From Mesonia aestuariivivens (GTDB taxonomy: Bacteria > Bacteroidota > Bacteroidia > Flavobacteriales > Flavobacteriaceae), in the NCBI RefSeq assembly GCF_019311235.1, contig NZ_JAHWDF010000002.1:186001-250000 (forward strand): DNA of 64,000 nucleotides. The letters are read 5' to 3'. The notes under the pieces were generated by a model. It had not been told where the DNA came from, made no database searches, and saw only the letters and a list, made by a program, of their open reading frames with translations. This document shows, in pieces, positions 1 to 64,000 of this stretch (within the stretch, counting starts at the first letter, position 1; every line of letters begins with the position of its first letter). The translations under genes were made by a program, and so were the position numbers.

Positions 1-797
1 AATATTCTGTTCTAATTTTAATTGCAGGTTCTATTTCTACTGCTTTATTAGATTTAGATAAAGTAATGATTGAACATTATTTACCTATAGAGCAGGTTTC
101 TGTATATGCTATTGCGGTTTATATTGCTTCTGTGATAGCAGTGCCTTCACGAGCGATGAAACAAATTGTAATGCCTATTACCGCTATGTTTTTAAATAAA
201 AAGAAAAAGAAAGAACTAGCAAAATTGTATAAACAAACTTCGGTGAGTTTATTATTAGTTAGCGGATTAATTTTCACTTTAATTATTACCAATGTTGAAC
301 AATTATATGAATTGATTCCTAATGAATATCAAATAGAAACAGGAATTATTGTTTTTTTATGCGGAATTAAACTTTACGAAAATTTGCTAGGAAATTGTAA
401 TAGCATTCTTTTTAATTCAGATTATTACCGATGGGTATTAATGATTGGGATAGGAGTAGTGGGGTTAGCCATTGTCTTTAATATCGTATTAATTCCTATT
501 ATGGGTATTTGGGGAGTAGCAATTGCAACCTTTTCGACTTTCTTTGCTTTCTTTACTGTAAAATTATTTTTGGTGTATCAGAAGTTTCATATGCATCCAT
601 TTACTCAAAAAACGCTACCTATTTTAGGGTTAATTACCGTAACGAGTTTATTGTTTTATTTTTGGGAATTTAATACTTATGCGCTTTTGAGTATTACAAT
701 TAAAGGCATTTTAACGACAGCTTGTTATGCCTTTATTACTTATAAAATGAATTTATCTGAAGAATTGACTCAACTTCTACAACAGCGAAAAAAATAA
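1..797 (+). CDS. Polysaccharide flippase (Wzx/MATE-like), 5'-truncated by window edge
   Basis: The reading frame is open from base 3 and has no start in the window, so this is the C-terminal part of a longer protein; the first ATG, at 66, is internal. The visible part holds about six hydrophobic membrane segments separated by short basic loops such as KKKKKKELAKLYKQ, the pattern of the C-terminal half of oligosaccharide-lipid flippases (polysaccharide biosynthesis/MATE-MVF superfamily). Such proteins carry lipid-linked glycans across the inner membrane for O-antigen or capsule assembly. No other glycan gene is visible, since the rest lies left of the window. It ends tail-to-tail with the next gene and its stop overlaps that gene's terminator tail. 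Confidence 0.75.
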   Translation, partial: YSVLILIAGSISTALLDLDKVMIEHYLPIEQVSVYAIAVYIASVIAVPSRAMKQIVMPITAMFLNKKKKKELAKLYKQTSVSLLLVSGLIFTLIITNVEQLYELIPNEYQIETGIIVFLCGIKLYENLLGNCNSILFNSDYYRWVLMIGIGVVGLAIVFNIVLIPIMGIWGVAIATFSTFFAFFTVKLFLVYQKFHMHPFTQKTLPILGLITVTSLLFYFWEFNTYALLSITIKGILTTACYAFITYKMNLSEELTQLLQQRKK

Positions 798-835
798 ACC
801 CCTCTCAATAGAACCTAAGTTACTACTGAAAGGGG
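786..835 (-). terminator. Rho-independent terminator of the 856-1938 gene
   Basis: Read on the minus strand, arms at 835-828 (CCCCTTTC) and 806-799 (GAGAGGGG) form a stem closed by one G-U-type mismatch, followed by a T-rich tail at 798-786 that lies inside the end of the flippase gene. It stands 20 nt after the stop of the secreted protein gene. No T-run follows on the plus strand, so it serves the minus strand. Confidence 0.7.
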
Positions 836-838
836 AAA

Positions 839-855
839 AACTAACCAACCAAAAA
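839..855 (-). repeat. 17-nt motif TTTTTGGTTGGTTAGTT, copy 1
   Basis: The minus strand reads TTTTTGGTTGGTTAGTT between the stop codon of the 856-1938 gene, which it abuts, and that gene's terminator hairpin. An identical 17-mer lies at 2038-2054, again just before a terminator hairpin on the same strand. Confidence 0.85.
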
Positions 856-1938
856 CTATCTTAATCGAGAAGAATTATGATTTCTATTTCTAGAATTTTC
901 TACCGTACTTCTTGAAATATTTCTTGTGCTAGATGTACGAGAATTTACTTGTTTCGGTTTTTTATTATCCATATTTCTAGAAGATTCTCTTGCTGAAGTA
1001 CTTCTCTTATTAGTATTTATATTACTAGAAGCTTGTTTTCTGTTTTGTACGTTACTACGGTTTCTAGTAGATTGTCGTTGAGAAGAATTATTTGTAGGAA
1101 CCCTATCCGCAACACTTAGAGCTCTATCATTACTTCTAATCTCTCTAGTATGGTAATTTCTTGTACGACTTGTATTATTTCTATTTGTACCATTTCTTCG
1201 AGCTGAAGAGGTATTTGTTCTTACTTTATTATTATCGTTTTGAACTAGCGCGCGTTTAGAATTTGTTTTAGTTCCTCTAGTATAGTGAGCAACTCGTTGA
1301 GCAGGTGTATAGAAATTACTTCTGTTGCTCCTATACACATTATAATGATTTCTAAAATTTCTATAATTTACACGATTTGGCTGGTAATAGGTTCTATAAG
1401 GTTGGCTGAAAACTACACATCTCGTTCTTGGAGGAGTTGTGTAATACTCATGCCAAGATCTATGTACATATCTTCTGTTAATAGTATTGATATAGCCGGT
1501 GAAATGAGCAAAATTTCCATAGCTATTATAAAAAATACTTAATCCTCCAACTTGAGCTAAACGACCAAATTGGTTATAATGTATAGGAGTATTACCGGCT
1601 TTTATAATACGACCATAATAATCATAATAAATAGGGACTGATTCAATTTGAATTACAGCTCCATAATCATCATATTGAACATACGGATCATAGTTGTAAC
1701 CATGATTAAAACTAATGTTTACCTGAGGAGTATGAATATTGAAGTTAAAATTATTTCTAGGTTGATAATAAAAATCAAACTGACCATCAGGATAAATTGC
1801 AAATTCAATATTTTTTTCTACAAAGATGATAGAAGAATTATATCCATAATTATAAGTCGAAATCGCCGATTTTTTATTTTCAGCAGAAGCAGTTAGTGTA
1901 ACCAAAGTTAATACTACTAGAGTGATTAAGTTTTTCAT
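856..1938 (-). CDS. Secreted protein with Y-x-x-Y-G tandem repeats and a basic S/R/N-rich tail
   Basis: The protein has 360 residues and a signal peptide (MKNLITLVVLTLVTLTASA), so it is exported. After a Tyr/Asn-rich stretch, residues about 85-150 contain four near-16-residue units: YDDYGAVIQIESVPIY, YDYYGRIIKAGNTPIH, YNQFGRLAQVGGLSIF and a degenerate fourth unit. The tail from about residue 200 is low-complexity Arg/Ser/Asn/Thr, strongly basic and probably disordered. I know of no enzyme domain here. Similar short YG repeats occur in uncharacterised flavobacterial envelope proteins (recollection, not checked). A sigma-54-like element lies upstream and the gene has its own terminator, so it is probably monocistronic. 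The function is unknown. Confidence 0.8.
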   Translation of the reverse strand: MKNLITLVVLTLVTLTASAENKKSAISTYNYGYNSSIIFVEKNIEFAIYPDGQFDFYYQPRNNFNFNIHTPQVNISFNHGYNYDPYVQYDDYGAVIQIESVPIYYDYYGRIIKAGNTPIHYNQFGRLAQVGGLSIFYNSYGNFAHFTGYINTINRRYVHRSWHEYYTTPPRTRCVVFSQPYRTYYQPNRVNYRNFRNHYNVYRSNRSNFYTPAQRVAHYTRGTKTNSKRALVQNDNNKVRTNTSSARRNGTNRNNTSRTRNYHTREIRSNDRALSVADRVPTNNSSQRQSTRNRSNVQNRKQASSNINTNKRSTSARESSRNMDNKKPKQVNSRTSSTRNISRSTVENSRNRNHNSSRLR

Positions 1939-1970
1939 AATTATGGAATTTAAAATTAATTAATTTAATA

Positions 1971-1990
1971 AAAACAAACTGCGTGCCAAG
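1971..1990 (-). promoter_or_regulatory. Sigma-54 (RpoN)-like -24/-12 promoter
   Basis: The minus strand reads CTTGGCACGCAGTTTGTTTT. It has the -24 block TTGGCACG, four spacer bases and TTGT where the consensus has TTGC, with GG and the -12 G at the correct spacing. It ends about 32 nt before the ATG at 1938. The -12 C is replaced by T, so the match is strong but imperfect. Confidence 0.6.
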
Positions 1991-2004
1991 ATTTTTGAAA
2001 AACA

Positions 2005-2036
2005 GAAAACCCTTAAGCAAATACTTAAGGGTTTTC
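2005..2036 (-). terminator. uvrA terminator, 13-bp perfect stem
   Basis: Arms 2005-2017 (GAAAACCCTTAAG) and 2024-2036 are perfect reverse complements around a 6-nt loop. On the minus strand the hairpin is followed by TGTTTTTC. It sits about 85 nt past the uvrA stop, upstream of the sigma-54-like promoter of the next gene. Confidence 0.75.
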
Positions 2037-2037
2037 C

Positions 2038-2054
2038 AACTAACCAACCAAAAA
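2038..2054 (-). repeat. 17-nt motif TTTTTGGTTGGTTAGTT, copy 2
   Basis: Identical to the copy at 839-855. It lies in the uvrA 3' untranslated region, one base before the terminator hairpin on the minus strand. Confidence 0.85.
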
Positions 2055-2119
2055 ATAAATATCGTGTAAATTAATACACTAATAATTTCTTCTTTTAAGA
2101 TTTCAACTATTATGCCAAC

Positions 2120-4906
2120 CTATAATTTTTCTTTTAAATATTTAGCAGTATAAGATTTTTTATTTTTTGCAACTTCTTCTGGAGTTCCGTTGGCAATTAA
2201 ATAACCGCCATTTTCGCCACCTTCTAATCCAAGATCAATAACGTGATCTGCACATTTTACCAAATCCATATTATGTTCAATCACAATCACGGAATGGCCT
2301 TTTTCAATTAAAGCATAAAAAGATTTTAGTAATTTTTGGATATCGTGAAAATGAAGTCCTGTCGTAGGTTCATCAAATATAAATAAGGCTTTATCTTTTG
2401 TGGTTCCTTTTCCTAAAAATGAAGCTAATTTTATACGTTGAGCTTCCCCACCTGAAAGGGTAGAAGAACTTTGGCCTAAGGTTACATAACCTAAACCTAC
2501 ATCTTGTAGTGGCTGTAATTTCTTTTTAATTTTCTTTTCTTCACTCTTTTCAAAAAATTCTATAGCATCGTCTATAGTCATCGTTAAGACGTCGTCGATG
2601 TTTTTTTCTTCAAATTTTACTTCTAAAACTTCTTGTTTAAAACGTTTTCCATTACAGGCTTCACATTGTAAATGCACATCGGCCATAAATTGCATTTCAA
2701 TAGTTACTTCGCCTTCACCTTTACAAGTTTCACACCTACCGCCATCTACATTAAAACTAAAATGCTTGGCTTTAAAGCCTCTCACTTTAGCCAAACTTTG
2801 GTTGGTAAATAAGTTTCTAATATCGTCGTAAGCTTTGATATAGGTTACAGGGTTAGAGCGAGAAGAGCGACCAATAGGGTTTTGATCTACAAACTCAACG
2901 TGTTTAGTATTGCTATATTTACCTTCAATTGTAGTTAACTGACCTACTTTTTCACCGTAACCTCCAGTTTCTTTTAAGATCGAAGGATAAAGTAAGCGTT
3001 TCACCAATGTACTTTTTCCGCTACCAGAAACGCCTGTAACCGCAGTGAAAATCCCTAAAGGAAAACGGACATCAATATTTTTAAGGTTATTTTCTCTAGC
3101 TCCAATAATATCGATGTAATATTTATAATCTCGACGTTTTTTGGGAACTTCAATTTCCATACTATGATTAAGATACTGAGCAGTTAGCGAAGTTGACTTT
3201 AAAATTTCATCATAATTTCCGGTGGCAACCACTTCTCCGCCAAGTGTTCCAGCTTCAGGGCCTATATCGATAATTTCATCGGCGGCTTTCATTATATCCT
3301 CATCGTGTTCTACGACAATCACCGTGTTGCCTAAATCACGAAGGTCTTTAAGTACACCAATTAGTTTTTCGGTGTCTTTTGGATGAAGACCAATAGAGGG
3401 TTCATCTAAAATGTACATCGACCCGACCAAACTACTTCCTAAAGAAGTTGCTAAGTTAATACGTTGAGACTCTCCACCCGAAAGTGTATTTGATTTTCGG
3501 TTTAGTGTTAAGTAATCTAAACCAACATTAGAGAGAAATGCTAAGCGATTATTAATTTCTTTTAGCAAACGTTTAGCAATCTGTTGATCGTGTTCGTTTA
3601 CTTCTAAATTTTTAAAAAATTCGGCAACTTTATCCAAAGGTTTTTCTACTAAATCTGTAATATGAGATCCGCCAATTTTTACATAGTTTGCTTCTTTACG
3701 TAATCTTTTTCCTTTACAAATAGGGCATTTAGTTTTACCACGATAGCGAGAAAGCATTACTCGATTCTGAATTTTATAAGCCTTGGCTTCTAGGTGTTCA
3801 AAAAATTCGGTTAACCCTGTAAAATAACGATTACCATCCCAAAGCAATTGTTTTTGATCCTCGGTTAAATCGAAATAAGGTTTATGTATAGGAAAGTCAA
3901 ATTTATGTGAATTATTTACCAGTTCATTTTTATACCAACTCATACTTTCGCCTCGCCATGGGAAAATAGCTTCTTCATAAACAGAAAGCGAAGTGTTGGG
4001 AATAATTAAATCTTCATCTAAACCAATAACGTCGCCATAGCCTTCACATTTAGGACAAGCGCCATAAGGATTATTAAAACTGAATAAATGGACGTTAGGT
4101 TCGTTAAACGTTATTCCGTCTAGTTCAAATTTGTTGCTAAAATGATGGTTTGTTTGATCTGATAATTTCTCAATAAAAAGTTCTCCTTTGCCTTCATAAA
4201 ATGCAGCTTGCACAGAATCTGCCAAACGATTAAAAAAATCTTCATCGTCTTTTTTGATGATACGATCTACGACTAAAAATGCATCTTTGGCTTTTACTTT
4301 TTTTACATCTGCTTCATCAATACGAACAACTTCATTTTTAATTTTAATTCGACTATATCCTTGTTGAAGTAAGACTTTTACTTTTTCTTCTAGGCTTCGT
4401 CCTTTTTCTACAAAAATAGGAGCGAGCAATAATAATTTTTCACGTTCAGGAAATTCTTTAATGTAATTTACTACATCGGTAACGGTATCTTTTTTGACTT
4501 CGTTTCCAGAAATAGGAGAGAAGGTTTTCCCTATGCGAGCATAAAGTAATTTTAAGTAATCATAAATTTCTGTAGATGTCCCTACGGTAGAACGCGGATT
4601 GGTAGAATTTACTTTTTGCTCAATAGCGATTGCTGGAGCAATTCCTTTAATATAATCTACTTTGGGCTTATCTAACCTGCCTAAAAATTGTCGAGCATAA
4701 GATGATAAACTTTCTACATAGCGTCTTTGTCCTTCTGCATATAAAGTATCAAAAGCTAAGCTTGATTTACCAGAACCAGAAAGACCCGTAATAACTACTA
4801 GTTTATTTCTAGGAATTACTGCATCTATATTTTTTAGGTTATGGAGCTTAGCGCCCTTAATAATGATATTTTCTTTAGGGTTTACTTGAGCAATATCTTG
4901 AGTCAT
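2120..4906 (-). CDS. uvrA: Excinuclease ABC subunit A
   Basis: UvrA is the damage-sensing ATPase of nucleotide excision repair; it dimerises and loads UvrB on damaged DNA. The 928-residue length is normal for the family. It has two ABC ATPase halves. Walker [10 protein letters not shown] is near residues 41-49 and GVSGSGKST near 627; the signatures LSGGESQR and LSGGEAQR are near 475 and 817. Zinc-binding CxxC pairs ([33 protein letters not shown]) are present. It reads leftward with its own promoter and terminator and is divergent from the ECF sigma gene. Bacteroidota often carry more than one UvrA; this copy has no obvious defect. Confidence 0.97.
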
Positions 4907-4927
4907 AGCTGTTTTTCGAATAATTTA

Positions 4928-4935
4928 CAAAGATA
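4928..4935 (-). promoter_or_regulatory. Candidate -7 element for uvrA
   Basis: The minus strand reads TATCTTTG, an exact TAnnTTTG match ending 21 nt before the uvrA ATG. No clear TTG -33 element stands at the ideal spacing. Confidence 0.45.
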
Positions 4936-5145
4936 CTTAAACTAGCTGGGCTTGTAAAGTAAGAATCTGATTATACAGATGTTAAAATTTTTAACTTATT
5001 TGTTTTTGTTAAAAATATGTTGTTATATTTAGCACTTTCAAACCTAAACGTAGATACGCCTATATAGCAGAGTTACTTCAAATTAAAATTTATTAACCCT
5101 AAGTTTAATTGACTTAAGTTTTTCTTAAGAATTGAGGTAACCACT

Positions 5146-5736
5146 ATGAAGAAAATCGAAACTACTACAGACGCAACACTTGTTAGGCAATATTTAGAAG
5201 GAAGCGAAGACGCACTTTCAAAATTAATCAATAGACATAAGCAACGTATTTATAACTTTATTTATTCTAAAGTTTTTGATCGAGATATCACAGAAGACAT
5301 TTTTCAGGATACTTTTATCAAAGTAATTAGAACATTGAAGAGAGGAAAATACAATGAAGAAGGTAAATTTTTACCTTGGGTAATGCGTATTGCTCACAAT
5401 TTGGTGATCGATCATTTTAGAAAAAATAACAGAATGCCAAAATTTGATAATAGTGGTGATTTTAATATTTTTTCGGTTTTACCAGATGAAGATTTAAACG
5501 CAGAACGACTTATGGTGAAAGACCAAATAGAGAGCGATGTTCGTGAATTAATTAGAGAGTTACCAGAAGACCAAAGAGAGGTTTTGGTTATGCGTATTTA
5601 CAAAGATATGAGCTTTAAAGAAATTGCAGAGCAAACTAATGTAAGTATTAATACCGCGCTAGGAAGAATGCGATATGCTTTAATTAATTTACGTAAGGTT
5701 ATCGATAAACACGATATCGTACTTACAAAATATTAA
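5146..5736 (+). CDS. RNA polymerase ECF sigma factor (sigma-70 family)
   Basis: This 196-residue protein has a sigma region 2 (about residues 25-95, with RDITEDIFQDTFIKVIRTLKR and a WVMRIAHNLVIDHFR motif) and a region 4 helix-turn-helix near the C-terminus (SFKEIAEQTNVSINTALGRM). It would direct core polymerase to its own promoter class. No anti-sigma gene follows; the next gene encodes a peptide of about 50 residues. A perfect CTTAAG-N5-CTTAAG hairpin (5113-5129) lies 17 nt before the ATG, next to the GAGG-like sequence. The 239-bp divergent gap from uvrA leaves room for regulation. Confidence 0.93.
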   Translation: MKKIETTTDATLVRQYLEGSEDALSKLINRHKQRIYNFIYSKVFDRDITEDIFQDTFIKVIRTLKRGKYNEEGKFLPWVMRIAHNLVIDHFRKNNRMPKFDNSGDFNIFSVLPDEDLNAERLMVKDQIESDVRELIRELPEDQREVLVMRIYKDMSFKEIAEQTNVSINTALGRMRYALINLRKVIDKHDIVLTKY

Positions 5737-5796
5737 TTTAAACAATATGATGTTTTTTTTGTCGTTATAATAATGGTACTAACAAAAACATTGTTG

Positions 5797-5946
5797 ATGG
5801 CAAAACTCTACATTAATCAATCACCCAATGAAAAGGTGGAAAATTTGAAACCTAAAGAAGAAACCATTAGTTTTCTTTTAAATTATTCTAAAGCACTTCA
5901 TGTGCTCGATGGTAAGCAAATGCAATATGAAAACTTACTTAACTAG
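5797..5946 (+). CDS. Small conserved-looking protein downstream of the sigma factor
   Basis: The frame encodes 49 residues from the ATG at 5797 (MAKLYINQSPNEK...), or 57 from an in-frame ATG at 5773; the first has the more natural N-terminus. It has no membrane segment, signal peptide or cysteine. The core ETISFLLNYSKAL is followed by a short polar end. From memory, similar tiny proteins follow this type of sigma gene in other flavobacteria, but I could not verify that. It ends just before a terminator and starts 60 nt after the sigma stop, so the two are probably cotranscribed. The function is unknown. Confidence 0.6.
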   Translation: MAKLYINQSPNEKVENLKPKEETISFLLNYSKALHVLDGKQMQYENLLN

Positions 5947-5953
5947 AAAAACA

Positions 5954-5982
5954 AACCCGTAATTTATTTACGGGTTCTTTTT
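5954..5982 (+). terminator. Terminator between the small gene and nth
   Basis: The 9-bp perfect stem AACCCGTAA / TTACGGGTT (5954-5962, 5968-5976) has a 5-nt loop and is followed by CTTTTTTG on the plus strand. It overlaps the last codons of nth, so it may stop transcripts from both sides. Confidence 0.8.
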
Positions 5983-6644
5983 TGCTTTTTAGTAAAGTTA
6001 TCTTCATAAGCTTTTATGACCGACTTTCTCCCAATGGTTTGGGTTATCATATCGTTTTCCAGTTTCCACCCGCGAGCAGGAGAATATTGCCTACCGTACC
6101 AAATTATTTGAAGATGAAGTTTATTCCATAATTCTTTAGGAAATAATCGCTTTGCATCTTTTTCAGTTTGCTGTACATTTTTACCGTTCGATAAATTCCA
6201 ACGATACATTAAGCGATGAATATGCGTATCTACAGGAAAAGAAGGTACATCAAAAGCTTGAGCCATTACTACACTAGCCGTTTTATGTCCTACGGCTGGT
6301 AAACTCTCTAGCGCTTCCATATCGGCAGGAACTTCACCATTATAGTTATCGATTAAAATTTCTGAAAGTCCGTGAATACCTTTCGATTTCATAGGCGAAA
6401 GCCCTACAGGTTTAATTATTTCTCTAATTTCTTCAACGCTAAGTTTAACCATTTGATAAGGATTATCGGCTTTTTCAAATAGAAGTGGCGTAATTTGATT
6501 CACCTTCACATCGGTACTCTGGGCTGAAAGCAATACAGCAATCAATAAAGTATAAGGATCTTTATGGTCTAACGGAATAGGGATTTCTGGATAGGTTTCT
6601 TCTAAGGTATCGATTACAAATTGAACTTTTTCAGCTTTGGTCAT
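5964..6644 (-). CDS. nth: Endonuclease III (DNA glycosylase/AP lyase), cysteine-free
   Basis: This 226-residue HhH-GPD enzyme removes oxidised pyrimidines and nicks abasic sites in base excision repair. The helix-hairpin-helix LPAVGHKTASVV carries the catalytic lysine (about K121), and FPVDTHIHR carries the catalytic aspartate (about D139), matching K120 and D138 of the E. coli enzyme. The E. coli family normally ends with four cysteines holding a [4Fe-4S] cluster. Here that region reads WYGRQYSPARGWKLEND and the whole protein has no cysteine, so the cluster must be absent. It is a single gene in a shared terminator arrangement with the upstream operon. Confidence 0.93.
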   Translation of the reverse strand: MTKAEKVQFVIDTLEETYPEIPIPLDHKDPYTLLIAVLLSAQSTDVKVNQITPLLFEKADNPYQMVKLSVEEIREIIKPVGLSPMKSKGIHGLSEILIDNYNGEVPADMEALESLPAVGHKTASVVMAQAFDVPSFPVDTHIHRLMYRWNLSNGKNVQQTEKDAKRLFPKELWNKLHLQIIWYGRQYSPARGWKLENDMITQTIGRKSVIKAYEDNFTKKQKRTRK

Positions 6645-6730
6645 TTTTAGGTTGAATCAAAAATTTGGATATCAAAAATAAGAATTTTGAATTTATTCGG
6701 TAAGCGTCGAATTGAACTTGTTTCAGAAAT

Positions 6731-6766
6731 AAAAAAACGTCAACTCAAATTCAATTCAAGTTGACG
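6731..6766 (-). terminator. Terminator of HMG-CoA synthase gene
   Basis: Arms CGTCAACT (6738-6745) and AGTTGACG (6759-6766) form an 8-bp stem. On the minus strand a run of seven T follows at 6737-6731. On the plus strand the hairpin is followed by CATTTTTAT, so weak bidirectional use is possible. Confidence 0.75.
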
Positions 6767-6800
6767 CATTTTTATATTAATTTTGAATTTGATCCTAAAA

Positions 6801-8159
6801 CTATTTCACCCACTTATAATAGCGAGCGCCAATTAAATTTGGTTGTTCTGTTTCAATACTTTCTAAAATCCATTCTTGTTGAGGTTGAATTACACTTGCT
6901 GTTTTTTCTTTTTTGTGAAGCTGATGATAAGTATCAATCGCTATGTTTTTAGAATTTTCTAGGGTTTCAAAAAGCTTTTGTTTTTCAATTACCTTTTGCC
7001 AACCTTCAACCAGTTTGCCTTCAAAGACTTTAGATTTAGCTCCACTTCCGTAAGCAATAAAACCAAGTTTTTTTTCGGTAACAACTTCATCTTTTTCATA
7101 AAATTCGCATAAAGTAGATAACATTCCCATAAACATAGAAGCAGTGTACATATTTCCGATAAGCGAAGAAGCGCGTTCTGCTGGAGCAAATTTTTTGGCA
7201 ACAAAGCTTTGGTATTCTTCAGATTTACTAAGCGCTTTTACTTTACTCATGTACTCTGGATCGTCTTTTTTATAGGTTTTAGATAACTCAGGGTGATCTG
7301 CAGCATAAATTTCAGCAAACATACGACGTGCCTGAAAAGAATAGGGAAGGTGCATAATAATCGCTTTCCAAGAATTATATAGAATTCCTTCTTCTTTTTT
7401 CAATTTTTTAAACTGAAAATAAGCATCGGTGGTACGCTCTATATAACAATCGTTAGAATATTGACCATCAAAAACAGGTTGCTCTTTAAATAACTCAATT
7501 TCACTTTCTAATACACCTTGCCAAGCTTCGTTATTGGTGATGCCTATGTCTTCTTTTTTTACCGTTCGGTGTGGTTTAAAGAAATCGAAAACACCTTTGG
7601 TACTTACCGAAAAATTATTTTCAACCTCCATTAAACGTGGATTGGCACTAATTAACAAAGCAACAGCACCAGCACCTTGGGTATATTCTCCAGTAGATTC
7701 TAAATCGTATTTAGCAATATCTGTACAAATGACGATGGCTTTCTTTGCTGGATTAGCTCTTACAAAATCTAAACAATTATGAAAAGCATCTACACCACCA
7801 ATGCAAGCAAATGTAAAATCTACTGCATCACAATGCGTAAATTTACCTTCCCCAAAATAATCGTCCATCATTCCTATTAAATAAGAGCCAATAGATTTAG
7901 AAGCGTCTATTCCGCTTTCAGAACCTACGTAAATGCGATGAATCTCTGAAGGATCAAGATGTTCTTGCTCAATAAGCTTGGTGAGCGCATTGGCAGCAAA
8001 AACAATAGCATCTTGATGCACATCGGGAAACGCCATATTAATTAGTCCTAATCCTTTTTCTAGTTTAGCGGGTTCAATATTTCTAGCAATTGCTAAATCT
8101 TTTATGGGAAGTTGAATTTTTGGGATATCGTAACTTATGCTGTCTATTCCTATTTTCAT
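6801..8159 (-). CDS. Hydroxymethylglutaryl-CoA synthase family protein
   Basis: It condenses acetyl-CoA with acetoacetyl-CoA to HMG-CoA, the first committed step of the mevalonate route to isoprenoids. I place the start at ATG 8159 (452 residues, MKIGIDSISYDIP), because the nine extra residues possible upstream look unlike the family. The catalytic Glu is in GSESGID (about E81), the Cys in FTFACIGG (about C119) and the His in MHLPYSFQ (about H269), so the active site is complete. The thiolase at 52145-53323 could supply acetoacetyl-CoA. It is monocistronic with its own terminator. Confidence 0.9.
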   Translation of the reverse strand: MKIGIDSISYDIPKIQLPIKDLAIARNIEPAKLEKGLGLINMAFPDVHQDAIVFAANALTKLIEQEHLDPSEIHRIYVGSESGIDASKSIGSYLIGMMDDYFGEGKFTHCDAVDFTFACIGGVDAFHNCLDFVRANPAKKAIVICTDIAKYDLESTGEYTQGAGAVALLISANPRLMEVENNFSVSTKGVFDFFKPHRTVKKEDIGITNNEAWQGVLESEIELFKEQPVFDGQYSNDCYIERTTDAYFQFKKLKKEEGILYNSWKAIIMHLPYSFQARRMFAEIYAADHPELSKTYKKDDPEYMSKVKALSKSEEYQSFVAKKFAPAERASSLIGNMYTASMFMGMLSTLCEFYEKDEVVTEKKLGFIAYGSGAKSKVFEGKLVEGWQKVIEKQKLFETLENSKNIAIDTYHQLHKKEKTASVIQPQQEWILESIETEQPNLIGARYYKWVK

Positions 8160-8475
8160 GGGGTGAAGTTTATAAACTGAAAACACTTGATATTCATTGA
8201 TGACACAAGTATTTTAACTTTGATTATTCACTTACGAATTTATAAAGTAGCACCATTTTAAGCAAATAAATTGGAGTAGATTTACCCATATTTATTGACC
8301 TTATAAGGAAATGATTCTTTTTATAAATTTTTATTGAATTTTAGTTATTATTTCAAAGTAATGTCTCAAAAAATAAAGAGAATTTACAATCTAATTATTT
8401 GCTAATTTCTTGTAAAAACAGCTTATTGTTTATACTTTTCAGAAGTAAAAAAATAGAAAAATTAAAATTAAGAAG

Positions 8476-8931
8476 ATGACAACATTAAAAGCAGGAGATG
8501 CTGCTCCAGAATTTTCAGCGAAAGATCAAGATGGAAATTTACATACGCTAAAAGATTATAAAGGAAAGAAATTGGTAGTTTTCTTTTACCCAAAAGCGAG
8601 TACGCCAGGATGCACAACAGAAGCTTGTAACCTACGTGATAATTGGGAATCTTTTCAAGAAAAAGGCTATGAAATTCTAGGGGTAAGTGCAGATTCTGCT
8701 AAGCGACAAACCAATTTTAAAAATAAACACGAATTGCCTTTTCCTTTATTGGCAGATGAAGAAAAAGAAGTGATTAACGCATTTGGTGTTTGGGGACCAA
8801 AAAAGTTTATGGGGAAAGAATATGAAGGTATTCACCGAACCACTTTTATTATCGATGAAGAAGGTAAAATTGAAGAAGTGATAGGGAAAGTAAAAACCAA
8901 AGCCCATGCCGAACAAATATTAGGAGCGTAA
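8476..8931 (+). CDS. bcp: Thioredoxin-dependent peroxiredoxin (BCP type)
   Basis: This 151-residue AhpC/TSA-fold thiol peroxidase reduces hydrogen peroxide and organic peroxides in the cytoplasm. The peroxidatic cysteine is in STPGCTTEAC (about C46), and a second cysteine five residues on (C51) is the resolving partner in the atypical 2-Cys BCP class. Length and the FFYPKASTPG motif are typical. The 289-bp gap upstream (8187-8475) shows no gene or clear promoter. A hairpin about 95 nt downstream probably ends the transcript. Confidence 0.94.
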   Translation: MTTLKAGDAAPEFSAKDQDGNLHTLKDYKGKKLVVFFYPKASTPGCTTEACNLRDNWESFQEKGYEILGVSADSAKRQTNFKNKHELPFPLLADEEKEVINAFGVWGPKKFMGKEYEGIHRTTFIIDEEGKIEEVIGKVKTKAHAEQILGA

Positions 8932-9026
8932 TATTTCTTTGAAGAAATCAGAAAATTTTAAAATTTCGGATACTAATAAAACTATAATTCAATTTAAAAA
9001 AGGTGTGATCTTAAATAGAATTCTGG

Positions 9027-9064
9027 ATCACATCTTTAATGTTAGATGTGATATAGTTTTTTTC
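9027..9064 (+). terminator. Probable bcp terminator
   Basis: The 9-bp perfect stem ATCACATCT / AGATGTGAT (9027-9035, 9044-9052) has an 8-nt loop and is followed by ATAG and a run of eight T. Confidence 0.65.
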
Positions 9065-9213
9065 ATTTTGATAAGAGTTGAACGTAATCAATATATTTTG
9101 GGAAATTTATATAGTTCGGTTATCAAATTTGAATCATTTAATTATAATTGAATTTTTAGGAGTTTTTTTGATCTAAAAATTCAAATTAAAATTTTTATAG
9201 TATTTGAGTAAAC

Positions 9214-10008
9214 TTATTGTGGTTTTATATATTCTAAAGCTTCTGGTCCTTTTATAAAAGCAAAAATAAAACCTCCAATTGCAAAGACAATCATTAAAAC
9301 GACAAATGACAGAAAAAAGAGTAACAAAATTAATAAAACTCGACTCATAATACTTTTAAAGGGTTTTTCTTTATAAAAACCTTTAAAAAACCAAACCATT
9401 ATTAAAGGTACGGTAAAGATTGAAAGACTTGAAATTTGTATAACTAAGCTTGCATCAATCTTTAAGAAAAACATTATAGGGTAAATAATTATTATATTAA
9501 TTATCGTATAAACAGATAATATAAATGCATTCATCACTATATGTTCATAATAATTTTGTCCCCATTTTCTAAAAGCTAATTTTGTGATGATTGCCAAAAA
9601 AGGGATAAACGATAACATAATTAAAGAATTGTAGCTTGTAGTAAAAGAAAGAATATCGATCATTAATGGAGAACTCATATTCTGCTTTGAGTAATACTCT
9701 TCCATTAACTCTTTAAAGCCAATTATTTTAAACGAAATAAAAGCAGAAATACCACTTAGAAGAAAAGCTAATAAAATTGGTTTATAATGATTTACTCTAC
9801 TACCATCAATAAAACTTTTTGCTGTTTTTCCTGGGTTTTTAATTATATTTTTTATAGAAAATAAAAAGCCCTTATTGGTCTGAAAAATTGTGTTTTCCAG
9901 TTCATTGAGTATATATTTTTTATCAATTCTACTGTATTTTTTTTGTCCACAATACGCACAAAAGTTTTCATTTACCGTCTTTCCACAATTACAACAGGAC
10001 TCATCCAT
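9214..10008 (-). CDS. DUF3667-type zinc-ribbon membrane protein
   Basis: The 264-residue protein starts with a zinc ribbon (CCNCGK...FCAYCGQ, residues 5-21), followed by FQTNKGFLFSIKNIIKNPGKTAKSFIDGSR, the pattern I associate with DUF3667, and then about five membrane helices from residue 75. The zinc ribbon should face the cytoplasm. The function is unknown. It starts one base after the stop of the small membrane protein upstream, so they form one operon. The family assignment is by recognition only. Confidence 0.8.
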   Translation of the reverse strand: MDESCCNCGKTVNENFCAYCGQKKYSRIDKKYILNELENTIFQTNKGFLFSIKNIIKNPGKTAKSFIDGSRVNHYKPILLAFLLSGISAFISFKIIGFKELMEEYYSKQNMSSPLMIDILSFTTSYNSLIMLSFIPFLAIITKLAFRKWGQNYYEHIVMNAFILSVYTIINIIIIYPIMFFLKIDASLVIQISSLSIFTVPLIMVWFFKGFYKEKPFKSIMSRVLLILLLFFLSFVVLMIVFAIGGFIFAFIKGPEALEYIKPQ

Positions 10009-10009
10009 A

Positions 10010-10261
10010 TTATTTTAATTTTCTAAAATTCTTTTCTTTTCTTACTTTTTTAAATCCATTCCAAAAAATTAATAGCAATGGAAAAAATGCTAAGGGCATA
10101 AAAGTAGTAGCTATAATTTTGTTTTTAATAATAGTGATTATTGAAGATATGACCATTATTGTAACTAAGCCTAGAAAAATACCGAAAATAATTGATTTAT
10201 TTTTGTGCTCTTTGATCAACTCCTCATCTGAAAGGTTTTTTAATTTTTTTTCATATTCCAT
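10010..10261 (-). CDS. Small two-helix membrane protein
   Basis: The 83 residues begin with a charged N-terminus (MEYEKKLKNLSDEELIKEHKNK), then a first membrane segment (about 25-46) and a second (about 50-68), ending in a basic tail. The LSDEELIKEHK start recalls short flavobacterial membrane proteins of unknown role. It is translationally close to the DUF3667 gene (1-nt gap), so a joint role at the membrane is likely. No catalytic motif is seen. Confidence 0.7.
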   Translation of the reverse strand: MEYEKKLKNLSDEELIKEHKNKSIIFGIFLGLVTIMVISSIITIIKNKIIATTFMPLAFFPLLLIFWNGFKKVRKEKNFRKLK

Positions 10262-10325
10262 ATCACTAATTTTAATTATAAATGAGTTTCTAGCTTAAAA
10301 TTTATGCCATTCAGAATGAAATAAA

Positions 10326-11393
10326 TTATTCCGCATAAAAAGCGAAAGCTTCATAAATAAGATTATTTGTAACAATGCAATCAATTTTAGGCTGACCTAT
10401 TTTTTCTAATAAAACAAAATTGATGTTACCGTGACTATTTTTTTTATCGTATTTCATTAATTCGATAATTTCTTTAATATCTTTTTCATCAAAATTTACT
10501 TTATTAAAAGTTTGAAGTAAAACTGTTTTAATTTCAGTAAGTTCTTCTTTTGGTAAACCTGTATTTTTATTAGATATATAAGCAGCAAGTATCATCCCAA
10601 TAGCGATGGCTTCTCCATGCAACAACTTTTTCTTTGCAGTATTGGTTAGAAAATAAGATTCGATAGCATGCCCAAGGGTATGACCAAAATTTAATGTTTT
10701 TCTTATTCCGTTTTCATTAATATCTTCTTTGACTACATTATTTTTAATGACGACGCTATCATAAATAAGTTGTTCTAAATCTGTTATAGAAAGTTGAGAG
10801 AGGTCACTCATCTTTTTCCAATAGAGTAGGTCTTGAATGAGTCCGTGTTTTAACATTTCTGCCAAGCCACTTTTCATTTCATTTTGAGGTAGTGTTGCTA
10901 AATAGCCAACATCTATTAAAACCATCTCTGCATTACTAATGACGCCTACTTGGTTTTTTAAATTTCCGAGATCAACGCCAGTTTTTCCGCCTACAGAAGC
11001 ATCTACCATAGCTAAAAGTGTCGTGGGAATGTTAATGTATGAGATACCACGTTTAAATGTACTGGCTACAAATCCGCCCAAATCGGTAACTACGCCGCCT
11101 CCAAGATTAAGCATTAACGATTTTCGATCGGCATCTAATTCAGATAAGGTTTGCCAGACACCGCTACAAGTTGTTATATTTTTGTGTTCTTCACCGGCTT
11201 CGATTTCAATAATTTCAATACTAATATCAGTTTCTAGTTGTTGAAGAAAATAGGGGGCACAGTGTGTTTGGGTATGCTCATCAACCAATAAAAATAGCTT
11301 AGAAGGTTGATTATCTTTTATATAAGCGTTAAGTTGAGAATAGATTTCTTGACCAAAAACTATAATATTATTAACAGATGTGATAGATTTCAT
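10326..11393 (-). CDS. aroB: 3-dehydroquinate synthase
   Basis: It converts DAHP to 3-dehydroquinate, step two of the shikimate pathway, using NAD+ and a divalent metal. The 355-residue protein has the NAD-binding GGGVVTDLGGF (about 98-108), then INIPTTLLAMVDASVGGKTGVD and the metal-ligand regions around GLAEMLKHGL and NFGHTLGHAIE. It is divergent from the proline dehydrogenase gene across a 92-bp gap. On its own strand TATATTTA near 11410 resembles a -7 element. Complete and typical. Confidence 0.95.
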   Translation of the reverse strand: MKSITSVNNIIVFGQEIYSQLNAYIKDNQPSKLFLLVDEHTQTHCAPYFLQQLETDISIEIIEIEAGEEHKNITTCSGVWQTLSELDADRKSLMLNLGGGVVTDLGGFVASTFKRGISYINIPTTLLAMVDASVGGKTGVDLGNLKNQVGVISNAEMVLIDVGYLATLPQNEMKSGLAEMLKHGLIQDLLYWKKMSDLSQLSITDLEQLIYDSVVIKNNVVKEDINENGIRKTLNFGHTLGHAIESYFLTNTAKKKLLHGEAIAIGMILAAYISNKNTGLPKEELTEIKTVLLQTFNKVNFDEKDIKEIIELMKYDKKNSHGNINFVLLEKIGQPKIDCIVTNNLIYEAFAFYAE

Positions 11394-11433
11394 TAAATAA
11401 TACGTTAAATATACTTCGAAATTACTTAGAAAT

Positions 11434-11466
11434 TTGAAAATATTGTTATTTCGAGCAGTATATTTG
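11434..11466 (+). promoter_or_regulatory. Promoter of proline dehydrogenase gene
   Basis: TATATTTG (11459-11466) is an exact TAnnTTTG element, with TTG at 11434-11436 (22-nt spacer). The start codon follows 19 nt later. Confidence 0.55.
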
Positions 11467-11485
11467 CGGAAAATTTAAAACATAC

Positions 11486-12676
11486 ATGATAACTAAAATA
11501 TTTAATAATACGAAACGTGCTTTCGCGCTAAAAACCGATAAGGAATTAAAAAAAGCGCTCTTTATTTTTGGGATGATGAATAAACCAAGCTTAGTTGCTG
11601 TTGGTACGCGTGTCACTAATTTGGCTTTAAAACTTAATTTGCCTGTAGATGGATTAATAAAGAAAACTATTTTCGAAATGTTTTGTGGAGGAGAAAGCAT
11701 GAAAGAGTGCGAACCCGTCATGGAAAAAATGTATAAAATGCACGTGCATAGCGTTCTCGATTTTTCTAAAGAAGGGGAAGATGTAGAAGAAGTTTTTGAT
11801 GAAACATTAAAAGTAAAAAAGGATATTGTAAGTTTTGCAGAAGAAAAAAAAGAAATTCCTTTTACAGTATTTAAGCCTACAGGTATTGGTAGGTTTGAAA
11901 TTTGGGAAAAAGTATCTGCTAAAGAAGAATTAACTTCAGAAGACCAAGAAGAGTGGAATAGAGTTAAAAATAGAGTAGATGAAATATGTAAACTGGCTTA
12001 TGATTTAGATACTCGTATTTTAGCAGACGCAGAAGAATCTTGGATGCAAGACGCCGCCGATGATTTATTAGAAGAAATGATGGCGAAGTACAATCAAGAA
12101 AAAGTAATCGTTTATAATACTTTACAGTGTTATCGCTGGGATCGTTTACAGTATATTAAAGATTTACATAAGCGAGCAAAAAACAAAGGTTTTAAAGTAG
12201 GAGCAAAAATTGTACGTGGAGCTTATATGGAAAAAGAAAATGCTCGTGCAGAAAAGAAAGGTTACCCAACACCTATTTGTGAAGATAAAGAAGCAACCGA
12301 TGTTAACTATAACGCAGTACTTTATTATGCGATGCAAAACCTTAATGATATTTGGTTATATATAGGGACACACAACGAGGTGAGTACTTATTTAACTATG
12401 CAACTCATGGAAGAGAAAGGTATTGATAAAAGAGACGAAAGAATATGGTTTAGCCAGTTATTTGGAATGAGTGACCATATTACTTTTAACTTAGCTTTAA
12501 ACGGATTAAATGCTGCTAAACTGGTTCCTTTTGGTCCTGTAAAAGATGTGATCCCTTATTTAATTCGTAGAGCACAAGAAAATTCATCAGTTAAAGGGCA
12601 AACTGGTAGAGAGCTAGCGTTATTGCGAGAAGAACAAGATAGAAGAAATGGAAGTTTTACAAAAACGATAGCTTAA
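11486..12676 (+). CDS. Proline dehydrogenase family protein
   Basis: This 396-residue FAD-dependent beta/alpha-barrel enzyme oxidises proline to pyrroline-5-carboxylate. It is the stand-alone form, without a P5C dehydrogenase domain. Visible signs are TVFKPTGIGRF, the long insert EEEWNR...LAYDLDTRILADAEES, the strand KVGAKIVRGAYMEKE and the C-terminal IWFSQLFGMSDHITFNLA. The protein closes with PFGPVKDVIPYLIRRAQENSS, the substrate-binding arginine region (RRAxEN) of the family. It is divergent from aroB and has its own promoter and terminator. Confidence 0.9.
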   Translation: MITKIFNNTKRAFALKTDKELKKALFIFGMMNKPSLVAVGTRVTNLALKLNLPVDGLIKKTIFEMFCGGESMKECEPVMEKMYKMHVHSVLDFSKEGEDVEEVFDETLKVKKDIVSFAEEKKEIPFTVFKPTGIGRFEIWEKVSAKEELTSEDQEEWNRVKNRVDEICKLAYDLDTRILADAEESWMQDAADDLLEEMMAKYNQEKVIVYNTLQCYRWDRLQYIKDLHKRAKNKGFKVGAKIVRGAYMEKENARAEKKGYPTPICEDKEATDVNYNAVLYYAMQNLNDIWLYIGTHNEVSTYLTMQLMEEKGIDKRDERIWFSQLFGMSDHITFNLALNGLNAAKLVPFGPVKDVIPYLIRRAQENSSVKGQTGRELALLREEQDRRNGSFTKTIA

Positions 12677-12733
12677 AATATTTTATATTAATCTACTATT
12701 TATTACAAAATAAAATAATCTTAATTAAGTATT

Positions 12734-12766
12734 AAATCCCGCTTTTTATAGTCGGGATTTTTTAAT
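12734..12766 (+). terminator. Terminator after proline dehydrogenase
   Basis: Stem AAATCCCG / CGGGATTT (12734-12741, 12753-12760) is followed by TTTTAATTTT on the plus strand. It lies about 60 nt past the stop and just before the next start. Confidence 0.75.
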
Positions 12767-12776
12767 TTTAGTGGCT

Positions 12777-13763
12777 ATGATAAAATATTTAAAACTTTTA
12801 CCAAAGACTTATAAAGAATGGATGAAAAATAATCCATTTGAACAAAGTGCTGTTATTGCTTACTATACACTTTTTTCATTACCGTCTTTATTGGTAATTG
12901 TAGTGACGATAGCTGGTTATTTTTATGGAAGAGAAGCGGTACAAAATCAGATTACCTCAGAGATTAAAGTGTTTATAGGAGAAAGTTCAGCAGAAGCCAT
13001 TAACGGAATGATTTCTAACGCTTTTTTAGATGGAGGTTCTATTATAACTATCTTATTTGGAATTGGGATGCTGTTATTTGGAGCTACAGGAGCGTTTTTT
13101 CAGCTAAAAAGAGCAATGAATAGGGTATGGGGAGTACGCGCAAAAAAAGAAAATTTTCAACGTATACTTATTGATCGCGCTATTTCATTAGGAATGATTT
13201 TAGTAATAGGTTTTATGTTATTAGTTTCTTTAGTAGTTTCTGCTGTTATTCAAGGATTGGGAGATTATGTTAGAAATTTTGCTCCAGAAGTAACTTCTTT
13301 AGTATTATCTATTTTCAATTTTTTAATTTCTTATATATTCATAGGTCTATTGTTTGCAGGAGTATTTAAACTTTTACCAGATATTAAAATTAATTGGAAA
13401 GTAACTTTTATAGGAGCTTCAGTAACTACAATTTTATTTTTGGTAGGAGAATATTTACTTGGTTTTTATTTTGGGCAAAGCGATCCAGCTTCAGTTTACG
13501 GGGGAGCCTCTTCTGTGATTTTAATTTTATTATGGGTTTTTTATTCATGTTTAATAATGCTTTTTGGTGCAGAATTTACGGTACAATATGCCTTGTTTAG
13601 AGGTGTAAATATTCAACCTAATAGTTTAGCAGAATCTGCAGAAATACATGAATTAGAAGAATTAAGAGAGCGAGAAAAGGAAATAAAAAAAAAGCAACAA
13701 CAACTCGAAGAGTTGCAAACTGATGGTCCAGGAAAACATGCCGAAGAAAATCAGAAAAATTAA
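12777..13763 (+). CDS. YihY/virulence factor BrkB family membrane protein
   Basis: I use the ATG at 12777 (328 residues, MIKYLKLLPKTYKEW) over a GTG two codons earlier. The family signature is visible as NPFEQSAVIAYYTLFSLPSLL near the N-terminus and GATGAFFQLKRAMNRVWGVR at about residue 105-125. Six membrane segments follow the family layout, with LLPDIKINWK and the glycine-rich SVYGGASSVILILLWVFYS late in the protein. The tail from about residue 285 is a charged coiled coil (HELEELREREKEIKKKQQQ). The function is poorly defined in the family; transporter-like roles have been suggested. Confidence 0.88.
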   Translation: MIKYLKLLPKTYKEWMKNNPFEQSAVIAYYTLFSLPSLLVIVVTIAGYFYGREAVQNQITSEIKVFIGESSAEAINGMISNAFLDGGSIITILFGIGMLLFGATGAFFQLKRAMNRVWGVRAKKENFQRILIDRAISLGMILVIGFMLLVSLVVSAVIQGLGDYVRNFAPEVTSLVLSIFNFLISYIFIGLLFAGVFKLLPDIKINWKVTFIGASVTTILFLVGEYLLGFYFGQSDPASVYGGASSVILILLWVFYSCLIMLFGAEFTVQYALFRGVNIQPNSLAESAEIHELEELREREKEIKKKQQQLEELQTDGPGKHAEENQKN

Positions 13764-13872
13764 TAAAGTTTAACTTCCACATCTTAAGCTTTATAAGATT
13801 TTTAATACAACAACAGATAGGATTTCTATAAATTTGATATGAAATAAAAGATTAATTAAAAATAGAATTGTT

Positions 13873-14421
13873 ATGAATAAGAGAATCGCAATATTAGCTA
13901 CAGACGGATTTGAAGAGAGTGAGTTTACTTCACCTAAAGAAGCGATGGAAAAAGAAGGTTTTGATGTTGATATAGTGAGTTTAAAAGCAGGTAAAATAAA
14001 AAGTTGGGATGGTGATAATTGGGGTAAAGAATTTGATGTAGATAAAACTATAGATCAAGTTTCAGCTAAACAATATAATGCTTTAGTATTACCAGGCGGA
14101 GTAATTAATCCTGATCATTTAAGAACTAACGAAGATGCTTTAGTCTTTGTTAGAGATTTCTTTAAGCAATCTAAGCCTGTAGCAGCCATTTGTCACGGGC
14201 CGCAAACGCTAATTAATGCAGAAGTAGTTAAAGGAAGAACGATGACATCTTTCCCGTCAATCAAAAAAGATTTAGAGAATGCAGGTGCACTCTGGGTAGA
14301 TAAAGAGGTAGTTGTAGATGAAGCTTTTGTGACGAGTAGAAATCCTAATGATTTACCAGCATTTAATGATAAATTAATAGAAGAAATTAAAGAAGGAAAG
14401 CATGAATTACAACACGCTTAA
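13873..14421 (+). CDS. DJ-1/PfpI family protein (type 1 glutamine amidotransferase-like)
   Basis: The 182-residue protein has the nucleophile elbow AAICHGPQTL (about C107, H108) and the acidic partner in DGFEESEFTSP (E14/E15), as in the YhbO/PfpI group. Members act as proteases, glyoxalases or protein/nucleotide deglycases in stress defence; which one applies here cannot be read from sequence. It lacks a signal peptide, so it is cytoplasmic. It stands alone with a strong terminator just downstream. Confidence 0.88.
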   Translation: MNKRIAILATDGFEESEFTSPKEAMEKEGFDVDIVSLKAGKIKSWDGDNWGKEFDVDKTIDQVSAKQYNALVLPGGVINPDHLRTNEDALVFVRDFFKQSKPVAAICHGPQTLINAEVVKGRTMTSFPSIKKDLENAGALWVDKEVVVDEAFVTSRNPNDLPAFNDKLIEEIKEGKHELQHA

Positions 14422-14450
14422 TCTCTAACTTTTAATTTAGTTGAAATAAA

Positions 14451-14487
14451 AAAATCCGTAGCTTTAAAACTACGGATTTTTTTTATT
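14451..14487. terminator. Shared terminator of the convergent PfpI and DUF6787-like genes
   Basis: Perfect 11-bp stem AAAATCCGTAG / CTACGGATTTT (14451-14461, 14470-14480) is flanked by A-rich sequence left and T-rich sequence right, so it can work in both directions. The right side overlaps the stop of the leftward gene ending at 14483. Confidence 0.8.
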
Positions 14488-14812
14488 TTTTAACAGAGCC
14501 AAATAACGTGCCACGGCTAAGACGATTGAGCATTTTCTTTTCAAAATTCCAAAAGAATTTAAATTGTCCAAATAGAGTACCAATCAAAACTAGTAGAACT
14601 TGATAAAAGGGAAATATTAGTAATATTCTTAATGCATAATAACCAAAACTACCCCAGAAATTTTCAGGAAAATGCGTTCTGTCTAGATTAATAAATTCTA
14701 AAAATGGTTTAGCTACATAAACAGAAGAAGATCCTGTAATTGCAAAAACAATGAATATAATTACTAATTGAAAGTTAGAATTAATACCCCATTTAGCTTT
14801 TAACTTTTGCAT
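14483..14812 (-). CDS. Small two-helix membrane protein (DUF6787-like)
   Basis: The 109-residue protein has one membrane segment near residues 15-37 and a second near 68-88, with WGINSNFQLVIIFIVFAITGS at the N-terminus and FGQFKFFWNFEKKMLNRL after the second helix. I recall this family as DUF6787; some members carry an unsupported prolipoprotein transferase label. It lacks the residues of a real Lgt enzyme. It is the last gene of the leftward serC-serA-rlpA run, 8 nt after the lipoprotein gene. Confidence 0.7.
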   Translation of the reverse strand: MQKLKAKWGINSNFQLVIIFIVFAITGSSSVYVAKPFLEFINLDRTHFPENFWGSFGYYALRILLIFPFYQVLLVLIGTLFGQFKFFWNFEKKMLNRLSRGTLFGSVKK

Positions 14813-14820
14813 AAAACCAA

Positions 14821-15231
14821 TTATCTTAAATTTTGTTTATAATGTTCTTGAAAGTAAATAAAGTAATGATATAGCAAGTAATTTACTTCATAACCATAAT
14901 CAATATTATACTGGTAATCTATGTGCTGTGGATATAATCCTGTAGAAGCATAAGGAGAACCAGTTACTCTACTGTTATAAATCACTACAAAATTTTGATT
15001 TTTCTGTTCTAAAAAATTCTGAGAATAATAACCTCTTGGTCGTTGAGTTACCAACCAAGAATTAAATCCTGGTTCAAAAATAATAAGTTCATAATCTAAA
15101 CTATCATTTGCAATTTTAATAGTATCGTTTTCTACCTTGGCATTAGAGTTACTTTGTTCTGAAGTTTTTTGCACTCCAGAACAAGCAACAATTACTAAAA
15201 TAATACTCAAAATAGCAATTAGATTCTTCAT
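14821..15231 (-). CDS. Lipoprotein (DUF6146-like)
   Basis: The 136-residue protein has a lipoprotein signal with lipobox (ILVIVACSG, lipidated C17), so it is anchored in the envelope. The mature part contains DYELIIFEPGFNSWLVTQRPRGYYSQNFLEQKN, a pattern I associate with DUF6146. The function is unknown. Its ATG directly follows the rlpA stop (TAAATG), so the two are translationally coupled. It is probably tied to the cell-envelope role of RlpA; that is inference. Confidence 0.72.
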   Translation of the reverse strand: MKNLIAILSIILVIVACSGVQKTSEQSNSNAKVENDTIKIANDSLDYELIIFEPGFNSWLVTQRPRGYYSQNFLEQKNQNFVVIYNSRVTGSPYASTGLYPQHIDYQYNIDYGYEVNYLLYHYFIYFQEHYKQNLR

Positions 15232-15984
15232 TTACTTAAAGTCGTTAAAATCAATAATAAAACTACCAGGATATTTTGTAGAAACTTCTTCTTTAAAACT
15301 TTCAGCAGTTTTTCTATTTTTAAATTTACCTAAAATTAAGCTATAAATCTTAATATCTTGAACAGTTTTTACTTGAATGGTAACCTCTTTATTATAACTA
15401 ATTTTAAGATGATCTGCTAACCTAATTAGGTTAGCAATTTCTTGAAAACTTCCTATTTGAACGCCAAACCAATCAGGATTTTCTACTTTATGAATATCTA
15501 ATTCATAGAACTCTTGAGTTTCTAATTGATTTACCATATTATTTTTAGGTGAATTAGATTCATTAGTGGTTTCATTTTCAGTAGATGAAAAATTCGTAGC
15601 TATAGTTTTTGGCACTTCGCTTATAATTTCAGCATCATTTTCAACCACTTCGAGAACCACGTCTGTGATACCAATTGGGGTAAAACCTAGTTTTTGAGCA
15701 GCAGATTTAGATACATCAATAATTCTACCATCTACAAAAGGTCCACGATCATTAATGATTACTGCCGTAGATTTATTATTAGCCAGATTAGTTACTTTTA
15801 CTTTGGTGCCAAAAGGTAAATGTCTGTGCGCTCCAGTAGCTTTATCATGATGATATTTCTCTCCGCTAGCAGTTTTCCTTCCTTCAAATTTATCTGAATA
15901 AAAAGAAGCTTTACCCGTTTGTACTTGCGCAAAACTGATTAGACTCACGCAAATGAAAAATAAGCTAATTAAGAATTTCTTCAT
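15232..15984 (-). CDS. rlpA: RlpA-like lytic transglycosylase with SPOR domain
   Basis: The start at ATG 15984 gives a signal peptide MKKFLISLFFICVSLISFAQ; a Met two codons earlier is possible. The double-psi beta-barrel RlpA domain (about 22-115) retains the histidine of GAHRHLPFGTKV and the aspartate of INDRGPFVDGRIIDVS, which match the catalytic His and Asp of active RlpA. A linker leads to a C-terminal SPOR-type domain (about 170-250: WFGVQIGSFQ...YSLILGKFKN), which binds denuded septal peptidoglycan. It follows serA by 15 nt and is coupled to the lipoprotein gene. Confidence 0.88.
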   Translation of the reverse strand: MKKFLISLFFICVSLISFAQVQTGKASFYSDKFEGRKTASGEKYHHDKATGAHRHLPFGTKVKVTNLANNKSTAVIINDRGPFVDGRIIDVSKSAAQKLGFTPIGITDVVLEVVENDAEIISEVPKTIATNFSSTENETTNESNSPKNNMVNQLETQEFYELDIHKVENPDWFGVQIGSFQEIANLIRLADHLKISYNKEVTIQVKTVQDIKIYSLILGKFKNRKTAESFKEEVSTKYPGSFIIDFNDFK

Positions 15985-15999
15985 ATACAAAAGAAAAGT

Positions 16000-16950
16000 T
16001 TAATTTAAAATTTCTATAATTTGATTGGCAAGTTCTACCCCAATTCTATCTTGGGCTTCGTTTGTAGAGCCTCCAATATGTGGACTTAGTGAAATATGCG
16101 GACTCATTAATATCTTGATTTCTGGTCTAGGTTCAGACTCAAATACATCTAGACCAGCAAAGCTTAATTTCTTACTATCTAGCGCATCTACTAAGGCAAC
16201 CTCATCAATAACACCGCCACGAGCAGCATTGATTAATCCTGCGCCATCTTTCATGAGCTCTAGTTCTTTTTTACTAATTACATAGTCTTTTTGTGCAGGC
16301 ACATGAAGTGTAATAAAATCTGATTGTTTTAAAACCTCATCTTTGCTAATGGTCTTAATATTGAAATCTAATTTTTGTCCATCAAAAAAGTCTAATTCTA
16401 TAGTAGCTTCTTCTAAAAAAGCATCGGCAGCAATTACTTTCATGCCTAAACCTAAGGCTACTTTTGCTGTAGCTTGACCAATACGACCAAAACCTATAAT
16501 TCCTAAAGTTTTTCCTCTAAGCTCAACACCTTTTGCGTAACTTTTTTTTAGATCTTTAAATCTAGATTCGCCTTCTAGTGGCATATCTCTGTTTGCATTT
16601 TTTAAGAAACGAACACCACTTAATAAATGAGCGATAACTAACTCAGCAACACTAGCCGAAGAGGCTGCAGGTGTATTAATTACTTTAACTCCTTTTTCTT
16701 TAGCATATTCTACATCTATATTATCTAAACCAACGCCACCGCGACCTATAATTTTAAGGCTTGGACAAGCATCAATAATATCTTTTCTTACTTTGGTAGC
16801 ACTTCTTACCAGAATAACATCAACTTTGTTTTCATTTAAAAAATTGATAACCTGTTCTTGAGCTACTTTTGTGGTGATTACTTCAAAACCAGCGCTCTCT
16901 AGCTTGTCTATTCCGCTTTGAGAAACGCCATCGTTTGCTAATACTTTCAT
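16000..16950 (-). CDS. serA: D-3-phosphoglycerate dehydrogenase, short form without ACT domain
   Basis: It oxidises 3-phosphoglycerate to 3-phosphohydroxypyruvate, the first step of serine synthesis. The 316-residue protein has the Rossmann motif GIIGFGRIGQATAK (about 150-163), the catalytic arginine in NAARGGVIDE and the histidine in LSPHIGGSTNEAQ. It ends right after the catalytic domain, so the C-terminal ACT (serine-sensing) domain of E. coli SerA is missing and feedback inhibition by that route is not expected. It lies 21 nt downstream of serC, the next pathway step. Confidence 0.93.
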   Translation of the reverse strand: MKVLANDGVSQSGIDKLESAGFEVITTKVAQEQVINFLNENKVDVILVRSATKVRKDIIDACPSLKIIGRGGVGLDNIDVEYAKEKGVKVINTPAASSASVAELVIAHLLSGVRFLKNANRDMPLEGESRFKDLKKSYAKGVELRGKTLGIIGFGRIGQATAKVALGLGMKVIAADAFLEEATIELDFFDGQKLDFNIKTISKDEVLKQSDFITLHVPAQKDYVISKKELELMKDGAGLINAARGGVIDEVALVDALDSKKLSFAGLDVFESEPRPEIKILMSPHISLSPHIGGSTNEAQDRIGVELANQIIEILN

Positions 16951-16971
16951 AATTATTGTTGTTGTGTTTGT

Positions 16972-18039
16972 TTAAGCTTGTGTTTCTAACTCTTTCATCA
17001 CGTTTACTAAAACTTCAACGCTTTCTTTTGGTAGTGCATTGTACATAGATGCACGGTAACCACCTACGCTTCGGTGACCATTAATTCCGTTTATGTGTGC
17101 TGCTTTAACTAAATCTTCAAAAAGCGATTTATATTTTTCGTCTTTTAGGTTGAACGTAGCATTCATGATCGAGCGATCTTCTACTGCTGCGAAACCTTCA
17201 AATAAGGGGTTTCTATCAATCTCGTTGTAAATAAGAGCTGCTTTTTCTTCGTTTAGCTTTTGAATAGCTTCAATTCCGCCTTTTTCTTTTAACCATTTTA
17301 ATGTTAACATTGAAGTATAAACAGCAAATACAGGAGGTGTATTAAACATACTTTCTTTGTCAATATGTGTCTTATAATCCATCATTGATGGAATTTGACG
17401 AGAAACTTTTCCTAAAATTTCTTCTTTAATTACAACTAGAGTTGTGCCAGCTGGTCCCATATTTTTTTGAGCTCCTGCATAAATAATACCGAATTTAGAG
17501 AAATCTAATTTTTTGCTAAAGATATCACTACTCATATCGCAAACAAGTGGGATACCGCCTGTAGTTGGAAACTCTTTTAGTTGTGTACCAAAAATAGTGT
17601 TATTACTGGTGCAGTGAAAATAGTCTGCATCTGCAGGAACATTAAAGTTTTTAGGGATGTAATTAAAATTTTCATCTTTAGATGAAGCTACTTCTTCTAC
17701 ATCTCCAAAAAGTTTAGCTTCTTTAATGGCTTTAGAAGACCAAGTTCCTGTATTTAGATACGCTGCTTTATTTTCTAATAAATTATAAGCGGTCATTAAA
17801 AATTGAGTACTTGCTCCGCCTTGTAAAAATAAAGCTTTGTAGCCTTTTCCTTCTAAATTTAGAAGATCAAGAACTAGTTTTTGAGCTTCATCCATCACCG
17901 AAACAAAATCTTTACTACGGTGTGAGATTTCTAATATAGATAAGCCAGAATTATTAAAATCTAAAATGGCTTGTGATGCTTGTTTAAATACACTTTGTGG
18001 CAAAATACAAGGTCCTGCACTAAAATTGTGTTTTTTCAT
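16972..18039 (-). CDS. serC: Phosphoserine aminotransferase
   Basis: This PLP enzyme converts 3-phosphohydroxypyruvate and glutamate to phosphoserine; it can also serve in pyridoxine synthesis. The 355 residues match the family, with the start MKKHNFSAGPCILPQSVF, the LFLQGGASTQF phosphate-site region and the PLP lysine in YAGAQKNMGPAGTT. The C-terminal GINGHRSVGGYRASMYNA is typical. It forms an operon with serA downstream and the acyl-CoA reductase upstream (72-nt gap). A phosphoserine phosphatase gene is not in this window. Confidence 0.96.
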   Translation of the reverse strand: MKKHNFSAGPCILPQSVFKQASQAILDFNNSGLSILEISHRSKDFVSVMDEAQKLVLDLLNLEGKGYKALFLQGGASTQFLMTAYNLLENKAAYLNTGTWSSKAIKEAKLFGDVEEVASSKDENFNYIPKNFNVPADADYFHCTSNNTIFGTQLKEFPTTGGIPLVCDMSSDIFSKKLDFSKFGIIYAGAQKNMGPAGTTLVVIKEEILGKVSRQIPSMMDYKTHIDKESMFNTPPVFAVYTSMLTLKWLKEKGGIEAIQKLNEEKAALIYNEIDRNPLFEGFAAVEDRSIMNATFNLKDEKYKSLFEDLVKAAHINGINGHRSVGGYRASMYNALPKESVEVLVNVMKELETQA

Positions 18040-18111
18040 AAAGTTTTTATTTTATGGTATAAATAAGAAAGCTAAAATTACAAAGTAATTCAACTAATTA
18101 AAAGTATAAAC

Positions 18112-19155
18112 TTATAAATTTAGTAGGAATTGTATGGTATCTACATTATCTGCAAAATCTGATAATTTAGGTTGTTGTGTTTTACCAAATTCAATATGAT
18201 TAGGGTTTAAATTTAAAGAAACGATACATTGTATCTGTTCGGCATCTTCTTGTAATTGCTTATTTAATTCATCTAAATTAGAATATTTTTCATAAAATAA
18301 GGTAGCAATAGGAGAAGAGAACGATTGGTCTTCTTTTAAAATTAAAAACCCGTTGTCAAAAAGTTTAAATTCACTCATTAAATATACCGCTTTATTATAA
18401 TCGTAATTATTGGCGTATTTATTTTGATTAACAATAGAATTCCAATCATAAATGGCTTGAAAAAGTTGTTCAAATTGATAATCTTCAGGCACAAAAATTT
18501 TAGAAACATTTCTACATCCTAAACCATAATACCTAAAAATATCATCCCCTAATGGTGCTAATTCTTCTTTCGATTCATTACCGGTTATAATCGCTACAGA
18601 GTTTCTGTTTTTTCTTATAATATGTGGATATTTAGAAAAATAATATTCAAAATAGCGAGCGGTATTATTACTACCAGTAGCAATAATTGCATCAAAGTTT
18701 TCTAACCTTTCTTTAGTGAAGGTGATACTCTCTTTAAAACCTTGATTTTCATGAATTAAAAAATCTACCAACACCGGAAGTAATTGCTGATCATTTTTAG
18801 ATTGTTTAATAAGAATATTGTTTCCTGTAATTAATACAGAAAGAAAATCATGAAAACCTACCAATGGAATATTACCTGCCATAATTACGGCTATGGTTTT
18901 AGCAGCTTTTTTTTCTATAGAATAATTGCTTAACCATTCTTCTAGATTTTTTAGCGTTAAAGCATTAGCCCATTGATGAATAGAAAAAAGAATATTTTCT
19001 TTGGTAAACCAACCATTATAATGAATAGATACTTCAGTTTTTTCTTCAAGTAGCTGATAAAATTTTTTATTTTTTTCTGAAAAAGTACCGTTTCCAAAAT
19101 CAGTTAAAAAATTACCTAAATTAACAAATGCATCTTTACGTTCTTCTAGCGTCAT
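18112..19155 (-). CDS. Acyl-CoA reductase (LuxC-like)
   Basis: The 347-residue protein resembles LuxC/acyl-CoA reductases of the aldehyde dehydrogenase superfamily: LKNLEEWLSNYSIEKKAAKTIAVIMAGNIPLVGFHDFLSV, then GNNILIKQSKNDQ, then ATGSNNTARYFEYYF. A cysteine in YYGLGCRNVSKIFVP is the likely nucleophile. The substrate in non-luminous flavobacteria is not known to me. It heads the leftward run into serC and serA and is divergent from the ferredoxin gene, whose promoter touches its own, so coordinated control is plausible. Confidence 0.85.
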   Translation of the reverse strand: MTLEERKDAFVNLGNFLTDFGNGTFSEKNKKFYQLLEEKTEVSIHYNGWFTKENILFSIHQWANALTLKNLEEWLSNYSIEKKAAKTIAVIMAGNIPLVGFHDFLSVLITGNNILIKQSKNDQQLLPVLVDFLIHENQGFKESITFTKERLENFDAIIATGSNNTARYFEYYFSKYPHIIRKNRNSVAIITGNESKEELAPLGDDIFRYYGLGCRNVSKIFVPEDYQFEQLFQAIYDWNSIVNQNKYANNYDYNKAVYLMSEFKLFDNGFLILKEDQSFSSPIATLFYEKYSNLDELNKQLQEDAEQIQCIVSLNLNPNHIEFGKTQQPKLSDFADNVDTIQFLLNL

Positions 19156-19159
19156 AATA

Positions 19160-19191
19160 TTTGGTTATCTATGCGAATGGCTTTATTTTTG
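19160..19191 (+). promoter_or_regulatory. Promoter of the ferredoxin gene
   Basis: TTTG (19160-19163), a 20-nt spacer and TATTTTTG (19184-19191) match the Bacteroidota -33/-7 consensus exactly, about 30 nt before the ATG. The -33 part abuts the start codon of the divergent acyl-CoA reductase gene. Confidence 0.75.
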
Positions 19192-19193
19192 TA

Positions 19194-19201
19194 CAAAGTT
19201 A
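19194..19201 (-). promoter_or_regulatory. Candidate -7 element of the acyl-CoA reductase gene
   Basis: The minus strand reads TAACTTTG (TAnnTTTG), two bases from the ferredoxin -7 element on the other strand. The two promoters therefore face and overlap each other. No clear -33 TTG is seen for this side. Confidence 0.5.
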
Positions 19202-19221
19202 CGTAAACTAAAAAGAAAAAA

Positions 19222-19572
19222 ATGGCTATAATTATAACAGACGAATGCATAAATTGTGGAGCTTGTGAACCTGAATGTCCTAATACCGCAATTTATGAAG
19301 GAGCAGATGATTGGAGGTATGCAGACGGTACAGATTTAGAAGGTGATGTGGTTTTGCCTAATGGTAATCAAGTAAATTCAGAAGAAGCTCAAGAGCCAGT
19401 TAGTGATGAATTTTATTATATTGTTCCTGATAAATGTACAGAATGTAAAGGTTTTCATGAAGAACCTCAATGCGCAGCAGTTTGTCCTGTAGATTGTTGT
19501 GTACCAGATGAAGATCATGTAGAAGATGAACAAACTCTACTTGCTAAACAAAGTTTTATGCACGAAGAATAA
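19222..19572 (+). CDS. Dicluster 4Fe-4S ferredoxin
   Basis: The 116-residue acidic ferredoxin begins [22 protein letters not shown], giving the first CxxCxxCxxxCP set. The second set is [20 protein letters not shown], where the spacing between the second and third cysteines is widened, as in Alvin/7Fe-8Fe type dicluster ferredoxins. An extra 30-residue acidic insert lies between the sets. It carries electrons in the cytoplasm; the partner is unknown. It is monocistronic and divergent from the acyl-CoA reductase. Confidence 0.93.
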
Positions 19573-19604
19573 AAAAAAGCCTCTTTTTCAAGAGGCTTTT
19601 TTTT
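19571..19604 (+). terminator. Ferredoxin gene terminator
   Basis: Stem AAAAAAGCCTCT / AGAGGCTTTTTT with a 6-nt loop (19585-19590) starts right at the stop codon and ends in eight T. It may also stop the convergent gene ending at 19621. Confidence 0.85.
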
Positions 19605-19620
19605 AGGATTATATTTAATT

Positions 19621-20103
19621 TTATTTTAAGTTATACTTTTTTAAATAAACAGCATCATTATCTGCATCATAACTTTCTACCACAAAATTTCCATCCTCAT
19701 CAAAGTAACCAAAAGAATTTTCGTTTTCTTTTGCTAAAATGTAATAATTGTGATCTTTCATTTTTCTGATCTTCCCATACATTTTTTGTTTCCCATTTTT
19801 GGTACTCATCATTGTATATCCATTTTTATCTGGAGCGATGGTATACGATTCATTACCAGAACTAAATGTAGTAGACTCTTCTATCTTAACAGGCTTTCTA
19901 CTTACTGTTTGATTGGTCTTATTATTATTTTCTACTTGAAGCTTTTCTTCTGAGGAATATTTTTTCTGTTTTACAGCAACATCTTCTCCTTTAGAAGATT
20001 TTATAGTTGTTTTTGTGGTTACGGTTTTAGACATTTTATCTTCATTTTGAGCAAACCCAAATGTGAATGATAAGATAGCTAAACTTAATATTAACTTTTT
20101 CAT
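19621..20103 (-). CDS. Small secreted protein of unknown function
   Basis: The 160-residue protein has a signal peptide MKKLILSLAILSFTFGFAQ. The mature part starts with a Lys/Thr/Ser-rich segment (TVTTKTTIKSSKGEDVAVKQKKYSSEEK). It ends in a folded-looking region of aromatic beta-type motifs (YYILAKENENSFGYFDEDGNFVVESYD). No family recognised. It has a candidate own promoter and is convergent with the ferredoxin gene, and may share its terminator. Confidence 0.75.
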   Translation of the reverse strand: MKKLILSLAILSFTFGFAQNEDKMSKTVTTKTTIKSSKGEDVAVKQKKYSSEEKLQVENNNKTNQTVSRKPVKIEESTTFSSGNESYTIAPDKNGYTMMSTKNGKQKMYGKIRKMKDHNYYILAKENENSFGYFDEDGNFVVESYDADNDAVYLKKYNLK

Positions 20104-20126
20104 AATTATTTTATTTAATAGTTATT

Positions 20127-20134
20127 CAAATATA
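20127..20134 (-). promoter_or_regulatory. Candidate -7 element of the 19621-20103 gene
   Basis: The minus strand reads TATATTTG, an exact TAnnTTTG, 24 nt before the ATG. No -33 TTG is seen. Confidence 0.5.
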
Positions 20135-20239
20135 AAATTGATGAGTGTTAAAATGTAATAAGGGAAAACTAATGTTAAGCTAAATTTTAGCAGTTGTGAG
20201 CTTATTCATTTAAAAAGTCAAAAAAAATAAATCAAATTG

Positions 20240-20247
20240 TATATTTG
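20240..20247 (+). promoter_or_regulatory. Candidate -7 element of ychF
   Basis: TATATTTG, an exact TAnnTTTG match, ends 23 nt before the ychF ATG. No -33 TTG is seen at the preferred spacing. Confidence 0.55.
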
Positions 20248-20270
20248 CGGTTATAAAAATTATAAGCTCA

Positions 20271-21365
20271 ATGAAAGCAGGAATTGTAGGATTACCAAAC
20301 GTAGGTAAATCAACGCTATTTAATTGTTTGTCAAATGCAAAAGCTCAGAGTGCAAACTTCCCATTTTGTACAATAGAGCCTAATATAGGTGTTGTAAATG
20401 TACCAGATCCTAGATTAAAGAAATTAGAAGAATTAGTAAATCCAGAGCGTGTTTTACCAGCAACAGTAGATATTGTTGACATTGCAGGATTAGTGAAAGG
20501 AGCTAGTAAAGGAGAAGGATTAGGTAATCAGTTTTTAGGGAACATAAGAGAAACTGATGCAATTTTACATGTATTAAGATGTTTTGATAATGATAATGTA
20601 ATACATGTAGATGGTAGTGTAGACCCTATTCGTGATAAAGACACGATCGATATGGAGCTTCAACTAAAAGATCTAGAAACTGTCGATAAAAAATTAGACA
20701 AGGTAAAAAGAGCTGCTAAAACAGGAAATAAAGAAGCCCAAAAAGAACAAGAGGCTTTATTAAAATTAAAAGAAGGCTTAGAAGCGGGAATTTCTGTACG
20801 CGCTATTGATTTTGAAGAAGAAACGCACAATGATTTTATAAAGCCCTTACAATTTATTACCGATAAACCCGTAATGTATGTATGTAATGTAGATGAAAAT
20901 TCTGCAGTTAGCGGTAATAAATATGTAGATTTAGTGAAAGAAGCGGTAAAAGATGAAAATGCAGAGGTTATCTTTTTAGCAGTAGGTATTGAAGCAGATA
21001 TTGCAGAACTTGAAGATTATGAAGAACGTAAAATGTTTTTGCAAGATATAGGTTTAGAAGAAGCAGGATCTGCCAAATTAATACGCGGAGCTTATAAATT
21101 ACTTAACCAACAAACTTATTTTACGGCGGGCGTAAAAGAGGTGAGAGCTTGGACTGTAAATGTAGGCGCCACTGCACCGCAAGCAGCCGGAGTGATTCAT
21201 ACAGATTTTGAAAAAGGTTTTATTAGAGCTGAAGTAATAGCTTATGATGATTATGTTAACTTTGGTAGTGAAGCTAAGGTTAAAGAAGCTGGTAAACTAG
21301 GGGTAGAAGGAAAAGAATATATTGTGAAAGATGGTGATGTAATGCATTTTAGATTTAATGTTTAA
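20271..21365 (+). CDS. ychF: Redox-regulated ATPase YchF (OLA1/Obg family)
   Basis: The 364-residue protein is a universal translation- and stress-associated P-loop NTPase. The G1 loop GLPNVGKST is at residues 7-15, the G3 region is DIVDIAGLVKGASKGEGLGNQFL, and YVCNVDE replaces the NKxD motif, which is the hallmark that makes YchF prefer ATP. A TGS domain with FTAGVKEVRAWTV closes the protein. It is monocistronic, with a close promoter and an unusually long terminator stem. Confidence 0.97.
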   Translation: MKAGIVGLPNVGKSTLFNCLSNAKAQSANFPFCTIEPNIGVVNVPDPRLKKLEELVNPERVLPATVDIVDIAGLVKGASKGEGLGNQFLGNIRETDAILHVLRCFDNDNVIHVDGSVDPIRDKDTIDMELQLKDLETVDKKLDKVKRAAKTGNKEAQKEQEALLKLKEGLEAGISVRAIDFEEETHNDFIKPLQFITDKPVMYVCNVDENSAVSGNKYVDLVKEAVKDENAEVIFLAVGIEADIAELEDYEERKMFLQDIGLEEAGSAKLIRGAYKLLNQQTYFTAGVKEVRAWTVNVGATAPQAAGVIHTDFEKGFIRAEVIAYDDYVNFGSEAKVKEAGKLGVEGKEYIVKDGDVMHFRFNV

Positions 21366-21381
21366 GCCTAATTTGTTTTGT

Positions 21382-21428
21382 TACATAAAAAAAAGCCTTT
21401 GAACATTTCAAAGGCTTTTTTTTATGTA
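21382..21428 (+). terminator. ychF terminator: 22-bp perfect inverted repeat
   Basis: Arms 21382-21403 and 21407-21428 are perfect reverse complements around a 3-nt CAT. The core is GCCTTTGAA / TTCAAAGGC, flanked by A8 / T8 and TACAT / ATGTA. The T8 tract gives termination on the plus strand; the A8 on the left would allow it on the other strand. Confidence 0.85.
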
Positions 21429-21505
21429 TTAGCTTTACTTAAAATAATTTATGAGATGATAAATAAATTTGATGTATCAAGTAAAAATATTCATATAATT
21501 TTCGT

Positions 21506-21513
21506 TAAATTTG
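21506..21513 (+). promoter_or_regulatory. Candidate -7 element of the hybrid kinase gene
   Basis: TAAATTTG matches TAnnTTTG, 50 nt before the proposed TTG start. No -33 TTG at the usual spacing. Confidence 0.4.
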
Positions 21514-21563
21514 TATAAAGTTCGAAACATATTCTTCATATCAACACCTCGAGGTTTAAAATA

Positions 21564-23774
21564 TTGCAAAGGTTTCTAATTTGTACTTTTTTACTTCAAA
21601 ACATTCTTACACACGCTCAAAAACAAGTAAAAGAAGATTCGTTATATTTCTTTTTAGAAAAATCTTATAAAGGTTATGAAGAATCAAACTACCTTGAATC
21701 TTTAGTTTGGGGAAGAAAACTACTAGAAAAAGCTTATCGTTTAAAAGACAGTAGTTATGTAGCAGAAGCTTATTATGTTTTAGGCTTAGTAGATGAAACA
21801 ATTCAAGATTATGATAAAGCTGAAGATAAATATTATAATGCATTAAAAATTGTTAGTAAAGTAAGCAAAAAAAGAGATTCCGTTTTTTTAATGGATATCT
21901 ATAATGGCCTTGCTAATGTTTATTCTTTTAAAAAAAAATATCATAAAGCTGATAGTTTATATCATAAAGCCCTTGAGATAGGTGAGCTATTAAATAATGA
22001 AGCTCAAAAAGATATTATTTTAAATATTTCTTGGAATTACTTAAGTGAAAATAGTTGTCAAAAAGTGAACTTATTTTTACCTGAGTTACTTTCTTATCAA
22101 ATTAAAGATGATAATAGAACACTAAGTTTAGATGATACTATTTTTTTTAGTGACCTCAACTTTGTATTAGGATGGTATTATGGAAAAATAAAAGAATATA
22201 ATTTAGCTTACGATAAATTAGATTTTGCCATAAAATTAGCTAAGAGTAAAAATTTATATCAAGAGCTAAGTCAAGTCTTAGAAATTAGAGCAAAATTTTT
22301 AAAAGCTCAAGGTAAATTTGAGGAAGCTCTATTTTTTAATGAAAAATATATAGAGAGTCATAAAAAACAGATAGATCAAAATTTACTAAAAAAACTTCAA
22401 GCAGAAAAAGTTAAGTATGAAGTTAGTGAGTATGAAAGAGCTTTAAGATTACTAAAGAAACAAAAACAATTATCAGCCTCAATCGCAGAGTCTAACCACA
22501 AATTAAGCTGGTTATATTTAATTTTGAGTATCATTTTAGGGGTTTCTTTAATTATAATTTATTTAGTGAATTATAAAAGAAAAAAATTAATCAGAAAGCT
22601 AAATCATAAAAATAAACTGCTCATTGATGCGCAAAAGAAAGCCAAATTGGCTACACAAATTAAATCAAACTTCATCTCTAATATTAGTCACGAACTTAGA
22701 ACACCTTTACATGGAGTAATTGGCATTACTTCGTTGCTTTTAGCAGAAAAAAAACTCTCAGCGAGTAATCAAAAATTATTAGAATCATTAAAATTTTCTG
22801 GTGATTATTTATTAGGTCTTATAAGTAATGTTTTGTTAATGAGTAAAATAGATAATGGTAAAGTAAAGGTAAAGCAAAAGCTCGTCATGATAGAAAGCCT
22901 CTTATCTACCATTAGAAGTGGCATTATGTTTTCAGCTGAAGAAAAAGATGTTCAAATTAAATTTTGTGTGGATGAAGAGATACCTAAAAAAGTTTATTTA
23001 GATGCTAATATCGTCTCAGAGGTTTTAATTAATCTTATAGAAAACGCTATCAAGTTTTCAAAAGGAGGAAATGTTACAACATATATTAAAATTAATAAAG
23101 ATGCTAACTGTACAGATAAAGAGGTAACTATTAGATTTTGTGTAGAAGATAACGGTACAGGAATCCCAAAAGATAAGCAAGAAATAATATTTCAAAAATT
23201 TTCTCAAATTGCTTCAGAGCGCAATATGTTAGAAGGTACTGGTATAGGTTTATCTTTAGTGAAAAGTTTATTACTACAATTGGGGACAGATATTAAGTTA
23301 GAATCAGAAATAGGAAAAGGTTCTAAATTTTATTTTGATCTTCCTTGTAAATTATTTTCAGATAAAGACTCTAATGTAAGCATAAGTAAAGAAAAATTAA
23401 AAGTTTTTGAATCTAATCTAAACATACTATTAGTAGAAGATAACAAAATTAATATGATGGTTATTCAAAAATATTTAGCCTCATATAAAAAAATTAATTT
23501 AGAGATTATATCTGATGGGAAAGAAGCTTATAAAGCAATATTAAATCAAGATTATGATTTAGTATTATTAGACATAAACATTCCTTCAATGAACGGTTTT
23601 GCTATCACAAAAAAAATTAGAAAAAAAGGCTTTAAATTACCTATTATAGCCGTAACAGCATCAGAGCTTACAGAGATTCAAGATAAGGCATATGCAGTAG
23701 GAATTAATGATATAATCATTAAACCTTTTCAGAAAAAGAAACTCATAGCTGTAATCTCTAAATACCTACAATAG
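21564..23774 (+). CDS. TPR-containing hybrid sensor histidine kinase
   Basis: The 736-residue protein starts with a signal peptide (MQRFLICTFLLQNILTHAQ), then TPR-like helical repeats outside the membrane (about 30-280) and a membrane helix (about 313-335: LSWLYLILSIILGVSLIIIYL). The cytoplasmic part has HisKA with NISHELRTPLHG (about H376), an HATPase (NLIENAIKFS, DNGTGIPKD, GTGIGLSLV) and a C-terminal receiver with LVLLDINIPSMNG (about D670). No DNA-binding output or cognate regulator follows, so the phosphate must pass elsewhere. The frame has no ATG: TTG at 21564 is the only usual start after the in-frame stop at 21516. Confidence 0.88.
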   Translation: MQRFLICTFLLQNILTHAQKQVKEDSLYFFLEKSYKGYEESNYLESLVWGRKLLEKAYRLKDSSYVAEAYYVLGLVDETIQDYDKAEDKYYNALKIVSKVSKKRDSVFLMDIYNGLANVYSFKKKYHKADSLYHKALEIGELLNNEAQKDIILNISWNYLSENSCQKVNLFLPELLSYQIKDDNRTLSLDDTIFFSDLNFVLGWYYGKIKEYNLAYDKLDFAIKLAKSKNLYQELSQVLEIRAKFLKAQGKFEEALFFNEKYIESHKKQIDQNLLKKLQAEKVKYEVSEYERALRLLKKQKQLSASIAESNHKLSWLYLILSIILGVSLIIIYLVNYKRKKLIRKLNHKNKLLIDAQKKAKLATQIKSNFISNISHELRTPLHGVIGITSLLLAEKKLSASNQKLLESLKFSGDYLLGLISNVLLMSKIDNGKVKVKQKLVMIESLLSTIRSGIMFSAEEKDVQIKFCVDEEIPKKVYLDANIVSEVLINLIENAIKFSKGGNVTTYIKINKDANCTDKEVTIRFCVEDNGTGIPKDKQEIIFQKFSQIASERNMLEGTGIGLSLVKSLLLQLGTDIKLESEIGKGSKFYFDLPCKLFSDKDSNVSISKEKLKVFESNLNILLVEDNKINMMVIQKYLASYKKINLEIISDGKEAYKAILNQDYDLVLLDINIPSMNGFAITKKIRKKGFKLPIIAVTASELTEIQDKAYAVGINDIIIKPFQKKKLIAVISKYLQ

Positions 23775-23833
23775 ACTTCTTTCATTTTGTTAATTAATTT
23801 CCTTAAAAGAAGTTTTATTTTTTATGAAATGAT
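23775..23833 (+). terminator. Weak terminator after the hybrid kinase
   Basis: Stem ACTTCTTT / AAAGAAGT (23775-23782, 23816-23823) encloses a 33-nt loop and is followed by TTTATTTTTTTATG. The large loop makes this uncertain. Confidence 0.4.
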
Positions 23834-23862
23834 GCTATCTTAGCCTCATATCCCAAGATTTT

Positions 23863-25719
23863 ATGGAAGAAGAAACTAAGTACACAGAAGATAATATACG
23901 CTCTCTCGACTGGAAGGAACACATTAGAATGAGACCAGGAATGTATATTGGTAAACTGGGCGATGGTTCTAGTGCTGATGATGGGATTTATATACTTGTG
24001 AAAGAGTCTTTAGACAACTCGATCGATGAGTTTGTTATGGGAGCTGGTAAAACTATCGAGGTATCTATTCAAGGTCAAAAAGTAATTGTTAGAGATTACG
24101 GTAGAGGTATTCCTTTAGGAAAAGTAGTAGATGTAGTTTCTAAAATGAATACGGGCGGTAAATATGATACCAAAGCATTTAAAAAATCTGTAGGTTTAAA
24201 TGGTGTAGGTACCAAAGCAGTAAATGCATTATCTACTTATTTTAGAGTAGAATCTACAAGAGATGGCAAGTCGGCCTCTGCAGAATTCGAAAAAGGAGAG
24301 TTAACTCATCAAGAGTTTTTAGAAGAAACCTCTCGAAGAAAAGGAACAAAGATCTCTTTTATTCCAGACGAAAGTATATTTAAAAATTATAAATATCGTA
24401 ATGAGTACATTGTAAAAATGCTTAAAAACTATGTGTACCTTAATCCTGGGTTGACCATAGTTTTTAATGGAGAAAAATTTTATTCTGAAGATGGACTAAA
24501 AGATTTACTTTCTGATAGTATTCAAGAAGATGATCGTATGTTTCCTATTATTCATTTAAGAGGAAACGATATTGAAGTTGCAATAACTTACAATAAATCT
24601 CAATACAGCGAAGAATATAATTCTTTTGTAAACGGTCAACATACTACTCAAGGAGGTACGCACCAAGCAGCTTTTAGAGAAGCTATTGTAAAAACGGTTA
24701 GAGAATTTTTTGGTAAAAATTATGAACCTTCAGATATTAGAAAATCTATAGTATCTGCCATTAGTATAAAAGTAATGGAACCTGTTTTTGAAAGTCAGAC
24801 CAAGACCAAATTAGGTTCTACAGATATGGGCGGTAATTTACCTACCGTAAGAACTTATATTATAGATTTTGTAAAAAGACAACTCGATAATTACCTACAT
24901 AGAAATCCTGAAACTGCAGAGAAATTACAACGCAAAATACTACAAGCAGAGCGCGAACGTAAAGATCTTTCTGGTATTAGAAAATTAGCAAGAGAACGTG
25001 CAAAAAAAGTAAGCCTTCATAATAAAAAGCTTCGGGATTGTCGCGTTCATTTAGGTGATGTTAAAAAACAAAGAAATTTAGAAACCACCTTATTTATTAC
25101 TGAGGGAGATTCTGCAAGTGGTAGTATTACTAAATCTAGAGATGTAAATACACAAGCGGTTTTTAGTTTAAAAGGTAAACCTTTAAATAGCTTTGGCTTA
25201 AGTAAAAAAATTGTTTATGAAAATGAAGAATTCAATTTATTGCAAGCAGCTTTAAATATTGAAGATTCTATAGATGATTTAAGGTATAATAATATTGTAA
25301 TCGCTACCGATGCCGATGTAGATGGTATGCATATACGTTTACTTCTAATTACATTTTTCTTGCAATTTTTCCCTGAGCTTATTAAAAAAGGACATTTATA
25401 TATTCTTCAAACTCCATTATTTAGAGTAAGAAATAAAAAAGAAACGATCTATTGTTATTCAGAAAAAGAAAAGCAAAGTGCTATAATCAAACTTACCGGT
25501 AAACCTGAAATTACACGATTTAAAGGTTTAGGTGAAATTTCTCCTGATGAATTTAAATATTTTATAGGTGAAGATATTCGTTTAGATCCAGTAATGTTAG
25601 ATAAAGAAACTGGTATTGAAGAATTACTCACCTTTTATATGGGAAAAAATACTTCAGATCGTCAAGAATTTATCATTGATAATTTAAGGGTTGAATTAGA
25701 TGTTATTGAAACAAACTAA
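23863..25719 (+). CDS. parE: DNA topoisomerase IV subunit B
   Basis: The 618-residue protein has a GHKL ATPase ([44 protein letters not shown]), a transducer domain and a Toprim domain with [12 protein letters not shown] (about 414) and [10 protein letters not shown] (about 482). With ParC it decatenates sister chromosomes. I call it ParE rather than GyrB because it is paired with a second GyrA-like subunit and a separate gyrA lies at 47484. It starts the parE-parC-mscL unit. Confidence 0.9.
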
Positions 25720-25767
25720 TTAACGAAAATTTTAAGCAGTCAATCACAAGTAAAGTATACAAATTAC

Positions 25768-28368
25768 ATGAGTCAAGATCAAGAAAATAATAATCAAGAA
25801 CCTTTAGAAGAGCATACAAATCAAGAGGTAATTACCAAGATTACCGGGATGTATAAAGATTGGTTTCTAGATTATGCCTCTTATGTGATTTTAGAACGAG
25901 CAGTTCCAGCTATAGAAGACGGGTTTAAACCAGTTCACCGCAGGATTATGCAATCTATGAAAGATCTAGACGATGGTCGTTATAATAAAGTAGCGAATAT
26001 TGTTGGGCATACCATGCAATATCACCCGCACGGTGATGCTAGTATTGGAGATGCTATGGTGCAGGTTGGTCAAAAAGAGCTTTTAATAGATACACAAGGA
26101 AACTGGGGAAATATATTGACCGGAGACCGAGCAGCAGCGCCAAGATATATTGAAGCAAGACTTTCAAAATTTGCAACAGAAGTAGTTTATAGTCCAAAAG
26201 TTACAGAGTGGCAAGCTTCTTACGACGGTAGAAGAAAAGAACCTATTAATTTACCTGTCAAATTTCCATTATTATTGGCACAAGGAGCAGAAGGTATTGC
26301 TGTTGGGTTAAGTACCAAAGTATTACCTCATAATTTTAATGAATTAATAGATGCATCTATTCATCATTTAAAAGGAAAACGCTTTCAAATATTTCCAGAT
26401 TTTCCTACATCAGGAATTATGGATATTAGCAATTATAATGATGGTTTACGCGGTGGTAAAGTAAGAATTCGTGCAAAAATAAGTCAACAAGATAAAAATA
26501 CACTTGTAATAACTGAAATTCCATACAGTACCACGACTACTTCTTTGATAGAGTCTGTTATCAAAGCAAATGAAAAGGGGAAGATTAAAGTAAAACATAT
26601 AGAAGATAATACTGCAGAACATGTAGAGATTTTAATTCACCTGCCTAATCATATTTCACCAGATAAAACCATCGATGCGCTCTATGCTTTTACCAATTGT
26701 GAAATCTCAATTTCTCCTTTATCGTGTGTGATTATAGACCATAAACCACATTTTATAGGAGTTTCAGAAATTCTTCGCCTAAGTACTGATCATACGGTAA
26801 AATTATTAAAAAAAGAACTTGAAATTAAGTTAGATGAGCTGCAAGAACAGTGGCATTTTTCTTCTTTAGAGAGAATTTTTATAGAAAAAAGAATCTATCG
26901 TGATATAGAAGAAGAAGAAACATGGCCTGGCGTTATCAAAGCGATAGATGAAGGATTAAAACCTCATATCCAGCACCTAAAAAGACCAGTAAACGAAGAA
27001 GATATTACGCGATTAACAGAAATACGTATCAAACGAATTTCTAAATTCGATCTAGATAAAGCGCAACAAAAAATTGAAGCTTTAGAAGATGAAATCGAAA
27101 AAGTAAAACATCACTTAGAGCATTTAATAGACTTCACCATTTCTTATTTTGAAAAACTAAAAAAAGATTTTGGGGCAGGGCGTGAGCGAAAAACAGAAAT
27201 AAGACTTTTTGAAGATATAGAAGCCACTAAAGTAGTCATTAGAAACTCTAAACTTTACATGAACCGTAAAGAAGGTTTTATAGGTACAGCGTTAAAGAAA
27301 GATGAATACGTGACTGATTGTAGTGATATAGACGATATTATCTGTTTTATGCAAGATGGTACGATGATGGTCACAAAAGTAGATACTAAAACTTTCGTAG
27401 GTAAAAATATTATTCACGCAGCAGTTTTTAAGAAAAAAGACAAAAGAACAATTTATAATATTATTTATAGAGATGGCGCTAAGGGTAATACTTATGTTAA
27501 GCGTTTTGCAGTAACTTCAATTACTAGAGATAGAGAATATAGTATTGGCAAAGGAGTCGCTGGCACTAAGGTTTTCTATTTTTCAGCAAATCCAAATGGT
27601 GAAGCAGAAAAAGTTACCGTTTACCTTAGACAAGTAGGAAGTATTAAAAAGCTGAAATTTGAAGTAGATTTTGCAGACCAATTAATAAAAGGTAGAGGCG
27701 CTAAAGGGAATATTGTTTCTAAACATGCGGTTAAAAAAGTAGAACTAAAAGAAGAAGGAGTTTCAACCTTAAAACCTCGAAAAATTTGGTTTGATGATGT
27801 AGTGCAACGTTTAAATGTAGATGGTAGAGGAGAGTTGTTAGGAGATTTTAAAGGTGAAGATCGTTTGTTATTAGTAACCCAAGATGGGATTATTAAAACA
27901 ATAATTCCAGAACTTACCACACGTTTTGATGAGAATTATGTGTTAATGGAAAAATGGAACCCAAAACGACCTATCTCTGTAGTTTATTGGGAAGGAGAAC
28001 GTGAGCGTTATTACGTGAAAAGATTTTTAATAGAAAATTCAGAAAAAGAAGAAGTGATCATTACAGATCATCCTAAATCTCAGTTAGAATTAATTACTAC
28101 AGATTTAATCCCAGTATTAGAAATTGTTTACCGTAAGCAAAGAAACAAAGAGCAAAGACCTAATGAAGAAATAAATTTAGAAGAATTTATTTCTGTAAAA
28201 GGAATCAAAGCTCAAGGCAATCAGTTAACTACAGAAAAAATCACACAGCTTAATTTATTAGAGCCTATTATACCTGAAGTTAATGATAGTGAAGAAATAA
28301 ATGACGAAGAAAATTCTTCAGAAGAAAACGAAAATTCATCTGAAAACCAAGCTTCATTATTCGATTAA
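25768..28368 (+). CDS. parC: DNA topoisomerase IV subunit A
   Basis: The 866-residue DNA-cleaving subunit has the N-terminal breakage-reunion domain (YASYVILERAVPAIEDGFKPVHRRI) and the active-site tyrosine in AAAPRYIEARL (about Y127). A beta-pinwheel C-terminal region follows, with repeated K-rich blades from about residue 500. The C-terminus is a long Asp/Glu/Asn/Ser-rich tail after residue 825. The gene is 48 nt after parE. ParC versus GyrA is decided by the partner and by divergence from the 47484 gene, which has the more standard gyrase motifs. Confidence 0.9.
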   Translation: MSQDQENNNQEPLEEHTNQEVITKITGMYKDWFLDYASYVILERAVPAIEDGFKPVHRRIMQSMKDLDDGRYNKVANIVGHTMQYHPHGDASIGDAMVQVGQKELLIDTQGNWGNILTGDRAAAPRYIEARLSKFATEVVYSPKVTEWQASYDGRRKEPINLPVKFPLLLAQGAEGIAVGLSTKVLPHNFNELIDASIHHLKGKRFQIFPDFPTSGIMDISNYNDGLRGGKVRIRAKISQQDKNTLVITEIPYSTTTTSLIESVIKANEKGKIKVKHIEDNTAEHVEILIHLPNHISPDKTIDALYAFTNCEISISPLSCVIIDHKPHFIGVSEILRLSTDHTVKLLKKELEIKLDELQEQWHFSSLERIFIEKRIYRDIEEEETWPGVIKAIDEGLKPHIQHLKRPVNEEDITRLTEIRIKRISKFDLDKAQQKIEALEDEIEKVKHHLEHLIDFTISYFEKLKKDFGAGRERKTEIRLFEDIEATKVVIRNSKLYMNRKEGFIGTALKKDEYVTDCSDIDDIICFMQDGTMMVTKVDTKTFVGKNIIHAAVFKKKDKRTIYNIIYRDGAKGNTYVKRFAVTSITRDREYSIGKGVAGTKVFYFSANPNGEAEKVTVYLRQVGSIKKLKFEVDFADQLIKGRGAKGNIVSKHAVKKVELKEEGVSTLKPRKIWFDDVVQRLNVDGRGELLGDFKGEDRLLLVTQDGIIKTIIPELTTRFDENYVLMEKWNPKRPISVVYWEGERERYYVKRFLIENSEKEEVIITDHPKSQLELITTDLIPVLEIVYRKQRNKEQRPNEEINLEEFISVKGIKAQGNQLTTEKITQLNLLEPIIPEVNDSEEINDEENSSEENENSSENQASLFD

Positions 28369-28373
28369 ACTTT

Positions 28374-28823
28374 ATGAGTAAATTTTTTAAAGAATTTAAA
28401 GAATTCGCCATTAAAGGTAATATGATAGATATTGCCGTTGGGGTAATTATTGGTGCAGCCTTTAATAAAGTAATAGATACATTGGTGGCTAAAATAATTA
28501 TGCCACCCATATCTTTACTTACCGATGATTTTAATTTCGAAAACAAAAAAATTATTCTTCGTGAAGCAGTCTTTAATAATGACAAAATAATTAAAGAAGA
28601 AGTATTTATTGGTTATGGAGAGTTAATTACCGTACTTATTAATTTCTTTATTATTGCGTGGTCTGTATTCTTGATGGTTAAAATTTCTAACCGTTTAAGA
28701 ACTAAAGCAGAAGACACTAATAATAAAACAGTACAAACCCCTAAAGACATAGAACTCTTAACCGATTTAAAAGAAATTATGAAAGAACAAAATGAACTTT
28801 TAAAAAATAAAATAAATAACTAA
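28374..28823 (+). CDS. mscL: Large-conductance mechanosensitive channel MscL
   Basis: The 149-residue protein opens under extreme membrane tension to release solutes after osmotic downshock. The start FFKEFKEFAIKGNMIDIAVGVIIGAAF gives the amphipathic helix and TM1, and ELITVLINFFIIAWSVFLMVK is TM2, followed by a charged cytoplasmic helix. The periplasmic loop is slightly long (DDFNFENKKIILREAVF). It starts 5 nt after the parC stop and is surely in the same transcript. Confidence 0.95.
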   Translation: MSKFFKEFKEFAIKGNMIDIAVGVIIGAAFNKVIDTLVAKIIMPPISLLTDDFNFENKKIILREAVFNNDKIIKEEVFIGYGELITVLINFFIIAWSVFLMVKISNRLRTKAEDTNNKTVQTPKDIELLTDLKEIMKEQNELLKNKINN

Positions 28824-28967
28824 AGTAGAGATTCTATCTAACGGAATAATTCTTTAAAAAAGTATAAAAGGCTACAAGAGCAATTTTAATGCTTTAATTT
28901 TTATAAAGTTATCATCTATTTAAAATAGAAAAAATTTTACATTAAGCCTTTGTAATTAAGTTTAGGT

Positions 28968-29003
28968 AAAAAAAGAGCAGTGATAAACTGCTCTTTTTTT
29001 TTT
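28968..29003. terminator. Terminator after mscL, shared with the convergent lipoprotein gene
   Basis: Perfect 14-bp stem (AAAAAAAGAGCAGT and its complement, 28968-28981, 28987-29000) has a 5-nt loop and T10 on the right. Its end overlaps the stop of the leftward gene at 29002. Confidence 0.8.
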
Positions 29004-29376
29004 ATTTTACTTTTCTGGCGGTACCCTTTTGTTTTTTATCTTCTCCTACTACAGAAAATTCAAATGTATAAGTATCACCTTTGGTGGTTAATATTTTCAT
29101 ATGTAAAGGTTTTTCTTCAGCCATGTTTTTTGGATTAAGATTAGTAAGTATATATTCACAATCATTTATCCAACGTATAGAAGAAGAATCTACTTTATCT
29201 TTAAAGTAATCTATTTCTAGAGAATCTGTACGCACAAAAGTAGTTTTAACCATTTCACCATTAAGGTAAGACTCAAACTCAAAACTACCTGTTTTAAAAT
29301 CTTTACAATTTCTTTCGGGAGCAAAGCATCCTAAAAGTAAAAGCGAAGTAAATAGGGCAATAAAAAAACTTTTCAT
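29002..29376 (-). CDS. Lipoprotein of unknown function
   Basis: I start at the internal ATG 29376 (124 residues), because MKSFFIALFTSLLLLGC is a clean lipoprotein signal, while the upstream 25 codons are unlike a signal peptide. The mature region has NCKDFKTGSFEFESYLNG, a TTFVRTDSLEIDYF stretch and WINDCEYILTNLNPKNMAEEKPLHMKIL. I recall this family from Flavobacteriaceae, where some entries carry a misleading topoisomerase label; nothing here supports such an activity. It is 40 nt downstream of the XRE gene and probably cotranscribed with it. Confidence 0.75.
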   Translation of the reverse strand: MKSFFIALFTSLLLLGCFAPERNCKDFKTGSFEFESYLNGEMVKTTFVRTDSLEIDYFKDKVDSSSIRWINDCEYILTNLNPKNMAEEKPLHMKILTTKGDTYTFEFSVVGEDKKQKGTARKVK

Positions 29377-29416
29377 TCTATATAATTTTAAAACAAAAAT
29401 AAGGTATAAAGTAGAT

Positions 29417-29845
29417 TTAATTCTCAAAAGCTTCAAAACTTCCGTCTTCATAAAATATAATAATTTTATGAATTTTCTTTTTCGCTGAAGACTGAATTAT
29501 CTTTTCTGAAACTTCTTTTTGCTCGTTGACTGCTATATTTTTTTGTGGAGTTTCAAACTCTATTTTAGGGGTAGATTTTTCAGATAAACTAGAAACGGGA
29601 GTAGAAGTAGTTGCTTTGCTTTTTGGAAATATTCCTTTTCCATTTAATAACCAATAGAGTTCAACTTCAGGAAATTTATCTACAATTTTAAGTACAAAAT
29701 CTAGGCTAGGTTTATTTCTTCCAGACAAGATATGAGAGATAGAAGAACGCCCAACATTAATTTGATCTGCAAAACTTGCAGCAGATAAGTCGTGATATTC
29801 CATCACTTTCTCTAAACGTTTAGCAAAATCTTTACTGTTTACCAT
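29417..29845 (-). CDS. XRE-family helix-turn-helix regulator
   Basis: The 142-residue protein has an N-terminal HTH of the cI/XRE type (about 5-62: RLEKVMEYHDLSAASFADQINVGRSSISHILSGRNKPS) and a Ser/Thr/Lys-rich linker. It closes with a short acidic/hydrophobic end (KIIIFYEDGSFEAFEN). It lacks a peptidase or ligand domain, so ligand sensing is unclear. A promoter lies at 29877-29907, and a TTTAC-N4-GTAAA palindrome covers its own start codon. The same palindrome occurs before the divergent M14 gene, which points to autoregulation and repression of that gene (inference). Confidence 0.9.
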   Translation of the reverse strand: MVNSKDFAKRLEKVMEYHDLSAASFADQINVGRSSISHILSGRNKPSLDFVLKIVDKFPEVELYWLLNGKGIFPKSKATTSTPVSSLSEKSTPKIEFETPQKNIAVNEQKEVSEKIIQSSAKKKIHKIIIFYEDGSFEAFEN

Positions 29846-29852
29846 TGTAAAT
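29837..29852. promoter_or_regulatory. Operator-like palindrome over the XRE start codon
   Basis: GTTTAC-CATT-GTAAAT on the plus strand: 5-bp perfect arms (TTTAC/GTAAA) with a 4-nt spacer that includes the CAT start codon of the XRE gene. The same layout occurs at 30108-30123 and nearly so at 30084-30099. Confidence 0.55.
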
Positions 29853-29876
29853 TTTATAAGCGAAATATCGCATATA

Positions 29877-29907
29877 CAAATGTAAACATTTATATATAAA
29901 CCTACAA
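29877..29907 (-). promoter_or_regulatory. Promoter of the XRE regulator gene
   Basis: On the minus strand TTG (29907-29905), a 20-nt spacer and TACATTTG (29884-29877) match the -33/-7 consensus exactly. A GTAAAC half-site (29882-29887) overlaps the -7 element, as expected for a repressor site. Confidence 0.7.
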
Positions 29908-30083
29908 ATATATTATAGTAAGCGACTTATCGAATTAAAGCATAGGTTTACTTGATGGATATTAAAATACTAAAAAACAGAATATTAAGTTTTAAATTTT
30001 GTGTTTTTGGAGTTTGTCCTATAAAACTTCAGTAACAGTGAGGTTACTTGTTCACAATAATAAACACTAGGGAGTTTTTTTGT

Positions 30084-30099
30084 GTTTACAATTGTAAAA
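30084..30099. promoter_or_regulatory. Operator-like palindrome 1 upstream of the M14 gene
   Basis: TTTACAATTGTAAA (30085-30098) is a perfect 14-bp palindrome of the same TTTAC-N4-GTAAA form. Its centre is 24 bp from the centre of the next one. Confidence 0.55.
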
Positions 30100-30107
30100 T
30101 ATACTTT

Positions 30108-30123
30108 GTTTACTTTTGTAAAC
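30108..30123. promoter_or_regulatory. Operator-like palindrome 2 with embedded -7 element
   Basis: GTTTAC-TTTT-GTAAAC is a perfect 6+6 bp dyad ending one base before the M14 ATG. It contains TACTTTTG (30111-30118), an exact TAnnTTTG. That would place the transcript start at or beside the start codon. Confidence 0.6.
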
Positions 30124-30124
30124 T

Positions 30125-31282
30125 ATGGAAACAACTCGCATTTTAAATAATTACGAAAAGTTTAAAGTTGAAGAAATTAGTAAACGTTACCTTTCTTATA
30201 AACATATTGTAGATTACTTAAAAAAGCTGCCTACTTTTATGCAACTAAAAGTTGAAGGTAAGTCAGTTTTAAATGAAGCTATTTATTCAGTAGAACTTGG
30301 AAATGGTCCAAAAAAAGTTTTAATGTGGTCTCAGATGCACGGTAATGAATCTACCACTACAAAAGCAATTTTAGACTTACTTGAGTTTCTAGTTACTCAA
30401 CAAAACCCAGATTATAATTTATCAATTTTAGCATCTTGTACCTTAAAAATTATCGTAGTTCTAAACCCAGATGGACTCAAAAACTATACACGAGTCAATG
30501 CAAATAAAGTAGATTTAAATAGAGATGCTTATCATTTAACGCAGCCCGAAAGTAAAATTTTAAGAAATGTGTTTGATGAGTTTTCACCTCATTATGCTTT
30601 CAATCTTCACGATCAAAGAACTATTTTTAGTGCAGGTAACCAAAATAAACCCGCTACAGTGTCTTTTTTGGCTCCGGCTTATAATCTTGAACGTAATATT
30701 AATAAAACGAGAGAAAAGGCAATGCAAATCATTATAGGGATGAGCGAATGTTTACAAAAGCATATACCATATCAAATAGGAAGGTATGACGATGCTTTTA
30801 ATATTAATTGTGTAGGTGATAATTTTCAGAATAGAGGAGCGAGTACAATTTTATTTGAAGCAGGACATTACGCAAATGATTATGAGCGTGAAGAGACTCG
30901 AAAATATATTTTTATGTCTTTATATGCATCTCTATTAGACATTGCGACCGATACTTATAAAAATAGAAATGTAAACGATTATAATAAAATTCCCGAAAAT
31001 AAAAAGTTGTTTTATGATATACTCATAAAAAATGCTCAAGTAAACGGAAAACAAGTTGATGTAGCAATTCAGTACGAAGAATATTTAAAAAATAATCGAT
31101 TGCAATTTTTACCTAAGCTTCAAGGTATTGGAGATTACGATGGGTTTTATGCACATCAAACCGTTAATGCTAAAAATAAGGTTTTGAGAATAAATAGTGT
31201 TAAAAACTTCGAAAACGAAACTTATATCGAAGAAATTCGTTTAAATAATGAGATTTTTTCAATGAAATTAACAAATTCTTAA
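30125..31282 (+). CDS. M14-family zinc carboxypeptidase-like protein
   Basis: The 385-residue protein has the zinc motif HGNEST (HxxE, about H72 and E75), a third ligand histidine in FNLHDQRTIF (about H162) and the general-base glutamate in TILFEAGHY (about E245). An NPDGLKNYTRVNA segment with NRDAYHL lies between, as in M14 enzymes. There is no signal peptide, so it is probably cytoplasmic. The natural substrate is unknown. It is divergent from the XRE regulator, under two palindromes, and 76 nt before an Lrp-type regulator. Confidence 0.88.
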   Translation: METTRILNNYEKFKVEEISKRYLSYKHIVDYLKKLPTFMQLKVEGKSVLNEAIYSVELGNGPKKVLMWSQMHGNESTTTKAILDLLEFLVTQQNPDYNLSILASCTLKIIVVLNPDGLKNYTRVNANKVDLNRDAYHLTQPESKILRNVFDEFSPHYAFNLHDQRTIFSAGNQNKPATVSFLAPAYNLERNINKTREKAMQIIIGMSECLQKHIPYQIGRYDDAFNINCVGDNFQNRGASTILFEAGHYANDYEREETRKYIFMSLYASLLDIATDTYKNRNVNDYNKIPENKKLFYDILIKNAQVNGKQVDVAIQYEEYLKNNRLQFLPKLQGIGDYDGFYAHQTVNAKNKVLRINSVKNFENETYIEEIRLNNEIFSMKLTNS

Positions 31283-31303
31283 AGCTGAAATTCGGATAAT
31301 CTC

Positions 31304-31322
31304 TAATTTTGTTTTAATTTTG
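31304..31322 (+). promoter_or_regulatory. Two tandem -7-like elements before the Lrp gene
   Basis: TAATTTTG occurs at 31304-31311 and again at 31315-31322, both exact TAnnTTTG, 37-48 nt before the ATG. Neither has a TTG at the ideal distance. Confidence 0.4.
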
Positions 31323-31358
31323 TGGATTGAAATTGGACGAATACAATAAATTATCAAA

Positions 31359-31841
31359 ATGGCAAGATTTAGATTAGACGAAGTTGACCATCACATTCTA
31401 GATATCTTAATAGATAACACTAGAACTCCTTTTACAGATATCGCTAAAAAACTTAGTATCTCTGCAGGAACCGTGCATGTGAGGGTCAAGAAAATGGAAG
31501 AAGCGGGAATTATTATTGGTTCTTCATTAACCTTAGATTACAAAAAATTAGGATATGCATTTATCGCATACGTAGGAGTTTATTTAAACAAAACCTCTCA
31601 AACAAAATTTGTATTAGAGCGAATAAATGAAATTCCTTTTGTAACTGTAGCACACGTAACTACTGGAAAATTTAATGTTTTCTGTAAGGTGAGAGCTAAA
31701 AACACAGAACACGCAAAACAAATTATCTTTTTATTAGATGATATTGAAGGTGTTTACCGTACAGAAACCATGATTTCTATGGAAGAAAGTTTAAATGATA
31801 AGAAACGTTTAATGCATTCTATTTTTAACGAAATAGCTTAA
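31359..31841 (+). CDS. Lrp/AsnC-family transcriptional regulator
   Basis: The 160-residue protein has an N-terminal winged HTH (DEVDHHILDILIDNTRTPFTDIAKKLSISAGTVHVRVKKMEEAGII) and a C-terminal RAM/ligand-binding domain (about 70-150) with HVTTGKFNVFCKVRAKNTEHAK. Lrp-family proteins sense amino acids and form octamers. Targets are unknown; the adjacent M14 peptidase is one candidate. Length and layout are normal. Confidence 0.95.
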   Translation: MARFRLDEVDHHILDILIDNTRTPFTDIAKKLSISAGTVHVRVKKMEEAGIIIGSSLTLDYKKLGYAFIAYVGVYLNKTSQTKFVLERINEIPFVTVAHVTTGKFNVFCKVRAKNTEHAKQIIFLLDDIEGVYRTETMISMEESLNDKKRLMHSIFNEIA

Positions 31842-31860
31842 TTATTTCTTTATTGTTTAT

Positions 31861-31899
31861 AAAAAAAGGAGCTGTTAAATTACAGCTCCTTTTTTTTTA
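31861..31899. terminator. Terminator shared by lrp-like gene and yebC
   Basis: Stem AAAAAAAGGAGCTGT / ACAGCTCCTTTTTTT (31861-31875, 31882-31896) with a 6-nt loop has T tracts on the right and A tracts on the left. It fits both convergent genes. Confidence 0.8.
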
Positions 31900-31913
31900 T
31901 AGTTGAAAAAATA

Positions 31914-32624
31914 TTATTCTTCCATCGTGTGATATACATTTTGTACATCATCATCTTCTTCTATTTTTTCTATTAATTTCTCTACATCTGCCGCTTCTTC
32001 TTCTGAAAGTTTCTTAGTTGTTGTAGGTATTCTTTCAAAACCAGAAGAAAGAATTTCTAAGTTTCTATCTTCTAATTCTTTTTGAATAGCTCCAAAACTT
32101 TCAAATGGGGCGTAGATTAAAATTCCGTCTTCATCATCAAACACTTCTTCTGCGCCAAAGTCTATAAATTCTAATTCTAATTCTTCAGCATCGATCCCTT
32201 CTCCGTTAATTCGGAAATTGCAGGTATGGTCAAACATAAATTCAACAGACCCCGAAGTTCCTAAGTTTCCGTTACATTTATTAAAGTAAGACCTAATATT
32301 AGCTACAGTTCTTGTATTGTTATCGGTAGCAGTTTCTACTAAAATAGCAATCCCGTGCGGAGCATAGCCTTCAAAAAGCACTTCTTTATAATCACCTTGA
32401 CTTTTATCACTAGCTCTTTTAATAGCACGTTCTATATTGTCTTTAGGCATGTTCACAGATTTAGCATTCTGTATAACAGCTCTTAAGCGTGCATTAGCAT
32501 CTGGATCTGGACCGCCTTCTTTAACGGCCATAACAATATCTTTTCCTATTCTTGTAAAGGCCTTAGACATCGCTGCCCACCTTTTCATTTTTCTGGCTTT
32601 GCGGAATTCAAAAGCTCTTCCCAT
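31914..32624 (-). CDS. YebC/PmpR-family protein
   Basis: The 236-residue protein has the family start MGRAFEFRKARKMKRWAAMSKAFTRIGKDI, then DPDANARLRAVIQNAKSVNMPKDNIERAIKRA and GYAPHGIAILVETATDNNTRTVANIRS. The older view is a transcriptional regulator; newer work links YebC-type proteins to ribosomes stalled at proline stretches. Which role this copy has cannot be judged. It is monocistronic. A 390-bp AT-rich gap lies upstream. Confidence 0.94.
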   Translation of the reverse strand: MGRAFEFRKARKMKRWAAMSKAFTRIGKDIVMAVKEGGPDPDANARLRAVIQNAKSVNMPKDNIERAIKRASDKSQGDYKEVLFEGYAPHGIAILVETATDNNTRTVANIRSYFNKCNGNLGTSGSVEFMFDHTCNFRINGEGIDAEELELEFIDFGAEEVFDDEDGILIYAPFESFGAIQKELEDRNLEILSSGFERIPTTTKKLSEEEAADVEKLIEKIEEDDDVQNVYHTMEE

Positions 32625-32853
32625 TTTTCAAATTTTAAAAATCTGCACAAATTTACAAAAAAGACCTTAATCGTTGGGTATATGCCTATCTAAATAGTTT
32701 TTAGTACTAATATTAATTAGTTAGATAAAATAGTGTGTTTTTTAAATTAGTATTGTAAATTTAATTAAGATTATTTACACGTTTATTATCCGTTTAATTT
32801 TTTAAAATAACAATCTAGCTGAAGTTACTCTGCTTTTTTGAACACATTTATTC

Positions 32854-32973
32854 TTATGAGACAATTATTTTAGAAATTGCTTCTAATTCATTACAAAAAT
32901 CTTTATTTTCTTGACTGTACGTTGAAAACACAGCTCCAAAAATGAAGAAGAATAAAACAGTGATTTTTTGCAT
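32854..32973 (-). CDS. Putative 39-residue secreted peptide or gene remnant
   Basis: The frame encodes MQKITVLFFFIFGAVFSTYSQ, a convincing Bacteroidota signal peptide, followed by only 18 residues (ENKDFCNELEAISKIIVS). The mature part looks like the start of longer secreted flavobacterial proteins, so this may be the 5' remnant of a decayed gene. I found no clear continuation in other frames before the yebC start. This is the only coding candidate in the 390-bp gap 32625-33014; a perfect dyad ACTAAT-N4-ATTAGT at 32706-32721 is the other feature there. Confidence 0.35.
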   Translation of the reverse strand: MQKITVLFFFIFGAVFSTYSQENKDFCNELEAISKIIVS

Positions 32974-33014
32974 TTAGCTAAATAACTAACTTTTTAGCAT
33001 AAAAACAATTTTAT

Positions 33015-33302
33015 TTAAGAGGTCTGAATGAGTTTTTCAATAGTTTCAGCCATTTTAAAGTCTTTTTCAGTAACACCACCTGCATCATGTGTAGAAAGTG
33101 AAATACTTAACGTGTTAAAAACGTTAGTCCATTCTGGGTGATGTTGTTGCGCTTCAGCTTCAAAAGCAATTCGCGTCATAATGCTGAAGGTTTCTTTAAA
33201 ATTTTCAAACTCAAATTTAGTCTGAATAGAATTTTGTTCAAATTGCCAACCTTCTAATTTTTCTAATCGTTTATTTATTTCTGTTTCGCTTAATTTAGAC
33301 AT
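33015..33302 (-). CDS. 4a-hydroxytetrahydrobiopterin dehydratase
   Basis: The pterin-4-alpha-carbinolamine dehydratase fold is shown by the central motif EAEAQQHHPEWTNVFNTLSISLSTHDAGGVTEKD, which fits the active-site consensus E-x3-H-H-P...W...H...D. The enzyme recycles pterin cofactor after aromatic amino-acid hydroxylation. The start is placed at ATG 33302 (95 residues, MSKLSETEI); an upstream in-frame ATG adds nine poorly fitting residues. The partner hydroxylase is not in the window. Confidence 0.9.
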   Translation of the reverse strand: MSKLSETEINKRLEKLEGWQFEQNSIQTKFEFENFKETFSIMTRIAFEAEAQQHHPEWTNVFNTLSISLSTHDAGGVTEKDFKMAETIEKLIQTS

Positions 33303-33373
33303 GTTTTTTTTTAAGTTATTAAAAATCATAAGTTAATTCTATCTTTAAATCTAAATTTAGTACAAACTTAACA

Positions 33374-34198
33374 TCAGTTTTTTATAGAATCTTTTACCAC
33401 ATCGTGAATGGTAAGTTGAAGGTTTTTTGGCAGTAAATTATCTTTAGGCAATAAGGCTAAAAAACGATCTTCATTAGTATTATAAACGCTTTTAAATAAC
33501 GGATCTTGTAATTTCAACTCTTTGCAAATATCATCAATAAGGTCACTGTGATGAACTAAATCTGTACTGCCTAAGTGAAATACTCCATTTAAATTGCGGT
33601 TAATAATGTAGTGCAATTGTTGGGTGAATTTAGCGATACTCGTAGCATTAGTCACTACGTTTGGGAAAACTTCAATCGCTTCATTTAAATCATAAAGTAT
33701 TTTAAGCTCTTCAATTCTTGGAGAATTGGAGCCGTAAACCATCGGTAATCGGGCGATCACATATTTTTCGTTAGGTAATCTTAGTAGGGCATTTTCAATT
33801 TTTATTTTGAATTTCCCATAAACGCTTAATGATAATGTTTTATCATATTCGTAAGATGGATAATTGGTGAAAGCATCAAAAACATTGGCCGATGAAAGAA
33901 ATATAAGCTTGCAATCATGAGTAAGAATATGATTAATGGCTTCAAAATGCGCATAAATTTGAGCTTCAAATTCGCCTCGTAGCGCAGATATAATCAAATC
34001 TGGTTTTAAGCTTTTCAATAAAATTTCTAAAGATTCGGTTTCAGTATCCCATTGATAAAACTTTTTATTTTTATCAAAAAAATCGTTTCCAGTTCTATAG
34101 GTAGCATGAACATTAAAATAGGGGAGTAGCTCTTTATAAAGTGCGTTTCCAAGAAAGCCACTTCCGCCTAAAATTAATATTTTTTTCGAATTTTTAAT
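33374..34198 (-). CDS. NAD-dependent epimerase/dehydratase-like protein, non-ATG start
   Basis: The first usual start is ATG 34018 (214 residues), but the frame continues upstream without a stop and encodes a full Rossmann start: KKILILGGSGFLGNALYKELL. The codon before KNSKKILILGG is ATT (34196-34198), and the frame closes with a TAA shortly above. Full length from ATT is 274 residues. It also has the short-chain YxxxK pair (VYGKFKIK) and a VYGSNSP motif, as in RmlD/extended SDR proteins. Either ATT is used as a start or a start codon mutation has damaged the gene. Substrate unknown. Confidence 0.65.
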   Translation of the reverse strand: MKNSKKILILGGSGFLGNALYKELLPYFNVHATYRTGNDFFDKNKKFYQWDTETESLEILLKSLKPDLIISALRGEFEAQIYAHFEAINHILTHDCKLIFLSSANVFDAFTNYPSYEYDKTLSLSVYGKFKIKIENALLRLPNEKYVIARLPMVYGSNSPRIEELKILYDLNEAIEVFPNVVTNATSIAKFTQQLHYIINRNLNGVFHLGSTDLVHHSDLIDDICKELKLQDPLFKSVYNTNEDRFLALLPKDNLLPKNLQLTIHDVVKDSIKN

Positions 34199-34234
34199 AA
34201 ACTTTGGATTTTAGAATAAAGGCTAAAAATCAAA

Positions 34235-34277
34235 AACTAGTGTCTAAAGCAATTTAAGAATGCTTTTAACACTAGTT
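34235..34277 (-). terminator. gcvT terminator
   Basis: On the minus strand AACTAGTGT (34277-34269) pairs with ACACTAGTT (34243-34235), with an inner AAAGCA/TGCTTT pairing, followed by TTTTGATTTTT. It lies about 20 nt after the gcvT stop. Confidence 0.7.
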
Positions 34278-34296
34278 AATGCTTATTTTGAAAATT

Positions 34297-35379
34297 TTAT
34301 CTTTTATAAAATGGTGGTTTTACCACTTTTGCAGGAATCGATTTTTTTCTAATTTGAATAAAAATTTCAGTTTCTATTTTACTGAATTCGGTTTTTACAT
34401 AACCTAAACCAATTGCTTTTCCTGTTGATGGAGATTGTGTTCCCGAGGTTACAATTCCTATTTCATTTCCTTCAGCATCTTCAATTACATAATCTTTACG
34501 AGGAATGCCACGCTCAGTTAATTCAAAACCTACTAATTTACGTTTTGGACCTTCTTGTTTTTCTTGTTTAATATTTTGACAGTTCACAAAATCTTTCGTG
34601 AACTTGGTAATCCATCCTAATCCAGCTTCAATAGGAGAGGTGGTATCATCAATATCATTACCGTATAAACAGAATCCCATTTCTAATCGAAGGGTATCAC
34701 GAGCGGCTAAACCAATAGGTTTGATTCCGAATTCTTCTCCTGCTTCAAATACTTTTTTCCAAACTTTTTCTGCAAATTCATTTTTTACATAAATTTCAAA
34801 ACCGCCACTTCCTGTATAGCCAGTTGCAGAAATAATGGTATGAGCTGCACCAGCAAATTCTCCAATTTCAAAGTTGTAGAATTTAATTTCACTTAGATTA
34901 ATTTCGGTTAGTGCTTGCATTGCTTCTACCGCTTTTGGTCCTTGAATGGCTAATAAAGAATATTCATCTGAAACATCTTTCATATCGGCATTCATTGTAT
35001 TGTGTTCTGCAATCCAATTCCAGTCTTTATCGATATTAGATGCATTTACCACTAATAAATACTTTTCTTCGTTCATTCTGTAGATAATCAAATCATCTAC
35101 AATACCGCCATCTGCATTTGGCATACATGTATATTGTGCTTTACCATCAATAAGCTTAGCAGCATCGTTTGAAGAGACTTTCTGAATGAGTTCTAAGGCA
35201 TTGGGCCCAGAAACCAAAAACTCTCCCATATGAGATACATCAAAAACACCAATTTTTTTTCTAACTGTTTCGTGTTCAATGTTTACACCTTCGTAAGAAA
35301 CTGGCATATTATAACCTGCAAACGGAACCATTTTAGCACCAAGTTCTTCATGTATATGAGTGAGCTGTGTATTCTTCAT
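34297..35379 (-). CDS. gcvT: Glycine cleavage system T protein (aminomethyltransferase)
   Basis: It transfers the methylene group from the H-protein aminomethyl arm to tetrahydrofolate. The 360-residue protein has [43 protein letters not shown] and [15 protein letters not shown], all family markers. The gcvH and gcvP genes are not in the window. It is monocistronic with its own promoter candidate and terminator. Confidence 0.96.
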
Positions 35380-35402
35380 AAATGCTTAGTTTTAATTTTC
35401 CG

Positions 35403-35410
35403 CAAAATTA
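35403..35410 (-). promoter_or_regulatory. Candidate -7 element of gcvT
   Basis: The minus strand reads TAATTTTG, an exact TAnnTTTG, 23 nt before the ATG. No well-spaced -33 element. I saw no riboswitch-like structure in the 161-bp gap. Confidence 0.45.
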
Positions 35411-35486
35411 TCAAAAAATAGCAAGTAGCGATAAGAAGTTTTAAAATAAAATTCAATTTTTGCTGTTTTTATAAAATTATCCATAA

Positions 35487-35518
35487 AAAATAGCCTAAAG
35501 ATATTTTTAGGCTATTTT
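35487..35518 (-). terminator. Terminator of the SDR gene
   Basis: Stem AAAATAGCCTAAA / TTTAGGCTATTTT (35487-35499, 35506-35518) has a 6-nt loop. On the minus strand it is followed by TTATGG, a short T tract. Confidence 0.65.
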
Positions 35519-35540
35519 CTATACTTTAAACTTATTTTAA

Positions 35541-36323
35541 TTATTCTGGGTTTCCGTACATATTAGATTCGCCACCATCAATAGCGATGGTCTGTCCGTT
35601 TACATAACCATTTTCTTTACTTAAAAGAAAAGCGACTAAACTCCCAACATCTTTTGGGTCACCTAATGCTTTGGTAGGATTTCTTTTAGCATATTCTGCT
35701 TCTGCAACTTTAGGATCGTCTGGGTTTACTTGCTTAAAGGCTTCAGCTACCATCGGAGTTAAAATAGCTCCTGGAGCAATAGCATTGGTTAAAATACCAT
35801 CTTTACCATATTCAAGTCCGGCATTTTTTGTCATCCCAGAAACGGCATGCTTACTCGCCACGTATGGAGTCTGATTTACAACTCCGCGAATTCCCCCAAC
35901 AGAAGCTACATTTACAATTCTACCAAATTTTTGCTTTTGCATAACAGGGATTACGTAACGCATACCATAATAAACTCCCATTAAGTTTATATCAATTACT
36001 TTTTTGAAAATATCTAAATCGTAGTCGGTAAGTCCTGCTTGTTTACCTTCAATACCCGCATTGTTATAGAAACCATCAATTTTACCAAATTTTGTGACCG
36101 TTTCTTCTACATAATTTTTTACTTGCTCTTCTTTAGAAACATCTGCTGTTACGCTTAAAATTTCTACTTGATAAGTAGACTTTAGTTTTTCTTCAGCTTC
36201 TTTTAAAGCTTTTTCGTTATAATCTACTAAAACTAATTTTGCACCTTTTTTGGCTAAGGCTTCTGCAGCGGCATAGCCTAGTCCCATCGCTGCACCGGTT
36301 ATTATCATTACTTGATCTTTCAT
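35541..36323 (-). CDS. Short-chain dehydrogenase/reductase (classical SDR)
   Basis: The 260-residue NAD(P)-dependent oxidoreductase has TGAAMGLGYAAAEALAKKG (cofactor glycines 10-17), an acidic residue after the second strand (LVLVDYNE) that favours NAD+, NNAGIEG, the catalytic serine in VNVASVGG and YVASK (about Y153, K157). The family covers many alcohols and sugars, so the substrate cannot be assigned. It is a single gene with its own terminator. Confidence 0.9.
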   Translation of the reverse strand: MKDQVMIITGAAMGLGYAAAEALAKKGAKLVLVDYNEKALKEAEEKLKSTYQVEILSVTADVSKEEQVKNYVEETVTKFGKIDGFYNNAGIEGKQAGLTDYDLDIFKKVIDINLMGVYYGMRYVIPVMQKQKFGRIVNVASVGGIRGVVNQTPYVASKHAVSGMTKNAGLEYGKDGILTNAIAPGAILTPMVAEAFKQVNPDDPKVAEAEYAKRNPTKALGDPKDVGSLVAFLLSKENGYVNGQTIAIDGGESNMYGNPE

Positions 36324-36405
36324 AATTACAAATTTATTGTTTCTTATTGAAGCATAAATTTACCACTTTATAGACTATCCATTCTTAAATTCATATTAAT
36401 TAGCT

Positions 36406-37701
36406 TTAACCTAACGTTAAAAAGGCTTTTAACTCTTTGTAGTTTTTAATGTTTAAACTTCTCTTCTTTTTGTCGATTACAGCTTTAATTTGCTGCGGAA
36501 TTTCAATTTTAGTTTGAAGTGTTTCTTCAACAGTATCTAAGAATTTTACTGGATGTGCTGTTTCTAAAAAGACTCCGATGCTATTAGGAAATTTTTCTTT
36601 TGTTTTCTGCCAACCTAAATAACCAACTGCGCCATGTGGATCTGAGATATAATTAGCGGTAGAATATATTTTTTTCATTGCATTTTTGGTTTCTTCATCT
36701 GTGAAACTATACGACGAAAAGTCTTTTTTTAAAGTTTCAATTTCGTTATTATAAAGTTGTTGTATTCTTACAAAATTGCTAGGATCTCCTACATCCATTG
36801 CATTAGAAATAGTTGCAGTAGATGGTTTAGCTTGGTAAGCTCCCGATTTTAAAAACAGAGCAACGGTGTCATTAATATTAGTTGAAGCGATAAAAAACTC
36901 TATTGGTAAACCTAATTTTTTAGCGAGCATACCGGCGCAAATATTCCCAAAATTCCCGCTTGGTACAGAGAATACCATATTCTTATTCAAGTGTTTTAAA
37001 TCACGGTAAGCAAAGAAAAAATAAAACATTTGTGGTAACCAACGCGCAATGTTAATAGAATTAGCAGATGTTAAGTTTAACTCTTTTAAATCTTCATCTA
37101 AAAAAGCTTGCTTAACCATGGCTTGACAATCATCAAAAGTACCGTCTACTTCTAAAGCGATAATGTTTTGCCCTAGTGTAGTAAGTTGTTTCTCTTGAAT
37201 GGTAGAAACTTTTCCGCTGGGGTATAAAATAATCACTTCAACTCCTTTTACTCTTAAAAAACCATTGGCTACTGCACCACCAGTATCTCCAGAAGTAGCC
37301 ACAAGAACTTTAATTTTTTCATCTTTTTTACTTCTATTGAAATACCTTAAACAACGAGCCATAAAACGAGCGCCAACGTCTTTAAAAGCCATAGTTGGTC
37401 CGTGAAAGAGTTCTAAAGCATAGGTGTCTTCTTCGATTTTTACCAACGGAAATTCAAAATTTAGTGTTTCCTCAATAATATTGCTTAATTCTTGTTCAGG
37501 AATTGAGGTAGCTATAAATTGCCGAATTACTTCATAAGCAATCTGTGTATTGCTCATTTTCTCTATATTTTCAAAAAATGACTGTTCTAGCGGAATAAGT
37601 TTTTCGGGAAAGTACAAGCCTTTATCGGGTGCAATTCCATTGATAGTAGCTTGTTCGAAATTTACATTGGCAGCTTTATGGTTTAAACTGAAATAATTCA
37701 T
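36406..37701 (-). CDS. thrC: Threonine synthase
   Basis: This PLP enzyme converts O-phosphohomoserine to threonine, the last step of the pathway. The 431 residues include HGPTMAFKDVGARFMAR (PLP lysine about 110), ATSGDTGGAVANGF and VPSGNFGNICAGMLAKKLGLP. It is the third gene of the thr cluster, 118 nt after thrB. The gap holds a hairpin, 37776-37796, that may affect its share of expression. Confidence 0.96.
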   Translation of the reverse strand: MNYFSLNHKAANVNFEQATINGIAPDKGLYFPEKLIPLEQSFFENIEKMSNTQIAYEVIRQFIATSIPEQELSNIIEETLNFEFPLVKIEEDTYALELFHGPTMAFKDVGARFMARCLRYFNRSKKDEKIKVLVATSGDTGGAVANGFLRVKGVEVIILYPSGKVSTIQEKQLTTLGQNIIALEVDGTFDDCQAMVKQAFLDEDLKELNLTSANSINIARWLPQMFYFFFAYRDLKHLNKNMVFSVPSGNFGNICAGMLAKKLGLPIEFFIASTNINDTVALFLKSGAYQAKPSTATISNAMDVGDPSNFVRIQQLYNNEIETLKKDFSSYSFTDEETKNAMKKIYSTANYISDPHGAVGYLGWQKTKEKFPNSIGVFLETAHPVKFLDTVEETLQTKIEIPQQIKAVIDKKKRSLNIKNYKELKAFLTLG

Positions 37702-37819
37702 TTTGTTTAGGTGTTTAATCTTTTTGTTACCCAGAATATATTTCCAGGAATTATAATTAATTTCTATTTGTTGTTATGTTGAATTAAATTCAGCATAATA
37801 ATTTTTTCAATCTTAGACT

Positions 37820-38743
37820 TTACAAAATTTTAATTCCATCTCCGTTAATTTTTGAAACGTGTATATCGTAATCAACTTCAAATTTTTGATACACTTCAGC
37901 CATCGCAGAAGCTATTTTTTGAGCAGTTTCTTTGTCTTTGCTAAGTGCAAAAATAGAAGGTCCAGAACCGGATATGCCACTGCCTAAGGCTCCGTGAGCT
38001 AAGGCTGTTTTTTTTACTTCATCAAAACCGGGTATAAGTACGCTACGTAAAGGTTCTATAATTTCATCGTGTAAACACCTGGCTAACAAATTATAATCAC
38101 TCGTATATAAAGCACTAATTAAACCGCCTAAATTTCCCCATTGGGTAATCGCACTTTTTAATGAAACTGAATGTTTTAATACCGAGCGTGCGTCTGCAGT
38201 TTTCACTTCTAGCTGCGGATGAATTACTGTAGCCATTAATTGATCTGGAACTGGAAGTTTAATTACATCTAAAGGCTCATAACTTCTTACTAAGGTGAAG
38301 CCACCCAACAAAGCAGGAGCAACATTGTCGGCGTGCAAAGCACCACTTGCTAAAAGTTCGCCTTGCATTGCAAAAGGAATCAAATCTTTTGTTGAAAAAG
38401 GTTCGCCGAGTAATTGATTAATACCAAAAACAGCTCCTGCGGCACTAGCGGCACTACTGCCAATACCGCTGCCGGGTTTTATGTGTTTATAGATTTCAAT
38501 TTCAAATCCTGCTTTTAGTTCTTTTAGGTTATTCAATAGGGCTAAACCTGCAACACCAGCAACATTTTTTTCTGTTGCTAAAGGTAAATTATGACCTCCA
38601 ATTTTAGTAATTTGAATACCAGGTGTAGATGATTTTCGAATTATCATTTCGTCGCCAGGTTGCGTTAAACAGAGTCCGAGTACATCAAAACCACATGATA
38701 CATTGGCAATGGTGGCAGGGCAAAATAGTTTAATTTCTTCCAT
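37820..38743 (-). CDS. thrB: Homoserine kinase
   Basis: This GHMP-superfamily kinase phosphorylates homoserine. The 307-residue protein has the ATP-binding loop PGSGIGSSAASAAGAVFG (about 92-109), the N-terminal PATIANVSCGFDVLG and the C-terminal GSGISGSGPSIFAL. It starts 3 nt after the thrA stop, so the two are translationally coupled. Confidence 0.96.
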   Translation of the reverse strand: MEEIKLFCPATIANVSCGFDVLGLCLTQPGDEMIIRKSSTPGIQITKIGGHNLPLATEKNVAGVAGLALLNNLKELKAGFEIEIYKHIKPGSGIGSSAASAAGAVFGINQLLGEPFSTKDLIPFAMQGELLASGALHADNVAPALLGGFTLVRSYEPLDVIKLPVPDQLMATVIHPQLEVKTADARSVLKHSVSLKSAITQWGNLGGLISALYTSDYNLLARCLHDEIIEPLRSVLIPGFDEVKKTALAHGALGSGISGSGPSIFALSKDKETAQKIASAMAEVYQKFEVDYDIHVSKINGDGIKIL

Positions 38744-38746
38744 AGT

Positions 38747-41194
38747 TTAATAATTACCTATTCTTATAATATCTGCGAAAATACCCGATGCAGTTACTTC
38801 TGCGCCAGCGCCAGCGCCTTTTATAATTAACGGTTGGTCTACATATCTTTCGGTATAAAATAAAACGATGTTGTCTTTTCCGTCTAAATTATAAAATGGG
38901 TGTGCTGCAGGTATTTCTTCTAATCCTACGCTTGCTTTTCCGTTATCAAATTGTGCTACATATTTGAGTCGACTATTGTTTTGTTGAGCGCTTTCAAATA
39001 ATTGATTAAAATGTGCTTTGTGAGTTTCTAAACTTTTAAAAAAATCTTCTGCGTTTTTAGTTTTCAAACATTCTTCGGGTAAAAAAGATTTATTTTGAAT
39101 ATGATCTAATTCGAGTTGATATCCACTTTCACGTGCGAGAATGAGTATTTTTCGCATGACATCAATTCCGCTTAAATCAATTTTAGGGTCTGGTTCTGTA
39201 TAGCCTTCGGCTTGCGCTTGTTTTACAACGTTTACAAATTCGCGATCTTCGTCAAAATTATTGAATACAAAATTTAAGCTTCCGGAAAGTACGGCTTGGA
39301 TTTTTGTGATTTTATCACCCGATGCAATTAGATTTTTAAGCGTATCAATAATGGGTAAACCTGCACCAACATTAGTTTCAAATAAAAACGGAGCGTTATA
39401 ATCTCTTGATAATTGTTTTAATTCGGCGTAATTTTCATAAGCAGAAGAACTCGCAATTTTATTACAAGTAACTACCGAAATACTGTTTTTTAAATACTGA
39501 GCATAAGTGTCAGCAATAAGCTTGTTAGCGGTGTTATCTACGAAAATACTGTTGCGTAAATTTATTTTTTTAATCTTTTCAAAAAATAATTGCTTGTCTG
39601 CTTTTTCACCCTGACTTAAACTTTCTTCCCATTTTTGAAGAGAGATTCCGCCTTCTTGAAAATACATCTTTCTTGAGTTAGAAAGTGCAATTATGCGCAC
39701 GTTTAGCTTTAAATTTTCTTTTAAAAATTTCTTTTGTTGCTGAATTTGATTTAAAAACTTAGCACCAACATTACCAACACCCATCACAAAAAGATTAAGT
39801 TGTTTTACGTTTTCTTCAAAAAAGCGTTCGTGTAAGGTATTTAATGCTTTTTTGACATCTTCTTTTTTAATGACTGCAGAAATATTTCGTTCTGAGGCTC
39901 CTTGTGCAATCACTCTAATATTCACATTGTTTTTTCCTAAAGCACTAAACATTTTTCCGCTTAAACCTTGATGGTTTTTCATATTATCTCCAACTAAAGC
40001 AATAATTGCTTGGTCATTTTCTACAAAAACCGGATGAATACGTTTTAAAGAAATCTCGTAAGCAAAAGATTGATCGAGCATTTCTTTGGCTTTAACAGCA
40101 TCTTTACTGTCAACAGCTATGCAAATGCTATGTTCAGATGAAGCTTGGGTAATGAGTACAACGCTAATGTTATTGACAGAAAGCACTTCAAAAAAGCGTT
40201 TAGAAATACCAGGAATACCAACCATTCCTGGTCCCTCAAGTGAAAGCAAGGAAATATTTTCAATATGACTAATGCCGCGTACAGGTCGGTTTTTACCATT
40301 GGTGTTTTTGGTGATTACGGTTCCTTTTTCTTTTGGTAAAAAAGTATTTTTAATATGAATAGGAATTTCTTTTTCTAAAACAGGCTGAATGGTAGGCGGG
40401 TAAATTACTTTAGCTCCAAAATGCGAAAGTTCCATAGCTTCTTGGTAAGATATTTCTTCAATAGCAATGGCTTGTTTTACCAATTTAGGGTTAGCGGTAA
40501 ACATTCCGCTTACGTCTGTCCAAATCTCTAATACTTCGGCATTTAAAGCGGCAGCAAGAATGGCCGCGGTGTAATCTGAACCACCACGCCCTAAAGTTGT
40601 AGAGTCTCCTGAAACCGAAGAGGCTACAAAACCAGGAAAAAGAGATACTTGATTTGCTTTTTCTTTTAACTGTTGGGTTAAATTTTGTTGAGTAAGCTCA
40701 AAGTCTACTAAAGCTTTTCCAAATTGTGTATTCGTTTTGATAAGTTGCCGACTGTCTTTGTAGCTACAAGATATTCCTTCCGCAGTAAAATAGCTATGAA
40801 TAATTTTAGAAGAAAGTAATTCCCCATATCCTAAAACCTTATCTAATAATTTGGGAGTCGTTTCGCCTATTAAGAAAGCGCCATCTAATAAGGTTTCTAA
40901 GGTGTTTAATTCTTGTTTTAAAAAACTCATGACAGTGCTTTGTTGTTGAATAGGGATGAGTTTTTTAACGACTTCTAAGTGTTTTTTTTCAATTAAATTG
41001 AAGGTTTTCTGGTAAGTTTCTTGTTGTTGACTGGCTAAAAATGCTGAGTCTAATAATAAATCAGTAACCCCGCCAAGTGCCGAAACAACGACACATAATT
41101 TATGATGAGCAGCTTCTTGCTGAACTATATTTTTAACGAGTTGAATATTTTCTGTGTTCGCAACAGAAGTTCCTCCAAATTTGAGAACTTTCAT
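38747..41194 (-). CDS. thrA: Bifunctional aspartate kinase / homoserine dehydrogenase I
   Basis: The 815-residue fusion catalyses the first and third steps from aspartate to homoserine. The kinase domain starts KFGGTSVANTENI and contains LGRGGSDYTAAILA. Two ACT-type regulatory segments (about 310-460: GPGMVGIPGISKRFF and LVGDNMKNHQGLSGKMF) are followed by the dehydrogenase with GVGNVGAKFLNQI (about 472) and SGSLNFVFNNF. ACT domains suggest feedback control by threonine. Transcription is probably controlled by the leader at 41227-41367. Confidence 0.97.
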   Translation of the reverse strand: MKVLKFGGTSVANTENIQLVKNIVQQEAAHHKLCVVVSALGGVTDLLLDSAFLASQQQETYQKTFNLIEKKHLEVVKKLIPIQQQSTVMSFLKQELNTLETLLDGAFLIGETTPKLLDKVLGYGELLSSKIIHSYFTAEGISCSYKDSRQLIKTNTQFGKALVDFELTQQNLTQQLKEKANQVSLFPGFVASSVSGDSTTLGRGGSDYTAAILAAALNAEVLEIWTDVSGMFTANPKLVKQAIAIEEISYQEAMELSHFGAKVIYPPTIQPVLEKEIPIHIKNTFLPKEKGTVITKNTNGKNRPVRGISHIENISLLSLEGPGMVGIPGISKRFFEVLSVNNISVVLITQASSEHSICIAVDSKDAVKAKEMLDQSFAYEISLKRIHPVFVENDQAIIALVGDNMKNHQGLSGKMFSALGKNNVNIRVIAQGASERNISAVIKKEDVKKALNTLHERFFEENVKQLNLFVMGVGNVGAKFLNQIQQQKKFLKENLKLNVRIIALSNSRKMYFQEGGISLQKWEESLSQGEKADKQLFFEKIKKINLRNSIFVDNTANKLIADTYAQYLKNSISVVTCNKIASSSAYENYAELKQLSRDYNAPFLFETNVGAGLPIIDTLKNLIASGDKITKIQAVLSGSLNFVFNNFDEDREFVNVVKQAQAEGYTEPDPKIDLSGIDVMRKILILARESGYQLELDHIQNKSFLPEECLKTKNAEDFFKSLETHKAHFNQLFESAQQNNSRLKYVAQFDNGKASVGLEEIPAAHPFYNLDGKDNIVLFYTERYVDQPLIIKGAGAGAEVTASGIFADIIRIGNY

Positions 41195-41226
41195 ATGTTT
41201 TATTTTAAATGAAATGAATAAAAGGA

Positions 41227-41248
41227 TGGTTTTTGTAGATACAAACCA
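41227..41248 (-). terminator. Leader terminator before thrA
   Basis: On the minus strand TGGTTTGT...ACAAAAACCA folds into a hairpin (arms at 41248-41241 and 41236-41227 with a small bulge), followed by TCCTTTTATTC. It lies between the leader peptide and thrA, about 33 nt before the thrA ATG, as in an attenuator. Confidence 0.6.
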
Positions 41249-41274
41249 ATATAACCTAAGACGATATGAATTAT

Positions 41275-41367
41275 TTATACCCCAAACGGGGTAATGGTAG
41301 AAATAGCAATAATGCCAGAAATAGAAGTTCTGGTAAGTATTAAAGATATGTTATTGCTATAGGTCAT
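41275..41367 (-). CDS. Candidate thr operon leader peptide
   Basis: An ATG at 41367, about 17 nt after the -7 element, opens a 30-codon frame ending in TAA at 41275. The peptide starts MTYSNNISLIL and ends SGIIAISTITPFGV. It contains 4 Thr, 7 Ile and 5 Ser, with Thr codons clustered near the end (ACC-ATT-ACC) just before a GC-rich hairpin. It resembles thrL of enterobacteria in principle, not in sequence. Confidence 0.7.
   Translation of the reverse strand: MTYSNNISLILTRTSISGIIAISTITPFGV
41278..41360 (-). promoter_or_regulatory. Hairpins within the thr leader
   Basis: Three stems overlap the leader peptide. ATAGCAATAA (41360-41351) pairs perfectly with TTATTGCTAT (41312-41303). Inside it, CCAGAA (41333-41328) pairs with TTCTGG (41320-41315). 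Then TACCCC-GTTT-GGGGTA (41293-41278) covers the last codons and the start of the stop codon region. Ribosome position on the Thr/Ile codons would decide which of these form. Confidence 0.6.
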
Positions 41368-41383
41368 CGAAGTGATTGTATCT

Positions 41384-41414
41384 CAAATGTATTATTTTTA
41401 AAAAGATTAAACAA
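41384..41414 (-). promoter_or_regulatory. thr operon promoter
   Basis: On the minus strand TTG (41414-41412), a 20-nt spacer and TACATTTG (41391-41384) match the Bacteroidota consensus exactly. The predicted start lies about 10 nt before the leader peptide. Confidence 0.75.
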
Positions 41415-41465
41415 GTAGTTTTAAATAATTGATATTTTAATAATTTTTTAAATATATTTTTAATA

Positions 41466-42971
41466 ATGAAAATTTTTAACAAAGAAAAATTAAAAGAAAC
41501 TGATGAATTCACAATAAAAGAACAAAATATTAAAAGTGATGAATTGATGGAGCGGGCTGCAATTCAACTTTTTGGTTGGTTAAAAACCCAATTACAGGAA
41601 AATCAGCCTAAAATCAATCTTTTTTGCGGAATAGGAAATAATGGAGGAGACGGTTTAGCTTTAGCGCGTTTATTATTGAATGATGGCTATGACGTAGAGG
41701 TTTATATTGTAAATTTTAGTGATAAACGCTCGGATGATTTTTTATTGAATTTAAAACGTTTAAAGGAAAATGATTTTTGGCCTGAGTTTATTAATTCAAC
41801 CTCTGATTTACCCAAATTAAATACTGGCGAAATTGTGATTGATGCTATTTTCGGAATTGGACTAAATAGGCCTGCAGATGCTTGGGTGAAAGAATTGATT
41901 CAGCACATTAATAATTCCAAAAATTATGTGGTTTCGGTAGATGTGCCTTCAGGATTATACCTAGATCAATCACCTAAAGATAAAAAAGCTATTATAAAAG
42001 CAGATACTACAGTTACTTTTCAAGTGCCTAAATTGGTTTTTTTCTTACCTGAAACGGCTGAATTTGCAGGAAGAGTAGAAATAGCAGATATTGGTTTAGA
42101 TCAAAATTTTATTTCAAAATCTAGTGCCGAAGCAATTTTAATTCAGCAACAAGAAGCAAAACGTTTTTATCAGCCTAGATCAAAGTTTTCGCACAAAGGT
42201 ACTTTTGGGCATTGTATAATTGCTGGAGGAAGTTATGGAAAAATAGGAAGTGTTTTGTTAGCTACCAAAGCTGCGCTTAGAGTTGGAGCAGGTAAGGTAA
42301 GTGCTTTAATACCAAAATGTGGTTATAATATTTTGCAATTAGGTGCGCCAGAAGCAATGGTGATTACTACTGAAAATGAAAATTTTTTAGAAACTACTGA
42401 AATTGATTTTCAGCCAGAAAGTATTTGTTTTGGGATTGGAGCTGGCAATAAAAAGGCTACTAAAAATTACTTACAAGAACTTTTACAGCAGCGGAGCGCT
42501 CCTTTACTTATTGATGCTGATGGGATAAATATTCTTGCTGAACATAAAGATTTATTAAAACTTTTACCTGAAAAATCTATTCTCACACCACATCCGGGAG
42601 AGTTAAAAAGATTGTTGGGAGATTGGGAGGATGATTTTGATAAACTTCAAAAAGCCAAAAACTTTTCTTCAACCTATCAAGTTATTTTAGTCATTAAAGG
42701 TGCTTATACTATTACTATTGCAGAAAAACATATGTATGTAAATTCTACAGGAAACCCCGGAATGGCAACTGCAGGAAGCGGAGATACTTTATCAGGAATT
42801 ATTGCTGGTTTGGTAGCACAAGGTTATGATTCTGCAATAGCCGCAGTTTTTGGAGTTTATCTACACGGAAAAGCAGGTGACTTGGCAGCTGAGAAAATAG
42901 GGTTTGAAGCTTTAATAGCCGAAGATATAATTCAGCATTTAGGAAAAGCATTTAAAAGTTTATTTAATTAA
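41466..42971 (+). CDS. nnr: Bifunctional NAD(P)H-hydrate repair enzyme Nnr
   Basis: The 501-residue protein has an N-terminal epimerase domain (YjeF_N, about 1-215: GIGNNGGDGLALARLL) and a C-terminal ADP-dependent dehydratase (about 225-500: GTFGHCIIAGGSYGKIGSVLLATKAALRVGAG, LTPHPGELKRLLG, NPGMATAGSGDTLSGIIAGL). Together they restore damaged NADHX/NADPHX. It is divergent from the thr operon and not functionally linked to it. Length and motifs are typical. Confidence 0.95.
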   Translation: MKIFNKEKLKETDEFTIKEQNIKSDELMERAAIQLFGWLKTQLQENQPKINLFCGIGNNGGDGLALARLLLNDGYDVEVYIVNFSDKRSDDFLLNLKRLKENDFWPEFINSTSDLPKLNTGEIVIDAIFGIGLNRPADAWVKELIQHINNSKNYVVSVDVPSGLYLDQSPKDKKAIIKADTTVTFQVPKLVFFLPETAEFAGRVEIADIGLDQNFISKSSAEAILIQQQEAKRFYQPRSKFSHKGTFGHCIIAGGSYGKIGSVLLATKAALRVGAGKVSALIPKCGYNILQLGAPEAMVITTENENFLETTEIDFQPESICFGIGAGNKKATKNYLQELLQQRSAPLLIDADGINILAEHKDLLKLLPEKSILTPHPGELKRLLGDWEDDFDKLQKAKNFSSTYQVILVIKGAYTITIAEKHMYVNSTGNPGMATAGSGDTLSGIIAGLVAQGYDSAIAAVFGVYLHGKAGDLAAEKIGFEALIAEDIIQHLGKAFKSLFN

Positions 42972-43053
42972 TACTTAATACATCAAAAAAAGCTTGTATA
43001 ATTTATAAGATATCTTCAATTTTGATGCAGAATATTAACAATTGTTTAAAGAG

Positions 43054-44568
43054 ATGAGAGAAACCCATTATATAAGTCGAGATGTTTTAGATCTGCCTCA
43101 AATTCAGCAGATTTTGGAAGAACGTAAATTATTAGCTTTAAGTGATGAAGCAAAGGTGAATATAGATAAGGCTAGAAATTATCTCGATGAAAAAATGGAT
43201 GCTTCACAACAACCTTTCTACGGAATTAATACAGGGTTTGGCTCGTTGTGCAATGTGAAAATCTCAAAAGAAAATTTGGTTCAACTTCAAGAAAACTTAG
43301 TAATCTCTCACGCTTGCGGAACAGGAGATCAAGTTAATCCGAAGATAATAAAATTAATGTTATTGTTGAAGATACAATCGTTAAGTTACGGTAATTCAGG
43401 TATTACGAAACAGGTGGTTCTAAGGTTGATCGATTTTTTTAATGAAGATATTTTACCCGTAGTTTATGAGCAAGGTTCTTTGGGAGCATCTGGAGATTTA
43501 AGTCCGTTAGCGCATCTTTCTTTGCCACTTTTAGGAAAAGGAGAGGTGTATGTAGATGGAAAAATTTATCCATCGGAAGAAATTCTAAAGCAAAAAGGTT
43601 GGGAGTCTTTACAGTTGCGTTCAAAAGAAGGGTTAGCTTTATTAAACGGAACGCAGTTTATGAGTGCTCACGCAGTATTTTCTTTAATGGAGGCTTATAA
43701 ATTATCTTATTTAGCAGATGCTATTGGAGCGGTTTCTGTAGAAGGTTTTGATTGTAATCTTTCTCCGTTTGATCCTCTGGTTCATTATGTGCGACCTCAT
43801 CGAGGGCAAGTAAAAACTGCTGAGCGCATGTTGGAGTTTTTAGAAGGAAGTGAAATTGCAGAAAAAGTAAAAGATAGTGTGCAAGATCCTTATTCATTTA
43901 GATGTATTCCGCAGGTTCATGGTGCTTCAAAAGATACGATTAGATTTGTACATCAAACGGTTAAAACTGAAATTAATAGCGTTACTGATAACCCTAACAT
44001 TTTTGTAGAGGAAGATAGAATTATTTCTGGAGGAAATTTTCACGGTCAGCCTTTAGCTTTGGCAATGGATTATTTGGCCATCGCTTTAGCTGAATTGGCT
44101 AATATTTCTGAACGTAGAGTCTATCAATTAGTTTCAGGCTTACGTGGTTTGCCTATGTTTTTGGTGGATGATCCTGGTTTAAATAACGGATTTATGATTC
44201 CGCAATATACTGCAGCTAGTATTGTTAGTCAAAATAAACAATTATGTACGCCAGCAAGTGTAGATTCTATAGTTTCTTCTAACGGGCAAGAAGATCATGT
44301 GAGTATGGGCGCAAATGCAGCAACAAAATTAGTGAAAGTAGTAGAAAATTTACAATCTGTGTTAGCAATTGAGTTATTTAATGCCTCTCAGGCTTTGTAT
44401 TACCGTGAGCCACTACAATCTTCAAGTTTTATTATGCAGTTAGTAAAGAGTTTTCGTGATGAGGTTCCTGTCGTTAAGCAAGATAAAATAATGGCTGTGG
44501 AAATTGCAAAAGCAAAACTTTATATCCATCAATTTGGGATAGATCACGAAATATTGTTTGCTAATTAA
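43054..44568 (+). CDS. hutH: Histidine ammonia-lyase
   Basis: It deaminates histidine to urocanate, the first step of histidine breakdown. I use ATG 43054 (504 residues, MRETHYISRDVLDL) over a TTG four codons earlier. The Ala-Ser-Gly triad that forms the MIO cofactor is in GSLGASGDLSPLAH (residues 145-147). YGINTGFG, GGNFHGQPLALAMD and SSNGQEDHVSMG complete the active site and favour histidine over tyrosine or phenylalanine. hutU, hutI and hutG are not in the window, so the pathway must be split. Confidence 0.93.
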   Translation: MRETHYISRDVLDLPQIQQILEERKLLALSDEAKVNIDKARNYLDEKMDASQQPFYGINTGFGSLCNVKISKENLVQLQENLVISHACGTGDQVNPKIIKLMLLLKIQSLSYGNSGITKQVVLRLIDFFNEDILPVVYEQGSLGASGDLSPLAHLSLPLLGKGEVYVDGKIYPSEEILKQKGWESLQLRSKEGLALLNGTQFMSAHAVFSLMEAYKLSYLADAIGAVSVEGFDCNLSPFDPLVHYVRPHRGQVKTAERMLEFLEGSEIAEKVKDSVQDPYSFRCIPQVHGASKDTIRFVHQTVKTEINSVTDNPNIFVEEDRIISGGNFHGQPLALAMDYLAIALAELANISERRVYQLVSGLRGLPMFLVDDPGLNNGFMIPQYTAASIVSQNKQLCTPASVDSIVSSNGQEDHVSMGANAATKLVKVVENLQSVLAIELFNASQALYYREPLQSSSFIMQLVKSFRDEVPVVKQDKIMAVEIAKAKLYIHQFGIDHEILFAN

Positions 44569-44629
44569 TTCTTTCTTTCTGAATTAATATTTCATTTATT
44601 ATTGATGGTAAAGAAAATACCATCATAAA

Positions 44630-44660
44630 AAACGCCCATATTTATTAAATATGGGCGTTT
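44630..44660. terminator. Terminator between hutH and clpC
   Basis: AAACGCCCATA (44630-44640) pairs with TATGGGCGTTT (44650-44660), and inner bases also pair. A tracts on the left suit clpC; the right side is only weakly T-rich. A second stem GATGGTA / TACCATC lies at 44604-44623. Confidence 0.65.
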
Positions 44661-44679
44661 GTAATTTTAGATAAATTGA

Positions 44680-47241
44680 TTAAGATTCTTCAGTTTTAGT
44701 TTTAGATTTTTTTACTTCAATCGTTAATTCTGATTTTTCTTTGTCTAAATCCATTAATACTTGATCACCTTCTTCAATTTTAGAGGTAATAATTTTTTCA
44801 GCTAAGGCATCTTCAACATATTTCTGAATAGCTCTTTTTAGCGGTCTTGCACCATATTGTTGATCAAAACCTTTGTCTGAAATAAAATCTTTAGCTTCGT
44901 CTGTTAATTCTAAATCGTAGCCTAAATCTTTTATTCTATTAAATAGTTTTTCTAATTCAATATCAATGATCTTATGAATATGTTTTCTTTCTAAAGAATT
45001 AAATATGACTACATCGTCGATTCTATTTAAAAATTCAGGAGCAAAAGCTTTTTTTAATGCATTTTCAATTACACCTCTCGTATTAGAGTCTGCCTGACTT
45101 TTTTGAGCTTGAGTTCCAAAACCAACTCCTTGCCCAAAATCTTTCAATTTTCGAGCTCCGATATTAGAAGTCATAATAATGATGGTATTTCTAAAATCTA
45201 TTTTTCTACCTAAACTATCGGTTAAATAACCATCGTCAAGTACTTGAAGAAGCATATTAAATACATCTGGGTGTGCTTTTTCAACTTCATCTAATAAAAT
45301 AACGGCATAAGGCTTACGTCTCACTTTTTCAGTTAACTGTCCGCCTTCTTCGTAACCAACGTATCCTGGAGGTGCTCCTACTAATCTTGAGATCGCAAAT
45401 TTCTCCATGTATTCACTCATATCTATTCTTATGAGTGTATCTTCATTGTCAAACAGCTCTTTTGCTAAAATTTTAGCTAATTGAGTTTTACCGACTCCTG
45501 TTTGCCCTAAAAATATAAATGAACCAATGGGTTTGTTGGGATCTTTAAGCCCAGCTCGATTTCTTTGTATAGCTTTAACAACTTTATTTACCGCATCGTC
45601 TTGACCAATCACTTTACCTTTAATAAGCTCTGGTAATATGGCTAATTTATTGCTTTCTGTTTGTGCAATTCTGTTAACGGGTATTCCTGTCATCATAGAA
45701 ACTACATCGGCAACGCTGTCTTCAGAAACGGTTTCTTTGTGTTGTTTAGAATCTTCTTCCCATCTTTCTTGAGCGATTTCTAATTCTTTTTCAAGATTCT
45801 TTTCGTCATCACGAAGTTTAGCGGCTTCTTCATATTTTTGTTTCTTAACTACAGAGTTTTTAGTTTCTCTAACTTCTTCTAGTTTTTTTTCTAAATCTAA
45901 AATTCGTTTAGGGACTTCTATATTCGTAATATGTACTCGAGAACCAGCTTCATCTAAAGCATCAATAGCTTTATCTGGTAAAAAACGATCTGTCATATAA
46001 CGGTTAGTTAATTTTACACAAGCTTCGATAGCCTGAGGAGTGTAACTTACATTATGGTGACTTTCGTACTTGCCTTTAATATTGTTTAGAATTTCGATGG
46101 TTTCATCTACTGTGGTGGGCTCAATAATAACTTTTTGAAATCTTCTTTCTAAGGCGCCATCTTTTTCTATATGTTGTCTGTATTCGTCTAGAGTAGTGGC
46201 TCCAATACATTGTAATTCGCCTCGTGCTAGTGCTGGTTTAAACATGTTACTAGCATCTAAGCTACCGGTTGCACCGCCAGCGCCAACGATTGTATGAATT
46301 TCGTCTATAAAAAGAATAATATCATCATTCTTTTCAAGTTCATTCATCACCGCTTTCATGCGTTCTTCGAACTGGCCTCGATATTTGGTTCCTGCTACTA
46401 AGCTGGCAAGATCTAAGGTCACTACGCGTTTGTCAAAAAGTATTCTGCTAACTTTTCTTTTTACAATTCTTAAAGCTAAACCTTCGGCGATGGCACTTTT
46501 ACCAACACCAGGTTCACCAATAAGTAGTGGGTTATTTTTCTTTCTTCTACTTAAAATTTGAGAAACTCGTTCTATTTCTTTTTCACGCCCCACTACAGGG
46601 TCTAATTTACCGTCGTCTGCCATGGCGGTAAGGTCTCTACCAAAATTATCTAAAACTGGAGTTTTAGATTTTTTGTTAGTTTTTGTACTACCGCTATTCC
46701 CGCTTCCTCCAAATGGATTGTTACGTGTGTCTCCAGATGCTGTATCATCATCAGGAAAAGATTCTGCGGTAGGACTTTCTGTATAATCGTTATCTTGTGT
46801 TATCATAGATTTAAATTCATCTTTCACGTTATCATAATCTACTTTTAACTTATTTAAAAGTTTTGTGGTTGGGTCATTCTCATTTCTAAGAATGCATAAA
46901 AGCAAATGAGCTGTATTGATTGATGAGCTCTGAAAAAGTTTCGCTTCTAAAAAAGTTGTTTTTAACGCACGTTCTGCTTGCCTAGTTAAATGAAGATTTT
47001 TCTTTTCATTAGATATAACTGCATTTTCGGGGTTAGCAGGACTTAGTATTTCTACTTTACGTCTTAAATGATTTAAGTCTATGTTTAGTGTATCTAGTAT
47101 ATCTATAGCTTTTCCGCTACCGTCTCTTAGTAAACCAAGAACAAGATGTTCTGTACCAATGAAGTCATGGCCTAAGCGTAAAGCTTCTTCCTTACTATAG
47201 GTAATTACATCTTTTACTCTTGGTGAAAAATTATCATCCAT
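44680..47241 (-). CDS. clpC: ATP-dependent Clp protease ATP-binding subunit ClpC
   Basis: The 853-residue Hsp100 unfoldase feeds ClpP. The start is ATG 47241 ([13 protein letters not shown]): a clear AGGAG lies about 8 nt upstream, and the extra 14 codons above are unlike the family. The Clp-N repeats are at about 1-150, AAA1 Walker A (GEPGVGKSA) near 242, a UVR-type middle region near 420-480, and AAA2 Walker A (GQTGVGKTQ) near 580 with the C-terminal D2-small domain. The middle domain separates it from ClpB and ClpA. It is divergent from gyrA. Confidence 0.95.
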
Positions 47242-47318
47242 CTCTAAATCTCCTCTTATTATTAAACATTGTAATGTTTCCAAAAACTATGCCTGTTTGC
47301 AAGCACTAAGCTAATAGA

Positions 47319-47326
47319 CAAAAATA
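47319..47326 (-). promoter_or_regulatory. Candidate -7 element of clpC
   Basis: The minus strand reads TATTTTTG, an exact TAnnTTTG, about 78 nt before the clpC ATG. A TTG lies 11 nt upstream, which is too close. Confidence 0.4.
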
Positions 47327-47357
47327 TCTGTTAAAATCAAAGTTTTTATAAACTTTC

Positions 47358-47378
47358 TTATTAACGGTGCGTTAATAA
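47358..47378. promoter_or_regulatory. 21-bp dyad in the clpC-gyrA intergenic region
   Basis: TTATTAACG-GTG-CGTTAATAA has 9-bp perfect arms and a 3-bp centre. A third half-site GTTAATAA follows at 47385-47392, 14 bp from the second. Placed between divergent clpC and gyrA, it looks like a regulator site. Confidence 0.45.
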
Positions 47379-47483
47379 AATTTTGTTAATAAAATATACG
47401 TAAAGTTATTCATTAGGGGTTTAAATTACTGATAATTTCCGTAAATTGCCCGTTAGAAATATAATTTAACCAAAATTAGTTTT

Positions 47484-50036
47484 ATGGCTGAAGGAGAGAA
47501 GTTAATTCCTATCAATATTGAAGATGAAATGAAGTCGGCCTATATCGATTATTCGATGTCGGTCATTGTGTCACGTGCGCTGCCAGATGTACGTGATGGT
47601 TTAAAACCAGTTCATAGAAGAGTATTATTTGGAATGTACGAATTAGGTGTACTTTCCAACCGAGCATATAAAAAATCAGCAAGAATTGTTGGTGAGGTTT
47701 TAGGTAAATATCACCCACACGGTGATACCTCTGTGTATGATGCTATGGTGCGTATGGCTCAAGAATGGAGCTTGCGTTATATGTTAGTAGATGGTCAAGG
47801 TAACTTTGGGTCTGTAGATGGCGATAGCCCTGCAGCCATGCGTTATACCGAGGCGAGAATGAGAAAGATAAGTGAAGATATGCTTGCCGATATTGATAAA
47901 GATACGGTAGACCATACCTTAAATTTTGATGATACCTTAAAAGAACCTTCAGTATTACCCACTAGAATTCCTGGTTTATTAGTTAATGGAGCCAGTGGTA
48001 TTGCAGTAGGTATGGCTACTAATATGCCTCCGCACAATTTATCTGAAGTAATAGATGGTACTGTTGCTTACATTGAAAATAACGATATAGAAATTGATGA
48101 GTTAATACAACATATAAAAGCACCCGATTTTCCGACAGGAGGTATTATTTATGGTTATGATGGTGTTAGAGAAGCTTTTAAAACAGGTCGTGGACGTGTG
48201 GTTATGCGTGCAAAAGCGAGTGTGGAAGAAGTAAGAGGTAAAGAATGTATTGTTGTTACTGAAATTCCTTACCAAGTCAATAAAGCAGATATGATTAAGA
48301 AAACTGCAGATTTGGTAAACGATAAAAAAATTGAAGGTATTTCGTTAATCCGAGACGAATCAGATAGAAACGGTATGCGTATCGTTTATGTCTTAAAAAG
48401 AGATGCAATACCTAATATCGTTTTAAATACACTTTATAAGCATACCGCTTTACAATCATCTTTCAGTGTAAATAATATAGCCTTAGTAAAAGGGCGTCCA
48501 GAAATGTTGAATCTAAAAGATATGATTCAATATTTTGTAGAACATCGTCACGATGTAGTGGTAAGACGTACGAAGTTTGAATTAAAGAAAGCAGAAGATC
48601 GCGCTCATATTTTAGAAGGATTAATTATTGCTTCAGATCATATAGATGAAGTGATTGCATTAATTCGAGCATCAAGCAATACCGAAGAAGCAAGGCAAAA
48701 ATTAATCGATCGTTTTGAGCTTAGTGAACTGCAAGCTAAAGCAATCGTAGAAATGCGATTAAGACAACTTACCGGTCTTGAGCAAGATAAATTACGTGTA
48801 GAATATGATGAGTTGATGGAGACCATTAAAGATCTAAAAGAAATTCTTGCCAGTGAAGAACGTAGAATGCAAATCATTAAAGATGAATTGCTAGAGGTAA
48901 AAGAAAAATATGGAGATGAACGTAGATCTACTATTAATTTTGCTGGTGGAGATCTAAGTATTGAAGATATGATTCCTGACGAACAGGTAGTAATTTCTAT
49001 TTCTCACGCAGGTTATATTAAACGAACATCACTTTCAGAATATAAAAAACAAAATAGAGGAGGAGTTGGTTCTAAAGCCTCAACAACTAGAAATGAAGAT
49101 TTCTTAGAATACCTTTTTGTAGGGACCAATCACCAATACATGATTTTCTTTACCCAAGAAGGTAAATGTTTCTGGATGAGAGTTTATGAAATTCCTGAAG
49201 GAAGTAAAACCTCTAAAGGTAGAGCTATTCAAAATTTAGTTAATATCGAGCCACAAGATAAAGTAAAAGCTTTTATCTGTACACAAGACTTAAAAGATGA
49301 AGAATACATCAATAGTCACTACGTTATTATGGCTACTCGAAAAGGTCAGGTTAAGAAAACTTCTTTAGAGCAATATTCTCGACCAAGAACAAATGGTATT
49401 AATGCAATTACTATTAAAGATGGTGATGAGTTAATTTCTGCTAAACTAACTACAGGAGAAAGCCAAGTAATGCTAGCCTTAAAATCTGGTAAAGCTATTC
49501 GTTTTGAAGAAGCTAAAACTAGACCTATGGGTAGAAATGCGAGTGGAGTAAGAGGTATAACTCTAGCCCATGATAAAGATGAAGTAGTAGGTATGATCGC
49601 TGTAGAAAAACCAGATGAAGAAACCGTACTTGTGGTTTCTGAAAACGGTTATGGTAAACGTACATATATCAACGATCCTGAAACTGGAGATGAAATTTAT
49701 AGAATTACCAATAGAGGAGGAAAGGGGGTAAAAACAATTTCTGTAACTGAAAAAACAGGAGAGTTAGTAACCATTAAATCTGTGACTGATCAAGATGATT
49801 TAATGATTATTAATAAATCAGGAATTGCAATTCGTATCGCAGTTCAAGATCTTCGGGTAATGGGAAGAGCTACGCAGGGAGTTCGACTAATCAATCTAAA
49901 AGGTAATGATTCTATCGCTGCTGTTGCTAAGGTTATGAATGAAGATGAGGAGGAAGATGTAATTGTGAACATAGATGAAGACACTTCAACCAATGAAAAT
50001 GGCATAGCTCTTGATAATAGTGGTGAAGAAGAATAA
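47484..50036 (+). CDS. gyrA: DNA gyrase subunit A
   Basis: The 850-residue protein has the cleavage domain [31 protein letters not shown] and the active tyrosine in [10 protein letters not shown] (about Y121). The coiled tower and the beta-pinwheel C-terminal domain follow, and the protein ends in an acidic tail. With GyrB (not in the window) it introduces negative supercoils. The QRDR-region motif [17 protein letters not shown] shows serine at the position of E. coli Ser83. It stands as the first of a pair with the TPR gene 27 nt downstream. Confidence 0.96.
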
Positions 50037-50063
50037 AATATTAAAAACCAAATCCAAAAAAAA

Positions 50064-51305
50064 ATGAATTCAAAAATTTTAGCATTAGGCTTCCTATTAG
50101 CAGGTTCTACAGTTTTTGCGCAAAAAAAAGAAATTAGAAATGCAGAAAAAGCTATCGATAAAGGTAACTTCACAGAAGCTAAAAGCATTTTAACTTCTGT
50201 GGAAACTCAGGTAGCAGGTGAAAAAGATAGAATAAAAGAAGATTATTATATGGCTAAAGGAAAAGCTTATATGAGTAATCAACCAGAAAAGCAATCTGCA
50301 GCAGATTTAAAAATGGCAGGTGAAGCTTTTAAAATGGCTAAAGAATTTGGTAATGAAGATGCAGCTGCAAAATTAGCAGATGTAAAGAATGCCTTGGTAA
50401 ATTCTGCTATAGCAGATCAAAATGCTGAAAAGTATAAAGAGTCTGCAAAAAAATTGTACACTTCTTATGAGTTAAATACTCAAGATACTATTCATTTGTA
50501 TTATGCTGCCGCTAGTGCTACTAATGGAAAAGACTTTAAAACTGCATTAAAGTATTATGAGTCTTTAGCAAAAATGAATTATTCTGGAGCTGGTATTGAA
50601 TATTATGCAATAAATAAAGAAACTGGCGAAAAAGAAAGATTTGCTAATGAAAAGCAAAGAGATCTTTATTTAAAATCAGGTAATTATGATGATCCATCTC
50701 AAGAGAAAATTCCTTCAAAAAAAGCAGAAATAACAAAGAATATAGCATTAATTTATATTCAAGAAGGTGAAACTGAAAAAGGTTTAAAAGCTATTGAAGC
50801 GGCGATAAAAGAAAATCCTGATGATACTTCTTTAATGTTAGCTCAAGCTGATATTTACTATAAAGCTGATCAAAAAGATAAATATGCAGAGATTGTAGAA
50901 AAAGTTCTTGAAAAAGATCCTAATAATGCCTCTTTATATTATAACTTAGGAGTTACAGCAACACAAATGGAAGCTCCTGAAAAAGCCGTAGCTTACTATA
51001 AGAAAGCTATTGAAGTAGATCCAAAAATGACTAGCGCTTATGTTAATTTAGCCTCATCTATACTTATGCAAGAGCAAGGTATGATTGATGAAATGAATAG
51101 CTTAGGAATGAGTAAGGCCGATACTAAACGTTATGATGAATTACAAAAAGAACGTTCTTCATTATACGAAAAAGCGGTACCTTATTTAGAAAAAGCAGTT
51201 GAGTTAGATGAAAATAATCAAGATGCAATTCAAACTTTAATTAATATTCATTCTCAATTAGGAAATGATGATAAGGTAGCTACCTATAAAGCTATGAAAA
51301 ATTAA
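50064..51305 (+). CDS. Secreted TPR protein
   Basis: The 413-residue protein has a signal peptide (MNSKILALGFLLAGSTVFAQ) and TPR-type helical repeats, clearest between about residues 225-340 (ALIYIQEGETEKGLKAIEAAIKENPDDTSL and SLYYNLGVTATQMEAPEKAVAYYKKAIEVDP). These repeats bind proteins in the periplasm or at the outer membrane. Partner unknown. The 27-nt gap to gyrA and the terminator after it indicate cotranscription with gyrA. Confidence 0.85.
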   Translation: MNSKILALGFLLAGSTVFAQKKEIRNAEKAIDKGNFTEAKSILTSVETQVAGEKDRIKEDYYMAKGKAYMSNQPEKQSAADLKMAGEAFKMAKEFGNEDAAAKLADVKNALVNSAIADQNAEKYKESAKKLYTSYELNTQDTIHLYYAAASATNGKDFKTALKYYESLAKMNYSGAGIEYYAINKETGEKERFANEKQRDLYLKSGNYDDPSQEKIPSKKAEITKNIALIYIQEGETEKGLKAIEAAIKENPDDTSLMLAQADIYYKADQKDKYAEIVEKVLEKDPNNASLYYNLGVTATQMEAPEKAVAYYKKAIEVDPKMTSAYVNLASSILMQEQGMIDEMNSLGMSKADTKRYDELQKERSSLYEKAVPYLEKAVELDENNQDAIQTLINIHSQLGNDDKVATYKAMKN

Positions 51306-51330
51306 GTTTTAGAATTTTCATAAAATATAA

Positions 51331-51363
51331 AAAAAAAGCTCCGATCAATTCGGAGCTTTTTTT
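51331..51363. terminator. Terminator after the TPR gene, shared with the NlpC gene
   Basis: Stem AAAAAGCTCCGA / TCGGAGCTTTTT (51333-51344, 51350-51361) has a 5-nt loop with A tracts on the left and T tracts on the right, serving both convergent genes. Confidence 0.85.
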
Positions 51364-51367
51364 AATT

Positions 51368-52120
51368 CTAAATTACTTTTTTAATCACTCTCAAGTTATG
51401 TGAATATTGATTGGTATCCACATTGAATATTCCACTATGATCTATTCTATCTATTCTTACTTCGCCATGAGCGTGAATAATATAATTATCTTTCATGATA
51501 ATTCCTACATGAATAATGTTTCCTTCTTCATTATCAAAAAATGCTAAATCTCCAGGTTCACTTTCTTCAATAAAACTTAAGGCTTCACCCTGTTTTGCTT
51601 GTTGAGATGCGTCTCTAAATAATCGATAGCCGTTTAAGCGATAAACCATTTGTGTAAAGCCACTACAATCTATCCCAAAAGGACTTTTGCCCCCCCATAG
51701 GTAAGGAGTGTTTAGATATAGGTAAGCCGTCTCTAGTAAGTGTGATTTTGGCTGTAAGCCAACTATTTTTTGACCTTCAAATTCTAAGTTTAAATTATTT
51801 AAAAAATTCAATTTCGATCCTAAAGAAATTGGGATAAGAGACTTTGTTTTCGTGTTAATAGCAAAATCTATTAAATCTATAGAAAGTTCTTCAGCAGAAG
51901 ATTCTAATATAAGATAATCTTTTTTTTGTAGATCTAGGTATTGCTTGTTATCAATCCAACCTTCATAAGCATCAAATGCAATACGGATTTTGCTCCATTT
52001 TTTTCTTTTTTCTAAAACTTTAAAATGTTCTCCAAATAATAATTGAGAAACCATTTCACTGGTATCGGTAGGTTCTAACCGTACTGGTACAATATTAAGC
52101 TGACAAATTCCGTAATGCAT
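51368..52120 (-). CDS. NlpC/P60 (C40) peptidoglycan hydrolase
   Basis: The 250-residue protein has an N-terminal bacterial SH3 region (about 5-65) and a C-terminal NlpC/P60 domain with the catalytic cysteine in PFGIDCSGFTQMVYRLNG (about C150). The histidine is in IIHVGIIM (about H204) and a third polar residue in YIIHAHGEVRI. Such enzymes cut the stem peptide of peptidoglycan. There is no signal peptide, so it may act on recycled fragments in the cytoplasm, or export is not visible. It starts 24 nt after the thiolase stop. Confidence 0.87.
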   Translation of the reverse strand: MHYGICQLNIVPVRLEPTDTSEMVSQLLFGEHFKVLEKRKKWSKIRIAFDAYEGWIDNKQYLDLQKKDYLILESSAEELSIDLIDFAINTKTKSLIPISLGSKLNFLNNLNLEFEGQKIVGLQPKSHLLETAYLYLNTPYLWGGKSPFGIDCSGFTQMVYRLNGYRLFRDASQQAKQGEALSFIEESEPGDLAFFDNEEGNIIHVGIIMKDNYIIHAHGEVRIDRIDHSGIFNVDTNQYSHNLRVIKKVI

Positions 52121-52144
52121 TAATTTAATTTTTATGCAAAAATA

Positions 52145-53323
52145 TCAATTTCTTTCAATTATCATCGCAGAAGCGCCACCACCTCCGTTACAAATTGCAG
52201 CTGCACCTAGTTTCGCGTTGTTTTGTTGGAGTACATTAAGTAATGTAATTAAGATTCTAACTCCCGAACAACCAAGTGGGTGGCCTAAAGAAACAGCACC
52301 GCCATTAACATTTACATTAGTGTCAGATAATCCTAAAATTTTCATATTTGCTAAGCCTACAACAGAAAAAGCTTCATTAAATTCGAAATAATCAATATCA
52401 TCTATTGTAATTCCTGCTTTTGCAATTGCTTTTGGTAGTGCTTTTGAAGGTGCAGTTGTAAACCATTTGGGTTCTTGTGCCGCATCTGCATAACTTTTTA
52501 TCGTCGCTAATGGAGTTAAATTTAATTCTAATGCTTTTTCTTTACACATAAGAATTACGGCACCTGCACCATCGTTAATGGTAGAAGCGTTGGCCGCTGT
52601 AACTGTACCGTCTTTAGAAAATGCAGCTCTTAATGAAGGAATTTTTTCAGTTTTAATATTTTTAAATTCTTCGTCTTGGTCTACAATTATTGGTTCTCCG
52701 CGACGTTGGGGTACTTCAACAGGAACTACTTCGTTGTTAAATTTTCCTGCCTCCCAAGCTTTTTTAGAACGCTCGTAAGATTTTAAGGCAAAATTATCTT
52801 GTTCTTCTCTTGAAAATCCATGCTCTTTTGCACATAAGTCTGCAGAGACTCCCATAGCATTATGATCGTAAGCATCTACTAAACCATCTTTTTGCATGCC
52901 ATCTTCCATCGTTGCCGCACCAAATTTTTGCCCATTTCTCATATGAACGTAATGTGGTATTAAACTCATATTTTCCATACCGCCAGCAACCATAATATCA
53001 GCATCACCTAGTGCGATAGTCTGCGCAGCCTGCATAACCGCTTTTAAACCTGAAGAGCAAACTTTATTAATGGTAGTGCAAGGAACTGTATCGGGTATAC
53101 CAGCGCCTAATGCGGCTTGTCTTGCAGGAGCTTGTCCAACTCCAGCCTGAACTACATTACCCATCAATACTTCTTGTACTAATTCTGGTTTTAAATTTAT
53201 TTTATCTAAAGCTCCTTTGATGGCTACAGATCCTAATTTTGTAGCCGATATAGAAGATAAACTTCCTAAGAAACTTCCTATAGGTGTTCTTGCTGCACTT
53301 ACAATAACTACTTCTTTATTCAT
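52145..53323 (-). CDS. Acetyl-CoA C-acyltransferase (thiolase)
   Basis: The 392-residue thiolase has the nucleophilic cysteine in INKVCSSGLKAVM (about C88), the histidine in SLGHPLGCSG and the proton-donor cysteine in AAICNGGGGASAM. It makes or cleaves acetoacetyl-CoA/3-ketoacyl-CoA. As an acetoacetyl-CoA maker it could feed the HMG-CoA synthase at 6801-8159; role in fatty acid oxidation is the alternative. The two are far apart on the chromosome, so the link is inference. It is cotranscribed with the NlpC gene. Confidence 0.92.
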   Translation of the reverse strand: MNKEVVIVSAARTPIGSFLGSLSSISATKLGSVAIKGALDKINLKPELVQEVLMGNVVQAGVGQAPARQAALGAGIPDTVPCTTINKVCSSGLKAVMQAAQTIALGDADIMVAGGMENMSLIPHYVHMRNGQKFGAATMEDGMQKDGLVDAYDHNAMGVSADLCAKEHGFSREEQDNFALKSYERSKKAWEAGKFNNEVVPVEVPQRRGEPIIVDQDEEFKNIKTEKIPSLRAAFSKDGTVTAANASTINDGAGAVILMCKEKALELNLTPLATIKSYADAAQEPKWFTTAPSKALPKAIAKAGITIDDIDYFEFNEAFSVVGLANMKILGLSDTNVNVNGGAVSLGHPLGCSGVRILITLLNVLQQNNAKLGAAAICNGGGGASAMIIERN

Positions 53324-53414
53324 AATTTCTTATTTTTTGTTTTTATTTGTTACGAATTTAATAATTTTAAGAAGAACAACCGACTGCTTTAGGGCTTAGC
53401 TTTTAACTTTTTAC

Positions 53415-53422
53415 TACATTTG
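53415..53422 (+). promoter_or_regulatory. Candidate -7 element of the 7TM-HD gene
   Basis: TACATTTG, an exact TAnnTTTG, ends 17 nt before the ATG. No clear TTG at the usual distance. Confidence 0.5.
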
Positions 53423-53439
53423 ATTTTGAATAAAAATTT

Positions 53440-55497
53440 ATGAGCAACTTCGTTAATAGCATTTATAAGAATCAGGCTTTAATTTATAAGGTTTTTCTTT
53501 ATTTATTAACTACCGCCATCATTGTGTATTTATTTCCGAAGGGGAGTAAATTTAAATATGAATACTCTAAGGGGCAACCTTGGCAATACGAAAATTTATA
53601 TGCGCCTTTTGATTTTGCTATTTTAAAATCTGAAGATGAAGTTTATAAAGAGAAAGAAGAAATTAAAAATAAGCATACTCCTTATTATAATTTTAATGAA
53701 AATATCCCTAAACAAGTCACCAATTCATTAGATGCTGAAATTAATTCAGTTTTTTCTGATAGTATAATTGATCGTGACGGAGTAAAGCTAGTTAAATTTA
53801 CACGTAAAACTTTAGATGATTTATATAAAGATGGTTTATTGCAAGAGATAAAACCGCTTAAATCTAGTAGAATTGTTTACCTAAAGAAAGGGAATGAAGC
53901 GGAAGAAGTAGTTTACAGTAGTATTATCAAACAAGAAGGTTTAGGCTCTTATATACATAGTAAAATAGAAATTGCAGGATTACAAAATTATGAAAATCAA
54001 TTAACAGAGCTTTTCTTTGATATTGTTCAACCCAATGTAAACCTGAATGAAGAGCTTACCCAAAAAGATTTGCAATCTCAGCTCAGTTCTATTTCTTATA
54101 CTCGAGGAATTGTAAACCAAGGTTCTCGAATTATTGCTAGAGGAGAAGTGATTGACGGAAATAAATTAGGTATACTAAACTCTCTAAAAAAAGAATATGA
54201 ATCTAAAGTTTGGTCAAGTTCCAGTTATTACGTAGTGGTGTTTGGATATGTACTATTGGTTTCTTTAGCATTACTCATGTTATTCTTATTTATTAAAAAG
54301 TATAGATCAGCAATTTTTGATAATAATACCAAAGTTACATTTATATTTTTCAATATACTTTTTGCTGTATTAATGACGGTTGGCGTCATGAAATTTAATG
54401 TAAAATACATTTATGTAGTTCCACTATGTATTTTACCCCTAACGCTTAAAGCTTTCTTTGACGCGCGTTTAGGGTTATTTGCACACGTTATTACCGTACT
54501 TATTTTAGGTTTTATCGTGCCCAATAGTTATGAGTACATGTTTTTGCAAATAATTGGCGGGATTGTTACTATTTTAACGGTATCAGAACTTTATAAGAGA
54601 GCAAATTTATTTGTAAGTGTAGGTCAAATTACAGGAGTTTATATTTTCGCCTATTTCTCATTTACCATTATTCAAGAAGGTGATTTGAGTGAAATTAACT
54701 ATGAAAATTTTATAATATTCTTAATAGCAGGTTTTGCAACACTTTTTGTACAGCCTTTAATTTACGCTTATGAAAAACTATTTTCTTTAGTTTCAGATAT
54801 GTCACTATTAGAGTTGTCTGATACTAACTCGAAGTTACTAAAAGAACTCTCTAATAAAGCACCAGGTACGTTTCACCATAGTTTAAATGTAGCTAATTTA
54901 GCCGAAGCAGCTGCTAATGAAATTGGAGCTAACTCTATGTTAGTTCGTGTAGGTGCTTTATATCACGATGTAGGTAAAATGTCTAATCCTACATTCTTTA
55001 CCGAAAACCAGACCACATCTGTTAACCCTCATGATGAGTTAGAGCCTAAAGAAAGTGCTAGAATTATCATTAATCACGTTGTTTACGGAATAGAAATTGC
55101 TAAAAAGCACAACTTACCCGATCGCTTAATAGATTTTATTAGAACCCACCACGGGACAAGTTTGGTGTTTTATTTCTATAAAAAAGAAAAAACACGTCTA
55201 GAAGGTACAGATGAAAAAGTAAATTTAGAAGACTTTAAATATCCAGGACCAGAGCCTTTTAGTAAAGAAACTGCTATCTTAATGATGAGTGATAGTGTAG
55301 AGGCGGCAAGTAAAAGTTTAAAAGAACCAACGGCAACATTAATCGATAATTTTGTAGAGAAGATTATCGATAAACAAATGGAAGATGGTCAGTTTTTAAA
55401 TGCAGATATTACATTTAAAGAAATTCAAACCATTAAGAAAGTTTTAAAACGAAAACTGAAAAATATTTATCACCTTCGAATAGAATACCCAGAATAA
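53440..55497 (+). CDS. 7TM-HD phosphohydrolase (PgpH-type, probable c-di-AMP phosphodiesterase)
   Basis: The 685-residue protein has an N-terminal membrane helix (about 15-33), an extracytoplasmic 7TMR-HDED region (about 35-255), seven membrane helices (about 265-445) and a cytoplasmic HD domain. The metal residues are visible: TFHHSLNVANLAEAAANEIG (about 477), ALYHDVGKM (HD about 508), the NPHDEL segment, NHVVYG and RTHHGTS. PgpH of Listeria hydrolyses c-di-AMP with this layout. No cyclase gene is visible in the window. It is the first of a rightward set with DUF72 and NUDIX. Confidence 0.9.
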   Translation: MSNFVNSIYKNQALIYKVFLYLLTTAIIVYLFPKGSKFKYEYSKGQPWQYENLYAPFDFAILKSEDEVYKEKEEIKNKHTPYYNFNENIPKQVTNSLDAEINSVFSDSIIDRDGVKLVKFTRKTLDDLYKDGLLQEIKPLKSSRIVYLKKGNEAEEVVYSSIIKQEGLGSYIHSKIEIAGLQNYENQLTELFFDIVQPNVNLNEELTQKDLQSQLSSISYTRGIVNQGSRIIARGEVIDGNKLGILNSLKKEYESKVWSSSSYYVVVFGYVLLVSLALLMLFLFIKKYRSAIFDNNTKVTFIFFNILFAVLMTVGVMKFNVKYIYVVPLCILPLTLKAFFDARLGLFAHVITVLILGFIVPNSYEYMFLQIIGGIVTILTVSELYKRANLFVSVGQITGVYIFAYFSFTIIQEGDLSEINYENFIIFLIAGFATLFVQPLIYAYEKLFSLVSDMSLLELSDTNSKLLKELSNKAPGTFHHSLNVANLAEAAANEIGANSMLVRVGALYHDVGKMSNPTFFTENQTTSVNPHDELEPKESARIIINHVVYGIEIAKKHNLPDRLIDFIRTHHGTSLVFYFYKKEKTRLEGTDEKVNLEDFKYPGPEPFSKETAILMMSDSVEAASKSLKEPTATLIDNFVEKIIDKQMEDGQFLNADITFKEIQTIKKVLKRKLKNIYHLRIEYPE

Positions 55498-55520
55498 ATC
55501 TTCAGTTAAAACTTGTACTT

Positions 55521-56396
55521 ATGAAATTTGGAAAAGTAGACCATCCAGAAAACATAGATTTCACCCTACCAGAAGATCACCCGCAAACCAAAGAAGTGTT
55601 GCGAAAATTCGATTCAGAATCTTTTAGCCAAGTTAGTGTAGGTTGTGCTAAATGGAATAAAAAAGATTTAAAAAACTTTTATCCAAGAGGAACAAAAGAA
55701 GAATTAACATATTACGCCACCCAATTTAATAGTATTGAATTAAATGCTACGTTTTATAGAATGTGGACTATTGAGCAATTTCAAAATTGGAAAGAAAAGA
55801 CTGGGGCAGATTTTAAATTTTTTCCTAAAGTTCCAAGGTTAATTAGTCACATTAAACGTTTGGCAAACGCAGAAGATTTAGTGACAGATTATACTGCTAA
55901 TTTACTAGGGTTAGAACAAAAGCTAGGAATGGTATTTTTACAAATGCCAGAAAATTTTCATCCAAAATGGATAGATCGTTTGCCCGAATTTTTTAAAATG
56001 TGGCCAAAAGAAATTCCATTAGCTTTTGAAGTTCGTCATCAAGATTGGCATCATGATAGCGCGGTAAGTGATGAATTAAATGCAATCTTAAAACAATATA
56101 ATATTACCAATGTAATTACAGATAGTGCAGGTAGAAGAGATTTGTTGCATATGCGTTTAACTAGCGATACCGCTTTTATACGTTATAATGGCGCTAATCA
56201 TGAATCTGATTATACTCGTTTAGATGATTGGGTAGATAGAATCGAGCAGTGGCATCAATTAGGATTAAAAAATCTCTATTTCTTTGTACATCAAAATTTA
56301 GAAGAAGCCTCTCCATTGCTATCAGCTCATTTTATAGAGCAACTAAACCATCGCTTTAATTTATCTATTACAATACCACAAACCCTAAACAAATGA
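55521..56396 (+). CDS. DUF72-family protein
   Basis: The 291-residue TIM-barrel-like protein shows VSVGCAKWNKKDLKNFYPRGT, the typical start YYATQFNSIELNATFYRM, and later FFPKVPRLISHIKRL and PLAFEVRHQDWHHD. DUF72 (YecE-like) has no settled activity. It follows the 7TM-HD gene by 23 nt, and its TGA overlaps the ATG of the NUDIX gene (ATGA), so all three are probably cotranscribed. Confidence 0.88.
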   Translation: MKFGKVDHPENIDFTLPEDHPQTKEVLRKFDSESFSQVSVGCAKWNKKDLKNFYPRGTKEELTYYATQFNSIELNATFYRMWTIEQFQNWKEKTGADFKFFPKVPRLISHIKRLANAEDLVTDYTANLLGLEQKLGMVFLQMPENFHPKWIDRLPEFFKMWPKEIPLAFEVRHQDWHHDSAVSDELNAILKQYNITNVITDSAGRRDLLHMRLTSDTAFIRYNGANHESDYTRLDDWVDRIEQWHQLGLKNLYFFVHQNLEEASPLLSAHFIEQLNHRFNLSITIPQTLNK

Positions 56397-56815
56397 GACA
56401 AGACCTTGCAGTTACCGTTGATGCTGTAATATTTTTAGAAGAAAACAATGCGTTATACTTATTAGTCATCAAAAGAAAAAATCAACCTTTTCAAGGACAT
56501 TGGGCTTTACCTGGAGGATTTTTAGAAGAAGATGAATTATTACAAACGGGTTGCCTACGTGAATTAGAAGAAGAAACAGGTTTACAACTTCAGCAATTAG
56601 AAAAAGTGGGTATATATGATGCCATTAATCGTGATCCAAGAGGCAGAACATTATCGGTTGCATTTACTGCAAAACTACAAGAACGTAAACAAATATGTGC
56701 AAATGATGATGCCGATGAGGCTAAATGGATATTATTAAAAGATATTGAAGAAATGGCTTTTGATCATCATCAAATTATTCAAGATGCAATAAAGAAATTA
56801 CAAATAGCCTTATAG
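56393..56815 (+). CDS. NUDIX hydrolase
   Basis: The 140-residue protein carries a full Nudix box: GGFLEEDELLQTG followed by CLRELEEETGLQL (REUxEExGU with a matching upstream Gly-Glu). The family cleaves nucleoside diphosphates linked to other groups; YINRDPRGRTLSV suggests the ADP-ribose or related subgroup, but the substrate is not settled. It overlaps the DUF72 stop by four bases. Confidence 0.9.
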   Translation: MRQDLAVTVDAVIFLEENNALYLLVIKRKNQPFQGHWALPGGFLEEDELLQTGCLRELEEETGLQLQQLEKVGIYDAINRDPRGRTLSVAFTAKLQERKQICANDDADEAKWILLKDIEEMAFDHHQIIQDAIKKLQIAL

Positions 56816-56858
56816 TTTTTATAAATTTGTAATAGCGTAGAATTACATTAATAACCAC

Positions 56859-56866
56859 TAATTTTG
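56859..56866 (+). promoter_or_regulatory. Candidate -7 element of the thioesterase gene
   Basis: TAATTTTG, an exact TAnnTTTG, ends 13 nt before ATG 56879. It overlaps the TTG that could otherwise act as a start, which supports the downstream ATG. Confidence 0.5.
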
Positions 56867-56878
56867 TCAAAAAATACT

Positions 56879-57274
56879 ATGAGATTTCACACTAGAAAAT
56901 GGGTAAAACCAGAAGACTTAAACCCCAACGGAACATTATTTGGAGGAAGACTTTTAGAATGGATTGATGAAGAAGCAGCCTTGTATTCTATTATTCAACT
57001 TGAAAATCAAAAAACTGTCACTAAATATATGAGTGAAATTGATTTTCAAAGTTCTGCAAAACAAGGAGATATTGTAGAAATAGGAATAGAGGTATTAAAG
57101 TTTGGTACAGCTTCATTAACCTTAAAATGTGAAGTAAGAAATAAAATGACACGTAAACCCATCATTAAAGTTGAAAAAATTGTGATGGTAAGTTTAGATG
57201 AAGAAGGAAAAGCCAAACCCCACGGTAAAACTAAAGTAGAGTTTGTAAAAGATCGATTAGGAGAAGAAAATTAA
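56879..57274 (+). CDS. Acyl-CoA thioesterase (hotdog fold, YciA/BACH type)
   Basis: The 131-residue protein (start ATG 56879; a TTG five codons earlier overlaps a promoter element) has the hotdog-fold signature LNPNGTLFGGRLLEWIDEEAALY, with the catalytic Asp/Glu in IDEEA. It hydrolyses acyl-CoA to free acid and CoA; chain preference is unknown. It overlaps the DUF3817 gene tail by four bases in convergent orientation. Confidence 0.9.
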   Translation: MRFHTRKWVKPEDLNPNGTLFGGRLLEWIDEEAALYSIIQLENQKTVTKYMSEIDFQSSAKQGDIVEIGIEVLKFGTASLTLKCEVRNKMTRKPIIKVEKIVMVSLDEEGKAKPHGKTKVEFVKDRLGEEN

Positions 57275-57555
57275 GACGGTAAATATTTTCTTTCAGCATA
57301 AAAAGGTCCTAAAGGCAATACTGAACATACCATAACAATAGCTAAAGTTTTTAAAGACCAATTTAATTTTTCATACATATAATATGAAGCTATCAAATAT
57401 AAAATAAAAAGAACACCGTGCGCCATGCCAACAGTTTCGACCATTTGCGGGTAACCCCAAATATATTTTAAAGGCATAGCCACCAATAATAAAAGCAAAA
57501 ATGAAATTGCTTCTAAAATACTTATTATTTTAAAGGCTTTTATTTGATAATCCAT
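57271..57555 (-). CDS. DUF3817-type small membrane protein
   Basis: The 94 residues include AFKIISILEAISFLLLLLVAMPLKYIWG, MVETVGMAHGVLFILYLIASY and a third hydrophobic segment (TLAIVMVCSVLPLGPFYAER), which I recognise as DUF3817. Three membrane helices are predicted. Function unknown. It ends by overlapping the thioesterase gene tail and is monocistronic; no terminator is visible between the two. Confidence 0.85.
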   Translation of the reverse strand: MDYQIKAFKIISILEAISFLLLLLVAMPLKYIWGYPQMVETVGMAHGVLFILYLIASYYMYEKLNWSLKTLAIVMVCSVLPLGPFYAERKYLPS

Positions 57556-57711
57556 TAGAGTTTTTTTTACAAAAATAAAATATTCAATTAGAATTGCTTT
57601 ATTATTTAGAATTATTTTAAGTAGTTAAGTCTACTTTATTTATTTCTAAAAGTTATATTTTAAAAAAGGATTTAATTACCTTTCACCAAGCGTTTAATTT
57701 ATTATAAAAAA

Positions 57712-58737
57712 ATGAAAACAATGAAAATATTAGTGACTGGCGGATTAGGCTTTATAGGCTCTCATACCGTAGTAGCTTTGCTAAACAAAGGTTATGAAGT
57801 TATTATTATAGATAATCTTTCTAACTCTAATATTTCTGTTTTAGAGGGAATTACAAAAATCACCAATAAATCTCCAGAATTTCTAAAATTTGATTTAAAA
57901 GATAAAAATCGTGTTAGTGACTTTTTCGATGAATGTCAAGATATCGAAGGGGTTATTCATTTTGCAGCCTCTAAAGCTGTAGGAGAAAGTGTAGAAAAAC
58001 CTTTACTTTATTATGAAAATAATATTAATACCTTAGTTTTATTATTACAAGAAATGCGTAGAAGAGAATTATCTAATTTTATTTTTAGCTCTTCTTGTAC
58101 GGTTTACGGTCAAGCTGATGAATTACCAATTAGTGAAGATGCACCAGTAAAAAAAGCAGAATCTCCTTACGGAAATACTAAAAAAATCGGGGAAGACATT
58201 ATTAATGATTTTGCTAAGACTAATGCTAGTTTTAAAGCCATAGCATTAAGGTATTTTAACCCTATAGGAGCGCACCCTACGGCAGAAATTGGAGAATTAC
58301 CAATAGGGACTCCACAAAATTTAATTCCATATATTACACAAACTGGCACTGGTATAAGAAAAGAATTGTCAGTTTATGGTAGTGATTATCCTACAGAAGA
58401 TGGTACTTGTATTAGAGATTACATTCATGTGATGGATTTGGCAGAGGCACACGTGGTCGCTTTGGAACGACTTGTGAATAATAAGAACAAATCTAATTAC
58501 GAAGTTTTTAATTTAGGTACAGGTAAAGGAAACTCTGTTTTGGATGTTATCACAACATTCGAAAAAGTTACTCAACAAAAATTACCTTATAAATTAGTAG
58601 ATAGAAGGGAAGGCGACATCGTTGAAGCTTATGCAGAAACTACCAAAGCAAATTCAGATTTAGGCTGGAAAGCCAGATTTAATCTTGAAGATGCTTTGAG
58701 AAGTGCCTGGAAATGGCAGCAAAAACAGCCAAAATAA
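57712..58737 (+). CDS. galE: UDP-glucose 4-epimerase
   Basis: The 341-residue extended SDR interconverts UDP-glucose and UDP-galactose for surface glycans. It has GGLGFIGSHTVVALLNKG (about 8-25), the serine of FSSSCTVYG and the YxxxK pair in SPYGNTKK (about Y153). The substrate region RYFNPIGAHP and GTCIRDYIHVMDLA follow. ATG 57721 three codons later is a possible alternative start. The YqaE-type gene ends 2 nt past its stop on the other strand. Confidence 0.94.
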   Translation: MKTMKILVTGGLGFIGSHTVVALLNKGYEVIIIDNLSNSNISVLEGITKITNKSPEFLKFDLKDKNRVSDFFDECQDIEGVIHFAASKAVGESVEKPLLYYENNINTLVLLLQEMRRRELSNFIFSSSCTVYGQADELPISEDAPVKKAESPYGNTKKIGEDIINDFAKTNASFKAIALRYFNPIGAHPTAEIGELPIGTPQNLIPYITQTGTGIRKELSVYGSDYPTEDGTCIRDYIHVMDLAEAHVVALERLVNNKNKSNYEVFNLGTGKGNSVLDVITTFEKVTQQKLPYKLVDRREGDIVEAYAETTKANSDLGWKARFNLEDALRSAWKWQQKQPK

Positions 58738-58739
58738 TT

Positions 58740-58898
58740 TTATTTCTTACTTGTTACATAGAAGGCATGAATTACCCCTGGTAACCAGAATATTAAAGTT
58801 AAAATTAAGTTGATTATAAAATCTTTACCAATCCCTTTGTTTAAGAAAACTCCTACAGGTGGTAAAATAATATTGAAAATTATTGTAAGTAACGACAT
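58740..58898 (-). CDS. YqaE/Pmp3-family membrane peptide
   Basis: A 52-residue peptide, MSLLTIIFNIILPPVGVFLNK..., with two membrane helices and the family hallmark ILPPVGVFLNKG, followed by LILTLIFWLPGVIHAFYVTSKK, including the conserved PGxIHAFY end. Pmp3-type proteins affect membrane potential and salt tolerance. It is convergent with galE, whose stop lies 2 nt away. Confidence 0.88.
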   Translation of the reverse strand: MSLLTIIFNIILPPVGVFLNKGIGKDFIINLILTLIFWLPGVIHAFYVTSKK

Positions 58899-58984
58899 AG
58901 TTTAAGTTTTTTTCAAATCTAAACTGTGTCAAGCTTTTAATAATAATTATATAGAAAAGTATAACAAGTATTTAACTAATAGTG

Positions 58985-59602
58985 TTAAGGACAAGAAAAT
59001 TCGATATCATAGACAGGGTAACTATAAGCCTTTCCAAAATCATAGTGCCACCATTCTGTTCTAATAATATGAAAACCAAATTTCTCTAAAACTTCCCTTA
59101 ATAACTTTCTGTTGGTTAAAACATCTTTAGGTAATTTGTAATTATCTTGATGGGCTTCTTTACCAAAAAAATCATACGATGTACCCATGTTTATTTCTTT
59201 TTCAGTTTCTAAATTGACTAAGGTTAGGTCTACGGCGGCACCTCGATTGTGCACCGACTTTTTAGTATAGGGGTTTGCTACGTAACGAGGATTGGGGTAG
59301 ATCTCCCACATCTTTTTTTGGGCACTCAATGGCCTGTAACAGTCAAAAATTTTAATTTGGTATCCTAAATCGCAAAAATAATTATTAGCTTTAGCTAGAG
59401 CTTCTGCAGCCTCAGGCAATAACAAGCATTTTGCACAATCATAAATAGGTTGGTTGAGAAAATTATTTGAGGTGGCGTATCTAATATCGTAACTAAAGCT
59501 ATCATCGTAAGTTTTTAAATTAACAAATTGCGGTAGTTTCTTGTTAGCTTGAGATGTACTTAAAAGTGGAATTAATATTATAAAAAGAATAATGTTCCTC
59601 AT
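58985..59602 (-). CDS. D-alanyl-D-alanine dipeptidase (VanX/DdpX type, M15D)
   Basis: The about 205-residue protein has a signal peptide (MRNIILFIILIPLLSTSQ). The zinc ligands and catalytic residues are visible in KSVHNRGAAVDLTLV (H, D) and TEWWHYDFG (E, H). It cleaves D-Ala-D-Ala in the periplasm, for use as nutrient or in peptidoglycan recycling. No van resistance ligase genes are nearby, so vancomycin resistance is not indicated. The start is the second of two adjacent Met codons; either is possible. Confidence 0.9.
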   Translation of the reverse strand: MRNIILFIILIPLLSTSQANKKLPQFVNLKTYDDSFSYDIRYATSNNFLNQPIYDCAKCLLLPEAAEALAKANNYFCDLGYQIKIFDCYRPLSAQKKMWEIYPNPRYVANPYTKKSVHNRGAAVDLTLVNLETEKEINMGTSYDFFGKEAHQDNYKLPKDVLTNRKLLREVLEKFGFHIIRTEWWHYDFGKAYSYPVYDIEFSCP

Positions 59603-59638
59603 CACGTTAAATTAATTAGTGCGTATTACTTAAAATAT

Positions 59639-59668
59639 AAAAAGCCTTCTCTGCGAAAGAAGGCTTTT
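59639..59668 (-). terminator. Terminator of the 59696-60064 gene
   Basis: AAAAGCCTTCT (59640-59650) pairs with AGAAGGCTTTT (59657-59667) around a short loop. On the minus strand it is followed by TTATATTTTAA. It separates the gene from the dipeptidase. Confidence 0.7.
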
Positions 59669-59695
59669 GTGTATAATCGTTAAATAAAATAGGTT

Positions 59696-60064
59696 TTAAT
59701 ATTCGTAGTTTTGAAGTGCTTCATTGTATTCACGTATCTCTTCAATATTCATTTCATTTTCAGAATTTTTAATAAGATTAATAAGATACATTAAGCTTTC
59801 ATCAGCACTAAACTCTTGTTTTTTAAATTCTTCTTCTTCGCCTTCAATAGGGTCATCTTCAGGAATAGGAATATCAAAAGTATAAGTTTCTTCTAAATGT
59901 TCGTGTGTTAAACGTAAAGCCTTAGCAACAACCGGAAGTTTTTCTTCTACGGCATAAGGGCGAAGTTGCTTTAAATCTTCAAGTAATGTATTAGTAATAA
60001 TACCAGCGTGATCTAAATCTTCTAAGATTTTCTTGATTAGTTTTTGAGCTTTAGGATTATTCAA
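59696..60064 (-). CDS. Conserved-looking acidic protein of unknown function
   Basis: The 122-residue protein has no signal or membrane segment. It starts NNPKAQKLIKKILEDLDHAGIITNTLLEDLKQLRPYAVEEKLPVVAKALR, a helical region, followed by an acidic linker (EDDPIEGEEEEFKKQEF) and a short helical end. I recall similar proteins of about 120 residues in Flavobacteriaceae without known function. It is monocistronic and divergent from the helicase gene across a 261-bp gap. Confidence 0.75.
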   Translation of the reverse strand: MNNPKAQKLIKKILEDLDHAGIITNTLLEDLKQLRPYAVEEKLPVVAKALRLTHEHLEETYTFDIPIPEDDPIEGEEEEFKKQEFSADESLMYLINLIKNSENEMNIEEIREYNEALQNYEY

Positions 60065-60275
60065 AATAGATTGTTTTAAGGTTAACGGGCTACAAAAATA
60101 AATTTTTAAAACTTCCTTTCTTTATAAAATCTGAAAAATATAGATATTTTTTTTCTTACGCTTATCGCTAGCGTTTTTACTTTAAAATTCAATCGCATAA
60201 GCGTTTGACAGTAAGGGAACTAAAATTAAATTAAGATTTTACCTCTAAATATTTCAATAAACCTTTAAAACTGAT

Positions 60276-60283
60276 TAATTTTG
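60276..60283 (+). promoter_or_regulatory. Candidate -7 element of the helicase gene
   Basis: TAATTTTG, an exact TAnnTTTG, ends 42 nt before the ATG. No TTG at the ideal distance. Elsewhere in this gap ACGCTTAT (60158-60165) and ATAAGCGT (60197-60204) are inverted copies. Confidence 0.45.
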
Positions 60284-60325
60284 CAGGGTTTATTTTAATA
60301 ATTTTAAGTTTAGGAGATTCGATTT

Positions 60326-61828
60326 ATGGCTGAAAAAGTGGCAGAAAAGAAATTATACGACTATCAGGAAGCAGATTTGCAAAAGATATTTTCTTATATC
60401 AATGACGATGCACCAGATAATTTCAATTTACTGTACCAACTTCCTACAGGAGGAGGAAAAACAGTAGTTTTTTCTGAAATAGTTAGAAGGTATATTAAAC
60501 AAACCAATAAAAAAGTAGTTATTCTTACTCACCGTATAGAACTTTGTAAGCAGACCTCAAAAATGCTGAAAGGTTTTAATGTTAATAATAAAATTATTAA
60601 TAGTAAGGTGAAAGAATTACCAGATCAAGATGAATATCAATGCTTTGTTGCGATGGTAGAAACCTTGAACAATAGATTGAGCGATGAAAAATTAGAAGTC
60701 TCTGATGTTGGTTTGGTGATTATAGATGAAGCTCACTATAACTCGTTCACTAAACTTTTTAAATATTTTGAAAATTCATTTATATTAGGAGTTACAGCGA
60801 CACCGCTAAGTTCAAATATAAAACTACCTATGAAAGATAATTACCAAGAACTAATTGTTGGTAATTCTATTCCTTCTTTAATAGAAAAGGGGTTTTTGGC
60901 GCGTGCAAACACCTATAGTTATGATGTTGGTTTAACCTCTCTACAAGTAGGAATTAATGGTGATTATACCGTAAAATCTTCTGAAGATTTATATACTAAT
61001 TTTTCTATGCAAGAAAAGTTAGTACAGGCTTATGAAGAACGCTGCAAAGGAAAAAAAACACTAATCTTTAATAATGGTATTAATACTTCTTGGTATGTAT
61101 ACCAAACTTTTAAAGATGCTGGTTATGAGGTTAGACATTTAGATAATACCCATAGCAAAAAAGAACGTAAAGATATTTTAAGGTGGTTTAAAGAAAAGCC
61201 AGATGCAATACTAACATCTGTAAGTATTTTAACGACCGGTTTTGATGAACCTACCGTAGAAAATATTATTCTTAATAGAGCTACAAAATCACTTACACTG
61301 TATTACCAAATGATTGGCCGTGGTTCTCGTAAATTACCAGGTAAAGATGTATTTAGCGTTATAGATTTGGGGAATAATGCAGCTAGATTTGGACTTTGGG
61401 ATGCTCCTGTAGATTGGCAGCAAATTTTTAAAAATCCAGATTATTTCTTAGAGAATATCACCTCAGATGAAGATATTGAACGCGAGTTTAAATATACCAT
61501 GCCAGAAGAAGTGCGAGAGATGTTTAAAAATTCTGATCAAATTGAATTTGATATCAAAGAAGCCTATGAGTCTGCAGTAAATAATGGCGAGAAATCTAAA
61601 AAAGTACTTGAAGAATCTATAGCTCAACATGCGCAAATGTGTGCAGAAAATAGTGAAGATATCTTTGATGCTAGAATTCTTGCTCGTGAACTTGCAGGTG
61701 ATATTCGTGACCGCGTAAAACGTTATTCACGCTGTATTATTAATAACACTAAAAACTATAGAGACTGGTTGTTTGAAGATTATAACCGTAAACTAAGATC
61801 TAAACTCAACGAAATGTTTCAAGATTAA
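60326..61828 (+). CDS. DEAD/DEAH-box superfamily 2 helicase
   Basis: The 500-residue ATPase has Walker A LPTGGGKTVVF (about 40-50), Walker B IIDEAHYNSFTKLF (about 133-146), motif III GVTATPLS (about 155), ILTTGFDEPTVENIIL and motif VI YYQMIGRGSRK (about 328-338). A C-terminal region with no known domain continues to residue 500. The DNA or RNA substrate cannot be read from sequence. It is monocistronic with its own terminator. Confidence 0.9.
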   Translation: MAEKVAEKKLYDYQEADLQKIFSYINDDAPDNFNLLYQLPTGGGKTVVFSEIVRRYIKQTNKKVVILTHRIELCKQTSKMLKGFNVNNKIINSKVKELPDQDEYQCFVAMVETLNNRLSDEKLEVSDVGLVIIDEAHYNSFTKLFKYFENSFILGVTATPLSSNIKLPMKDNYQELIVGNSIPSLIEKGFLARANTYSYDVGLTSLQVGINGDYTVKSSEDLYTNFSMQEKLVQAYEERCKGKKTLIFNNGINTSWYVYQTFKDAGYEVRHLDNTHSKKERKDILRWFKEKPDAILTSVSILTTGFDEPTVENIILNRATKSLTLYYQMIGRGSRKLPGKDVFSVIDLGNNAARFGLWDAPVDWQQIFKNPDYFLENITSDEDIEREFKYTMPEEVREMFKNSDQIEFDIKEAYESAVNNGEKSKKVLEESIAQHAQMCAENSEDIFDARILARELAGDIRDRVKRYSRCIINNTKNYRDWLFEDYNRKLRSKLNEMFQD

Positions 61829-61846
61829 TTATATATTATTGAATAG

Positions 61847-61880
61847 AAAAGCCCGATTTTACATAAAATCGGGCTTTTTT
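61847..61880 (+). terminator. Terminator after the helicase
   Basis: AAAAGCCCGATTTT (61847-61860) pairs with AAAATCGGGCTTTT (61865-61878), 4-nt loop, followed by more T. A tracts on the left may also serve the convergent VTT-domain gene ending at 61895. Confidence 0.85.
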
Positions 61881-61894
61881 TGGTATAAATTATT

Positions 61895-62515
61895 TTAACT
61901 GAGGGCTTCAAAAATTGCCACACCGTATAAGAAAAATCTTAAGAAACGTAACAAACCGAATAATAGATAACTTCCGAAAGGAAATTTTATAATACCGGCA
62001 GCCATACTAGATATTGAAAAAGGAACTGGTAATAAGGCGCCAACTACAATTAAAAAACCGCCCCATTTGCGCATATTTTTAATATGCTTAGCCATTTTAA
62101 CTTCTAAATATACAAACACAGAAGGGATACTGGCAATACCTCTTCCCATAAAATAAGAAAGAATTCCTCCCATATAAGATAACGTAGCAATAGCTGCTAA
62201 ATACCATTCTGGATGTGCAGATTTTCCTGCCCAAGCAATAAAAATTTCAGGAGGAATTAGTCCTAAAATAGATTCTGAAGCAAAAAATACAGATAAAACA
62301 CCAATAGGCGGAAAATTATCTGTAATGTAAATTAAAATATCATTAATATCGATGACAAAAAAATGTACACATACTAAAGCAGCAATAAATATTAAAATAG
62401 GGATTGCAGCTTTAAGTAAACTTTTTCCTACAAAACTATAAAACCCAGTATATGAGTAATATTGGTGTAGTAATTTCCATCTAGGTTTTCTATTGGTTGG
62501 GCGGTTGTTCTTCAT
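61895..62515 (-). CDS. VTT-domain membrane protein (YqaA/DedA-like)
   Basis: The 206-residue protein has a first helix (about 33-53), then FFASESILGLIPPEIFIAWAGKS, a glycine-rich segment SYMGGILSYFMGRGI and VVGALLPVPFSISSMAAGI, the VTT/SNARE-associated core. DedA-type proteins help recycle undecaprenyl phosphate or flip phospholipids; the exact role is not settled here. It follows the mscS-like gene by 71 nt on the same strand. Confidence 0.85.
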   Translation of the reverse strand: MKNNRPTNRKPRWKLLHQYYSYTGFYSFVGKSLLKAAIPILIFIAALVCVHFFVIDINDILIYITDNFPPIGVLSVFFASESILGLIPPEIFIAWAGKSAHPEWYLAAIATLSYMGGILSYFMGRGIASIPSVFVYLEVKMAKHIKNMRKWGGFLIVVGALLPVPFSISSMAAGIIKFPFGSYLLFGLLRFLRFFLYGVAIFEALS

Positions 62516-62586
62516 AGTAATGGCGTAAAAATAATAGGTAATTTAACAGCATACAATATTTAAATGGTAAGAATAAGTTAATATAA

Positions 62587-63867
62587 TTAGGCTTTAAACA
62601 TTGGGTTGTTTTTATTGAATTCTCTTATATCAAATCCGGTTGGTAATTCATATAGATCTAAATTAAAATAAGGGGTAGCTGCTAATAAATGATCAAAAAT
62701 ATCTGCAATAATATGTTCGTAATTTTGCCACACTTTATCTTTGCTAAATGCGTAGATCTCTAGTGGTATTCCTTGAGGGGTGGGATCTAATTGTCGCGTC
62801 ATAATCAACATATCTTTATTAATTGCAGAATGTTGATTAAGATAAGCATCTACGTATTTTCGAAAAATCCCAAAATTTGTCATATTTCTTCCATTTAAGA
62901 GAATATCTTTATTAACCTTGTGGTCTTTATTATAGTTATTAATATCAGTTTGGCGATTTTCTAAATAATCGGTGATAAGTTGTATTTTTTTAAACTCTTC
63001 AAATTCTTCATCGCTAATATAATGAATACTAGTAGCTTGAATAAGTAGCGCTCTTTTAATTCTTCTTCCGCCAGAAACACTCATACCTCGCCAGTTTTTA
63101 AAAGAATCTGATATTAAATAATAGGTAGGTATTGTAGTGATGGTATTATCAAAATTTCTAACCTTTACAGAAGCAAGATTAATTTCGATCACATCACCAT
63201 CAGCACCATATTTCTCCATCGTAATCCAGTCTCCAATTCTTACAGTGTCATTTACAGTAACCTGAATACTCGCTACAAAACCTAATATAGTGTCTTTGAA
63301 GATTAATAAAATAATAGCTGAAACCGCTCCCAATGCGGTTAGAAATTCTACGATAGATTTTCCAGTTAAAATAGTAAAGACTACAATAAAGCCGATACTC
63401 CAAGAAAATATTAAAAAAACTTGAAGGTAACTTTCAATAGGTTTATCTTTAAAATTAGCTAAATTATTTAAAAAGTCTTTCACCGTTAACAGCACACTTC
63501 TAATTAACCAGATCACTAAAAAAACGGTTACAATATCTAGAAATGTATCGACTTCATTTTTTATACCAGGATACCCCCATAAAACTGAAGGAATAATCAT
63601 CTTTATTATGAAAACGGAAAGTAAATGACAAAAATTTAAAAATACTTTATTGTGAAAAAGATGATCATCAAACTCAGTTATGGTTTTACGTATAACCATC
63701 CCGAGTACTCGCTTAAAAATGTTACGTAAAATTCTATTAAAAAAGTAGGTGGCAGTAAGTAATATGGTCGTGTTTACAACTACGTTTGTTAAATTAGCTA
63801 AGTCTTTTCCCCAACCAAGATCAACCAAGAAATCATAAAAATAATGCGTAACTTTATGTAATTCCAT
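62587..63867 (-). CDS. Mechanosensitive ion channel, MscS/YbdG type
   Basis: The 426-residue protein has about five N-terminal membrane helices and the conserved pore/beta segment ALGAVSAIILLIFKDTILGFVASIQVTVNDTVRIGDWI (about 180-215), followed by YGADGDVIEINLASVKVRNFDNTITTIPTYYLI. The length and the cytoplasmic insert (IKRALLIQATSIHYISDEEF) match the YbdG/MscM group. It releases solutes during osmotic downshock, alongside MscL. The region right of it holds a TACCTTTG element (63981-63988) for a gene beyond the window. Confidence 0.93.
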   Translation of the reverse strand: MELHKVTHYFYDFLVDLGWGKDLANLTNVVVNTTILLTATYFFNRILRNIFKRVLGMVIRKTITEFDDHLFHNKVFLNFCHLLSVFIIKMIIPSVLWGYPGIKNEVDTFLDIVTVFLVIWLIRSVLLTVKDFLNNLANFKDKPIESYLQVFLIFSWSIGFIVVFTILTGKSIVEFLTALGAVSAIILLIFKDTILGFVASIQVTVNDTVRIGDWITMEKYGADGDVIEINLASVKVRNFDNTITTIPTYYLISDSFKNWRGMSVSGGRRIKRALLIQATSIHYISDEEFEEFKKIQLITDYLENRQTDINNYNKDHKVNKDILLNGRNMTNFGIFRKYVDAYLNQHSAINKDMLIMTRQLDPTPQGIPLEIYAFSKDKVWQNYEHIIADIFDHLLAATPYFNLDLYELPTGFDIREFNKNNPMFKA

Positions 63868-64000
63868 TTATTATTTCAAATTTTTCGCAAAAGTACGTTC
63901 GATATTTTGCATCAGCAAGAACTATGGTGTTTACCTTTATAAACTATTCTTAAAGAAACTTAAAAATTGACTAGTTTGAATACCTTTGCCAAATAATTCT

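What the first reader, a model, noticed from the sequence alone, without database searches (positions are those of the whole stretch)
41227..41414. Thr/Ile/Ser-rich leader peptide and attenuator-like structure before thrA-thrB-thrC
Seen directly: an exact TTG-N20-TACATTTG promoter, then a 30-codon frame (41367-41275) with Thr codons clustered at its end, a 10-bp perfect long-range stem, a CCAGAA/TTCTGG stem, a TACCCC/GGGGTA stem over the last codons, and a separate hairpin with a T-rich tail about 33 nt before thrA. Known: enterobacterial thr operons use a leader peptide to sense Thr-tRNA and Ile-tRNA charging. Inference: this flavobacterial operon uses the same principle with an unrelated peptide. 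Serine codons are also frequent, which is unusual if only Thr and Ile are sensed.
Basis: partly seen in the sequence, partly recalled or inferred. Interest (0 to 1): 0.75.

Follow-up and report, generated by a model that had tools for sequence, protein, structure and literature searches.

The report
Threonine-operon leader peptide without a terminator
Just before its threonine-making genes this bacterium has a short threonine- and isoleucine-rich decoy gene with conserved RNA hairpins, which most likely lets it sense threonine shortage, but unlike its histidine and isoleucine switches it lacks the usual stop signal, so how it shuts transcription off is open.

Summary
The finding is real and best read as a leader-peptide attenuator of thrA-thrB-thrC. 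In the window alone the Thr/Ile cluster is not beyond chance (p = 0.495); comparison carries the case. Of 126 Flavobacteriaceae thrA upstreams examined (higher-identity part of the family), 122 hold a short frame whose Thr(/Ile) codon run ends in a CCC-loop-GGG hairpin. In the 8 codons before it Thr is 5.1x, Ile 2.95x and Ser 0.63x expectation, so the serine idea fails.

What fails is the terminator. Between leader and thrA 0 of 122 have a U-tract terminator (2 by the loosest rule), against 12 of 12 for his in 12 genomes including this one; ilv has one within 450 nt in 10 of 12. No conserved antiterminator was found. Instead C exceeds G there in 122 of 122, as at Rho-loading sites; that step is inferred. 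Some related thr leaders do carry canonical terminators. A paper already reports attenuation clues for flavobacterial amino-acid operons. New variant of a known kind.

The parts
41384..41414 (-). Bacteroidota-type promoter: TTG - N20 - TACATTTG (box 41391-41384)
   Evidence: TAnnTTTG found 60-170 nt before hairpin II in 115 of 122 leaders, on the opposite strand of the same stretches in 50 of 122
41379..41379 (-). inferred transcription start (box taken as -12 to -5)
   Evidence: box position from a passage of PMC9723704; inference, not mapped here
41275..41367 (-). leader peptide frame MTYSNNISLILTRTSISGIIAISTITPFGV, stop TAA 41277-41275
   Evidence: comparable frames in 122 of 126 Flavobacteriaceae upstreams
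41290..41313 (-). Ile/Thr codon run (codons 19-26, IIAISTIT): supposed stalling site
   Evidence: Thr 5.1x, Ile 2.95x, Ser 0.63x over 61 leaders
41351..41360 (-). helix A, 5' arm ATAGCAATAA
   Evidence: own-versus-cross z -6.0 in group 1, n = 37
41303..41312 (-). helix A, 3' arm TTATTGCTAT, at the start of the codon run
   Evidence: differing versions in relatives listed
41315..41333 (-). hairpin I, CCAGAA/TTCTGG, inside helix A
   Evidence: z -3.8 in group 1; CCGAA/TTCGG in L004
41278..41293 (-). hairpin II, TACCCC GTTT GGGGTA over the last codons
   Evidence: pair types C-G, A-T, T-A at the 4th pair, arms inverted (ACGGG/CCCGT) in L090 and L098
41263..41268 (-). CATATC, 12 nt after the last G of hairpin II; non-coding; ATAT invariant in 17 aligned leaders of the window's type
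   Evidence: rows chosen for the window-type hairpin loop
41227..41248 (-). hairpin III before thrA, no conserved U-tract
   Evidence: z -4.1 (group 1) and -3.6 (group 3); against shuffles 29 of 61 have z < -1.5, the window itself z -0.5
41253..41258 (-). TAGGTT, can pair with GACCTA 41365-41360 (candidate long-range helix P1)
   Evidence: weak support in group 1 (p 0.039)
41195..41276 (-). region D between leader and thrA, G-poor (window C 0.146, G 0.073), candidate Rho-loading RNA
38747..41194 (-). thrA, aspartokinase/homoserine dehydrogenase I
   Evidence: NF006959, 1064 bits, cut-off 726
37820..38743 (-). thrB, homoserine kinase
   Evidence: NF002288 and TIGR00191
36406..37701 (-). thrC, threonine synthase
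   Evidence: TIGR00260

Best explanation
The region is a cis-acting leader-peptide attenuator of thrABC. A ribosome translating the short frame stalls on its final Thr/Ile codon run when charged tRNA-Thr (or tRNA-Ile) is short; it then sits on the 3' arm of helix A and at or in hairpin II, changing the fold and coverage of the nascent RNA so that RNA polymerase reads into thrA. With plentiful threonine the ribosome runs to the stop and leaves, helix A and hairpin II reform, and transcription mostly ends before or early in thrA. Shown: the frame, its Thr/Ile bias in relatives, the covarying helices and the absence of a canonical intrinsic terminator. Inferred: the stall, the regulation, and that the stop is made by something other than a U-tract terminator, most likely Rho acting on the C-over-G RNA between leader and thrA, with hairpin II plus CATATC as a polymerase pause.
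For: 122 of 126 thrA upstreams with Thr-run leader plus hairpin II; codon enrichment; the stop codon lies at seven different offsets from hairpin II while the hairpin stays; covarying helices in three lineages; a model of the element hits at E <= 1.4e-6 in just the 6 of 16 genus genomes that have fused thrA, all at thrA (rows of four of the six were in the model); Thr leaders by eye before thrA in 14 of 39 loci of other families; his and ilv leaders with terminators in the same genome; 0 of 122 terminators between leader and thrA; C>G in 122 of 122 there against 14 of 32 long frames of the window; rho gene present.
Against: No expression data. No mutually exclusive antiterminator was found, so the switch itself is not seen. 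A stalled ribosome would cover hairpin II but little of region D, so how it would block Rho is unclear. G-poverty may only serve to keep D unpaired. The window's own leader has only 2 Thr codons in the final run. A hairpin-II leader of another family (L106) does have a terminator by the same rule. Of 80 named loci 22 fail the leader rule, several Winogradskyella among them.
Confidence: 0.75

Rival explanations
1. Classical attenuator: hairpin III is itself an intrinsic terminator that flavobacterial RNA polymerase uses without a long U-tract, and P1 (5' leader pairing with the stretch before hairpin III) is the antiterminator.
For: Hairpin III covaries in two lineages and ends about 35-43 nt before thrA in many loci; in the window it has 5 T in 8 after it; the loosest terminator rule accepts L045 and L167; long-range pairing has weak support (p 0.039 group 1, p 0.016-0.021 group 2; z -3.4 group 2).
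Against: No U-tract after hairpin III in most loci; his in the same genomes has a strong U-tract terminator in 12 of 12, ilv in 10 of 12 within 450 nt; in group 2 hairpin III is not among the covarying pairs; most of the AGATACAA/TTGTATCT pairing would lie upstream of the inferred start.
Confidence: 0.25
2. Translational control: leader translation changes access to the thrA start, with no premature termination.
For: No canonical terminator; Shine-Dalgarno sites are absent in F. psychrophilum (passage of PMC9723704), so local structure may matter.
Against: No covarying pairing with the thrA start; own D1-start pairing is weaker than cross pairing (p 0.999).
Confidence: 0.12
3. Constitutive structured 5' region or chance short frame with no sensing role.
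For: In the window alone the Thr cluster is not beyond chance.
Against: Thr/Ile codon runs and hairpin II kept in 122 of 126 loci while the rest of the peptide diverges, and Thr leaders with canonical terminators in relatives.
Confidence: 0.05

Closest known systems
Enterobacterial thr leader (thrL; Rfam Thr_leader, accession RF00506, both recalled)
   Same: Short Thr/Ile-rich frame directly upstream of fused thrA-thrB-thrC; presumed sensing of Thr- and Ile-tRNA charging.
   Different: No Rfam match to it even at E 10; no U-tract terminator; conserved hairpin over the last codons or stop.
Flavobacterial his and ilv leaders (L115, L127; a hisG element is mentioned in PMC9723704)
   Same: Same genome, same principle: His-run and Ile-run leader frames (read by eye).
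   Different: They are followed by strong U-tract terminators; thr is not.
Thr leaders with canonical terminator in Bacteroidota (L089, L095, L101; L261, L262)
   Same: Thr-rich leader of thrA.
   Different: Leader end or stop region (such as GGAGGAAG) complementary to the terminator's 5' arm, U-tract present, no C>G excess in the 30-36 nt before the terminator.
Rho-dependent leader-frame regulators (E. coli tnaC, mgtL recalled; toiL-topAI, PMC12121999 passages)
   Same: Translation of a short frame decides on non-intrinsic termination.
   Different: toiL senses ribosome-targeting antibiotics, tnaC and mgtL other signals (recalled); an amino-acid biosynthetic operon of this type did not come up in my searches.

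Membership tests
Rfam Thr_leader and all other Rfam 15 families | covariance-model match at gathering score | tested here: not met
   0 matches in the window; at E up to 10 only one hit, E 7, on the other strand
Ribosome-mediated transcription attenuator | short frame with regulatory codons of the operon's product, conserved | tested here: met
   translation itself not shown
Ribosome-mediated transcription attenuator | promoter upstream so that leader and operon share a transcript | tested here: met
   TAnnTTTG box in 115 of 122; start not mapped
Ribosome-mediated transcription attenuator | intrinsic terminator between leader and first gene | tested here: not met
   0 of 122 (2 of 122 by the loosest rule); his 12 of 12; ilv 3, 7, 10 of 12 within 120, 280, 450 nt; thr 0, 1, 3 of 122 within the same lengths
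Ribosome-mediated transcription attenuator | mutually exclusive antiterminator | tested here: inconclusive
   no such pairing among the covarying ones of 360 window pairs; weak long-range P1
Ribosome-mediated transcription attenuator | read-through rises on starvation for the amino acid | not testable with these tools
   needs RNA measurements
Rho-dependent leader-frame attenuator | C-over-G, untranslated RNA after the leader | tested here: met
   C>G in 122 of 122, C 0.191, G 0.080; 32 long window frames C 0.113, G 0.114; composition is a mark, not proof
Rho-dependent leader-frame attenuator | Rho present | tested here: met
   TIGR00767, 644 bits, over cut-off
Rho-dependent leader-frame attenuator | termination depends on Rho | not testable with these tools
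   needs Rho inhibitor or in vitro assay

The most novel reading that the evidence does not exclude
Across much of the Flavobacteriaceae, threonine biosynthesis is controlled by a leader-peptide attenuator that has no intrinsic terminator and no antiterminator: a hairpin over the end of the leader frame plus a conserved CATATC pause sets polymerase and ribosome in step, and Rho, loading on a G-poor RNA after the leader, makes the stop, while his and ilv in the same cell use ordinary terminators.
Probability: 0.35. Interest if true: 0.75.

Novelty: new variant of a known kind. Interest (0 to 1): 0.55.

Why it matters
Leader-peptide attenuation of amino-acid operons is textbook in Proteobacteria, where the stop is an intrinsic terminator. 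Here the sensing half is kept with striking conservation while the stopping half is missing, in a genome whose his and ilv leaders have it. It makes a clear question testable: what terminates transcription in a terminatorless attenuator, and does Rho serve amino-acid sensing in Bacteroidota. It also gives a recognisable signature (Thr run, hairpin over the frame's end, CATATC) that terminator-based surveys would miss.

Tried and rejected
Serine sensing: rejected, Ser 0.63x in the codon run. Hairpin III as a conserved U-tract terminator: rejected. Hairpin II pairing onward with region D: no support (hp3-D1 p 0.94, hp3-D2 p 0.10). Leader end pairing with the hairpin III 5' arm (classical 2:3): not among the covarying pairs. 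Sequestering of the thrA start: no support. AGATACAA/TTGTATCT of the first fold: mostly upstream of the inferred start, and absent from a fold begun at that start. Model R1, built on 17 leaders of the window's type, finds only 16 of 199 family genomes at E <= 0.1, as the other lineages differ; of those 16 places 13 lie directly before a thrA place listed, 1 lies on another contig than thrA (G096), 2 could not be placed. The 52-row alignment A1 put the hairpin arms out of register, so pairs were counted by script instead.

Limits: the 120 family upstreams come from the places printed, which lists only the best-scoring ones (about 60% identity and up) of 320 genomes with a hit. Hairpin II was found by a rule that demands CCC, GGG and 4 pairs, so pairs 1-4 being paired is by construction; only the pair types and the two inverted cases are independent. 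The own-versus-cross test ignores phylogeny apart from row and column centring; its positive tail reaches z +3.5. Exclusions set by hand: L047 (its run holds almost no Thr, though it would pass the score rule), L056, L058, L197; L005 and L007 dropped as near-copies. In one search one of the 58 hits (L243) looks false by eye. The ilv control looked at 450 nt, a longer stretch than for thr; one search repeats all three at equal lengths. The 32 control frames are mechanical frames of 150 aa or more, not curated genes.

Full report
Observation. On the - strand the window reads: TTG-N20-TACATTTG (41414-41384), a 30-codon frame 41367-41275 (MTYSNNISLILTRTSISGIIAISTITPFGV), a 10-bp stem ATAGCAATAA/TTATTGCTAT inside the frame, CCAGAA/TTCTGG within it, TACCCC-GTTT-GGGGTA over the last codons, a hairpin at 41248-41227 with a T-rich tail, then thrA at 41194. 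The genes are thrA (bifunctional aspartate kinase/homoserine dehydrogenase I), thrB and thrC by NCBIfam. No Rfam family matches at gathering score, and nothing on this strand at E 10. The folded leader beats all 200 shuffles (z -4.75), though that stretch included 9 nt before the start site I infer; a fold begun at the inferred start keeps helix A, hairpin I, hairpin II and hairpin III. The Thr cluster of this single sequence is not beyond chance (p 0.495; by my count of the printed rows 42 of the 66 Flavobacteriaceae upstreams tested reach p <= 0.05, one of them on another frame).

Relatives. Fused thrA occurs in 6 of 16 genus genomes, and in 320 of 397 family genomes and 113 of 396 class genomes at E <= 1e-150. 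I took 5 genus and 120 family upstreams plus the window, 126 in all. The family ones come from the best-scoring places that one search prints, so lower-identity loci are not represented. In 122 of 126 there is a frame with a Thr(/Ile) run going into a CCC-loop-GGG hairpin (hairpin II), mostly 60-130 nt before thrA; the four set aside are L047 (degenerate), L056, L058 and L197. In an overlapping set of 80 named loci a score rule finds 58, one of them doubtful, and 42 of the 63 not seen before. Of the 22 without, I looked at 21: 2 carry a Thr leader with a canonical terminator instead (L261, L262), and several Winogradskyella have thrA close behind another frame. Among 39 loci of other families in the class, 14 have a Thr leader by eye (L074, L075, L076, L080, L083, L087, L089, L090, L095, L096, L098, L101, L105, L106). 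The nearest named relatives of the window are three Mesonia (82-89% ThrA identity) and a Salegentibacter (89%).

Codons. Over 61 leaders and the 8 codons before hairpin II, Thr is 182 against 35.5 expected from base composition (5.1x), Ile 117 against 39.6 (2.95x), Ser 33 against 52.1 (0.63x). Thr leads in all three lineages; Ile is strong in the window's lineage (0.31 of codons) and weaker in the others (0.11, 0.16). Serine is therefore not part of the conserved signal.

Structures. Hairpin II sits right after the Thr run, while the stop codon lies at seven different offsets from its 3' arm over 61 loci, so the RNA rather than the peptide end seems to be kept. The fourth pair is C-G in 59, A-T in 12 and T-A in 1 of 72; in L090 and L098 of another family the arms are inverted (ACGGG/CCCGT) (that the first four pairs are paired follows from the search rule). 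In 17 aligned leaders chosen for the window-type loop, one of them from another family, ATAT of a CATATC-like element about 12 nt past hairpin II is invariant although non-coding; in the wider set it is looser. To find other helices without a model I compared, for each pair of 22-nt windows, the pairing energy of partners from the same genome with that of partners from different genomes (112 non-redundant loci, 120 window pairs in each of three lineages). Window lineage (n = 37): helix A z -6.0, hairpin III z -4.1, hairpin I z -3.8. Third lineage (n = 26): helix A z -4.9, hairpin III z -3.6. Second lineage (n = 49): a local helix next to the Thr run z -3.9 and a long-range helix from early leader to just after the stop z -3.4. 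The largest positive z anywhere was +3.5. No pairing that would make a classical antiterminator, and none with the thrA start, stood out.

No terminator. A rule for a stem plus at least 6 T in 8 finds a terminator within 450 nt upstream of hisG in 12 of 12 and of ilvD in 10 of 12 genomes, the window's genome included in both; its leaders there read, by eye, MRKINLHHHHIHFHAQAR and MNRNLTIISIIILVIIIPIMN. Between hairpin II and thrA the rule finds none in 122 thr leaders. At equal lengths of 120, 280 and 450 nt the counts are his 12, 12, 12 of 12, ilv 3, 7, 10 of 12, thr 0, 1, 3 of 122; with 5 T and 5-pair stems, 2 of 122 thr leaders (L045, L167) gain one between hairpin II and thrA. So his is the clean contrast, ilv a weaker one, though in the window's own genome the ilv terminator lies 95 nt before the gene. 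Hairpin III has no U-tract excess; the window's 5 T in 8 is not shared by the three same-genus relatives tested. Thr leaders elsewhere in Bacteroidota (L089, L095, L101) and in two Flavobacteriaceae (L261, L262) do have canonical terminators, with a leader end or stop region complementary to the terminator's 5' arm; one hairpin-II leader outside the family (L106) also has a weak one. So two architectures exist for one operon.

What may stop transcription. Between hairpin II and thrA, C exceeds G in 122 of 122 loci (C 0.191, G 0.080); 80-nt upstreams of 32 long frames of the window have C 0.113 and G 0.114, with C>G in 14; his and ilv upstreams are nearly balanced. The five leaders with canonical terminators show no such excess in the 30-36 nt before the terminator; hairpin-II leaders of other families range from marked (L083, L090) to none (L087, L106). 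A C-over-G, untranslated stretch is a known mark of Rho loading (recalled), and the genome has rho. I therefore favour Rho, at moderate odds; the composition could also just keep this RNA single-stranded. Hairpin II followed by CATATC at 11-13 nt resembles the spacing of hairpin-stabilised pauses of E. coli his and trp leaders (recalled), which would hold the polymerase for the ribosome.

Known and new. PMC9723704 (passages; the section on 5' cis-regulatory RNAs in full) reports for Flavobacterium psychrophilum strong clues for leader-peptide attenuation upstream of amino-acid operons and names pheA and hisG elements; the words threonine and thrA do not occur in its main text, and its table could not be read. 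PMC2965389 (passages) searched by terminators, a method that would miss this type. PMC4833913 (passages) treats leader frames in general. So leader-peptide attenuation in this family is not new; the Thr leader, its end hairpin and the missing terminator were not found in print.

Verdict. A real, widely conserved Thr/Ile leader-peptide element of thrABC (confidence in the sensing role about 0.85), with an unresolved, probably non-intrinsic stopping step (Rho about 0.35).

Noticed in passing
L115 (G000:C9, upstream of hisG): His leader MRKINLHHHHIHFHAQAR (read by eye) followed by a strong U-tract terminator; same pattern in the 11 other Flavobacteriaceae looked at.
   Followed up: partly
L127 (G000:C23, upstream of ilvD): Ile-rich leader MNRNLTIISIIILVIIIPIMN (read by eye) followed by a canonical terminator.
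   Followed up: partly
L089, L095, L101, L261, L262: Thr leaders of thrA with canonical terminators and complementary leader ends: a second architecture for the same operon.
   Followed up: partly
window 41350-41345 and 41268-41263 (-): CATATC occurs twice, early in the leader frame and after its stop; whether the repeat means anything is unknown.
   Followed up: no
L252, L260, L282, L286, L296: In these Winogradskyella loci thrA follows closely behind another open frame and no Thr leader is seen, suggesting relocation into another operon (frame printed for three, seen by eye for L286 and L296).
   Followed up: no
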